From NCBI GenBank assembly GCA_021734345.1, contig JAIPJC010000015.1, forward strand, positions 1 to 40,478: DNA of 40,478 nucleotides, in the 5' to 3' direction. Shown piece after piece: positions 1 through 40,478 of this stretch. The notes under the pieces are model-generated. The model was not told the DNA's origin, made no database searches, and was given only the letters and a program-made list of their open reading frames with translations. Position 1 is the first letter of the stretch. Every line of letters starts with the position of its first letter. Origin of the DNA: Kiritimatiellales bacterium. Its GTDB lineage: Bacteria > Verrucomicrobiota > Kiritimatiellia > Kiritimatiellales > Pontiellaceae. Position numbers and translations under genes: made by a program.

Positions 1-417
1 CGCCTGCGGTTCTGCTGCCCGCAGCCCCTCGGCGGTCTTGACCAGGCAGTTGGCGAGATTGTACCAGCACTCGCTGCGCTGCGCATCCGATTTGGCCAGC
101 GACGCAGCGACCTCGAACGAGGCCTGCGCTTCCTCATAGCCGCCCGTCCGGTATTGCGCGTTGCCGAGGTTGTAATGGAGGTCGGCCGATTCCGGCTCTT
201 CCGCCACGGCCTCCTGATAGGCCGTCACGGCTGCGTCGAACTTCCCTTCCGCATACGCCTTGTTGCCCTCCCGGAATAGCTTGGCAGGGCTGGCGGCGGC
301 CGTTTCGGCAAGGAGCAGCACGCAGGAAAGTAGACGCGCGCTTCCAGCCGCGTTGCGACGCACCGTTCGTGTGCAACGAGGCAAGATGCCTCGTCTACAT
401 TGCAGCCTTGTCCTCAT
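1..417 (-). CDS. TPR protein of the Bat operon (BatC-like), partial at its 3' end
   Basis: Reading down from ATG 417 gives 139 codons with no stop before the window edge, so the C-terminus is missing. The ATG overlaps the batB stop (ATGA), as elsewhere in this operon, which supports this start; a GTG at 363 is an alternative. The N-terminus looks like a signal peptide (hydrophobic LLSCVLLLAETAAAS) but is preceded by an Arg/Cys-rich stretch encoded by a palindromic repeat at 330-398. After it come at least two tetratricopeptide repeats with typical residues (GNKAYAEGKFDAAVTAYQEA; LHYNLGNAQYRTGGYEEAQA; CWYNLANCLV). BatC-type TPR proteins are periplasmic or membrane-linked scaffolds that accompany VWA proteins BatA and BatB; the function here is inferred from that context. 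Confidence 0.8.
   Translation of the reverse strand, partial: MRTRLQCRRGILPRCTRTVRRNAAGSARLLSCVLLLAETAAASPAKLFREGNKAYAEGKFDAAVTAYQEAVAEEPESADLHYNLGNAQYRTGGYEEAQASFEVAASLAKSDAQRSECWYNLANCLVKTAEGLRAAEPQA
330..398. repeat. In-frame pair of inverted REP-like palindromes inside the TPR gene
   Basis: Two inverted copies of a GTAGACG-headed hairpin lie at 373-398 (minus-strand stem ACGAGGC/GCCTCGT) and 330-356 (plus strand, imperfect stem). The 69-nt unit is an exact multiple of three and is read through as protein. On the minus strand the first copy encodes RRGILPRC. The same eight residues are encoded by a matching element inside the bioH-like gene at 37131-37156. Confidence 0.75.
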
Positions 418-1406
418 GCCTTTCTCCTCCAGCGGTGGGAAAGCAGCAGGAGCGCAACCGCGCCGCCAAGAAACAGGGGGAACTTTTCCTCGTAGCTTTC
501 CATCACCTGCTTTTCGACCGAGGTGCGCTGCGCGTGTTCCATCGTTTGACGGTAGATATGCCGAAGATCGAACGGGCCGTTGGCTACTTCGAAGTAGGTT
601 CCGTCCGGTACGACGGCCGACATCTGCCGCAGGGTTTCGGAATGCAGTTTCGTCCAGACCTCGCGGTTGTCGTGCTTCATGAACGAGGTCTCCCCGGTCT
701 CCGCGTCCTCCGTCGCAATGCGGCTGCCGCGCGAGCGGTCGCCGATGCCGATGGCGATCAGCCGTGCGCCGGCCTCGCCGAGTTTCCGGGCGGCGTCGAC
801 TTCGTCGGCACCCTCGACCATGTCCTCGCCATCGGTGATCAGGATGACATCCTGCAAGCCCTTCTTCTCCGGATCGATCAGTTTGTCGACGGTCTTGTCG
901 ATAGCGTTGGCGATCATCGTTCCGCCCGCCGTGACGCTGTCCGGCGAGGCTTGGTGCAGCGCCATGCGAAAGTAGTCGTAGTCGACCGTCAGCGGGCAGC
1001 GGATTTCGGCCGATCCGGCAAACAGCACCAGTCCGACGCGGTCGCCGGAAATTTCGTCGACGCAATCGAGGATCGCCGTCTTGGCGTTCTCCAGCCGGTT
1101 CGGATGCATGTCCTCGGCCAGCATGCTGCGCGAAACATCGAGCAGGAAGATCACGTCGCGCCCGGTTTCCTGCAGTTGCCGCTCCTGCAAATCCCACGCG
1201 GGGCGGGCGAGGGCAAGAACCACCAGCGCAACCGCCGCGCAGCTGGAAAACGCTTCGCGCTTGCGGCTGACCAATGCGCCGGAGGCGCCGAACGCCATCA
1301 CCGCCCTTTTTCTTTTGACGGCGGCATAAAGGAACAACACCACTCCGGCGGGAACGAGCCAAAGCCAGGCAAGCGCCACTGGATTGTAGAAATGGATCAA
1401 GCTCAT
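414..1406 (-). CDS. batB: VWA-domain membrane protein BatB
   Basis: A 330-residue protein starting at ATG 1406, which overlaps the batA stop as ATGA. Two hydrophobic segments lie near the N-terminus (about 10-30 and 54-70), then a von Willebrand A domain with a MIDAS motif D90-x-S92-x-S94, a later Thr in SVTAGGT, and the ITDGED metal-site Asp. A final hydrophobic segment (LFLGGAVALLLLSHRW) anchors the C-terminus. BatA/BatB proteins place a VWA domain in the periplasm and act with MoxR ATPases and TPR partners; the physiological role (envelope stress or complex assembly) is not settled. The gene overlaps the TPR gene downstream by four bases. BatB rather than BatA is assigned from gene order only. 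Confidence 0.88.
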   Translation of the reverse strand: MSLIHFYNPVALAWLWLVPAGVVLFLYAAVKRKRAVMAFGASGALVSRKREAFSSCAAVALVVLALARPAWDLQERQLQETGRDVIFLLDVSRSMLAEDMHPNRLENAKTAILDCVDEISGDRVGLVLFAGSAEIRCPLTVDYDYFRMALHQASPDSVTAGGTMIANAIDKTVDKLIDPEKKGLQDVILITDGEDMVEGADEVDAARKLGEAGARLIAIGIGDRSRGSRIATEDAETGETSFMKHDNREVWTKLHSETLRQMSAVVPDGTYFEVANGPFDLRHIYRQTMEHAQRTSVEKQVMESYEEKFPLFLGGAVALLLLSHRWRRKA

Positions 1407-2455
1407 GGAATCCTCCTGAGCCAGGTCGTTGCTAGAAGGGTGTGGATCACCAAAAGTAGCAGGGCCGTCGCGGCAAACGGTTGGAAGATGTCGGTATAGG
1501 TATGGTAGCGCTGGGTTTCGATCTCGCTCTTTTCCATGGCGTTGATCTCGCCGTAGACGTCGCGCAGCGAGGCTTCGTTGGTGGCGCGGCGGTAGATTCC
1601 GCCGGTGGTCTCGGCGATCTTTTGCAGGATGCGTTCCTGCACCAGCGGCTCGGCTTCGATCTGGATCGGCCCTTCCGGGGTCTGGACGGTTTTCATTTCC
1701 GGCGGATCGGTAATGGCGATCGTATGGACGCGGATGCCCCAATGTTCCGCCAGCGCGGCCCCTTCCATCGGCAGGTGGTGGCCGCAGTTGTTGTTGCCGT
1801 CGGTCAGCAGGATGATCACCTTGCTTTTGATGGAATATCCGGTGTCCTTGCCATTCTCGGCGGCGTACCGTTCCTCGGCGGTTTGCAGGCGCGCGGCCGC
1901 CAGCGCGAGCGCGTCGCCGAAGGCTGTGCCGTCTTCGTTCGGGCGCGATTCGATCTTGAGTTCGTGGATGTAGTAGAGCAGCGAATCGTGGCTAAGCGTC
2001 AGCGGGCAGACGGTGTCGGCATAGCGCGCGAAGGAGATCAGCCCGATCAGGTCGTTTGGTCGCCCGTCAAGGTTTTCGCCGCCGCCGACAAACTGTTCGA
2101 CCACTTGTTTCGTCACCTCCATGCGGCTCATGGTCGTGTCCTTGAACGGCATCGAAATATCCATCGAACTCGAAACGTCGACAACCAGTTCGATCGCGAT
2201 GCCCTCCTTCGGAATGCCCTTCGTCATGTCCGGGCGCTGCGGCCGTGCCAGCGCAACGACCAGCAACACCAGCGCGAGCGTCTGCAACCAGAACAGCAGG
2301 GGAATAAACCGTTGCCGCGTCGTCTGCGGACCCTGCTTGAATGCCGCCAGCGATGAGAAGCGCAACGCGGCGCCGCTGGTTTTCCGGAAATGGTCCGCGA
2401 CCATCTTCAGCACCGGCAGGAGCAGCAGCAAGGCCCAAGGGAAGGCTAGCCTCAT
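1403..2455 (-). CDS. batA: VWA-domain membrane protein BatA
   Basis: A 350-residue protein starting at ATG 2455, overlapping the preceding stop as ATGA. It has hydrophobic segments at about 5-20 and 48-71 (FWLQTLALVLLVVALARPQ, the usual BatA entry motif), then a VWA domain with MIDAS D93-x-S95-x-S97, the conserved ILLTDGNNN loop, and a C-terminal membrane segment before the terminal LRRIP. The length matches the family (about 330-350). It is the paralogue of the next gene, batB, and both are translationally coupled. It probably forms a periplasm-facing metal-dependent protein-interaction platform driven by the MoxR ATPase encoded first in the operon. Confidence 0.9.
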   Translation of the reverse strand: MRLAFPWALLLLLPVLKMVADHFRKTSGAALRFSSLAAFKQGPQTTRQRFIPLLFWLQTLALVLLVVALARPQRPDMTKGIPKEGIAIELVVDVSSSMDISMPFKDTTMSRMEVTKQVVEQFVGGGENLDGRPNDLIGLISFARYADTVCPLTLSHDSLLYYIHELKIESRPNEDGTAFGDALALAAARLQTAEERYAAENGKDTGYSIKSKVIILLTDGNNNCGHHLPMEGAALAEHWGIRVHTIAITDPPEMKTVQTPEGPIQIEAEPLVQERILQKIAETTGGIYRRATNEASLRDVYGEINAMEKSEIETQRYHTYTDIFQPFAATALLLLVIHTLLATTWLRRIP

Positions 2456-3387
2456 GGGTTCTCCTCCTCTTTGGTTTCTTCGATGAACTGGCGGATATAG
2501 CGTTCCGACTTTTCCAGGAATCCATCCGGCATGCGGTGCGAAAACCTAACCCGTTCGCTGGTGGTCAGAAACGCTTCCAGTGTCAGCCGCCGCCCTAGAA
2601 GAGGATAGTGCGGAATGACCGGAATGATTTCCTCCGTTGTTTTCCCCGCCATTGGAAGGCCGAAGCGGAGTTCGAGGTATTCACGCAGGATGCGGTCGAG
2701 TTCGTGTATGCGTGCAATCGGATCGTCCGGCAGGTTTGCCAAGGCCTGGAATGCTGTTTCGCGCGGGGAAAGCACGATGATGGCTTTGGTGTTTCGGCGG
2801 CGGCGGACGAGGGCAAGAAGGGTTGCCATGGCGATGGATGATCCGAGCAGGATGAACCAAAGATGCTCTTTCTGCTGTTGTTCGGGCAGCACGGTGGCCG
2901 GGGCGGCGATGTCCTTGATTTCAAGGCTGTCCAATCCTTCGGGCAGGACCGAGCGGACCGAAACGGTGATGGGGTCTGTCTTGACCGTTGCCGTGCCCGC
3001 AATGATTTCCAAGGGTTGGAATACGGTTTCGCCCGGTAGGTTTGGAACGAGTTGCCATACGCTGCGGTACAGGATCTTTCCGTTGGGCAGGGTTTGCTGC
3101 GGTTCGGACCAGCTGCCCGAAAGGGTGAAGGGTTCGACCGCGTTTTCAACTTCCGGAAAAACGACGGCGGTGCCGGGCGGTGCCTGCACGTCAAGCGCCA
3201 GCTGGACTTGTCCGGTCGTGGCGATGTTGGTTTCGCTGACCGAGACGATTACCGTGACCGAGTCCTGCCGGTATTGATGCGACAGCACGGGTTCCAATGC
3301 TGCGGCAGGTTTGACCGCGTCCTGCGAGCAGCCGCACAGGAGCAGTAAAAAAAGATTAAAATATCGGACTGGCCCCTTTGGCATCAT
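2452..3387 (-). CDS. BatD/DUF4381-like membrane-anchored lipoprotein
   Basis: A 311-residue protein from ATG 3387, which overlaps the DUF58 stop (ATGA). A longer reading frame extends upstream but only antisense-like sequence lies there. The N-terminus is a lipoprotein signal with a lipobox-like LLLLCGC. It is followed by a beta-rich periplasmic domain of about 150 residues, a membrane segment (LWFILLGSSIAMATLLALV), an RRRR stop-transfer patch, and a cytoplasmic helical domain (IARIHELDRILREYLELRFG through the RFSHRMPDG region). That layout fits the DUF4381/BatD-like proteins found between DUF58 and BatA genes in MoxR operons. The name is from context and domain pattern; no enzymatic activity is evident. 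Confidence 0.7.
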   Translation of the reverse strand: MMPKGPVRYFNLFLLLLCGCSQDAVKPAAALEPVLSHQYRQDSVTVIVSVSETNIATTGQVQLALDVQAPPGTAVVFPEVENAVEPFTLSGSWSEPQQTLPNGKILYRSVWQLVPNLPGETVFQPLEIIAGTATVKTDPITVSVRSVLPEGLDSLEIKDIAAPATVLPEQQQKEHLWFILLGSSIAMATLLALVRRRRNTKAIIVLSPRETAFQALANLPDDPIARIHELDRILREYLELRFGLPMAGKTTEEIIPVIPHYPLLGRRLTLEAFLTTSERVRFSHRMPDGFLEKSERYIRQFIEETKEEENP

Positions 3388-4274
3388 AGCGACTGCCTCC
3401 GGCCGCGGGTCTGGAAGAAGCGGATGAGGTCGCGCAGGTAGTCGCAGTCGGTATGGACGTCGATCTGGTCGATGTTGAGCCGGGCGAGGTTTTCCTTTAG
3501 TTCGATCTGGCGGGCGCGGGCGGCGATGCCGAATTTCTTGCGGGCGGCGGCGCTGGCGGTGTCGACGAGGATTTGTTCGCCGGTTTCGGAGTCGGCGAGC
3601 TCGACGAGGCCGGCGTTGGGGACATCGAGTTCGCGCGGGTCGGTGATGGTGATGGCTATGAGGTCGTAGTGGAGCGCGGCGAGCTTGAGTGCCTTTTCGT
3701 GGCCGGAATCCTGGAAGTCGGAGATGAGGAAGACAACGCACTTTTTCTTCACCATCTTGCCGAGGTAGTCGAGTGCCCCGGCGATGCGGGTACCGCGCCG
3801 CCGGGGCTCGAAGCCGAGGATTTCGCGGATGATGTGCAGGACGTGGAGCTGCCCTTTGCCGGGCGGAATGAAGAGTTCGATCTCGTCGGTGAAGATGATG
3901 AGCCCGACCTTGTCGTGGTTCTTGATGGCGGAGAAGGCGAGCAGTCCGCAAACCTCGGCGGCGGTTTCGTTCTTCGTTCGTTCAACGGAGCCGAACGTGC
4001 CGGAGGCGGACATGTCGACGAGGAAGAAGAGGGCTTGCTCGCGCTCTTCGATGAAGCGCTTGACGAAGGGCTTGCCGGTGCGGGCGGTCACGTTCCAGTC
4101 GATGGTGCGGACTTCGTCGCCGGGCTGGTATTCGCGAACCTCGTCGAACTCCATCCCGCGTCCCTTGAAGACGCTCTTGTATTCGCCCCCCAGCAGCTCG
4201 TCGACCACCTTGCGGCTGACGATGTCGATCTGGCGGACTTTTTTGAGAAGCTCTTTTTGGCTTTGGGTAGACAT
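3384..4274 (-). CDS. DUF58 (VWA-like) protein of the MoxR operon
   Basis: A 296-residue protein starting at ATG 4274 (MSTQSQKELLKK). The frame is open further upstream to 4319, but that part only translates a palindromic repeat, so it was excluded. The DUF58 signature is clear at about 37-74 (KGRGMEFDEVREYQPGDEVR, then IDWNVTARTGKPFVKRF). A VWA-like core follows with a MIDAS-type D87-x-S89-x-S91. No membrane segment is seen, so it is probably cytosolic. DUF58 proteins are constant partners of MoxR AAA+ ATPases. The stop overlaps the next start (ATGA), so translation is coupled. No clear Shine-Dalgarno sequence precedes ATG 4274, which makes this start less certain than the others in the operon. 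Confidence 0.88.
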   Translation of the reverse strand: MSTQSQKELLKKVRQIDIVSRKVVDELLGGEYKSVFKGRGMEFDEVREYQPGDEVRTIDWNVTARTGKPFVKRFIEEREQALFFLVDMSASGTFGSVERTKNETAAEVCGLLAFSAIKNHDKVGLIIFTDEIELFIPPGKGQLHVLHIIREILGFEPRRRGTRIAGALDYLGKMVKKKCVVFLISDFQDSGHEKALKLAALHYDLIAITITDPRELDVPNAGLVELADSETGEQILVDTASAAARKKFGIAARARQIELKENLARLNIDQIDVHTDCDYLRDLIRFFQTRGRRQSL

Positions 4275-4282
4275 GGGTGTAA

Positions 4283-4339
4283 TGCGTATTGCGTATTTCG
4301 TATTTCGTCGGGCTGGCAATACGAAATACGTAGTACGCA
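4283..4339. repeat. Long AT-rich palindrome between the moxR and DUF58 genes
   Basis: Arms CGTATTTCGTATT (4292-4304) and AATACGAAATACG (4318-4330) pair perfectly over 13 bp with a 13-nt loop. Pairing continues outward to 4283/4339 with only a few G-T pairs, giving arms of about 22 nt. It fills most of the only real gap (4275-4347) in an otherwise overlapping operon. It is much richer in A+T than the flanking genes and looks like a dispersed repeat; it could also act as an mRNA processing or attenuation hairpin. Confidence 0.8.
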
Positions 4340-4347
4340 GTACGGCC

Positions 4348-5337
4348 CTAGGGTACTTCGACGGTTTCCAAAATCAGCTTCAGGATATCTTCTGAACTTT
4401 TCTCTTCGGCGGCGGCCTCGTAGGAGAGGATGACGCGGTGGCGGAGGATGTCGAGGGCGACGTCCTTGATGTCTTGCGGAACAACGTAGCCGCGGCCGTT
4501 GAGCATGGCCCGGCCGCGGGAGGCGACGGCGAGGAAGATGCTGGCGCGCGGGGAGGCGCCGTAGCGGATGAGGTTGGCGCAATCGAGGCCGAAGCGGGCG
4601 GGATCGCGCGTGGCCTGGACGAGGTCGAGAATGTAGTGCTCGAGCTTTTCGTCCATGAACACTTCGTCGACCATGGCGCGCAGCCGGTTGATATCGGCGA
4701 TTTCCATGACGGCTTCGACGGTGAGGTCGACCTTGGTCTTGCCCATGCGCTTGAGGATGCGATGCTCCTCTTCCTTGGTGGGATAGATGACGTTTAGCTT
4801 GAACATGAAGCGGTCGACCTGCGCTTCGGGGAGATGGTAGGTGCCTTCCTGCTCGACAGGGTTCTGGGTGGCGAGGACGAGGAAGGGCTCGTCGAGCTTG
4901 TAGGTGGTGTCGCCAATGGAGATCTGGTGTTCCTGCATGGCTTCGAGCAGGGCGCTTTGCACCTTGGCGGGGGAGCGGTTGATTTCGTCGGCGAGGATGA
5001 TGTTGGCGAAGATCGGGCCCTTGTGCGGCGTGAATTCGTTGGTGCGCGGGTTGTAGATCATGGTTCCGATAAGGTCGCCGGGCAGCAGGTCGGGGGTGAA
5101 CTGGATCCGGTTGAACCCGGCGTGCAGCGTCTGGGCCAGCGTCGTGACGGCCAGCGTCTTGGCGAGACCAGGGATGCCTTCGATGAGGACATGGCCGTTG
5201 CAGAGCAGCGCCAGCAGCAGGCTTTCGATCAAATCCTCCTGGCCGATGATTACCTTGGCCACTTCCGCCCGCACCTTTTGGAGGACTTCGCTCTCCCGTT
5301 GGTAGCGTTCATTCATCTTCACGATATCTTCATGCAT
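4348..5337 (-). CDS. MoxR-family AAA+ ATPase
   Basis: A 329-residue protein. ATG 5337 (MHEDIVKMNERY) is chosen because AGAGAGG lies at the right distance upstream; an in-frame start at 5358 has none. Walker A is GIPGLAKT (54-61) and Walker B is IILADE (113-118). The MoxR pattern EINRSPAKVQSALLEAMQE, the sensor-1 ATQNP and the arginine-bearing LPEAQVDRF follow, then the C-terminal AAA lid. The length is typical of MoxR. These ATPases act as chaperones that activate or assemble VWA-containing proteins; here the DUF58 protein, BatA and BatB are the evident clients. It is the first gene of the operon and diverges from the tetR-type gene across about 225 bp. Confidence 0.95.
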   Translation of the reverse strand: MHEDIVKMNERYQRESEVLQKVRAEVAKVIIGQEDLIESLLLALLCNGHVLIEGIPGLAKTLAVTTLAQTLHAGFNRIQFTPDLLPGDLIGTMIYNPRTNEFTPHKGPIFANIILADEINRSPAKVQSALLEAMQEHQISIGDTTYKLDEPFLVLATQNPVEQEGTYHLPEAQVDRFMFKLNVIYPTKEEEHRILKRMGKTKVDLTVEAVMEIADINRLRAMVDEVFMDEKLEHYILDLVQATRDPARFGLDCANLIRYGASPRASIFLAVASRGRAMLNGRGYVVPQDIKDVALDILRHRVILSYEAAAEEKSSEDILKLILETVEVP

Positions 5338-5504
5338 AAAAAACCTCTCTTTGGGCAAGGCGGGAATATAGACGCGGCGGCGGATATAAACAGCAAAGAA
5401 ACGCTCAAAATATGGGCGTTTGGACAGTATTTCCGATGTTTAAAGGCCTCGGCGGCTTCGATTCGCAACATGGAAATCCCTTTTAAAAAAGAGGAATTGT
5501 CCGC

Positions 5505-5534
5505 TTTACAAACATACACGCATGTTTGTATATA
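5505..5534 (+). promoter_or_regulatory. Promoter and AcrR-like operator of the efflux operon
   Basis: A 24-bp perfect inverted repeat (half-sites TACAAACAT and ATGTTTGTA at 5507-5515 and 5522-5530, 6-bp spacer) closely resembles the operator known for E. coli AcrR. It overlaps a plausible sigma-70 promoter, TTTACA (5505-5510) and TATATA (5529-5534) with 18-bp spacing. The tetR-type gene starts 29 bp downstream, so autorepression of the whole efflux operon is expected. Confidence 0.75.
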
Positions 5535-5563
5535 CCTTCCTATTCTCAAAAGCGAGGTGCCAG

Positions 5564-6232
5564 ATGGCTCGAAAAACAAAAAAAGATGCGCTTGCGACGC
5601 GGGAAAGCGTACTGCTGGCGGCGTTGGATCTGTTTGGCGAAAAGGGTTATTCGCGGACAACCCTCAGTGATATTGCCAAACGCATCGGGATGACCCGCGG
5701 GGCGGTTTACTGGCATTTTGACAACAAACCGGCGCTGCTGGTGGCTTTGATTGAATATGTGCATGTACGCCGGGAACAGATGACCGGCATGCGGGTTCCT
5801 GACATCTTGATGCTGGATGACTTGCGCCGGGCCTTCATTGCGCACGCCCGCAACGTTGTCGAAGATTCCATCACGCGCAAGTTCGAGTTTTTCATGAACT
5901 TCCAAATGGAATGGTCCGAAGAGCTTTTGACGGAGACGCATAAACAGCTAAACGAAATCCGCCAGAGTCCCCTCGCGGAATTCAAACGCTGTTTCCAGAT
6001 TCCCGCAATCGCCGAACGGTTGCGTCCCGGCGTCGATTTGGATCAGCTGATTGTGACGCTGGCCTCGTTCTGGATGGGGTTATGCAAGATGTACCTAGGC
6101 CGTTGTCCGGGGCTCGACTTTGGCCACCGGACGGAAAGCAATCCCGAATTGCTCGGGGGCTTCGACCTGATCCATACCGTGGCCGCTGGATTTGATTTGA
6201 TTATGAGTGCGGTTTTAACAGAGGAGAATTGA
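5564..6232 (+). CDS. TetR/AcrR-family repressor of the efflux operon
   Basis: A 222-residue protein starting at ATG 5564 (MARKTKKDAL) behind GCGAGGTG. An in-frame ATG at 5522 lies inside the operator and was rejected. The N-terminal helix-turn-helix spans about 26-60 (GYSRTTLSDIAKRIGMTRGA then VYWHFDNKPALL), the TetR hallmark. The C-terminal helical domain is the ligand pocket and resembles AcrR/TtgR-type regulators (MEWSEELLTETHKQL region). It is the first gene of a three-gene operon, with its stop one base before the membrane fusion gene. It probably binds the palindrome at 5507-5530 and is released by pump substrates. Confidence 0.92.
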   Translation: MARKTKKDALATRESVLLAALDLFGEKGYSRTTLSDIAKRIGMTRGAVYWHFDNKPALLVALIEYVHVRREQMTGMRVPDILMLDDLRRAFIAHARNVVEDSITRKFEFFMNFQMEWSEELLTETHKQLNEIRQSPLAEFKRCFQIPAIAERLRPGVDLDQLIVTLASFWMGLCKMYLGRCPGLDFGHRTESNPELLGGFDLIHTVAAGFDLIMSAVLTEEN

Positions 6233-6233
6233 G

Positions 6234-7379
6234 ATGAGTAGCAAAGGAATTGGAGTCGTGGTCGCAGCGGTGGTGGTTTCGCTATTGGCGGGTTGGTTCG
6301 GCCGCGGATTGCTTGGCGGCGGAAAGGGCGGGATGCCGCCCATGATGGGGCCGGGGCAGATGCCGCCAGCGGCGGTGGCGGCCAAGGTGCTGAAGGAACA
6401 GTCGCTTCAACCGGTTTCCGAATACATTGCCAAGGTGGAGCCGGTGCAGGAAGTGATGGTCCGCACGGAGGTTCCGGGCTATGTCGCGCAGGTGCATTTT
6501 ACCGAAGGCGCCATGGTGAAGGAGGGCGATCTGCTCTTCACGATCGACCAGTCGCAGTACCGGGCTACGGTTGCGGTCCGCGAGGCGGACGTGACGCGGG
6601 CCAAGGCCGAGCTGGTGCGGGCGCAGAAATATTTGGATAGGCTGAAGACGGCGGACGAGCGCAGCGTGTCGCGGAACGACCTCGATACGGCGGAGAGCGA
6701 TCTGTTGCGCGCGGAAGCGGCCCTCAAGCAGACCGAAGCCAATTTGAATCTGGCGCAGATCGACTTGGACTATACGCAAATCCGCGCGCCTATCGGCGGC
6801 CGGATCGGCGCGGTCCAGATGACGAAGGGGAACTATGTGACCTCCGCTTCCGGCGAGCTGGCGCGCATTGTGCAAACCGACCCGATCCGCGTTGTGCTCT
6901 CGCTGACCGACCGCGAATACCTCACCTTCAAACAACAAGAGCAGGCCGGTACGACTGCGGTCTGGAATGCGCAAATCCGGTTGCCGAACGGCACGGTCCT
7001 GCCCACCATTGGAAAAATAGATTTCGCCGACAATGCCATGAATCCGGAAACCGGCACCATGGCCGTACGCTACCTGTTCGACAACCGCGACGGCCTGCTG
7101 GTGCCGGGCGGCTATGCCAAGGCCCTGCTCAGCAAACCGGAAGTTGAGATGGGGATCCGGATTCCGCAAAAGGCCGTGCTGGTCGACCAGCAGGGCGAGT
7201 ATGTGCTGACGGTCGACGAGGCCGGATTGGTTTCCATGGCGCGTATTGCCGTCGGTGCGCAGATTGATACGGATGTGATCGTCCTGTCCGGGCTAAAATC
7301 CGGCGACCGCATCATAGTGGATGGCATTCAAAAAGCGCATCCCGGGGCAACAGTCCAAGCGACCCTGCTGGAGGAATAA
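6234..7379 (+). CDS. RND efflux membrane fusion protein (AcrA/MexA type)
   Basis: A 381-residue periplasmic adaptor. ATG 6234 follows AGAGGAG. An N-terminal membrane or signal segment (about 5-27) leads to a Gly/Met/Pro-rich linker. Then come the split lipoyl domain (VPGYVAQVHFTEGAMVKEGD and IRAPIGGRIGAV), a coiled-coil hairpin between them (about 115-180), a beta-barrel domain, and the membrane-proximal domain ending IVDGIQKAHPGATVQ. There is no lipobox Cys, so it is anchored by its N-terminal helix rather than by lipid. It would link the inner-membrane pump to the outer-membrane channel, both encoded by the next gene three bases downstream. Confidence 0.95.
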   Translation: MSSKGIGVVVAAVVVSLLAGWFGRGLLGGGKGGMPPMMGPGQMPPAAVAAKVLKEQSLQPVSEYIAKVEPVQEVMVRTEVPGYVAQVHFTEGAMVKEGDLLFTIDQSQYRATVAVREADVTRAKAELVRAQKYLDRLKTADERSVSRNDLDTAESDLLRAEAALKQTEANLNLAQIDLDYTQIRAPIGGRIGAVQMTKGNYVTSASGELARIVQTDPIRVVLSLTDREYLTFKQQEQAGTTAVWNAQIRLPNGTVLPTIGKIDFADNAMNPETGTMAVRYLFDNRDGLLVPGGYAKALLSKPEVEMGIRIPQKAVLVDQQGEYVLTVDEAGLVSMARIAVGAQIDTDVIVLSGLKSGDRIIVDGIQKAHPGATVQATLLEE

Positions 7380-7382
7380 AAA

Positions 7383-10300
7383 ATGATTTCACGCGTATTT
7401 ATAGAGCGCCCGCGGTTGGCGGGCGTGGTTTCGATCGTGCTGATGCTGGCGGGGATCCTCGCGATTTTCTCGCTGCCGATCGCGCAGTATCCACAGGTGA
7501 CGCCTCCGCAGGTTACGGTGAGCACCTCGTACCCCGGCGCCAGTGCGGAAGTGCTGGCCGATACGGTGGCCGGGCCGATCGAGGATGCGGTGAACGGCGT
7601 CGACAACATGATCTACATGTCCTCCACATCGGACAATTCCGGGTCATACCAGCTCACGGTTACGTTCGAAGTGGGAACCGATCCCGACATTGCCCAGGTG
7701 CAGGTGCAAAACCGCGTTGCCCAGGCCCAGCCGCTACTGCCAACCGAAGTCGCCCAGCAGGGGGTGATGGTCCAGACGGAATCGTCGGACATGCTGGGAT
7801 TCGTGATGATCCGCTCGCCCAACGGCGGGCGCGACGAGCTTTTCCTGAGCGACTATGCCTACAAGATCGTCAAACCGGCGGTGGAGCGGATTCCCGGAGT
7901 CAGCCGGGCGCAGGTCTATGGCCCGAAATACAGCATGCGCATCTGGATGGATGCCGACCGCCTCTCCGCGATGGGGATCAGTTCCGACGACGTGGTTTCC
8001 GCCATCCGGCAACAGAATATCCAAGCCTCGGTTGGTTCGATCGGCAGCACGCCTGGCACGGGTTCGGGACAACTCGCCTACACGTTGCAGGCGCAAGGCC
8101 GTCTGAATGATCCGGCCGACTTCGAGAACATCATTGTACGCACCGGCGCGGATGGCGCGGTTGTTTTCCTCAAAGACATTGGCCGTGTCGAAAAGGGCGC
8201 GGACAACTATCTGTTCCATGCGAAGTACAATGGGGAAACCGCGGTGGCAATCGGCGTCAGCCGTTCTTCTGGTTCCAATGCGCTCGAAACGATGAACGCC
8301 TTGCGCGCCGAGCTGGCTACGCTCGGCGGACAATTCCCATCGGATATGGAATGCATCCTGCCGTACGATGCCACGAACTTTGTGCGCTCCAGCATCAACG
8401 AGATCGTGCTGACACTCCTGCTCACGGTGCTGCTGGTCGTTGTGGTCTGCTACATCTTTCTGCAGGACTGGCGCGCCACCTTGATTCCGGCGTTGACCAT
8501 TCCGGTGTCGCTTTGCGCGACCTTCGCGGTGCTGATGCTCTTCGGCTACAGCATCAACACGCTCACGCTGTTCGGGCTGGTGCTGGCCATCGGACTGGTG
8601 GTGGACGACGCCATCGTGGTGGTCGAGCGGGTTCTCCACCTGATGGAACACGAACACCTGGACCACAAGGCCGCAACCATCAAGGCCATGGAGCAGGTCA
8701 GCAGCGCGGTCATCGCCACGACGCTGGTGCTGCTCGCCATCTTTGTGCCGATCGGCTTTGTGGGCGGAATCACCGGCAAGATCTACCAGCAGTTTGCCGT
8801 CTCGATTTCCGCCGCCGTGCTTTTTTCAACCGTGAACGCGCTGACGCTGAGCCCGGCGCTGTGCGCCACCATGCTTCAGGTCATCAAGCCCAAGCAGCAC
8901 GGGCCGTTGCGCTGGTTCAATTCCGGGCTGGGCCGTATTCGCGGGCGGTATGTTTCCGGCTCGACCCGCCTGGCCCGCCACCGGTTCCTGACGTTGTTCG
9001 TTCTCGCCGCCGTCATCGGCGGGACCTGCCTGCTGGTTTCGATGAGCTCGACGTCCTTTCTGCCGGATGAAGACCAGGGCGTAATCTTCGGCGCGATCCA
9101 GCTACCGGAGGGGGCGACCCTTTCCCGGACAGAACAGGTTTTCCACGACGCCATCACGCCGCTGAAGGATGAACCGGGCGTCGCCTATGTGGTGGAAGTC
9201 ACCGGGTTTAGCATGATGGGCGGATCCGGGGAAAACGTGGGATTTTTCCTGTTCGGTCTCGATAGCTGGGAGGAGCGCCAGACGCCGGAGTTGCAAATCG
9301 GCGCCATTCAGCAAAATCTGCAGGCGCGGCTTTCCGCCGTGCCCGGCGCACAGCTCAACCTGTTCACGCCTCCCGCCATCATGGGCCTCGGCGTCAGCGG
9401 CGGGATGGATATCCGCCTGCTGGCCGTCGACGACAACGACCCGCAGAAACTGGATGCGGTGCTCAGGAATTTTGTAATGCAGCTTAACATGGCGCCGGAA
9501 ATCATGTTCGCGTTCAGCGGATACGCCGCCGATACGCCGCATCTCTTTCTCGATGTCGACCGGGTCAAGGCCGCCCTGATGAAGGTCGAAGTCGGCGATA
9601 TATTTGCCGCGTTGCAGAACTATTTCGGCTCGCGCTACGTCAACGACGTCAATTTCGATGGCCAGGTCAACCGGGTCATGGTGCAGGCCGACTGGGGTTT
9701 TCGCAACCAGGTCGCCGATATCAAGCGGCTCTACGTGAAAAGCCGAACCGGCGCCATGGTTCCGCTGGGCAGTGTGCTTGATGTCCACCCGGCACTGGCC
9801 CCGCGTTCGATCGACCGCTACAACAAATTCTCCTCCGCCGCCATAACGGCCATGGCGCTGCCGTTCATCAGCAGCGGAGACGCCATGGAAAAAGTCTCGG
9901 CGCTGGCGGATAAAAACCTGCCGGAAGGCTACACGTTCGACTGGTCCAGCCTCAGCTACCAGGAAGCCAAGGCGAGCGGCGGTTCGGTCATGCTGGTCAT
10001 CATGGCGCTGGTCTTCGGCTATCTCTTCCTCGTCGCCCAGTACGAGAGTTGGACGATTCCGCTGCCGGTGATCTTCTCCACTTCGGTGGCGGCGCTCGGG
10101 GCGCTGCTGGGGCTCTTCTTGCTCCACATGTCGCTCAGTGTCTATGCGCAGCTTGGCCTCATTCTGCTGATCGGCCTCTCCAGCAAGAACGCCATTCTGA
10201 TTGTCGAATTCTCGAAAACCCGGCATGAAGAAGGCCTTTCGGTGATCGATGCGGCCGCCGATGGGGCCGGCCAGCGTTTCCGCGCGGTTTTGATGACGGC

Positions 10301-11888
10301 CTTCACCTTCATCCTCGGCGTGATGCCGATGGTCTTCGCCTCCGGGGCTGGGGCCGCCGCCCGCCGTGCGATCGGCGCGACCGTCTTCTGGGGCATGATG
10401 GCCGCGACGTTCTTCGGTATTGTTCTGGTGCCTGCGCTCTATGTGCTGTTCCAGACCCTGCGTGCGAAGGGCCATCGAATCCGGGCCGGGAAGGCGGGAC
10501 TTCACCTGTTGCTGCTCCTGCTGGTGCCGATGTTCATGAACGGCTGCATGTCCGTCGGGCCGGACTACGCCGAACCGGACTGGAAGGACACGGGCATCAA
10601 ACCCGACGCCAGCCTGGATGCGCAAACGCTGGGTCAATGGTGGAATACGCTGAACGATCCCCAACTGGTCGAGTTGGTCAACGAAGCGCTCCAAAACAAT
10701 CCAAACCTGAAGTCGTCGGTGGCGGCCGTGCGCGGTGCCCGCGCCCGGCTCGGGATGGCGCGCTCCGCCTACGGACCGCAAATCGATGCGGCGGGTGGCT
10801 ACGCGCGCCAGAAAACAAGCGATGCAACCACGGGTGGTCTTGGCGGCGAGCGGGACCTCTACAGCGGCGGATTCGATGCTTCGTGGGAAATCGACCTGTT
10901 TGGCGGGACGCGCCGTTCCGTCGAAGCGGCCGTTGCCGCACTTGAAGCGCAAGAGGCCGACTATGCCGACGTGCGGGTTTCGCTGGCCGCCGAAACGGCG
11001 CAAAGCTATGTCCAGCTGCGCACCTACCAGAAGCAGCTTGAAGTGGCAAACGCCAATCTCGCGCTTCAGCAGCAGACGCTGGAGCTGTTGCAGTCGCGTT
11101 TCGCGGCCGGGCTGAGCGACGACCTGGCCGTGCAGCAGGCGCGGTACAATCTCGAAGGCACCCGCGCCACCATCCCGGTGTTTGAAACGCAGGTTGAGCG
11201 TAGCCTTAATGCACTGGCGGTGCTCACCGGCCAGATGCCCGGCTCGCTGCACGAGCGGCTAGGCGCGCCCTCTGCCATCCCGGCGCCCGGAGTCCGGACG
11301 GTTACGGGCATTCCTGCCGATTCGTTGCGCCGCCGCCCCGACGTGCGCCGGTCCGAAAGGCAACTGGCGGAGCAGACGGCGCGCATTGGCGTGGCCACTG
11401 CGGATCTCTATCCCAGGTTTACCCTGAACGGATCGATCGGCATCGAGTCGCTCAGCGCTTCCACGTTCGGGGATTCCGGAACCGATTTCTACAGCATTGG
11501 TCCAGGGGTGAGTTGGGCGCTGTTCCACTCCGGTTCCATCCGCAACCGCATCAAGGCGCAGGAGGCGGTTCAGGAGCAGTATTTGGCGGCGTATGAAAAC
11601 ACCGTGCTGCAGGCGGTGCAGGAAACGCGGGATGCATTGGCGGCCTTTGCCAACGAGCAGCGTCGACTCGAGTCGCTCAGTTCGGCAGTCGAAGCGGCCC
11701 GGACGGCGTCGGAACGCGCGGGCGACCAATACAAGAACGGCCTGGTCAACTTCGATACCGTGCTCAACGCGCAGCGCGCCTTGCTCTCGTACGAAAGCCA
11801 GCTGGCGCAGAGTCGCGGCGGCATAACGCAGGATCTCATCCAGCTCTACAAGGCGTTGGGCGGCGGCTGGCAGGAGACGGTGGAGTAG
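7383..11888 (+). CDS. Fused RND efflux pump and outer-membrane channel lipoprotein (AcrB-OprM type)
   Basis: One uninterrupted frame of 1501 codons. Residues 1 to about 1035 are a complete HAE1-type RND transporter. It has the N-terminal [14 protein letters not shown]4 proton-relay pair D408/D409 ([12 protein letters not shown]), TM10 Lys935 ([13 protein letters not shown]), and porter and docking domains of normal length. Residues 1055-1501 are a complete OprM/TolC-type channel. The junction reads as a basic stretch ([13 protein letters not shown]), a Leu-rich core ([11 protein letters not shown]) and a lipobox MNGC ending at Cys1055, i.e. a lipoprotein signal peptide embedded in the chain. 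RND C-termini are cytoplasmic, so this segment has the right polarity to act as TM13 and then be cut by signal peptidase II. Normally these are two genes; no stop or obvious internal start lies between them. Confidence 0.93.
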
Positions 11889-11894
11889 CGACCG

Positions 11895-12377
11895 TCAGTT
11901 CGCCGCTGGCACCACCATCACGCTGCATGCCGCATGGCGGATGACGGCTTCGGAAACGCTGCCAAGCAGGGCCTTGTGCAGCAGGCCATGGCCTTGGGAG
12001 CCGAGCACGATGATATCGGCGGACAGCTCGCCTGCTTTTTCGAGAACGAGTTTTGCGGCATCGCCCTTGAGCAGGATGGCCTGGGCGTCGACGCCGTTTC
12101 CCCGCAGGCCGGAGGACATGCCGAGGAGCTGCGCATGCTCGCGCTTGATTTCGTTGGCGCTAAGGTCGCGCGCGAGCTGGACATCGCCGGGCAACCCCAT
12201 GAACTCGGGGGCGTAGCCGCCGAACTGGGAAGGCTCGTAGACCATGGCCTGGGTTTCGGCGGAGGTGACGTGCAGGATCCAGAGTTTGGCGCCGAGAGCC
12301 TTGGCGAGAGCTGCCGCCTGTTCCAAAACGGCACCGGTATTTTTCGAAAAGTCGACTGCGGCAAGTATCGTTTTCAT
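11895..12377 (-). CDS. Universal stress protein (UspA family)
   Basis: A 160-residue single-domain Usp starting at ATG 12377 behind a strong AAAGGAGG. It begins MKTILAAVDFSKNTGAVLEQ. It ends with the ATP-binding signature G-x2-G-x9-G-S (GSQGHGLLHKALLGS) and the typical VIRHAACSVMVVP. It therefore belongs to the ATP-binding subgroup, which usually forms dimers in the cytosol and responds to starvation or stress. It is a single gene converging on the efflux operon, with only six bases between the two stop codons and no hairpin terminator visible between them. Confidence 0.93.
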   Translation of the reverse strand: MKTILAAVDFSKNTGAVLEQAAALAKALGAKLWILHVTSAETQAMVYEPSQFGGYAPEFMGLPGDVQLARDLSANEIKREHAQLLGMSSGLRGNGVDAQAILLKGDAAKLVLEKAGELSADIIVLGSQGHGLLHKALLGSVSEAVIRHAACSVMVVPAAN

Positions 12378-12708
12378 GGAAACCTCCTTTGTCCTCTTCG
12401 TCCTTCATTCTATTCGATGGGAAGGGATTGGCAAGGACGGGGGAGGAATTGTTTTTGGATGGGGGAAACAGCCAGGCACGCAGACGCGAATGAGCACGAA
12501 TCACCACCGAACAATCCGCCTTCGCCTATCTGCCAGACCGCACCTTTTGTGGGGCAACTCTCCACAAGGCCTCCGCTTCCCTAACAATAAAATCCCGCTA
12601 AACTCCGGGTTGTTTTAGAAGACGATCTTCGCTGAAGCCAAAGCCGGTCGGAGAAAAACATTGGGAGAGGAAGTTGAATTCAGATAGTAATGGAAAAAGG
12701 GGGTAGTC
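12378..12708. other. 331-bp intergenic region between divergent genes
   Basis: This gap separates the uspA-type gene (minus) from the secreted hydrolase gene (plus), so it must hold both promoters. I could not assign convincing -35/-10 pairs. Around 12485-12505 there is a short imperfect tandem (GCGAATGA / GCACGAAT). The last 25 bases carry AAGGGGG, the Shine-Dalgarno of the GTG-started downstream gene. No small ORF or RNA gene was recognised. Confidence 0.4.
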
Positions 12709-15700
12709 GTGAAATGTTCGTTCGTGCTTCGATCTGTTGGTTTTCTTTTCGCTGCTTGCGGATGGGTGGCCGCACAGCAGTTCCGCATCACGGACTACGA
12801 CGGGTCAACCGTCACCATCGAGTATCCCCCGTCATTCGCGGGCGCGTACCTCTTTTTCCAGCAAAACACCAATCTGATGTCAGGCGAATGGGAGGCGGTC
12901 GACTATTCCCAGATTGCCTTGGTGGAGGGTGCCGAAGTTCTGTATTCGCCATCTTCGGAAACAACCGGAGGTTCAACCAATCAGACCGAAGTTCCATACC
13001 AGATCACGCCCGAGTTCATTGCCGCAGTAGCCAACGGGGAAATCACCAACTCCGAATGGGTGGCGGCCAGTTCAATCACTGCGCCTTCCGATGGCGACAG
13101 CGGTTTCTACCGGTACGAGGCGATTTCATTCGTGGACACGGATGGGGATGGCGTTGACAACGTCAGTGAATACGGAGCCGGAACCGATCCCTATGAAAGC
13201 GACGCCCCACCGGTAACCCTCCCGCTGGACGACGGCGATCCGCAAGCCGTTCCCGGATCGGTGGACAGTGCGCCGGGCGACTGGAACACGCCGCCGCAGA
13301 CCGTCTATCGCGCAACCATCGGGTTGCATGGTGCGATCAACGCCCGCATTTTGGCGATGGACGGCACCAACGGAACCTTCACGGCGGACTCGACGGTCGA
13401 GGAACTGGGGGCATGGATCGAAGCCCAGTGCGGAAATTGGGTCGCCCCCGCCGAGGAGGAAGTGTATCCGACGGTGGACGGCGGGCGGTTCTTCCAGACG
13501 GAAACCAATGGCTTTGCGTGGGCGGGGAAGGAAAACATATATGCCTTGGCCTTCCACCCCTACGACGGTTCGGAGCAGTTCGCGAACCATTTGGTGAAGG
13601 GGGATCCAAGCGATCCGACGGGGCTGGCCTCCATCGGCGGCACAAATCCGGTGCTGGTCAATGCCTCCAACCCGTGGACGAAGGAAAAGATCGAAGCCTG
13701 CCTTCCGCATCTAGTTACGGTTTCCTGCCGGTTGCAGAAATTGAATGGGGGAGTATTCGATCCGACCGACACCACCGCCATGGCCCAGGGCGAAACGCAG
13801 ACCAACTTCGATCCGCTGGAACCCGTGGATGAAATCAAGATTGCGACCTGCTTTATCCAGTTTTTCTGGAGCTTCAGCGGAGTCACGGGATGGACCATTC
13901 CGCCTACCGGGATCTTCGGCTACTCGCGCAACGGGAAGTTCACTTTTCTTGATCGCCTGACCGAACATGGCTTCGGATCCACCACGCATCGCGGATATGT
14001 GGGATTGAAGCCTCCCTACGACTGGACGATTAATGGGTTTTGGGATAAATATTCTCTTCAGAACGCATTGCCCGCCGGCCTGCTCACCAATGCGATCAGC
14101 CAGACCTTCACCCGCACCGATGGCGAAAGCGCCTGGCTTTTGGCGGAAGATACGAACTATGGCACCCAGCGAACCGCGCCCGGCTTATACGATCATCCGC
14201 CCTACAACCCGCCCAACTCGGGCGTCGTCCTTTCCGGCTTCCAAACCTACGCCGCCGAGGTGCTCAGCACCTTCGACCCGCCGCCCATCACGGAAGCGGC
14301 AACCTTGGCCATGGACATGGATCGCGACGGATCGATCACCGAGACCAACGACTGGGATCGCGTCGATGCATACCACCCCTTCCGGTTCTGGGTGAACGAG
14401 GACGGCAACAATTCCGTCTATCCCGAAGCCGCCCTGGAGGATTTCTTCCCGGCCCAGATCATGTGGCGGGAAGGCGCGGGCACACCCAACATCACCTTCA
14501 AGCTTTCCGCCAACGTGAATCTGGACTATGTTCCGACCGCAATGACGACGAACGATACCGATGCCTACCTGACGGAACTCGATGTGGCCGGAACGCTGGC
14601 CGCCAATATCGGATCCCTGTCGAGCGGCACGCAGACTTCGGAGACGTTCAACGAAAACGACATCGTGCTGTTGGCCGCATCCGCCGCCGATACGTCCGCC
14701 GAAATTTATGTCCACATCCTCGAAAACGGTTCCGAGATCGCGGTTGCGACCAACCACTTCTCGTTCAGTCCGGTAGAGGAGATGTACCGCATCGAAAACC
14801 TGCGTTCCGGCGGAACCAGCTCCACCGACGAGCCAGCCAACTGGCCGGACAACCTGACCAACGGCAAGGATTTCGTCTTTGTCCACGGCTACAACGTCGA
14901 CGAAGCTGCCGGCCACGAGTGGAACAAAACCATCTTCAAGCGCCTATGGCACTCCGGCTCCAACGCCAAGTACCACGCTATTTTGTGGGACGGAACACCG
15001 CCCGGCGATCCATTGCACCTAGGGCCGTACTACTACCACAACGCGGTCATCAACGCTTTTGCCACGGCACCGGATTTTGCCACCTACCTAAATGGACTGA
15101 ACGAACCCGTGGTGATGGCGCATAGCCTTGGCAACATGCTAACCAGTTCGGCCATCGTTGACCATGATGCAGCCGTGAGCCAATACTATGCGCTGGATGC
15201 CGCAGTGGCTCTTGAAGCGTATGGGGATGCATCCCCGACAAACGCAAGTGCAATGATCGCTGACAACCTGTTCGACCGGATGGATGCCGGATTATTCAGT
15301 GACCTGATCCCATTCTGGTCTGACATCAACGAATATGTGTGGCAGGACTATCCCTTTGAATCTTGGGCCAGCGAATGGTACCGGATATTCGATCCATCCG
15401 ACGCCCGTTCAAAACTGACGTGGCGACACCGCTTCCTCGATATCCAGCAAAGAACCGATGTGTTCAATTTCTATTCCAGCACAGAAGAGGTTCTCCGGGT
15501 CAATGAAGGGTTTCTTCTCTTTGTTCAGGCCTACAACAAAAACTATGCATGGCAGGTTCAGGAGCACTTCAAGGGGCGGCTGAACGACAACCTTATCACC
15601 GGAATCTACGATGGGCTGGGCGGTGCCGCCAGCGAATACTGCGGATGGGGCTTCACCGAGGAGGCAAGTTCTTCCCATATTTTGGATACATGGGGCGTGG

Positions 15701-16176
15701 TCAAGTGGGCACCCGCCCGTCCCCGCCACCTGCACGAAAAATTGGCGCAGGAAAATCCGGACAGGGAACAGAACCTCCAAGTCCTTGCCACCGATCCCCT
15801 GTTCCGCCCCAATCCCGAAGAACTGTTCGGTGCGAGCGCGGAAGCATTTTCAGCCGGAACGGTAGCAGCGCAAGGTGGGATGCTCGACTACAACGTATCC
15901 AACGCATCCTATCCCATCGGCAATGTTCCCATGCGCGATTGGCTTCTCGCCAAGGCGTTTCCGTCCCGGACAAGGCCAATGGGTTCGACCATCAATTCTC
16001 AGCTAGCCTGGCTCAGCGGAAACTTCAACATGTCCGCGTTGTACATGACGAACCCCTCAGATTGGCCGCACAAAGAAGATAGTGTTGCCAAATGGTGGCA
16101 CAGCGACATCAAGGATGTTCCATACGCACATAGCCATAAGCTTTTCGACAAAATAACCGCTCAGGAAAGGAACTAA
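12709..16176 (+). CDS. Large secreted alpha/beta hydrolase with Ca-binding repeats
   Basis: An 1155-residue protein starting at GTG 12709 with AAGGGGG upstream. A signal peptide (SVGFLFAACGWVAAQQ) directs export. Residues 143-167 form a thrombospondin type 3-like Ca-binding loop (DTDGDGVDNVSEYGAGTDP), and 536-550 an EF-hand or dockerin-like loop (DMDRDGSITETNDWD). The C-terminal third holds an alpha/beta hydrolase core: oxyanion-side FVHGYN (His726) and nucleophile elbow MAHSLGN with Ser806, so a lipase or esterase activity is likely. The catalytic Asp and His cannot be fixed by eye. The next gene follows after one base. Part of the C-terminus (ATDPLFRPNPEELFGASAEA) recurs as a remnant at 17130-17245, so this belongs to a duplicated family. 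Confidence 0.8.
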   Translation: MKCSFVLRSVGFLFAACGWVAAQQFRITDYDGSTVTIEYPPSFAGAYLFFQQNTNLMSGEWEAVDYSQIALVEGAEVLYSPSSETTGGSTNQTEVPYQITPEFIAAVANGEITNSEWVAASSITAPSDGDSGFYRYEAISFVDTDGDGVDNVSEYGAGTDPYESDAPPVTLPLDDGDPQAVPGSVDSAPGDWNTPPQTVYRATIGLHGAINARILAMDGTNGTFTADSTVEELGAWIEAQCGNWVAPAEEEVYPTVDGGRFFQTETNGFAWAGKENIYALAFHPYDGSEQFANHLVKGDPSDPTGLASIGGTNPVLVNASNPWTKEKIEACLPHLVTVSCRLQKLNGGVFDPTDTTAMAQGETQTNFDPLEPVDEIKIATCFIQFFWSFSGVTGWTIPPTGIFGYSRNGKFTFLDRLTEHGFGSTTHRGYVGLKPPYDWTINGFWDKYSLQNALPAGLLTNAISQTFTRTDGESAWLLAEDTNYGTQRTAPGLYDHPPYNPPNSGVVLSGFQTYAAEVLSTFDPPPITEAATLAMDMDRDGSITETNDWDRVDAYHPFRFWVNEDGNNSVYPEAALEDFFPAQIMWREGAGTPNITFKLSANVNLDYVPTAMTTNDTDAYLTELDVAGTLAANIGSLSSGTQTSETFNENDIVLLAASAADTSAEIYVHILENGSEIAVATNHFSFSPVEEMYRIENLRSGGTSSTDEPANWPDNLTNGKDFVFVHGYNVDEAAGHEWNKTIFKRLWHSGSNAKYHAILWDGTPPGDPLHLGPYYYHNAVINAFATAPDFATYLNGLNEPVVMAHSLGNMLTSSAIVDHDAAVSQYYALDAAVALEAYGDASPTNASAMIADNLFDRMDAGLFSDLIPFWSDINEYVWQDYPFESWASEWYRIFDPSDARSKLTWRHRFLDIQQRTDVFNFYSSTEEVLRVNEGFLLFVQAYNKNYAWQVQEHFKGRLNDNLITGIYDGLGGAASEYCGWGFTEEASSSHILDTWGVVKWAPARPRHLHEKLAQENPDREQNLQVLATDPLFRPNPEELFGASAEAFSAGTVAAQGGMLDYNVSNASYPIGNVPMRDWLLAKAFPSRTRPMGSTINSQLAWLSGNFNMSALYMTNPSDWPHKEDSVAKWWHSDIKDVPYAHSHKLFDKITAQERN

Positions 16177-16177
16177 T

Positions 16178-17125
16178 ATGAAAGCCAAAAACTTCATACA
16201 ACTATGTGAAATCTGTGCTGTGTTCCTGATATCAATCTCTGCACATGCCTCTGCCCTACCAAAAATGAAAGCCACTTATCATGTTGTTGATTCGGAAACC
16301 GGCCTTCCAGTAACGAACGCTGTTGTACGGAAGTCCTTTGTGTTGCAACATGACTGGGATGCTGTAAGAACGAAACAAACGGAATTCAAGGTTGATGGAA
16401 ACGGTTATTGCACAGTTTCCGGGGAAACCATGCGAGAGTCCGGGGGGGGGGCAGGTGCTCAGGCAGATGGCCATTATTATGGCAGCACAGGTTTTCCATT
16501 TACGGGGGAAAACAGGCTACTCAGTCGCTGGGAGCCATGGAATCCGACGATTGAAGTGAGGATGCGCCCAATCAAGAATCCGGTGCCGATGATTCAAAAA
16601 TACATCGAATGGAAACCAGTTCCGGACATCGGAAGTACGGTTGGCTATGATCTTGAAGTCGGCGACTGGGTTTCGCCACATGGCAAAGGAAAGATATCGG
16701 ATTTAATCCTGACCTCCTCCAGCTATTTTCGGGAGGGGAAGAGGGGGAGTGAAGCGCGGTATACCCTGTCTTTCTCCAACGAACATGATGGAATACAGGT
16801 CTACCGGTTTTCAGAAGATATGCGTTCAAGCTTTAAGTGGCCATATGAAGCCCCGCTTGATGACTATCAGCCTATCTTGGAAAAATTCAAGCACTGGGAT
16901 GTGAATGGGACACCGGATAAAACCAATTATGACGAGAGGAACAACTACATTTTTCGCGTGCGTTCCCGTCAATTGGAAGACGGTACCATCGTCGCTTGCT
17001 ACGGAATGATTAATGGAGAGCTTGAGTTTATTCCGCAAGGCAAGATCAAGCTGAGCTATCTGTTCAATCCAATCGAAGGTGAGCGCTCACTGGAATACAG
17101 TGGCAAAAACCTGCTCAAGAAGTGA
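16178..17125 (+). CDS. Secreted protein of unknown function with a poly-G tract
   Basis: A 315-residue protein starting at ATG 16178 behind AGGAAAGGAAC, one base after the hydrolase stop, so the two are co-transcribed. It has an N-terminal signal peptide (CAVFLISISAHASA). A beta-rich domain follows that begins TYHVVDSETGLPVTNAVV, which resembles a carboxypeptidase-regulatory or Ig-like fold of the kind found in surface proteins. No catalytic motif was recognised. A run of ten G (16442-16451) encodes the Gly stretch in ESGGGAGAQ. Base composition is clearly lower in G+C than in the upstream gene. It is probably exported with the hydrolase, perhaps as a partner or immunity-type protein; that is a guess from the pairing only. 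Confidence 0.7.
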   Translation: MKAKNFIQLCEICAVFLISISAHASALPKMKATYHVVDSETGLPVTNAVVRKSFVLQHDWDAVRTKQTEFKVDGNGYCTVSGETMRESGGGAGAQADGHYYGSTGFPFTGENRLLSRWEPWNPTIEVRMRPIKNPVPMIQKYIEWKPVPDIGSTVGYDLEVGDWVSPHGKGKISDLILTSSSYFREGKRGSEARYTLSFSNEHDGIQVYRFSEDMRSSFKWPYEAPLDDYQPILEKFKHWDVNGTPDKTNYDERNNYIFRVRSRQLEDGTIVACYGMINGELEFIPQGKIKLSYLFNPIEGERSLEYSGKNLLKK

Positions 17126-17129
17126 CCAT

Positions 17130-17245
17130 TGATATTTGAAACCGATCCGCTCTTCCGCCACGAGTCCGAGGAGCTGTTCCAAGCTGGTGCGGCGGCTCTC
17201 GCGGCGGGAACCATCGGTCTCAGCTTTGGAGTGCCGGCAGGGTGA
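17130..17245 (+). pseudogene. Remnant of a paralogue of the secreted hydrolase C-terminus
   Basis: Translation in one frame gives FETDPLFRHESEELFQAGAA followed by ALAAGTIGLSFG and then a stop at 17243-17245. This matches ATDPLFRPNPEELFGASAEA and FSAGTVAAQGG of the large hydrolase (about 15787-15880). There is no start codon or upstream part, so it is a fragment left by duplication and deletion. Its last 26 bases overlap the 3' end of the kinase gene on the other strand. Confidence 0.7.
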
Positions 17246-19205
17246 TGGTGACGGTGGTTCCGCCGGCACTGGTTTCGATATCCATCTGTCCGTTGTGGTC
17301 GATCACGGCTCGTTTGGCGATGGGCAAGCCCAGTCCGAGGCCGCGCGCCTTGATGGTGCTGAACGGCGAGAATATCTTGTCGCGCAACGATTCGTCGATT
17401 CCGCTGCCGTTGTCGGCGACGGTAATAAAGACCTTGGCCCGCCCATTCTGCGGATTGCGGCTCTTGACCGAGAGATTGATCCGGGAGCCGGGCTTGTTGT
17501 TAAGGTTTTCGGCCGAGTTTTTCAACAGGTGGTATATGCACTCTTCCAATGCGGATTCGGCTCCGCTGATTTGCAGCTGCGAGTCGTCGGACGAAAGGTG
17601 GATCTTGAGGTTTTCGTGCCCGAACTCGGCTTGGACGCGGGTGACGGCATGTTCGATCGGTTTGCGGATATCCAAAGGCTGGAAGTCCGGCGTGGGCGGG
17701 TTGGCGAATTCGTTGATCTTGTCGATGATATGGTTGAGTTGATCGACTTCCGCCGTAACCTGCTCGCTGAACTCGGCGCGGAATTCGGGATCTTCGTAGC
17801 GCTCGGGCAGGAGCTGCGAAAAGGTTTTGATCGCCACGAGCGGGTTGCGGATTTCGTGGCTCATGCTGGAGGCGAGCTCGTTCCAGAACGAAGCGCGTTC
17901 GAGCTGCTCCTCTTTTTCCTGCAGGAGCTTGGCGCCGGTTACGTCGCGCAGCATCATCATGGCGCCGACGCAGTTCCCGCCGTTCATCAGGCAGCGCGTC
18001 TCGCCGGAGAGGGTGAGTTTGGTGCGTACATCCGTCCATTCGTTGGAGTCGCGGAGTTCCTGGTTGGCGAGCGCCCGCCGCAGCATGTCGGCAATACGGC
18101 TGCCGAGGGCTTCGGCGCGTTGGCCAATGACGGTTTCCGATTCGTTGTTCAGGATCATGCTGGCGGTGCTGTTGAACCATCGGACGATGGCGTTTTCGTC
18201 GCATGCGATGATGCCGAAGGGGATGGAATGGAGCAGGGTTTCGGCCAGGGCTTTCTGCAGGGCGGTTTCTTCGTATTGAAGCGCCTTTTCAAGGGTGGTG
18301 GAAATATGGTCGGCCAGGCCGGTAAGGTCTTCGAGGTCTTCCGTCTCGAAAGGGATGCCGGTGGAGCGCTGGCCGACGAAGATCCAGCCTTTGATGCGGC
18401 CGGCGGCATAGAGCGGGATGATGATTTCCGCACCGAGCGCATCGAGCATTCGCTTGAGCATGGCGCGTTCCTCGGGATCGCGGACATTTTCCAGAATCTT
18501 GCGCGACACCAGATGGGTGTTCATTTCCAGCCATTGGACGAAAGGATCGGCTTCGTGGATGGATAGGCTTTCGGTGGCGCCTAGGCATCTCATCCCGGCC
18601 TGGAAGACATAGGTCGTGTCGGCTTCGGGCTTGATGAAGATGCCGGCACGGGATACGCGGGCCGTGGCGACCAGCCCTTCGACAACGCTGTCGAAAAGCA
18701 TGGCGAGGTTGTCGAAGTTTTTCTGCGCCTTGGAAAAGTTCTGCAGCGGAGCGGAGAAGAGAGTGCGTTGCTGCGGCTTGGGCTCCGTTTGCCGGGCGTT
18801 GAGCTTGGCCAGCTCGTCTTCAAGCAGCCGGGTCTTTTGCCGCAGACGCAGGCTTTCGACCGCGTGCTTGAGCAGCGCCTGGAATTCGCGCCGATCCGGT
18901 TCCAAACTGGTGGTGGCAAACAGGTCGAGCCATTCGGCAGTCAGCATGGGGTCGGACCGATCGGCTCCCATGGCGATGATGACGGTCATCGGACGGGTGG
19001 TTTTGATTTCCGCGAGAACATCGAGACAGTTCGGGGCGCGCAGGTCCGCCAGCAATACGGTATCGCCAAACTGGTTGAGCCACTGGCTGAGTTCGGACTC
19101 CGTTTCGATGGGATGCAGGGCGGCAACGGACGAGGCGATCCGGATGAGGCGGCCGCTCATCTCGTCGTCGCGACTGTATAGGATGCATGACGGCATGGTC
19201 TTCAT
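17220..19205 (-). CDS. Cytosolic sensor histidine kinase (receiver-like, GAF, PAS, HisKA, HATPase)
   Basis: A 661-residue protein from ATG 19205, which overlaps the upstream kinase stop (ATGA). No membrane segment is seen. In order: a receiver-like N-terminal domain (about 1-125, with VLLADLRAP at the phospho-Asp position but a weak pattern elsewhere), a short coiled linker, a GAF domain (about 160-320), a PAS domain (about 325-430, SIPFGIIACDENAIVRWFNS), HisKA with phospho-accepting His450 (SHEIRNPLVAIKTF), and a HATPase_c domain with N box (LLKNSAENL), DNGSGID and GLGLGLPIAKR. The H-box and following IKTFxQLLPxRYxD closely match the upstream kinase, so the two are paralogues and may form heterodimers or a relay. 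No response regulator gene adjoins. Confidence 0.88.
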   Translation of the reverse strand: MKTMPSCILYSRDDEMSGRLIRIASSVAALHPIETESELSQWLNQFGDTVLLADLRAPNCLDVLAEIKTTRPMTVIIAMGADRSDPMLTAEWLDLFATTSLEPDRREFQALLKHAVESLRLRQKTRLLEDELAKLNARQTEPKPQQRTLFSAPLQNFSKAQKNFDNLAMLFDSVVEGLVATARVSRAGIFIKPEADTTYVFQAGMRCLGATESLSIHEADPFVQWLEMNTHLVSRKILENVRDPEERAMLKRMLDALGAEIIIPLYAAGRIKGWIFVGQRSTGIPFETEDLEDLTGLADHISTTLEKALQYEETALQKALAETLLHSIPFGIIACDENAIVRWFNSTASMILNNESETVIGQRAEALGSRIADMLRRALANQELRDSNEWTDVRTKLTLSGETRCLMNGGNCVGAMMMLRDVTGAKLLQEKEEQLERASFWNELASSMSHEIRNPLVAIKTFSQLLPERYEDPEFRAEFSEQVTAEVDQLNHIIDKINEFANPPTPDFQPLDIRKPIEHAVTRVQAEFGHENLKIHLSSDDSQLQISGAESALEECIYHLLKNSAENLNNKPGSRINLSVKSRNPQNGRAKVFITVADNGSGIDESLRDKIFSPFSTIKARGLGLGLPIAKRAVIDHNGQMDIETSAGGTTVTITLPALQS

Positions 19206-21715
19206 GCGATGCCATCCTCCTTGAGCAGGGGGATGTAGATGTAGAACGTGGTGCCCATTCCTACTTCGCTTTCGACCTCGATTGCCCCGTGGTGCTCGCG
19301 GATGATTCCGTGGGCAACGGAGAGGCCCATCCCGGTTCCTTCGCTTTTGCTGGTGAAGAATGGATCAAAAATCTTTTGCATTTGGTCTTTAGGGATACCT
19401 TTCCCGTTGTCGCTGATGTGCAGGCGGATGCAGGGAGCCGAGGATATGTGGTCGGTATCGGTGCCTTGCACAAAATGGTAGGTGCTGATGGTGGAGCCGA
19501 CGATGATGGTGCCGTTGCTGCCGATGGCATCGATGGCATTCAAATTCAGATTGACCAGGGCTTGGGTGAGCAGATCCGCGTCGCCCGAGATCAAATCCTG
19601 TTCCGCACGGAAGGAGGTCTGCAATTTGATGTTCTTTTGCGCCAGCTGTTCGTGGATGAGCTTGAGCGTCTGTTCAACGGTCGCATGCAGCTTCATGGGG
19701 ACGAGATGGGGTTGGGATGGTTTTGAGAAGCTGAGCAGTTGGTTCACGATCCCATCGATACGCGCAACTTCATGGGCCACTAGGGAGGAGAAGTCCTTGC
19801 GGAAATCATCGTCTTGGTAGCGCGTGGGGAGGAGTTGGGTAAAGGTCTTGATGGTCACAAGCGGGTTTTTAATCTCGTGCGCCATGCCCGCGGCCAAGGT
19901 GCCGACGCTTGATAGCTGATCCGACCGCCGCACTTGCTCTTCAAGCTTTTTGAGTTCGGTCATATCGGTGAAGACCAGCAGGGCCCCCATCGGCTTGTTG
20001 TCGTGGCCATGGAGAAAGGCGGAACCCATGCGTATCGTCGTGCTCTCCTCATCGACCGCTTCGGCAAGCAATCGGGCGTCCACATTGCGCATGCCTGCTC
20101 GAGTAGCCAAGGTGGTTTCCAGAGCCTTGGAAATAGATCTAGGTAGCACGTCAATGGATTGCCCGATGGCCTGCCCTTCTGCTAGTCCGGTGATGCGTTG
20201 CGCCTCGTGATTGATCAACGTAATCCTACGTTCAGGACTGGCCACAATCACGCCGCTCACCAGCTGGTCCAGCAGGATTTCATTGCGGATCTTGCTGTCC
20301 TGCATCTCCGTATACATCTGCGCATTGTCCAGCGCCACCGCGAACTGGTTGCAGAGTATTTGAAGGGCATCCTGCTCGGTCTTGTCGTAGATGCGCCCGC
20401 CGCGCCGGGAACCAAGCAATACCAAGCCTGTGAGCGCTCCTTTTGAGAAGATGCCAGTAGCTACACTAACTTCGGCCTCATTGAGTTGTTGTACGGTCTC
20501 TGAAGTTCGAGAAGTTGCTCTAATGCGGATAAGACTATCCCGACATACAGGGTCTTTAGTGCTGCGAATCATCTGAATAATGGCCGTATTCATTGGCCAT
20601 GATTTTGCTCTCCCTAGGCTCACTTTTGGGTGGCTCTGAATGAATGCACCGTCTTGATGGGTCAGAATGGATATATCATCAGCATCCATGGAATCTCTGA
20701 GGAGTTCGGAAAACTGGTTCATGAGAGCGTTAATCGTAGTAACAGATTGGAATATGGTTCCGGCCTTTTTCATAGTTTTTTGAACATCGAAGGCCGTTGC
20801 ATTGCTAAAGAGAAAATCAGCTGCTCGCTGCATGTGCCGTCTGGCAGTAAGCATTGAAAATGCGGTTGCAAGTGCAGGAATAAGGTGACTTGGAAATGTG
20901 GATGTAATAGCCAATACGTTGCTAAAACTCTGTACAACGAACCATGTTGCATAATAAATAATGCTCAGATAGACCGTTATAAGAACGTAGGCTGTAACTC
21001 GACGCAACAATGTCGATACAGTCAATATTTTGTGTACAGCGACGCCGTATGCAACTATCGCGGAGATCGTAAAAACGCTGGCCGCATTTGTGATGGGGAC
21101 AGTGCTAGACGATTTTGAAAGGATCGAAAGAAAAGTCCCCAATATGCCTAGGCTTAATCCTGTCAATCCGGCGAGTACGAGGAATTCCAATTCGAGTCGT
21201 TGTGATCCTTTCAGCTGTTTCCGGTCTCGGGCCACGTTGTATGCAAGTGCCCCTATGGAATAAACAAAATACAATACTAGGAAGATAAATGGAGGTCCGT
21301 ACTCTGGTTGTACTAGATTAAGAGCATGCTCGGATTCAGGGAATCGAACAGATTTTGTAAACGAGGGTAAAAAACACATCAAAGAGATAATGACATTTAA
21401 AACAATTTGGCCTGTATTTTGTGTTAATAGTGTGTGCCAAGGGCTATCCGGGGTCTTAATGGAAAGGCGAAGTAGTTGGAATGAGGTGGGGATGCAGATT
21501 GAAATTGCGCAGGCTGTATTGATGCTGATTATCGCTTGTCTGGGAGTAACTGAGTGCAGGATAAGTAAATTTGCTAGCAACCAAAGAAACATAAAAATGG
21601 TCGAAACGAGGTAGGCTTGATTTGCTTTTCGCGGCCTGTTTGTAAGGTAGACAGTAATACCCAAGCCGAAATCTGCAAAAATTGTAAAAATTAAAATGAG
21701 GGAAATCAGGATCAT
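19202..21715 (-). CDS. Membrane sensor histidine kinase (multi-TM, GAF, PAS, HisKA, HATPase)
   Basis: An 837-residue protein. ATG 21715 overlaps the stop of the small upstream frame (ATGA). About eight membrane helices fill residues 1-290, then a GAF domain (about 320-490), a PAS domain (about 495-600, LVSGVIVASPERRITLINHE), HisKA with His613 (MAHEIKNPLVTIKTF) and HATPase_c (NLNLNAIDAIG; DNGKGIP; GTGMGLSVAHGI). The layout resembles PrsK-type kinases (7TM-like sensor plus GAF). That family is linked to sigma-54 regulators, but no such regulator is in the window. G+C content drops sharply in the membrane half compared with the kinase half, so the sensor part may have a different origin. Confidence 0.9.
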   Translation of the reverse strand: MILISLILIFTIFADFGLGITVYLTNRPRKANQAYLVSTIFMFLWLLANLLILHSVTPRQAIISINTACAISICIPTSFQLLRLSIKTPDSPWHTLLTQNTGQIVLNVIISLMCFLPSFTKSVRFPESEHALNLVQPEYGPPFIFLVLYFVYSIGALAYNVARDRKQLKGSQRLELEFLVLAGLTGLSLGILGTFLSILSKSSSTVPITNAASVFTISAIVAYGVAVHKILTVSTLLRRVTAYVLITVYLSIIYYATWFVVQSFSNVLAITSTFPSHLIPALATAFSMLTARRHMQRAADFLFSNATAFDVQKTMKKAGTIFQSVTTINALMNQFSELLRDSMDADDISILTHQDGAFIQSHPKVSLGRAKSWPMNTAIIQMIRSTKDPVCRDSLIRIRATSRTSETVQQLNEAEVSVATGIFSKGALTGLVLLGSRRGGRIYDKTEQDALQILCNQFAVALDNAQMYTEMQDSKIRNEILLDQLVSGVIVASPERRITLINHEAQRITGLAEGQAIGQSIDVLPRSISKALETTLATRAGMRNVDARLLAEAVDEESTTIRMGSAFLHGHDNKPMGALLVFTDMTELKKLEEQVRRSDQLSSVGTLAAGMAHEIKNPLVTIKTFTQLLPTRYQDDDFRKDFSSLVAHEVARIDGIVNQLLSFSKPSQPHLVPMKLHATVEQTLKLIHEQLAQKNIKLQTSFRAEQDLISGDADLLTQALVNLNLNAIDAIGSNGTIIVGSTISTYHFVQGTDTDHISSAPCIRLHISDNGKGIPKDQMQKIFDPFFTSKSEGTGMGLSVAHGIIREHHGAIEVESEVGMGTTFYIYIPLLKEDGIA

Positions 21716-21912
21716 GTGACTAAACCGCTAATTCTTGGCTCGTAGTTCTGCTCCCCAATCAACGCGTTGGAAATAAAGATCAATCGAGATGATGGCCGCT
21801 GGCTTGGTAGAGTTAAAAGCAGCGTTTCATGCTTTTGATCGAAGTCCGTTTTAAAGAGAAATACACCGAAGAACATATGAGCTAAGTTTTTGATAGTGTA
21901 TTGCGATGACAT
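21712..21912 (-). CDS. Possible 66-residue protein between the ketosynthase and kinase genes
   Basis: ATG 21912 lies 10 bases after the ketosynthase stop, and the stop overlaps the kinase start as ATGA, like the real genes here. The frame stays open further upstream inside the ketosynthase gene, so a longer start at 22029 is possible but would overlap. The product (MSSQYTIKNLAHMFFGVFLF...) has one mildly hydrophobic stretch and no recognised domain. It is very AT-rich. It may be a true small protein, a decayed gene, or only a coupling frame that delivers ribosomes to the kinase start. Confidence 0.4.
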   Translation of the reverse strand: MSSQYTIKNLAHMFFGVFLFKTDFDQKHETLLLTLPSQRPSSRLIFISNALIGEQNYEPRISGLVT

Positions 21913-21922
21913 AATGAGCGCT

Positions 21923-23125
21923 CTATACGTTTTCCAGTACCATACTTCCGTTACTTCGCCCAAATCCATGAGTATTAATAAGAGAGCATTGTATTTTTTG
22001 CGTGCGGGCGATAAGAGGAACATGGTCAAGATCGCAATCGGGATCCTTTGTTGTGTAGTTGGTGGAGGCTGGAATTAATAGATTTCTCATGGTCAAACAA
22101 GTTGCAATCAGTTGATGAACACCTCCGGTTCCCATTGCGCTTCCGCATGCGCCTTTAATTGATGTAACTGGAATCTGATATGAATACTCACCAAATACAG
22201 CCTTGATTGAATTGGTTTCGGTTAAATCAATTTCTGGATCACTTGGTGCATGGGCACTAATGTAATCTATTTTTTTTCTGCTAACGCCGGCATTGTCAAG
22301 GGCTCTTCTCATGGCACCTTCGATGCCAGCAGCTTCGAATGAACGCAAGGGATCAATGCATGTTCCATAGCCAGAGATGTAACAATATGGTCGTATGCCT
22401 CTTTCTGAGGCATGCTCTTCGCTTTCGAGTATGACGACTCCTGCGCCCTCCGCGATTACTCCGCCTTTTCGGAATAAATCAAAGGGACGGGCTGCCGTTT
22501 GCGGCGACTCGTAGTCTTTTGGAAGCTTCCTTGCTTTATTGAAGCCATCAAATACATAGTGCGTAGTAGTCGTGTCGGATCCTCCTGCTATTACGACATC
22601 AGCTTTGCCTTGCCTTATCAAAGTACTGGCAAGCGCAACAGCGTCTAGGCTTGATGCACATCCATTGGAGACATAATGAATGCAGGCATTAAGACTGTTG
22701 ATATAGGCAATTGCGCTCGCCGGAGCATTGGGGATACAATTTACGGCCGTAGTCACAGATGGTGGTTGCGCCAGTAAATCCATGGCCATCGCGCTACTTC
22801 CCATTACAATGGGGAGGTCGTGAATCTGTTGGAGATAATCCAGAGATAATCCAGAGTCCGCAATCGCTTGCTGTGCAGCGGCGATGGCAAGTTGCGTGAA
22901 GCGCCCCATTCTCTTTGGTTTGATAGATGGATTTAAATATTGGCTCGGATCAAAATTGGAGATTTCGCCTGCTATTGCATGCGGCATGTCTGTTATATCA
23001 AACTGCGTGACTGGTCCAATGCCGGATTCGCCGGCGAGGAGGGAGTTCCAAAACGCCTCTTTGCCGATGCCGTTTGCCGCCAGCACGCCCAAGCCGGTTA
23101 TGACTACTCTATTTTTCCCAATCAC
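21923..23125 (-). CDS. FabF-like 3-ketoacyl synthase with altered active site
   Basis: A 400-residue thiolase-fold ketosynthase starting at GTG 23125 (AGAGGTG upstream). It has the nucleophile Cys156 (SNGCASSLDAVALA), the first His at 292 (ISAHAPSDPEIDLTET, where FabF has AHGTST), Lys324 and the C-terminal HGFGRSNGSMVLE loop. At the second catalytic His, where FabF reads TGHLLGAAG, this protein reads CGSAMGTGG, so Ser329 replaces the His. This suggests a chain-initiating, acyl-transferring or otherwise non-standard ketosynthase rather than housekeeping FabF. It leads an operon with two kinases, an unusual setting, and diverges from a FadL-like gene. Lower G+C than the distal kinase genes hints at transfer. 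Confidence 0.85.
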   Translation of the reverse strand: MIGKNRVVITGLGVLAANGIGKEAFWNSLLAGESGIGPVTQFDITDMPHAIAGEISNFDPSQYLNPSIKPKRMGRFTQLAIAAAQQAIADSGLSLDYLQQIHDLPIVMGSSAMAMDLLAQPPSVTTAVNCIPNAPASAIAYINSLNACIHYVSNGCASSLDAVALASTLIRQGKADVVIAGGSDTTTTHYVFDGFNKARKLPKDYESPQTAARPFDLFRKGGVIAEGAGVVILESEEHASERGIRPYCYISGYGTCIDPLRSFEAAGIEGAMRRALDNAGVSRKKIDYISAHAPSDPEIDLTETNSIKAVFGEYSYQIPVTSIKGACGSAMGTGGVHQLIATCLTMRNLLIPASTNYTTKDPDCDLDHVPLIARTQKIQCSLINTHGFGRSNGSMVLENV

Positions 23126-23221
23126 GTGTTAAGTCCCCACCTCTGCGCCAAGCCTCTGCATCTTTTTATTTCGTTAACCCCATAACGCTGTCCAAAGATG
23201 AATGCTTACTACGTGTCTGCC

Positions 23222-23250
23222 GATATATTTTGTTCCGCATTAAATATCAA
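23222..23250 (-). promoter_or_regulatory. Probable sigma-70 promoter of the ketosynthase-kinase operon
   Basis: On the minus strand TTGATA (23250-23245) and TATATC (23227-23222) are separated by 17 bp in an AT-rich stretch. This puts the transcription start near 23215 with a leader of about 90 nt before GTG 23125. Confidence 0.5.
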
Positions 23251-23307
23251 TATGTTGTGTTCAGCAAGAATTAATACACAACCTGTAGACAAAAACCAGA
23301 TGACAAA

Positions 23308-23323
23308 TGGCACGCCAGTTGCT
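23308..23323 (+). promoter_or_regulatory. Sigma-54 promoter of the FadL-like gene
   Basis: TGGCACGCCAGTTGCT matches the -24/-12 consensus (TGGCACG, 4 bp, TTGCW) exactly, with GG at 23309-23310 and GC at 23321-23322. Transcription would start near 23334, 36 bp before ATG 23370. An enhancer-binding activator is required, but none is encoded in this window. Confidence 0.85.
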
Positions 23324-23369
23324 AAAAGGTGAGCGGTCTAGATTCTAACGATAACCGAGGAGCAGCGAA

Positions 23370-24635
23370 ATGGGAAAGCAATATGGAATAGGTGGGTTCG
23401 GTGGATTAACTCTTTTGATGGCGATGGCCGTGGTACAAGGCGTATTGGCCGATGGGTATCGCAATCCACCGCCAACCGCCGAAGGTATCGCAAAGTCAGG
23501 GGCAAACATGGTATTCGTGGATGATGCGTCTTCCATTTTCTACAACCCCGCCAATCTAGTAGACTTGAGCGGCGTATCGGTCGTGTTGGATCTGACGCTG
23601 GCACGAACTGAAAGCACCTACACCAGTGCATATTCAGGCCAGAAGGCGACTTCGGATGCCGACTGGAATGCGCTTCCGAACTTGTTTATCGGCGCTCCTG
23701 TTGGGGATCGTGGGCTTGCGATTGGTTTGGGTATATCAACCCCCTTTGGCCAAGGCAGTTCATATAATCAAAATGATTTGGTAAATATACCGGCCTTTGC
23801 GGCAACCAATCCTCCCGCCATCTATGAGGGTCAAATTGCGCTGATCAACATCAATCCGACCATGGCTCTAAAAATCAATGAGAAACTCTCATTTGGCATC
23901 GGTTTGGACGTGTATTACTCCCAACTAACATTCAAGCAATACTACCCGTGGGCTTCGATTGCTCCGCTACCAGACCAAAACGCAAAGGCGGAAGGGGATG
24001 GATATGGAATCGGCGGCAATGCTGCCGTCACATGGAAATTTGCGGACAAACAAAAACTGGCATTTTCATACCGAAGCGAAGTGAAAGTCGAATATGAAGG
24101 TGATTTGACGGTTTCGCCTACAGGTGTTGCGACGCCACCGCAGCTGGCGGGCAGTTCTTTTGCTCTAGATATCATTTATCCCACGGTCTTGGGAGCGGGT
24201 TACGGTATAGAGTTAAATGACAAGATTCGCATAGAAGCCAACCTCGAATGGCTCGGCTGGTCGGCGAATAAATCACAAACCGCCAATCTTGGATCGAATG
24301 GATCGCTTACCATCCCGCAAAACTGGAAAGATACGTTTACTTTTGGCGTCGGCGGCGACTGGCAACTCGATGAAAATTGGGTGGCTCGTGCTGGGTATGC
24401 CTTTATCGAAAGTCCAATTCCGGATCAAACCATGGCTCCGATTCTTCCAGATGCCGATCGCCACGCCCTAAGCCTTGGCTTGGGCTACACGACAGGGAAC
24501 CACACGATTGATGTTTCCTATACCTACAGCATCTATGGAAGCCGCAAGGTTAGTCCTGCGACAAATCCATTATTTCCGGGCTCTTATGACATTGATTCCG
24601 ACCTCTTGGGTCTGACATACTCCTACAGTTTTTAA
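23370..24635 (+). CDS. FadL/TodX-family outer-membrane channel
   Basis: A 421-residue porin starting at ATG 23370 behind GAGGAG. A signal peptide (about 1-27, cut after VLA) is followed by the FadL N-terminal hatch (GANMVFVDDASSIFYNPANL, matching the family's DASTVFYNPAGL). Amphipathic beta strands follow to a terminal Phe (LTYSYSF), as required for BAM insertion. FadL-family channels take up hydrophobic molecules by lateral diffusion; FadL itself carries long-chain fatty acids and TodX/TbuX carry aromatic hydrocarbons. Here sigma-54 control and a PCMH-type flavoenzyme two genes downstream favour an aromatic or phenolic substrate, but the divergent ketosynthase keeps fatty acids possible. Confidence 0.88.
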   Translation: MGKQYGIGGFGGLTLLMAMAVVQGVLADGYRNPPPTAEGIAKSGANMVFVDDASSIFYNPANLVDLSGVSVVLDLTLARTESTYTSAYSGQKATSDADWNALPNLFIGAPVGDRGLAIGLGISTPFGQGSSYNQNDLVNIPAFAATNPPAIYEGQIALININPTMALKINEKLSFGIGLDVYYSQLTFKQYYPWASIAPLPDQNAKAEGDGYGIGGNAAVTWKFADKQKLAFSYRSEVKVEYEGDLTVSPTGVATPPQLAGSSFALDIIYPTVLGAGYGIELNDKIRIEANLEWLGWSANKSQTANLGSNGSLTIPQNWKDTFTFGVGGDWQLDENWVARAGYAFIESPIPDQTMAPILPDADRHALSLGLGYTTGNHTIDVSYTYSIYGSRKVSPATNPLFPGSYDIDSDLLGLTYSYSF

Positions 24636-24649
24636 ACAGGGAGTACGGC

Positions 24650-25840
24650 ATGATTGCGGAAATGAAACAGAAACTCGGTACCGTCCTCGTGATCGACGAC
24701 GAACGCGGGCCGCGCGAAAGCCTGCGCATGGTGCTGAAATACGACTACGAAGTTTTTGCCGCCGACCGGGTTGACGGGGGCATTGAGTTGCTGCGGGAAA
24801 AAAAGCCGGATCTGGTGATCATGGATATCCGAATGCCGGAAAAGAGCGGCATCGAAGGTTTGCAGGAAATCCGAGCGATCGATCCCAATGTTTCCATCAT
24901 CATGCTCACGGGCTACGGCGACCTTGAAACCGCCCAGAAAGCCATCCGTTTCGGTGCGAACGACTATCTCCAGAAACCATTCGACACCACCGAAATCCAA
25001 GAGATCGTGAAGAAGTATGTCGAGCGTTCCAAGCTGAACTCCCGCAAGAGAATGGCCCAGGAGGAATTGCAGAAGATGACGCAATCGCTCAGCCGGGAGG
25101 TTGGCCAGACCAATAAACTGACCTCGCTGGGCGCGGCTTCGTCCGAACTGGTGCGCGACCTGCGCAACCCGCTCACCATCATCCGCGGCTATCTGGATTT
25201 ACTGACATACGAGCTGAAGGAAAAGCAGGAAGTGAACTCCGAAGGCATGGAGGAATACCTCAACCAGATCGAACAGAACGTCGAACGCTGCGCCGAGTTG
25301 GTGGAGTCCTGGCGCGCCTTGGGGCGGTTTGATTTTTCCCAGATGCAGCGCATCAATATTCCAAAGATGCTCAACGACTGCTTCCGCGATGCCGCCGCCC
25401 ACACCGATATTTCCCGGTCGATCCAAGTCGAAGGCATCGAAGAACAGTACGAAATGCTCGGCGAACGCCTACAGGTCAAGCGCGCCCTGCAGAACCTGGT
25501 CGACAATGCCGTCACGGCGGTTGGGCAGTCGACCGAACCGGCCATAACCGTGGTGTGCGTGATGGACAAGTCCGATATCGAAATACGGATCAAAGACAAC
25601 GGGTGCGGGGTCGATACGCATCGGCTTCGCTGGATCTTCGAGCCGTTCGACAACACCGCCACCATTGAAAAGGGGGCTGGTTTGGGTCTGTTCATTACCA
25701 AGAAGGTGCTCGAAGAGCACCGCGGCACCCTCCAGTTCGAGAGCCGCGTGGGTGAAGGATCCATCGTCACCGTCAGGATTCCACAAGCGCACACGGCGCT
25801 AGGCTACTATTCCCGCCCGGTATCCATGGTCCAATCCTAA
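24650..25840 (+). CDS. Receiver-histidine kinase hybrid lacking the phospho-accepting His
   Basis: A 396-residue cytosolic protein; ATG 24650 follows GGGAG, 14 bases after the porin stop. The N-terminal receiver domain is intact (D16, D17, phospho-acceptor D59 in VIMDIRMPE, T87, K109 in LQKPFD). A coiled-coil linker (about 120-155) leads to a HisKA-like segment in which the H-box reads LVRDLRNPLTII, so Arg169 (CGC) stands where kinases have His (CAC). The ATPase domain keeps the N box (NLVDNAVTAVG), DNGCGVD and GAGLGLFITKK. It probably binds ATP but cannot autophosphorylate in the usual way. It may act as a phosphatase, a receiver-gated scaffold, or a partner for the two kinases encoded nearby. 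Confidence 0.88.
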   Translation: MIAEMKQKLGTVLVIDDERGPRESLRMVLKYDYEVFAADRVDGGIELLREKKPDLVIMDIRMPEKSGIEGLQEIRAIDPNVSIIMLTGYGDLETAQKAIRFGANDYLQKPFDTTEIQEIVKKYVERSKLNSRKRMAQEELQKMTQSLSREVGQTNKLTSLGAASSELVRDLRNPLTIIRGYLDLLTYELKEKQEVNSEGMEEYLNQIEQNVERCAELVESWRALGRFDFSQMQRINIPKMLNDCFRDAAAHTDISRSIQVEGIEEQYEMLGERLQVKRALQNLVDNAVTAVGQSTEPAITVVCVMDKSDIEIRIKDNGCGVDTHRLRWIFEPFDNTATIEKGAGLGLFITKKVLEEHRGTLQFESRVGEGSIVTVRIPQAHTALGYYSRPVSMVQS

Positions 25841-25852
25841 ACACCATTTCCT

Positions 25853-27469
25853 ATGGAAACCTTCCCTCCCGTAGCTGCCGCAATCGATGCCTGGAAAGCG
25901 GCTCTCGGAGCGGATGCCGTGATCGACGACCACCGGGCACTGGAACGCTACACCCGCAGCGTATGTGCAACCACCCGCCAAGTGGTGGCCGTGCTCAAGC
26001 CTACTTCGCTCGAAGCGGTCCAGCACGTGGTTGCCACGGCCAACGCGCACAAGGTTCCGCTCTATCCCATCAGCTGCGGCAAGCAGTGGGGCATGGGCTC
26101 GCGGCTCCCCGTCAAAGATGGCGCGGCGATCGTCGACCTCGGGGGGATGAACCGCATCATCGAGGTCAATGCCCAATACCACTACGCCGTCGTCGAGCCC
26201 GGCGTCACCCAGCGGCAGCTGCTCGACCACATCAAGCGGCACGACCTGCCGCTCATGCTCAATGTCACCGGCTCCACCTCGGATACCAGCCTCATCGGCA
26301 ACGCGATGGATCGCGGTGTCGGCTATTTCGACTCCCGTGCCCATGGCATTTCCAACATGCAGGTGGTGCTCGGCAACGGCGAAACCATCCAGACCGGCTT
26401 TGGCCATTATGCCAACGCCACCACGAAAAACCTCTACCACCACGGCATTGGCCCCTCGCTCGACGGGCTCTTCCAGCAAGCCAATTTTGGGATTGTCACC
26501 GCCGCCTGCATTGATCTGATGCCTAAACCCGATAGCCATCTGGCCGCCATCATCAAGATCGATTCCGAGGACAAGCTGCCGCAGCTCATCGACGCGCTCG
26601 GTGTGTTGCGAACGCGTGGAGTATTCCTTTCGGTGGCGCACGTCGGCAACCGCGAGCGTTCCTACATCACGCTTGCGCCGCTACTCTATGAACAGCTCGT
26701 GCAAAGCGGCGAACCAGCCGGAGAAGCGACGCGCAACAAGGCGGTCAAGATGCTCGAAGATGGCGGCTTTGGACCGTGGAGCGCGGCTATCGGCATACTG
26801 GGCACCGCAGCCCAGATCAAACTGGCGAAAAAAGAGATCCGCAAAGCCGCCGGCGGCTTTGCCAAAACCATGTTCCTTAACGATGGCCTCATCGCAAGGG
26901 CCAAAGCCATCGCCGGGAAACTCTCTTTCATTCCTGCCGTACGCACCCAACTCATGATGCTCCGGGCTGTTGAACCGGTCTACGGCTTCACGCGCGGCGA
27001 CGCCACCGACCAATCGCTCAAGGCCGTCTACTGGGCCGCCGGCGACTACGAACGCCTCAACGATCCCGATCCCGACCAGTCCGATAGCGGACTGCTCTTC
27101 TGCCTTCCGATCATTCCAGCCTGCGGGGAAACCGTCTTCGACGTTGTCCGCGACACCCGCGACCATTTTGCCCACCACGGCTTCGAGGCGGCCATCACCG
27201 TCAATCTAATGAATACAAAGGCGATGGAAGGCGTCGTTAGTCTGGCGTTCGACCGGCGCGATGCCGCGCAGACCGCAAAAGCCCATGCCTGCATCCAGGA
27301 AATGGAAGCCCGCTATATGGAGCAAGGCTATCCCCCGTACCGCGTTGGCATCAATTCGATGCACCTTGTTGTGCACGAAAACGATCCCTTTTGGCGTACC
27401 GTTCGCGACCTCAAAAAAGTGCTCGATCCCAACGGCATTATCGCCCCGGGGCGCTACAATCTCGTTTGA
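25853..27469 (+). CDS. FAD-linked oxidase of the PCMH/vanillyl-alcohol oxidase family
   Basis: A 538-residue flavoprotein. ATG 25853 lies 12 bases after the kinase stop with no clear Shine-Dalgarno sequence, so the start is less certain. The N-terminal PCMH-type FAD-binding domain is evident (VAVLKPTSLEAVQHVVATAN; YPISCGKQWGMGSR; IVDLGGMNRI; VVEPGVTQRQLLDH). NAMDRGVGYFDSRAHG aligns with the LDHGFGYTPYGDH loop of p-cresol methylhydroxylase. The C-terminal half is the substrate or cap domain, ending ILAPGRY-like IIAPGRYNLV. The length matches PCMH flavosubunits and VAO (about 520-560). The likely reaction is oxidation of a 4-alkylphenol or related substrate. No partner cytochrome gene follows, so an oxidase rather than a dehydrogenase is possible. 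Confidence 0.82.
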   Translation: METFPPVAAAIDAWKAALGADAVIDDHRALERYTRSVCATTRQVVAVLKPTSLEAVQHVVATANAHKVPLYPISCGKQWGMGSRLPVKDGAAIVDLGGMNRIIEVNAQYHYAVVEPGVTQRQLLDHIKRHDLPLMLNVTGSTSDTSLIGNAMDRGVGYFDSRAHGISNMQVVLGNGETIQTGFGHYANATTKNLYHHGIGPSLDGLFQQANFGIVTAACIDLMPKPDSHLAAIIKIDSEDKLPQLIDALGVLRTRGVFLSVAHVGNRERSYITLAPLLYEQLVQSGEPAGEATRNKAVKMLEDGGFGPWSAAIGILGTAAQIKLAKKEIRKAAGGFAKTMFLNDGLIARAKAIAGKLSFIPAVRTQLMMLRAVEPVYGFTRGDATDQSLKAVYWAAGDYERLNDPDPDQSDSGLLFCLPIIPACGETVFDVVRDTRDHFAHHGFEAAITVNLMNTKAMEGVVSLAFDRRDAAQTAKAHACIQEMEARYMEQGYPPYRVGINSMHLVVHENDPFWRTVRDLKKVLDPNGIIAPGRYNLV

Positions 27470-27497
27470 CTGCCTCCGCCGCACGGCAATTGAGGTG

Positions 27498-27525
27498 TTG
27501 TAACCTGTTTTCGGTGTGTTAAGAT
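27498..27525 (+). promoter_or_regulatory. Possible sigma-70 promoter of plsY
   Basis: TTGTAA (27498-27503) and TAAGAT (27520-27525) are spaced by 16 bp, giving a start near 27532, just ahead of the GGGAGAG ribosome site and ATG 27559. Weak match, location only. Confidence 0.4.
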
Positions 27526-27558
27526 TCCGGCGGTTTCTGAACGCTGGGAGAGCGGCGC

Positions 27559-28149
27559 ATGACAGGCAAGGACATTGTTTTTATCCTGATCGCTTATTTG
27601 CTGGGGGGCATTTGCAGCGGATATTATCTGGTGCGGTGCGTGGACGGAACCGACGTGCGCGAGCAGGGTAGCGGCGGTGTTGGCGCGCGCAACGTCGGCC
27701 GGCTGCTCGGTAGACCCGGCTTTGTTTTTACCCTGCTAGGCGACGGGCTCAAGGGCGTGCTGGCCGTGATGCTTGCCCGCAGCTTTGGGATTGCCGCGCC
27801 GGCCGTTTCACTCGCGCTCGTCGCCGTCATTGCCGGCCACGTCTGGCCGCCACAGCTCCAGTTCCGCGGTGGTCGCGGCATTTCAACGGCCATCGGGGCC
27901 TACCTCGCCTACGATCCCTGGCTCGCGTTGCTACTGCTGGGTATCGTCGCCGTGCTGATGGGGTGCAGGCGCGGATTCATCCTGAGTGGTCTGGCAGCCT
28001 TCCTGGTTTTGCCGCCGGTCGCCTACGTCTTGGATTTTCCGGGTCACACCGTTGCCGCGTTGGCGGGGGCTTCGGCCATCATTCTGTTCGCGCACCGCGA
28101 GCGTCTTCGCCAGGTTTTTGGGGAAGCGCAAGCGCAGAGGGAGGCATAG
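27559..28149 (+). CDS. plsY: Acyl-phosphate:glycerol-3-phosphate acyltransferase PlsY
   Basis: A 196-residue integral membrane enzyme; ATG 27559 follows GGGAGAG. It shows the three PlsY motifs: SGGVGARNVGR (usual GSGNPGATNVxR, slightly changed), GDGLKG, and GHVWPPQLQFRGGRGISTA. Several membrane helices separate them, and the length matches the family. PlsY makes lysophosphatidic acid from glycerol-3-phosphate and acyl-phosphate at the inner membrane, the first step of phospholipid synthesis. The altered first motif (GGVGAR for GNPGAT) could mark a second, specialised PlsY. The stop is one base before the GNAT-aminotransferase gene, so the two are one operon. Confidence 0.9.
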   Translation: MTGKDIVFILIAYLLGGICSGYYLVRCVDGTDVREQGSGGVGARNVGRLLGRPGFVFTLLGDGLKGVLAVMLARSFGIAAPAVSLALVAVIAGHVWPPQLQFRGGRGISTAIGAYLAYDPWLALLLLGIVAVLMGCRRGFILSGLAAFLVLPPVAYVLDFPGHTVAALAGASAIILFAHRERLRQVFGEAQAQREA

Positions 28150-28150
28150 C

Positions 28151-29773
28151 ATGGGACTGTTGGATGATTTTATCTTCAAGGCGGCCGACGAAGCGTGGGA
28201 GTTCGAGGCCATCCATGCGCTCAACTACAAGACCTTCGTCCAAGAGATTCCGCAGCACGATCCCAACCACGAAAAGAAACTCGTCGACAAATACCATGCA
28301 GAGAACACCTACATCATCTGCGTGAACGAAACCAGCCGCGAGCTGGCCGGCATGGTGGCCTTCCGCAACCAGCGCCCGTTCTCGCTCGACGCGAAGCTCG
28401 AAAACCTGGACACCTACCTGCCCGCCGACCGCTCGCTCTGCGAAATCCGTCTGCTGGCCGTCGAGGAAAAATTCCGCTACAGCCGCATTGCGCAGGGGCT
28501 GATCGCCACCCTCGTCCGGCACGCCATCGACAGCGGCCATGACCTCGCCGTCATTTCCGGCACCATCCGCCAGCTCAAGCTCTACACCTTTCTCGGTTTC
28601 GTCCCCTTCGGCCCACTCGTCGGCACGGCGGATGCGCAGTACCAGCCGATGTATCTCACGCTCGAAGCCTACTCCACGCTCAAGTCCCGCTCCCGCTCTT
28701 TTGCCAAGGAGGGCCCCGAGCTGGCCAACGACGACACTATGCTCTTCAACTTCTTGCCCGGCCCCGTCGACTTTTCCACGCAGGTACAGTCGGTCTACGG
28801 CGGGAAACCGTGCTCCCACCGCGGCCATGTTTTCATGAAGGATTTCCAACGGGCCCGCGAACTCCTCTGTGGATTGGCCAAGGCGCGGCAGGTTGAAATC
28901 TTGATGGGCCCCGGCACGCTCGCAAACGACGCGATCGCCGGCCAGCTTTCGTTGCTATTCGGCTCCGGCCTCATCCTTGTCAGTGGCGAGTTTGGCCGCC
29001 GCCTCGTCAAGAATGCCAACGGCGCGAAGCTGGTTTTCCAAACATTGGAAATCCCCGAAGGGCAGGCGTTCCAGCGTGCGGAACTCGAAAAGGCGCTCAA
29101 GTCCAATCCCGATATCGAATGGATGTGGGGAACACATTGCGAAACCTCGACCGGGGTGCTCAACGACCTCGAAATGTACAAGCAGGTCTGCGCCGAACAC
29201 GGCGTTAAACTTTGTATGGACTGCATCAGCTCCATCGGCACCGTGCCGGTCGACCTCTCCGGCGTCTATCTCGCGTCGAGTACCAGCGGAAAGGGACTCG
29301 CCTCGATCTCCGGCCTGTGCATGGTTTTCCACAACCACGACCTTCAACCAGAACCAGACGATCTGCCGTGCGTGCTCGACCTCGGCATCTACCAAGCGAG
29401 CAACGGCATTCCCTACACCATCCAGTCCAATCTGGTCTATGCCCTGCTCGCCGCGCTCGAAACGCACGATTGGGAAAAGCGTTTCGCCGACATCAACGAC
29501 TGGTCGAAAACGATCCGGCGCAAGCTGGCCGAAATCGATGTTCCGATCCTCGCGCCCGACTCCTGCGCCACGCCCGCCGTCGTCACCATCGTCCTGCCGG
29601 AGATCCACTCGTCGTCGACGGTGGGGGACGCGCTCAAGGAACACGGCGTGCTCGTAAGCTACCGCAGCTCCTACCTGCTCGAACGCAACTGGATCCAGGC
29701 CTGCATGATGGGGTCGGAAAACAAGCCCTCCGAAAAGTTCGTCCGGCTGTTGAAAAAGGAGTTGGCCAGGTAG
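28151..29773 (+). CDS. Fusion of a GNAT acyltransferase domain and a class V aminotransferase
   Basis: A 540-residue protein; ATG 28151 follows AGAGGGAGG, while the frame's upstream extension lies inside plsY. Residues 1 to about 185 form a GNAT-like domain (EIRLLAVEEKFRYSRIAQGL, later LGFVPFGPLVGTADAQYQPM), most like the FeeM/autoinducer-synthase branch that uses acyl-ACP donors; that sub-assignment is by eye. Residues about 200-540 are a fold-type I, class V PLP enzyme (serine-pyruvate or phosphonate transaminase type) with pyridine-binding Asp357 (CMDCISSIGT) and Schiff-base Lys381 (STSGKGLASISG). The product could be an acylated amino compound; the reaction is unknown. The TAG stop is supplied by a REP-like repeat. 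Confidence 0.85.
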   Translation: MGLLDDFIFKAADEAWEFEAIHALNYKTFVQEIPQHDPNHEKKLVDKYHAENTYIICVNETSRELAGMVAFRNQRPFSLDAKLENLDTYLPADRSLCEIRLLAVEEKFRYSRIAQGLIATLVRHAIDSGHDLAVISGTIRQLKLYTFLGFVPFGPLVGTADAQYQPMYLTLEAYSTLKSRSRSFAKEGPELANDDTMLFNFLPGPVDFSTQVQSVYGGKPCSHRGHVFMKDFQRARELLCGLAKARQVEILMGPGTLANDAIAGQLSLLFGSGLILVSGEFGRRLVKNANGAKLVFQTLEIPEGQAFQRAELEKALKSNPDIEWMWGTHCETSTGVLNDLEMYKQVCAEHGVKLCMDCISSIGTVPVDLSGVYLASSTSGKGLASISGLCMVFHNHDLQPEPDDLPCVLDLGIYQASNGIPYTIQSNLVYALLAALETHDWEKRFADINDWSKTIRRKLAEIDVPILAPDSCATPAVVTIVLPEIHSSSTVGDALKEHGVLVSYRSSYLLERNWIQACMMGSENKPSEKFVRLLKKELAR

Positions 29774-29861
29774 GATGGAGCTCCAGCTCCGTCCCCGTCT
29801 GCAGAGGGTCGAAGCTAGAGCTTCAACCTACGCCGTAGGATGCGGCTCTAGCTGCGTCCGG
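29770..29861. repeat. REP-like palindrome cluster, left of the RAYT gene
   Basis: Three GTAGG-headed hairpins: 29770-29796 (GGAGCTCCAGCTCC core), an inverted copy at 29806-29831 (GAAGCTCTAGCTTC core on the minus strand) and a third at 29835-29861. The first supplies the TAG stop of the upstream gene. The same unit lies right of the transposase at 30556-30617. Confidence 0.85.
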
Positions 29862-29881
29862 CTGCACGAAAGGAACCCGCT

Positions 29882-30559
29882 ATGGAAGAATCTGAACCCC
29901 GGTTCATACCCTTCAATCCCCGCGGCGAAGTCGAAATCTACCACCGCCATCTCCCGCACTGGCGACAGACGGGAGCGACCTATTTCATCACGTTCCGGCT
30001 CGCCGACTCCATCCCTCGCAATATCCTGCTTCAATGGCGAGAGGAGCGAGAGCTGTGGTTGAAAGTGCATGGGATAACCGCCGATCTACCTGAAGATGAA
30101 AAGGGAAAGAGGTTTGCCGCAATTCCGGAAAAGGAGCGCAAGCGCGTTGATCGCGATGACGCCCGACGGTTGCATCTCGAACTGGATCGCTGCCACGGTT
30201 CATGCATGCTGCGGTCGGTCGCCAATGCGGAAATCCTCGATCAGGCCTTGTGCCACTTCCATGGGCAGCGATGCCGGATGGGCGATTTCGTCATCATGCC
30301 GAACCACGTCCATCTATTGGCTCAACCCTTCGATGCGCATCCGCTCGAAGATTGGCTCCAATCGGTAAAAAGCTACGCCGCGCGTCGGATGGACAAGGCG
30401 GCGATGGCAGAAGGCAAAGTGTTCCAGCAGGAAAGCTACGACCGCATCGTCCGCAACCGCGAAGAGCTTGATGCCTATCGTAACTACATCGAAAAAAACG
30501 GAGCCAAGGCGGGTTTGAAAACCTCCGAGTATCGCTATCATCGGTGCGACTGGCTGTAG
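29882..30559 (+). mobile_element. REP-associated tyrosine transposase (RAYT, TnpA_REP, Y1/HUH family)
   Basis: A 225-residue protein; ATG 29882 has AAAGGAAC upstream. It carries the Y1 HUH signature His142-x-His144 (FVIMPNHVHLLAQP) and the catalytic Tyr186 (QQESYDRIVRNREEL), with the usual early motif YFITFRLADS. RAYTs are single-copy transposase-like nucleases that nick and join REP palindromes by a 5'-phosphotyrosine link. The gene is bracketed by matching REP-like clusters and its own TAG stop sits in the head of the right cluster, the expected arrangement of such units. It appears intact. Confidence 0.92.
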
Positions 30560-30617
30560 GATGGAGCTCCAGCTCCGTCCCCGTTCGCAGAGGGTCGGAA
30601 CTGGAGTTCCAACCTAC
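30556..30617. repeat. REP-like inverted pair, right of the RAYT gene
   Basis: Hairpin 30556-30582 is identical over its length to 29770-29796. An inverted partner follows to 30617 (minus-strand core GGAACTCCAGTTCC). The head GTAGG supplies the RAYT stop codon TAG at 30557-30559. It also sits between converging genes, so it may serve as a transcription stop or mRNA end. Confidence 0.85.
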
Positions 30618-30623
30618 GTCCTT

Positions 30624-31724
30624 CTACGCCGAGGTCGGGCGGTCGGCGACCCACTTGCGCATGGCGGTTTTGGTGTCTTTCCAATCCTTGGAGGAATCGC
30701 GCTCTTTCACGAACTCGCCAAAGAGGTGGAAGAAGATGGCGCGAAAGGTTTCGAGCAGCACCATGCGCTCCTGGAATTTCCCGATGCGGTCGAAGGTTTC
30801 GGTCTGCGGCAACTTGAGGCTGCGGAAGACAAATTCATCGGCGTCGAACGTGAAGGCCCAGGCTTCCTCGCCACGGACGAACTGCACCTTGGCCTTTTTG
30901 AGCTTCTTACCGCTGAGCAGGGATGTTTTTGCTTCTGCGCTGAGCATCGGCTCGCCTTTCTTCAGCGTGATCTCGTGCGCGCCTTTGCCCTCCATCACGA
31001 AGGTGAGCGGTCCTTCGACCATGTAGGCGATTTCGCCAACATCTGGAATATTCGCCAGCCCGCCGCGCTTTTCGGAGCAGTACCACAGCCACATCAAAAA
31101 CTCGCGTCCGGCGGTGCCGTCGACCATGCCGTCCTCGAGCTCGTCGGAAAAACTGGCCGGCGGCCAGTCGTGCACGTCGACGCCGGCGGTTTTGGCAGCC
31201 ATGTTTTCGGGATCGGCCACCTGCGCCATGACTCCGGTTGTTTGCATCAGGCTAAGCACAAAGGCATCGAGCTGCTTCTCGGACGTGGCGGTGGAATAGA
31301 TCATGTGCGAGCGTTCGTCGAAGACAAAGTCGATGCCCTTGAGCTGCGGTGGCATGTCGGGCATCAGGCGTTCCTTGACGCTCTTCTTGATTTCGGAGCG
31401 CGCCTGTTGGTTGAGGTATTGTTTGTCCTCGGCCTCCATCGCGGCCATTTCCTCGACGGCGCATTCGGCCGAGAGCAAAGAGGTGGGAACCGTCTTCTTC
31501 GCCTGCGTCAGCGTCAGGCGTAGATACCCGCCGAGGTAGGCGGTTTCTTCGTTGATATTGCGGTCGAGCAGATGCCGCCCGGCCACCCATCCGTGGATCT
31601 CCTCCTCGGCGAGCGTGTTCAACGGCGGAAACGCCGCCGCGGCAAACTTGTCTATGTCCGCTTCTACAAAATCCCGCTGTGCGAAAAACATGCGGAAACT
31701 CAACGATCCTTTTTCAAATCCCAT
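30624..31724 (-). CDS. RdgC-like DNA-associated protein
   Basis: A 366-residue cytosolic protein; ATG 31724 follows GGGAGG. The sequence pattern (LTLTQAKKTVPTSLLSAECA, then a charged helix, KKSVKERLMPDMPP, FVFDERSHMIYSTATSEKQL, and a C-terminal acidic helix pair) resembles the RdgC family. E. coli RdgC (303 residues) forms a ring-shaped dimer around DNA that limits RecA. The match is by eye and is moderate, and the protein is about 60 residues longer than RdgC. It stands alone between REP-like repeats. Its TAG stop lies in a GTAGAAGG repeat head. An unrelated conserved protein remains possible. Confidence 0.5.
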   Translation of the reverse strand: MGFEKGSLSFRMFFAQRDFVEADIDKFAAAAFPPLNTLAEEEIHGWVAGRHLLDRNINEETAYLGGYLRLTLTQAKKTVPTSLLSAECAVEEMAAMEAEDKQYLNQQARSEIKKSVKERLMPDMPPQLKGIDFVFDERSHMIYSTATSEKQLDAFVLSLMQTTGVMAQVADPENMAAKTAGVDVHDWPPASFSDELEDGMVDGTAGREFLMWLWYCSEKRGGLANIPDVGEIAYMVEGPLTFVMEGKGAHEITLKKGEPMLSAEAKTSLLSGKKLKKAKVQFVRGEEAWAFTFDADEFVFRSLKLPQTETFDRIGKFQERMVLLETFRAIFFHLFGEFVKERDSSKDWKDTKTAMRKWVADRPTSA

Positions 31725-31744
31725 TTCAAATCCTCCCTAAATTC

Positions 31745-31806
31745 GTAGAAGCGACGCCCTCGTCGCTTTGCGTGCGCAGAGAACGCGATGGGGGCATCGC
31801 GTCTAC
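31745..31806. repeat. Inverted pair of GTAGA-headed palindromes (BIME-like)
   Basis: Two perfect 8-bp hairpins face each other: AAGCGACG-CCCT-CGTCGCTT and ACGCGATG-GGGG-CATCGCGT. Both are headed by GTAGA (the second on the minus strand), and the unit is 62 bp. It fills the gap between the RdgC-like start and the stop of the TonB-receptor-like gene, so it could end transcription of the biotin operon. Confidence 0.85.
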
Positions 31807-31811
31807 GAGCA

Positions 31812-33356
31812 TTACCAAGTTACGGTGATTCCGGTGGAAACGGTGCGGCCGGGCGGCTTTAGGCCGGGGATGGCCTGGAAGTCAGAGCCCCACAGGTTAT
31901 CCACCAGAAGCGTAAGCCGCGCACTATGCGCGAAGCGCGGGAACCAATGCAAGCCAAGCGATGCGCTGGCTCCAAAATCGCCGCCGGAGCGGGCGGTGTT
32001 GCTGGTTTGATCGCGCAATGTTTGTGCGCCAAAAAGGTCGAATTGCGGCACAAATGTCCAATGTCCCGAAAAAGCCAGCAGGTGTTCGGGATAGTCGGTT
32101 TCGTACAGGCCATCCTGCACGTCGTTGTCTTTATGGACCCATTGGTAGAACGCCCGCAGCTCCAAGTCATCGGATGGATAATAGCTGATTTCCGATTCCA
32201 GGCCATCGACGTTCAGCGTTCCGAGATCGGTGGCCGCATAGGCGATCCAGTCCGAGGCATGTTCAACCTGACGATGGAACGCCGCCGCCCGCCAATCGAG
32301 GCTGGCCGAAACAAACTGACGGAAGCCCAGCTCCGTGTTTTGCGCCCGTTGTTGCTGAAGCAGCGGGTTGCTTTCCAAGGTTTGGAAATCGGGTTGCTGT
32401 ACGGTTTCCGAATACGACGCATAGACCGTGCTGTTGTCCGTTGCGAACCAGTCGACTTCTGCCGCCGGCAGCCACTCGGCGGATTCCGAAGTTTGGAAAA
32501 CGCTGTTCAGCCCCGCCGTGAGTTTGAACCGTTCATAGGTGAATTGCGGAAGCACCAATACCGATCCGCGCGTGCGATCCGAATTTTCGACGGATTCGTG
32601 TTCAACATCGCCACGCAGATTCAGCGCAATGTTTTGGATCTCCAGCGTCCGGCCTTCGACCGCCGCCGTCGCGAATAGCGAATCGGCTTCGTTTATATCC
32701 AGCTCGCGCAACGCTGCGCTTGCGCGGAAAAATGACCCGTCGAGCTCGCCCCTCGTTGCGCCAAGGAAGAGCAGGGAGTCCTCTAGTTTTTGTGTTCCGG
32801 TGCCGATCCCGTAATAGCCCTGCGTGCTGAATTCCTTTTGCTGGTGCGCGCCGATCAGATCGAGCTGCCACCCGTTTGTCACCGCCTGCACAAAAGCACC
32901 GCCGGCGTAGCGGTCGAGGTCGTTGGCATTGGAATCGATCCGCCGCGCTTTTTCCCAATCCACGAAAGCACCGATCCCCTCGGTTTGTGCCGACAGCGTG
33001 GTTTGGTAGTGCTCCTTGGTTCCGATCTTGGCGTCGGCTTGCAGGCGAGACGCCTGCGGTACGGTTTCGTAGGCGGCGGTGCCGACCAGATGCCCCGAGG
33101 CGTTTGCCAGTCCGGTGCGCGCTTCGGATGGGGAGAGCAGATATTCAGGGATTGGAAGTTCGGCGTTGAAGTGCGCGGAATAGGGGGCCTTCAGGTTTAG
33201 CCCGTTGATCGAAATCCCCGCGCCGGTATAGCTGCTGCCGCGGATCGAAAGATCCTGCTGCGCCCAGCCCTGCGGGTTGATCAGAATCTCCGGGTTTTGC
33301 GCGAAGGCGGAAAGCGGAACGATCAAGCTGATCAGACTGATCCTTTTCATGCGCAT
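31812..33356 (-). CDS. TonB-dependent-receptor-like barrel with shortened plug, coupled to bioA
   Basis: A 514-residue outer-membrane protein. Its ATG (33356) shares the A of the bioA stop (TGATG), so translation is coupled. A signal peptide (KRISLISLIVPLSAFA, cut near residue 19) is followed almost at once by the second half of a plug domain (QQDLSIRGSSYTGAGISING), then about 400 residues of amphipathic beta strands ending in Trp (TGITVTW). The TonB box and the first plug half, normally 50 or more residues, are absent. The length is short for a TonB receptor (usually 600 or more). Its place at the end of bioC-bioD-bioA suggests uptake of biotin or a precursor such as a pimeloyl compound; this is inferred from linkage only. 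Confidence 0.78.
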   Translation of the reverse strand: MRMKRISLISLIVPLSAFAQNPEILINPQGWAQQDLSIRGSSYTGAGISINGLNLKAPYSAHFNAELPIPEYLLSPSEARTGLANASGHLVGTAAYETVPQASRLQADAKIGTKEHYQTTLSAQTEGIGAFVDWEKARRIDSNANDLDRYAGGAFVQAVTNGWQLDLIGAHQQKEFSTQGYYGIGTGTQKLEDSLLFLGATRGELDGSFFRASAALRELDINEADSLFATAAVEGRTLEIQNIALNLRGDVEHESVENSDRTRGSVLVLPQFTYERFKLTAGLNSVFQTSESAEWLPAAEVDWFATDNSTVYASYSETVQQPDFQTLESNPLLQQQRAQNTELGFRQFVSASLDWRAAAFHRQVEHASDWIAYAATDLGTLNVDGLESEISYYPSDDLELRAFYQWVHKDNDVQDGLYETDYPEHLLAFSGHWTFVPQFDLFGAQTLRDQTSNTARSGGDFGASASLGLHWFPRFAHSARLTLLVDNLWGSDFQAIPGLKPPGRTVSTGITVTW

Positions 33357-34597
33357 CAGCAAAACTCCTCGATGGTTTGCTGAAGGGCGTAGACGGCGGC
33401 GCGCAGCTCGTCGTCGGTGATGATCAGCGGCGGCATGAGGTAGAACATCGTGCCGAGCGGGCGGAAGAGGTAGCCCTGCTCGAAGAGCGATTGTTTGATC
33501 TTCGCGATCAACGGTTTTGTATCGAGATTGAGTTCCACAACACCGATCATGCCGAGGAAGCGCAGTTCCTTCACGCATTCGAGTTCCGCCATCGGCAACA
33601 TCCACTGCTTCAACTTTTCCGCCATCTCGGCGGAGCGGGCGACAGTGTCCTCGGCTTCGTATATGTCGAGCGCGGCCAGTGCAGCGGCGCAGCCGATCGG
33701 ATGTCCGGCAAACGTGTTGCCGTGGTAGAAGGTGTGGTCTTCCGGCGTGTCGGAGAAGGTGTCGTAGATCTTGTCCTTCACGATGCAGGCGCTCAACGGC
33801 ATGTAGCCCGCCGTCAGCGCCTTGCCAACGCAGACCATGTCTGGGTCGATACCGGCGTGGTTGAACGCAAAGCGTTTTCCGGTGCGGCCGAAGCCCATCG
33901 CCACTTCGTCGACGATCAACAGCACGTCGTTGGCGGTGCAGCAGTCTGCCAGCTTTCCCAGATAGCCGGCGGAATACATTTTCATGCCCGCCGAACCGAG
34001 GCAGAGCGGCTCGACGATCACGGCCGCGAGTTTATCTTTGTGTTGTTCAATCACCTTCCGGCTGGGTTCAAAATCGCCGTCGGTCGGGAAGGGAAGCTTG
34101 GCGGGATGCGATACGGTTTTTGCGAACGGCTTGTGGAATCCATCGACAAAGCCGACGCCCAGTGCACCGAGCGAATCGCCGTGGTAGCCCTGGTCCATGC
34201 CGATCAGCCAATTTTTTTCCGGGCGGCCAAGGTTGTACCAGTATTGCACGGCGATCTTCAGCGCGGCCTCCACCGCACTGCAACCATCGCTCGCAAAAAC
34301 GGAATGGCGCTCCGGTGTTGGCATCAGATGCGCCAACCGGTCGGCCAGCTCCAGCACTTTCGGATGCGTTAGGCTGCCGGTAATGCTGTGTTGCAGAACG
34401 CCCGCCTGCTCCTGAATGGCCTTCACCACCTGCGGGTGGCCATGCCCCAGTGCGCACGCCCACCAGCTCGAAACAACATCGACATACCGGTTACCCGCAT
34501 CGTCGAAGAGATAAATCCCCTCGCCGCGCACCATGTTCGGCACGCCCTTCTCGATCGCCGAAAACGGCGTGTAGGGATGGAAGATGCGGTTTTTCAT
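33356..34597 (-). CDS. bioA: Adenosylmethionine-8-amino-7-oxononanoate aminotransferase
   Basis: A 413-residue PLP enzyme starting at ATG 34597, which overlaps the bioD stop (ATGA). It carries the BioA hallmark SSWWACALGHGHP (43-55), a PLP-phosphate site, Asp230 in LLIVDEVAMGFGRTG, and Schiff-base Lys259 (VGKALTAGYMPLSA). The length is normal (about 420-430). It converts KAPA to DAPA using S-adenosylmethionine as amino donor, the antepenultimate step of biotin synthesis, in the cytosol. It sits between bioD and the receptor-like gene in one coupled operon. Confidence 0.96.
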   Translation of the reverse strand: MKNRIFHPYTPFSAIEKGVPNMVRGEGIYLFDDAGNRYVDVVSSWWACALGHGHPQVVKAIQEQAGVLQHSITGSLTHPKVLELADRLAHLMPTPERHSVFASDGCSAVEAALKIAVQYWYNLGRPEKNWLIGMDQGYHGDSLGALGVGFVDGFHKPFAKTVSHPAKLPFPTDGDFEPSRKVIEQHKDKLAAVIVEPLCLGSAGMKMYSAGYLGKLADCCTANDVLLIVDEVAMGFGRTGKRFAFNHAGIDPDMVCVGKALTAGYMPLSACIVKDKIYDTFSDTPEDHTFYHGNTFAGHPIGCAAALAALDIYEAEDTVARSAEMAEKLKQWMLPMAELECVKELRFLGMIGVVELNLDTKPLIAKIKQSLFEQGYLFRPLGTMFYLMPPLIITDDELRAAVYALQQTIEEFC

Positions 34598-35379
34598 ATC
34601 GCAAGTTGGTTCACGATCTTTTCGATTTCGGCGACGACGGGGATGGGGAGATTGGCGTAGTCGGGATTGGTTGTTTGAAGCTGGGGGCAGTAGGGGATGG
34701 TTCCGAGGATTTTAACTTTGCCGAATTGTTCGATGGCGGCGGCGTTGTCATCTTCGATGATCCCCGTTTCGCCGGGTGTGCTGGCAACGAAAACGACACC
34801 GGCGATATCAAGCCCGTCGGAACGCAGGGCGCGGATGGAGAGCAGGGTGTGATTGATGGTGCCGAGGCCGGGGCGTGCGGCGATCAGGATCGGGAGCTTC
34901 ATGGCCTGCATCAGGTCGAGCATGGTTTCGTGGCGGTTGAGCGGCACCATGATGCCGCCTGCACCTTCGGCCACGATATAGCCGTATTCCGCGGCCAGCG
35001 TCCGCGCAGCGATGACGATTTCAGCGATTTCGATTTCCGTCCCGGCCATCTCGGCGGCGAGGTGTGGCGAGCAGGCGGGTTCGAAGCGATAGGGAGCCAT
35101 GGATCGATAGGTTCCGAAATCAACCTCCATCGAGGCCATTGAAAGCGAGTAGTCTAAATCAGGCGCAGAAAGGCCTTGGGCTTTAGGCTTTAGGCTTTGG
35201 GATTCTTGGTTCCTAAAGTCTAAAGCCTTTGGATTAAAGCCTTCTGCCTTACAGCCGGTCTGCACGGGTTTCATCGGAACGGCATTGATGCCGCGGTGGC
35301 GGAGCTCGGCGAGCAGGAGCGCGGAGAGTGCGGTTTTCCCGATGCCGGTGTCCGTTCCTGTAACAAAGATCCCATTCAT
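34594..35379 (-). CDS. bioD: Dethiobiotin synthetase with an in-frame insertion
   Basis: A 261-residue protein; ATG 35379 has AAGGTG upstream. It shows the P-loop GTDTGIGKT (8-16), the substrate motif MKPVQTGC (36-43) and the later EGAGGIMVPL and GLGTINHTLLS motifs. BioD closes the ureido ring of DAPA with CO2 and ATP. The family norm is about 225 residues; the extra length is mostly a block at about 44-69 (KAEGFNPKALDF...SLKPKAQ) encoded by an AT-rich palindrome at 35171-35252, right after MKPVQTGC. The rest of the protein looks normal and the frame is kept, so it is probably active. It is coupled to bioA by ATGA. Confidence 0.94.
   Translation of the reverse strand: MNGIFVTGTDTGIGKTALSALLLAELRHRGINAVPMKPVQTGCKAEGFNPKALDFRNQESQSLKPKAQGLSAPDLDYSLSMASMEVDFGTYRSMAPYRFEPACSPHLAAEMAGTEIEIAEIVIAARTLAAEYGYIVAEGAGGIMVPLNRHETMLDLMQAMKLPILIAARPGLGTINHTLLSIRALRSDGLDIAGVVFVASTPGETGIIEDDNAAAIEQFGKVKILGTIPYCPQLQTTNPDYANLPIPVVAEIEKIVNQLAI
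35171..35252. repeat. AT-rich palindromic insertion inside bioD
   Basis: Arms GGCTTTAGGCTTTAGG (35179-35194) and CCTAAAGTCTAAAGCC (35212-35227) pair over 16 bp with one G-T pair and a 17-nt loop. The stretch is far richer in A+T than the rest of bioD and adds about 26 residues in frame at a point where BioD proteins have no such segment. Confidence 0.8.
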
Positions 35380-35399
35380 GCGGGCACCTTGCCTGAAAA

Positions 35400-36164
35400 C
35401 TATTTGGTCAGCAAGAACGTAGCGGTTTCGTAGGTGGCGTAGACGCCGCCGTCGGTGGTGAAGCTTTCCTGGTAGTCGGCGACGAGCTGGCTGAGTTCGG
35501 TCCGGCTGAGCGGCGCGTTGCCCGCGCTGACTTTTCCCCCGGTGACACCCTGTTCGTGGATGGCTTGGAAGAACGCGCGCGCATCGTCGTACAGGATCTC
35601 TTCTTCGCTGTGCATGCGCCGTTCGATCCGGAAACCGGCGGCTCCGAGCGCGGCGACGGTTTCTTCGTAGGTCGGCAGCGAAATGAGCGGAGTTTTTTCG
35701 GGCGCGATTTCCTGCCGAAGGTCATGCAGCTCCTTCAAGGTGCCGCTCAGCATCATGCCGAGGGCGAAGGTGCCGCCGGGCTCCAGGCACTGGAAAATAT
35801 TCGCGCAGGTGGCGGTCAGGTCGACGACCCAGTGCAGTGCGGCGCTCGAAACGATCAGCGGATAGGGGTCGTTGCCGCGGTAGGTTTGGGCATCGGCGAC
35901 GATCCAGTTGATCTGCGGGAATCGTGTAAACTTTGACCGGCTGTGCGTGACCATTTTTTCGGCGACGTCGACCGCGTCGATCAGTACATCGGGGAAGTGC
36001 TCGGCCAGCAGGCGGGTTAGTTGTCCGGTTCCTGCACCGAGTTCGAGGATCTGTTCGGGGTATATTTCCGGCAGGAAGGCCACCACCGATTGTGCCAGCG
36101 CCAGCTGTGGGCGGGCGTGGCGGTCGTAGGTTTCGGCTGCGGCTGAAAAACGATGTCCGATCAT
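35400..36164 (-). CDS. bioC: Malonyl-ACP O-methyltransferase
   Basis: A 254-residue methyltransferase. ATG 36164 (MIGHRFSAAAETYDRHA) is chosen because BioC proteins begin at this FSxAAxxYDxHA motif, although the frame is open to 36218. SAM-binding motif I is ILELGAGTGQLTRLL (39-53), with a following acidic DAVDVAEKMV strand end and SSAALHWVVD. BioC methylates malonyl-ACP so that the fatty acid machinery can build the pimeloyl chain. It leads the bioC-bioD-bioA-receptor operon and is 20 bases from bioD. A bioH-type esterase partner is encoded in the neighbouring operon. Confidence 0.92.
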   Translation of the reverse strand: MIGHRFSAAAETYDRHARPQLALAQSVVAFLPEIYPEQILELGAGTGQLTRLLAEHFPDVLIDAVDVAEKMVTHSRSKFTRFPQINWIVADAQTYRGNDPYPLIVSSAALHWVVDLTATCANIFQCLEPGGTFALGMMLSGTLKELHDLRQEIAPEKTPLISLPTYEETVAALGAAGFRIERRMHSEEEILYDDARAFFQAIHEQGVTGGKVSAGNAPLSRTELSQLVADYQESFTTDGGVYATYETATFLLTK

Positions 36165-36316
36165 TGGAAGTCCCCTGAATTCGGCGGAAGGTCTACGGTA
36201 TTTGAGGGGGCAATGCAATCTCTGGGTGTCGCGGATGTGCCGGGTGCGGAAACCGAATTGGATTCCAAAAATGGGCGTGTGCGGTTATATTGCCGACCAC
36301 TGGAAAAAGAGGGGGT

Positions 36317-36907
36317 ATGAAAAAGAAAATCCTCGATCGTTATCCCTGCGACAGCCGTGGCTTGCGCATCGTCGATATTGCCGCGCAGCGCGTCAACGAC
36401 CTTTACGACGATTTCGACAAGAACGCCCCGTTCCTGAAGAAAGGGCTGAACGACTTCATGGTGGAATACCTGATCGAATCGGTTCGCGAGCTCGGAAAGG
36501 AGAATTTCCTCGTCAACTTTTCGTTGGCCGAGGAGCTTGATCCGTCGGTCAAGGAGCGCGTCCGTAAAAGCATCGGAAGTTATTTCGACTATCTGCTCGA
36601 AAAGAACCTTCGGCAAATACACACCATCTTCCGCACCGCCAGCATCCTCTTGCTGCTGGGCGCGGTCTTGCTCACGGGATCCATCTACATGACCCATAAT
36701 CGCGCGTTGAACGACTCCGTGGTGAACAACGTCCTTTCCGAAGGCTTGATCATCGCCTCATGGGTTTCGCTCTGGGAAGCGCTGGCGGGCTTCCTTTTGA
36801 ACTGGCAGCCGGCCATGCGCGACCGGTTCATCTATCGCCGTCTACTGCGCAGCGAGGTGACCTTCAACCGCATGTCGGTTCCAGAAACGCCCGAAGTTCC
36901 TTCATGA
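36317..36907 (+). CDS. Small membrane protein of unknown function between the two biotin operons
   Basis: A 196-residue protein; ATG 36317 (MKKKILDRYPCDSRG) follows AGAGGGGG, better than an upstream in-frame ATG at 36290. About 115 soluble, charged residues (KKGLNDFMVEYLIESVRELG) are followed by two membrane helices (ASILLLLGAVLLTGSIYM and EGLIIASWVSLWEALAGFLL) and a basic tail (RDRFIYRRLLRSEV). No family was recognised. It runs opposite to the bio genes, diverges from bioC, and its last 44 bases overlap the 3' end of the bioH-like gene. Its presence splits the biotin cluster; a link to biotin is not shown. Confidence 0.75.
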   Translation: MKKKILDRYPCDSRGLRIVDIAAQRVNDLYDDFDKNAPFLKKGLNDFMVEYLIESVRELGKENFLVNFSLAEELDPSVKERVRKSIGSYFDYLLEKNLRQIHTIFRTASILLLLGAVLLTGSIYMTHNRALNDSVVNNVLSEGLIIASWVSLWEALAGFLLNWQPAMRDRFIYRRLLRSEVTFNRMSVPETPEVPS

Positions 36908-37526
36908 CCGCTGCGAAGTGATGGGCGGGCAGGGCGTGGCCGTCGTTTTCAAAAATCTTGAGTTGGCTGTCGGGCAGGTTTTTGTGCAGCCACCCGGAAG
37001 CCGACGGGGGAATGATCCGGTCGTCGGCACCGTGCAGCAGCAGCACCGGGATTCCAATGTTTGGAACCTTTCCGCGCACGTCCGATGCCAGCAGATATTC
37101 AAGTCCGGCGACGAGGTCTTCCGTTCCATCGCAACGCGGCAGGATGCCGCGTCTACTTTGCTTGTGCGGATAGTGGACGTTTTTAAAAAACTCCTCGAGT
37201 ACCGCTTCGGGGTTGCGCTGGAGCTGGAGAATCATGCGGCGCAATACCTTTTCCGGTGTGCCGCAGGCATAACCTTCGCCTGCGCAGAACTTGGCCGTCG
37301 ATGAAATCAGCACCAGCTTCTTGCAGCTTTCCGGCAGTAGCTCCATCGCCAGCAACCCGCCCATCGAACCGGTGACGATATAGTCGCTGTCGGGAATCCT
37401 GCGCTCGTCCAGCACGTGTGCGCCGGTCATCAGCCGCACATCGAATCTGTCCGCAAGCGCATCGCCCATTGGTTGAATGGCTTCAACGCCGTGCGCCCAT
37501 CCCGATATGATTAAAACCGATTTCAT
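36864..37526 (-). CDS. Pimeloyl-ACP methyl ester esterase-like hydrolase (BioH/BioG type)
   Basis: A 220-residue alpha/beta hydrolase; ATG 37526 overlaps the bioF stop (ATGA). The likely triad is Ser54 in VTGSMGGLLA, Asp169 in HGADDRIIPP and His197 in NDGHALP. It is shorter than BioH and nearer BioG in size. Its operon with bioF and the nearby bioC support removal of the methyl ester from pimeloyl-ACP methyl ester. Residues 125-132 (RRGILPRC) are encoded by a palindromic repeat (37131-37156) also found in the TPR gene at the left end. The insert lies in the lid region before the GLEYLLASDVR helix, away from the triad. Whether it is BioH, BioG or another esterase type cannot be told by eye. 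Confidence 0.8.
   Translation of the reverse strand: MKSVLIISGWAHGVEAIQPMGDALADRFDVRLMTGAHVLDERRIPDSDYIVTGSMGGLLAMELLPESCKKLVLISSTAKFCAGEGYACGTPEKVLRRMILQLQRNPEAVLEEFFKNVHYPHKQSRRGILPRCDGTEDLVAGLEYLLASDVRGKVPNIGIPVLLLHGADDRIIPPSASGWLHKNLPDSQLKIFENDGHALPAHHFAAVMKELRAFLEPTCG
37131..37156. repeat. REP-like palindrome in frame inside the bioH-like gene
   Basis: On the minus strand a GTAG-headed hairpin with stem ACGCGGC/GCCGCGT. It matches the element at 373-398 at 23 of 26 positions, and two of the three changes are compensatory in the stem (A-T pair to C-G pair). Both are read in the same frame and give RRGILPRC. Confidence 0.85.
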
Positions 37527-38683
37527 TTTTTCATTGCAGAGACGATGGCCTTAGCGGCGTGTTCGAGGTCGTCGACGTGGTGGGCGAGGGTGACGGATAG
37601 GCGCAGGCGGGCGGAGCCGGCAGGGACGGTCGGCGGACGGATGGCGGCGGCGATGATGCCTTCACCGCGCAGTTTTTGCGAAATGGCGACGGCCTTGTTG
37701 TTGTCGCCGATGACGACGGGGATGATCTGGCTTTGGCTCTGCAATGTATCGAGTCCGGCGGCGTGGAGTAGCGAACGAAAATAATCGGCGTTGGCCTGCA
37801 GAATCGAGCCGAGCCGCGGGCTGGCTTCGAGCACGTCCATGATGCCGAGCGCCGCGCCGATGACGGCGGGTGGTGGAGCGGTGGTGTAGATGAAGGCGCG
37901 CGCGGAGTTGACCATTAGGCTTCGCAGGTTTTCGGAGCAGGCGACGAAGCCGCCATAGCCCGCGAACGCCTTGCTCATCGTGCCCATTGAAACGGTGACG
38001 GATTTTTCAAGGCCGTATTCTCGGATCAGCCCCGCGCCATGGGGGCCGAAGGTGCCGGACGCGTGCGCCTCGTCGACCATCAGCATTGCACTGTGCTTTT
38101 CGGCCAGCGCGGCGATTTCGGCCAGCGGCGCGATGTCGCCATCCATGCTGAAGACGGATTCGGTGATGACGAGTTTCCGGCCCGGCGCGTCGGCATGTTG
38201 TTCGAGCCGCTGTTTCAACGATTGGACATCGTTGTGGGCGAAGCGGACGAGCTTGGCGCCGGAGAGTTTGCAGGCGTCGATCATGCTGGCGTGGACGAGC
38301 TTGTCGGCAAAGACGAGGTCGTCGCGACCGGCGAGTACAGGGATGGTTCCGGCGTTGGCCATGTAGCCCGAGCCGAAGACGAGCGCGGCGGGATAACCTT
38401 TTTCCTGGGCGAGCCGGGCTTCGAGTTCTTCGTGGATCGGCAGGGTTCCGGCGACGAGCCGCGAGGAGGTCGAGCCGACGCCATAGAGGTCCAGCGCTTC
38501 CCGTGCGCGATCCATCACATGGCGGTGGTGGGCGAGATCGAGGTAGTCGTTGCTCGAAAAGTTGAGCACGGTATTGCCGTCGACGGTGATTTTTCCGCCG
38601 ACTTCGGGATAGGCGCGGGCGGTGCGTTCCAGTCCGAGGGATCGGGCTTCGTCGAGTATCGGTTGTATCCAGTCTTCACGCAT
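37523..38683 (-). CDS. bioF: 8-amino-7-oxononanoate synthase
   Basis: A 386-residue PLP enzyme. The frame is open to 38800, but ATG 38683 (MREDWIQPILDEARSLGLER) aligns with the usual BioF N-terminus and avoids overlap with the divergent SDR gene. No good ribosome site is seen at any start. Motifs include NFSSNDYLDL, VFSMDGDIAPL, Asp204/His207 (VDEAHASGTFG), Schiff-base Lys238 (TMSKAFAGYGG) and IRPPTVPAGSARLRL. It condenses pimeloyl-ACP with alanine to give KAPA. It is the first gene of the bioF-bioH-like operon, joined by ATGA. An AON synthase versus KBL split is settled by the bio context. Confidence 0.95.
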   Translation of the reverse strand: MREDWIQPILDEARSLGLERTARAYPEVGGKITVDGNTVLNFSSNDYLDLAHHRHVMDRAREALDLYGVGSTSSRLVAGTLPIHEELEARLAQEKGYPAALVFGSGYMANAGTIPVLAGRDDLVFADKLVHASMIDACKLSGAKLVRFAHNDVQSLKQRLEQHADAPGRKLVITESVFSMDGDIAPLAEIAALAEKHSAMLMVDEAHASGTFGPHGAGLIREYGLEKSVTVSMGTMSKAFAGYGGFVACSENLRSLMVNSARAFIYTTAPPPAVIGAALGIMDVLEASPRLGSILQANADYFRSLLHAAGLDTLQSQSQIIPVVIGDNNKAVAISQKLRGEGIIAAAIRPPTVPAGSARLRLSVTLAHHVDDLEHAAKAIVSAMKK

Positions 38684-38726
38684 GAGCCGTACTTTGTCGA
38701 AGTCGGCGGAACGATGCAACATCGCT

Positions 38727-38754
38727 TTGACAACCGGTTTAATCGGATTAAAGT
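38727..38754 (+). promoter_or_regulatory. Probable promoter of the SDR gene
   Basis: TTGACA (38727-38732) and TAAAGT (38749-38754) with 16-bp spacing, followed by AAGGGAG and ATG 38783. A small palindrome TTTAATCGGATTAAA overlaps the -10 and could be an operator; it does not match the BirA site. Confidence 0.5.
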
Positions 38755-38782
38755 AGCCCCCGTATAAAGGGAGCAAAAGGCT

Positions 38783-39574
38783 ATGGACTTGGGATTGCAC
38801 GGCAAGGTGGCGATGGTGGCGGCTTCGAGCAAGGGGCTGGGGTACGGGATTGCCCGCGAGCTGGCGCGCGAAGGCGCACTGGTTTCGATCGGCAGCCGGA
38901 CGGGGTCGGACGTATTCGATGCCGCCGAGGTGCTGATCGAGGAAACCAGTGGCGAGGTGCTGCCCAACGTGCTGGATGTCTCCGATCCCGACTCCATTGC
39001 CCTGTGGGTGGAAAAGACGATCGATGCGTTTGGCGGCGTCGATATGCTGGTGGTCAATGCCGGCGGGCCGCCGGCCGGGAACTTCGACCAGTTCGACGAC
39101 GATGCCTGGCAGGATGCCTTCGAGCTGACGCTGATGAGTGCCGTCCGGATGATCCGCGCCGTACTGCCATCAATGCGCACCGCAGGCGGCGGATCGATCC
39201 TGACCATTACGTCGAGCGCGGTGAAGGAGCCGATCGATTTCCTACTGCTCTCCAACGTCATGCGGTCGGGCGTCACCAGCCTCGCCAAGAGTTTGGCGCA
39301 GCAGCTCGCGCCGGAAAACATCCGGGTCAACAACCTGATGCCGGGGCGGATCGATACCGACCGCGTCCAGTCCTTGGATGAAAGAAGCGCAAAGGCCCGC
39401 GGCCTTTCGGTGGAGGAAATCAAGGCGGCCAACGAACTCGGCATTCCGCTGCGCCGCTACGGCACCATCGAGGAGTTCGGTCGGCTCGGGGCCTTCCTGC
39501 TTTCCGATGCCGCCAGCTACATCACCGGCCAAACCATCGCCGTCGATGGCGGTGCGATCAAGACGGTTTGGTGA
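38783..39574 (+). CDS. Atypical short-chain dehydrogenase/reductase lacking the YxxxK motif
   Basis: A 263-residue Rossmann protein; ATG 38783 follows AAGGGAG and AAAGG. It keeps the SDR frame: a nucleotide-binding turn (AASSKGLGYGIA, not the exact TGxxxGxG), LDVSD, NAGG (92-95), Ser144 (TITSSAVKEP), and a C-terminal DAASYITGQTIAVDGG. Where SDRs have YxxxK, this reads SNVMR, so both Tyr and Lys are missing. This matches the known FabG-like subgroup that lacks the catalytic tetrad (P. aeruginosa and Aeropyrum members). It may bind nucleotide without standard reduction or use other residues. It diverges from bioF; a role in biotin is not indicated. Confidence 0.88.
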   Translation: MDLGLHGKVAMVAASSKGLGYGIARELAREGALVSIGSRTGSDVFDAAEVLIEETSGEVLPNVLDVSDPDSIALWVEKTIDAFGGVDMLVVNAGGPPAGNFDQFDDDAWQDAFELTLMSAVRMIRAVLPSMRTAGGGSILTITSSAVKEPIDFLLLSNVMRSGVTSLAKSLAQQLAPENIRVNNLMPGRIDTDRVQSLDERSAKARGLSVEEIKAANELGIPLRRYGTIEEFGRLGAFLLSDAASYITGQTIAVDGGAIKTVW

Positions 39575-39635
39575 AAAAATGACGATTGATCCGTGACGCG
39601 TGAACATCCCTCACGGCTCGCTGGAAGGATAAAGA

Positions 39636-40478
39636 ATGAACCTCAACACACTCGGGGAAACCAAAATCTGTGTCAGCCCCATCACGATCGGCGCATGGCA
39701 GCTGGGCGGACCGCTCTTTTTCGACGGCAAGCCGGACGGGCATCCCGATCCCGGGAAGGAAAACGTCATCCGCATGATTCATGAGCTGGGCGATCTCGGC
39801 GTGAATGCGATCGATACGGCGGAACAATATAGCGCGGGCGAATCGGAGCGGCGCGTCGGCGAGGCACTGAAAGATCGGCGCGATGCGTGGGTGGTTTCCT
39901 CCAAGTTCGGCTACCGGGTCGGTCCGAACAACGCGCGCGAGGACGACTCCAGTCCCGGCACCATCCTGCCGAGTCTTGAGGGATCGCTGAAACGGCTGGG
40001 TACGGACCACATCGACATCTATCTCTACCACTGCGCGCCTAAAATTGAAGATCTCGAGGCCGGCCGCGCGATTCTCGAAACTGCCAAGGCCCAGGGGAAG
40101 ATCCGTGCGTACGGGATTTCGACCAACGATATCGGGCTATTGGAAAAGTTGGTGGAGCATGAGGCGGTCGACGTCGTCCAATTCCACACCAACCTGCTCG
40201 ACGAGCATTCCAGGGTCTGGAAGCTTTGCCGTGACAATAATCTCGGAACGCAACTGCGGGGTGTGATGGCACAAGGACGATTAAGTGGGAAATATTTCAA
40301 CTGTAAGCCCGAGTTTCGTTCCGACGACAACCGTTCCAATTGGTGCAAGGACGAGGACTATTCCCGCTTTGCGGTGCTGGCGGCTTGCCTGCCAGAAGGC
40401 ATGACCATGGCGCAGGCGTCCATCCGCTGGATCCTCGACCGTCCCGGTGCGCACACTATCTGCATGGGCGCGAAGAAC
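39636..40478 (+). CDS. Aldo/keto reductase, partial at its 3' end
   Basis: 281 codons are seen before the window edge, from ATG 39636 (MNLNTLGETKICVSPITIGA), with GAAGGA upstream. It has the AKR catalytic set: Asp in NAIDTAEQY, Tyr in EQYSAGESE, Lys in VSSKFGYRVG and His in DIYLYHCAP, on a TIM-barrel pattern. The C-terminal WILDRPGAHTICMGAKN is the NADPH-binding end, so little is missing. It is probably a general aldehyde or ketone reductase (yeast beta-subunit or Tas-like branch). It follows the SDR gene by 61 bases and may share its transcript. Confidence 0.9.
   Translation, partial: MNLNTLGETKICVSPITIGAWQLGGPLFFDGKPDGHPDPGKENVIRMIHELGDLGVNAIDTAEQYSAGESERRVGEALKDRRDAWVVSSKFGYRVGPNNAREDDSSPGTILPSLEGSLKRLGTDHIDIYLYHCAPKIEDLEAGRAILETAKAQGKIRAYGISTNDIGLLEKLVEHEAVDVVQFHTNLLDEHSRVWKLCRDNNLGTQLRGVMAQGRLSGKYFNCKPEFRSDDNRSNWCKDEDYSRFAVLAACLPEGMTMAQASIRWILDRPGAHTICMGAKN

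What the first reader, a model, noticed from the sequence alone, without database searches (positions are those of the whole stretch)
7383..11888. RND pump and outer-membrane channel encoded as one polyprotein with an internal lipobox
The sequence shows one open frame of 1501 codons with a full AcrB-like pump (D408, D409, K935 all present) followed by a full OprM-like channel. The junction is a textbook lipoprotein signal peptide (basic stretch, Leu core, MNGC with Cys1055). RND C-termini are known to be cytoplasmic, so this segment has the polarity to insert as a thirteenth helix. Signal peptidase II cleavage would then free a lipidated channel. I infer a 1:1 polyprotein that matures by proteolysis; alternatively it stays fused and forms an unusual fixed pump.
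Basis: partly seen in the sequence, partly recalled or inferred. Interest (0 to 1): 0.75.

Follow-up and report, generated by a model that had tools for sequence, protein, structure and literature searches.

The report
Efflux pump and channel as polyprotein
One gene makes a drug-efflux pump and its outer-membrane channel as a single chain, joined by the channel's own signal peptide that probably gets cut, so the cell makes both parts in equal numbers; similar fusions seem to have arisen several times in related bacteria.

Summary
Window 7383-11888 is one open frame (1501 codons): a complete AcrB-type RND pump (residues 2-1024; D408, D409, K935), then a complete NodT-type channel (1056-1495), in a TetR-adaptor-pump::channel operon. 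It is not an assembly error: 21 frames from relatives keep the fusion, including a single-contig 3.88-Mb genome whose size fits Tichowtungia aerotolerans; the window is probably a Pontiella (inference). In these 22 frames the lipobox Gly-Cys is invariant. The window's own box (MNGC) is not quite textbook: Asn at -2. No Shine-Dalgarno-linked internal start was seen at its junction. On a tree of 105 pumps the fused ones form six separate lineages; all 30 fusion frames found keep a signal-peptide-like joint (26 Cys boxes, 4 A-x-A-like sites), while 14 of 14 unfused pump tails lack the hydrophobic core. Nearby unfused operons have lipoprotein channels, two with an ATGA stop/start overlap, so the fusion probably arose by losing a stop. 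Best reading: a polyprotein cut by signal peptidase II (LspA and Lgt genes present), freeing a lipidated channel and leaving the pump a thirteenth helix. Cleavage is inferred, not shown. Six unfused pumps nest inside the fused clade: probably later loss of the channel half.

The parts
5522..6232 (+). TetR-family regulator, MtrR/AcrR-like, first gene of the operon (start codon not certain: no SD-like sequence before 5522)
   Evidence: PF00440 E 5.7e-18; MtrR/AcrR models match below cut-off; TetR-type gene upstream in 6 of 8 fused relatives' loci; start context
6234..7379 (+). RND periplasmic adaptor (membrane fusion protein), MexE-like
   Evidence: TIGR01730 248 bits, cut-off 94.9; 3-base gap to the fusion gene; SD AGGAG upstream
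7370..7375 (+). Shine-Dalgarno GGAGGA of the fusion gene
7383..11888 (+). RND::OMF polyprotein gene, 1501 codons
7386..10454 (+). AcrB-type pump domain, residues 2-1024, with D408, D409, K935
   Evidence: PF00873 at 7386-10454; residues
10443..10502 (+). residues 1021-1040: pump tail that would serve as basic n-region of the embedded signal peptide
   Evidence: net charge +3 between pump match end and core; basic tails of the same kind end most unfused pumps printed
10503..10535 (+). residues 1041-1051: hydrophobic core, probable thirteenth membrane helix
   Evidence: best 12-residue Kyte-Doolittle mean 2.56; separate helix 1038-1051 in the AlphaFold model, low confidence
10536..10547 (+). lipobox MNGC, Cys1055 at 10545-10547; probable signal peptidase II site
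   Evidence: Gly1054 and Cys1055 invariant in 22 of 22
10545..11885 (+). mature outer-membrane channel (NodT/OprN type), residues 1055-1501
   Evidence: TIGR01845; Foldseek matches to OprN 5iuy E 4.6e-23 and OprM 1wp1 E 3.7e-18

Best explanation
The gene encodes a pump-channel polyprotein. Translation starts once, at 7383. The AcrB-type pump inserts with its C-terminus in the cytoplasm (established for RND pumps). The following hydrophobic stretch then inserts as a thirteenth helix with its lipobox at the periplasmic face. Lgt puts a lipid on Cys1055 and signal peptidase II (LspA) cuts before it. This frees a lipidated OprN-like channel for transport to the outer membrane, and leaves the pump carrying the channel's former signal peptide as a permanent extra helix. 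Pump and channel come out 1:1, as the 3:6:3 assembly needs; the adaptor, needed twice, stays a separate gene. Shown: one open frame, conservation, motifs, operon, separate fused lineages, the processing enzymes' genes. Inferred: insertion, lipidation, cleavage, the benefit of 1:1 supply.
For: Intact frame with both complete domains. 22 window-type fusion frames, Gly-Cys invariant in 22; mean pairwise identity of lipobox (0.70) and post-Cys stretch (0.74) is well above that of the linker beyond (0.28). All 30 fusion frames found have a hydrophobic core (best 12-residue mean 2.31-3.11) after a tail of net charge 0 to +6, then a Cys box (26) or an A-x-A-like site (4, assigned by eye); 14 of 14 unfused pump tails have no such core (best means -2.35 to 0.77). 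The fused pumps form six lineages on the tree, 8 changes, at least 7 forced by starred branches; five of the six have an unfused sister group. Five unfused outgroup channels printed all begin as lipoproteins, four with C-x-x-V-G-P-[DN]-Y as in the fusion; two overlap the pump stop by ATGA (L024, L044). No SD-like 4-mer before the in-frame starts of the window junction, while adaptor and pump have strong SDs. LspA and Lgt are in the genome. In OprM the acylated N-terminus reaches the outer membrane from the equatorial domain (PMC8277102 section 58), so an uncut tether of about 25-38 residues would have to bridge most of the periplasm; a poor fit (inference).
Against: No protein-level evidence. 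The window's lipobox has Asn at -2, off the usual pattern. The AlphaFold model is of low confidence over the junction (ten-residue blocks of pLDDT 32-61 for residues 1005-1084). SD-like 4-mers precede only 6 of the 11 window ORF starts I looked at, so their absence at the junction is not decisive (starts not curated). In another fusion (L158) an ATG preceded by AGGA could start the channel on its own, so not every open frame need be a polyprotein. Some relatives lack the channel half and keep the pump, so the 1:1 link is not essential. The profile A1 used includes the junction and may favour hits that keep it.
Confidence: 0.85

Rival explanations
1. The chain is not cut: the hydrophobic stretch is a plain anchor helix and pump and channel stay covalently joined as a fixed two-membrane machine.
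For: One open frame; a separate helix that could serve as anchor (low confidence); the window's lipobox deviates at -2.
Against: A cleavage motif of one of two kinds is present in all 30 fusion frames found, over six lineages; Gly-Cys invariant in 22 of 22; in OprM the N-terminus belongs at the outer membrane, too far for a 25-38 residue tether in the standard assembly (inference, pump height recalled).
Confidence: 0.08
2. The channel is made from its own internal start and the missing stop codon is incidental.
For: In-frame GTG at residues 1016 and 1021 and ATGs at 1005, 1006, 1050 and 1052 exist; in L158 an internal ATG has AGGA upstream; SD-like 4-mers are lacking at 5 of 11 window ORF starts looked at.
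Against: No SD-like 4-mer before those starts; only 1 of 30 fusion junctions has one, and 5 of 30 have no ATG, GTG or TTG at all between the last residues of the pump match and the core. A start at 1050 or 1052 would lack a signal peptide.
Confidence: 0.05
3. A sequencing or assembly error hides a stop codon or frameshift.
For: The window comes from a draft assembly of 176 contigs.
Against: The same fusion stands in many other assemblies, among them single-contig genomes G032 (3,882,676 bases) and G224 (4,432,027 bases).
Confidence: 0.01

Closest known systems
MexEF-OprN / MexAB-OprM tripartite pumps
   Same: Same three parts, order adaptor-pump-channel, lipoprotein channel; fold matches OprN and OprM; pump family TIGR00915 over cut-off; adaptor resembles MexE
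   Different: There pump and channel are separate genes; as an example opened here, record H45 has two genes 12 bases apart
FbcH cytochrome b / c1 polyprotein of Bradyrhizobium japonicum (recalled; two searches found no paper on it in the library)
   Same: Membrane protein and exported partner made as one chain and separated at the partner's internal signal peptide (recalled)
   Different: Signal peptidase I, respiratory complex, both parts at the inner membrane (recalled); here a lipobox and a product bound for the outer membrane
Fused dimeric adaptors such as DSY0927; SecDF fused in Thermus
   Same: Natural gene fusions within tripartite or RND systems (PMC4446572 passage; PMC8277102 passage)
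   Different: Not pump with channel; the passages speak of no cleavage between the parts

Membership tests
RND HAE1 (AcrB) pumps | Full-length ACR_tran domain and TIGR00915 over cut-off | tested here: met
   PF00873 2-1024; TIGR00915 1110.9 bits against 940.35; NF000282 just below its cut-off, 1227.3 against 1250
RND HAE1 (AcrB) pumps | Proton-relay residues Asp-Asp and Lys | tested here: met
   D408, D409, K935
RND HAE1 (AcrB) pumps | Drug/proton antiport | not testable with these tools
   Needs an assay
NodT/OprM outer-membrane factors | TIGR01845 over cut-off, two OEP repeats | tested here: met
   373.4 against 210.05 bits; PF02321 two stretches
NodT/OprM outer-membrane factors | OMF fold | tested here: met
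   Foldseek to OprN 5iuy E 4.6e-23, OprM 1wp1 E 3.7e-18; model mean pLDDT 71.6
NodT/OprM outer-membrane factors | Own gene and start codon | tested here: not met
   No stop before and no SD-linked start seen at the junction
Signal peptidase II substrates | Basic n-region, hydrophobic core, lipobox with Cys | tested here: met
   +3, KD 2.56, FMNGC, but -2 Asn is off the pattern; Cys in 22 of 22. No signal-peptide predictor was at hand
Signal peptidase II substrates | Lgt and LspA in the genome | tested here: met
   PF01252 E 3.3e-38; PF01790 E 3.2e-71
Signal peptidase II substrates | Cleavage and lipidation observed | not testable with these tools
   Needs blots or mass spectrometry

The most novel reading that the evidence does not exclude
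In the window's phylum, pump-channel polyproteins matured by the general signal peptidases are a repeatedly evolved way to supply efflux parts in equal numbers: the 'signal peptide' removed from the channel is itself a working 13-helix pump, and either peptidase (II in three lineages, I in three) can serve.
Probability: 0.75. Interest if true: 0.65.

Novelty: new variant of a known kind. Interest (0 to 1): 0.55.

Why it matters
It would be a polyprotein whose maturation protease is the general signal peptidase and whose leaving group is a complete transporter. It fixes pump:channel supply at 1:1, gives the pump an extra helix, and makes the processing of one gene testable with a single known inhibitor. 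Separate lineages allow a comparative test: a cleavage motif is kept in every fusion found here, which suggests that separating the two parts is required for function.

Tried and rejected
Frameshift or assembly error: rejected by conservation in other assemblies. Independent start: judged unlikely for the window, left open for L158. Long open frame as proof of fusion: misleading; G134 and G287 have 1495- and 1253-aa frames over the channel that merely run across the pump in another frame, and the pump frames of G356 and G265 (1084 aa each) held no channel. L195 and L196 looked like N-terminal additions to a pump, but Pfam found nothing there. On plasmids (45 rows listed, of 4855 and 4837 records) rows that name both parts list them as separate features; others name only the pump or nothing; only H45 was opened and it is two genes. 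Fusions of CusA-type pumps with channels in Bacteroidota are recalled from databases and were not tested.

One search read some minus-strand loci on the wrong strand; one search replaced it. The tree is of the pump half only; the large one is a quick tree with long branches flagged and weak forks at its root. No signal-peptide predictor was available; motifs were judged by pattern and by eye.

Papers: ten searches. Seven aimed at RND-channel fusions (10, 15, 20, 44, 53, 55, 58; some returned nothing); from titles and abstract starts I saw no report of one. The library lacks most subscription journals. I saw passages of PMC8277102 (of which only the first 300,000 characters are held), PMC4446572 and PMC10880615, and part 1 of 2 of section 58 of PMC8277102.

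Full report
What is there. Window 7383-11888 (+) is a single frame of 1501 codons, ATG to TAG. Residues 2-1024 are a complete AcrB-type RND pump (PF00873; TIGR00915 1110.9 bits, cut-off 940.35) and residues 1056-1495 a complete outer-membrane channel of the NodT family (TIGR01845 373.4 bits, cut-off 210.05; two PF02321 stretches). D408, D409 and K935 are present. Upstream lie a TetR-type regulator (5522-6232) and a periplasmic adaptor (6234-7379) in the same direction; 3 bases separate the adaptor stop from the fusion start. Adaptor and fusion gene have strong Shine-Dalgarno sequences.

Whose genome. The window is contig 14 of a draft genome, 84.8% complete. I infer that the window is a Pontiella and that G032 is T. 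aerotolerans; no tool named them.

The fusion is conserved. One search covered 58 genomes, the window's own included. Eleven others show a window-type match over both halves on an uninterrupted frame (L005-L015). Further ones are cut by contig ends (L016, L022, L025, L023) or, in G042 (L026), interrupted in the pump half; L023's frame leaves the family after about residue 1447. With loci from the wider searches there are 22 window-type fusion frames, the window included. In the eight fused relatives whose neighbourhood was listed, regulator and adaptor stand upstream in six (L150-L153, L156, L161); L157 shows the adaptor only and L154 neither.

The junction. In 22 of 22 window-type frames Gly1054 and Cys1055 are invariant, as are Leu1046 and Gly-Pro at 1059-1060; mean pairwise identity is 0.80 in the last pump helix, 0.43 in the basic tail, 0.49 in the core, 0.70 in the lipobox, 0.74 just after it, 0.28 in the following linker and 0.49-0.54 in the first part of the channel. 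The window's box is F-M-N-G-C; Asn at -2 is unusual. With a PROSITE-like pattern (recalled) 24 of the 26 Cys-type junctions pass; the window and L204, both with Asn, do not. The residue after Cys is never Asp in the 22, as expected for an outer-membrane lipoprotein by the E. coli rule (recalled). AlphaFold gives two separate helices, 1006-1029 and 1038-1051, then an unordered stretch and the channel, with pLDDT blocks of 32-61 over residues 1005-1084. Foldseek's named best matches are OprN 5iuy (E 4.6e-23) and OprM 1wp1 (E 3.7e-18).

Six lineages, each with a signal-peptide-like joint. Searching 387 genomes of the phylum with an unrelated fusion and with the profile of the window's channel, and checking frames, gave 30 fusion frames among the loci fetched. 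All 30 have a hydrophobic core (12-residue mean 2.31-3.11) after a tail of net charge 0 to +6. Twenty-six end in a Cys box; four (L158, L160, L165, L194) end in A-x-A-like sites (LSA|Q, ARA|Q, VDA|A, ARA|Q; assigned by eye). As a control, the tails of 14 of 14 unfused relatives of the window's pump have no such core (best mean -2.35 to 0.77). On a tree of 105 pump domains the 24 fused ones need 8 changes, at least 7 forced by starred branches: the window clade, L226, L227/L228/L230, L158, L160/L165 and L194 are separate. Four of these have an unfused sister group at support 100 (L226, L158, L160/L165, L194); the window clade has unfused L024, L225, L231 as sister (support 97/96 and 96/94); L227/L228/L230 has none close. 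The lists were cut, so the number is a lower bound; the tree is a quick one with long branches flagged; and the tree counts changes, not their direction.

How it arose and was lost. The nearest unfused operons have short, mostly basic pump tails. Channels of L034, L035, L040 and L044 start as lipoproteins with C-x-x-V-G-P-[DN]-Y, as in the fusion; L024's starts as a lipoprotein without that motif. In L044 and L024 a channel start overlaps the pump stop as ATGA; in L034, L035 and L040 the gap is 106, 8 and 254 bases. Loss of such a stop in frame would give a junction like the window's (inference). A careful tree of 29 pumps puts six unfused pumps inside the fused clade; holding the 16 fused ones together is rejected (lnL 109.6 lower, p-AU 1e-65; the quick tree had already shown this). 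The tree alone allows one gain and two losses or several gains; since the junctions are alike I take it as one fusion with later loss of the channel half. The six unfused pumps stop within the basic tail, and no channel of this type follows. G008 carries both a fused and an unfused copy.

Separate translation. Between the last residues of the pump match and the core the window has one candidate, GTG at codon 1021, without an SD-like 4-mer; ATGs at 1050 and 1052 lie inside the signal peptide, those at 1005 and 1006 inside the last pump helix, none with such a 4-mer. Of 30 junctions, 5 have no ATG, GTG or TTG in that stretch and only 1 (L158) has an SD-like 4-mer. SD-like 4-mers stand before 6 of the 11 window ORF starts I looked at, so SD is used but not universal. 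The channel most likely depends on the pump's start in the window; L158 may be an exception.

Mechanism. RND C-termini are cytoplasmic (established), so tail and core are placed to insert as a thirteenth helix with the lipobox outside. Lgt and LspA genes are present. In OprM the lipidated N-terminus runs from the equatorial domain to the outer membrane (PMC8277102 section 58). From Cys1055 to the first helices of the channel (1080 and 1093 in the model) are only about 25 to 38 residues, some five fewer in many relatives, and the equatorial belt lies about halfway up a 100-A barrel above the pump; an uncut tether would hardly reach (inference). I therefore favour cleavage by signal peptidase II. 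The 3:6:3 model dominates for these pumps (PMC4446572 passage), so pump and channel, but not the adaptor, are needed 1:1, which fits which two genes are fused.

Novelty. I saw no report of pump-channel fusions in the searches listed under Tried and rejected; the library lacks most subscription journals, and such domain pairs probably exist unremarked in protein databases (recalled). The parts are ordinary; what seems new is the repeated joining of an inner-membrane pump to an outer-membrane channel through a kept signal peptide.

Noticed in passing
L160:7478-11944 (G001:C117) and L165 (G319): An unrelated RND pump fused to a TolC-type channel, with an embedded signal peptidase I-like site; two genomes share it.
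   Followed up: yes
L158:5226-9653 (G044): Another fusion type; an internal ATG with AGGA upstream could start the channel separately, so it may be two products in one frame.
   Followed up: partly
L017-L021, L149: Pump orthologues 71-73% identical to the window's that end in the basic tail with no channel of this type downstream, nested inside the fused clade: probably secondary loss of the channel half.
   Followed up: yes
L012 and L149 (both G008): One genome carries both a fused and an unfused copy of this pump on different contigs.
   Followed up: partly
L144-L149: Upstream of the unfused pump operon lies a second RND gene with its own divergent channel, which might serve both pumps.
   Followed up: no
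L023 (G039:C334): The fusion frame leaves the family near residue 1447 and ends in an unrelated tail; the contig is short, so a sequencing slip or a real break is possible.
   Followed up: no
window 12709-16176: 1155-aa open frame with only a weak alpha/beta-hydrolase match just under Pfam's cut-off (25.9 against 26.3 bits).
   Followed up: no
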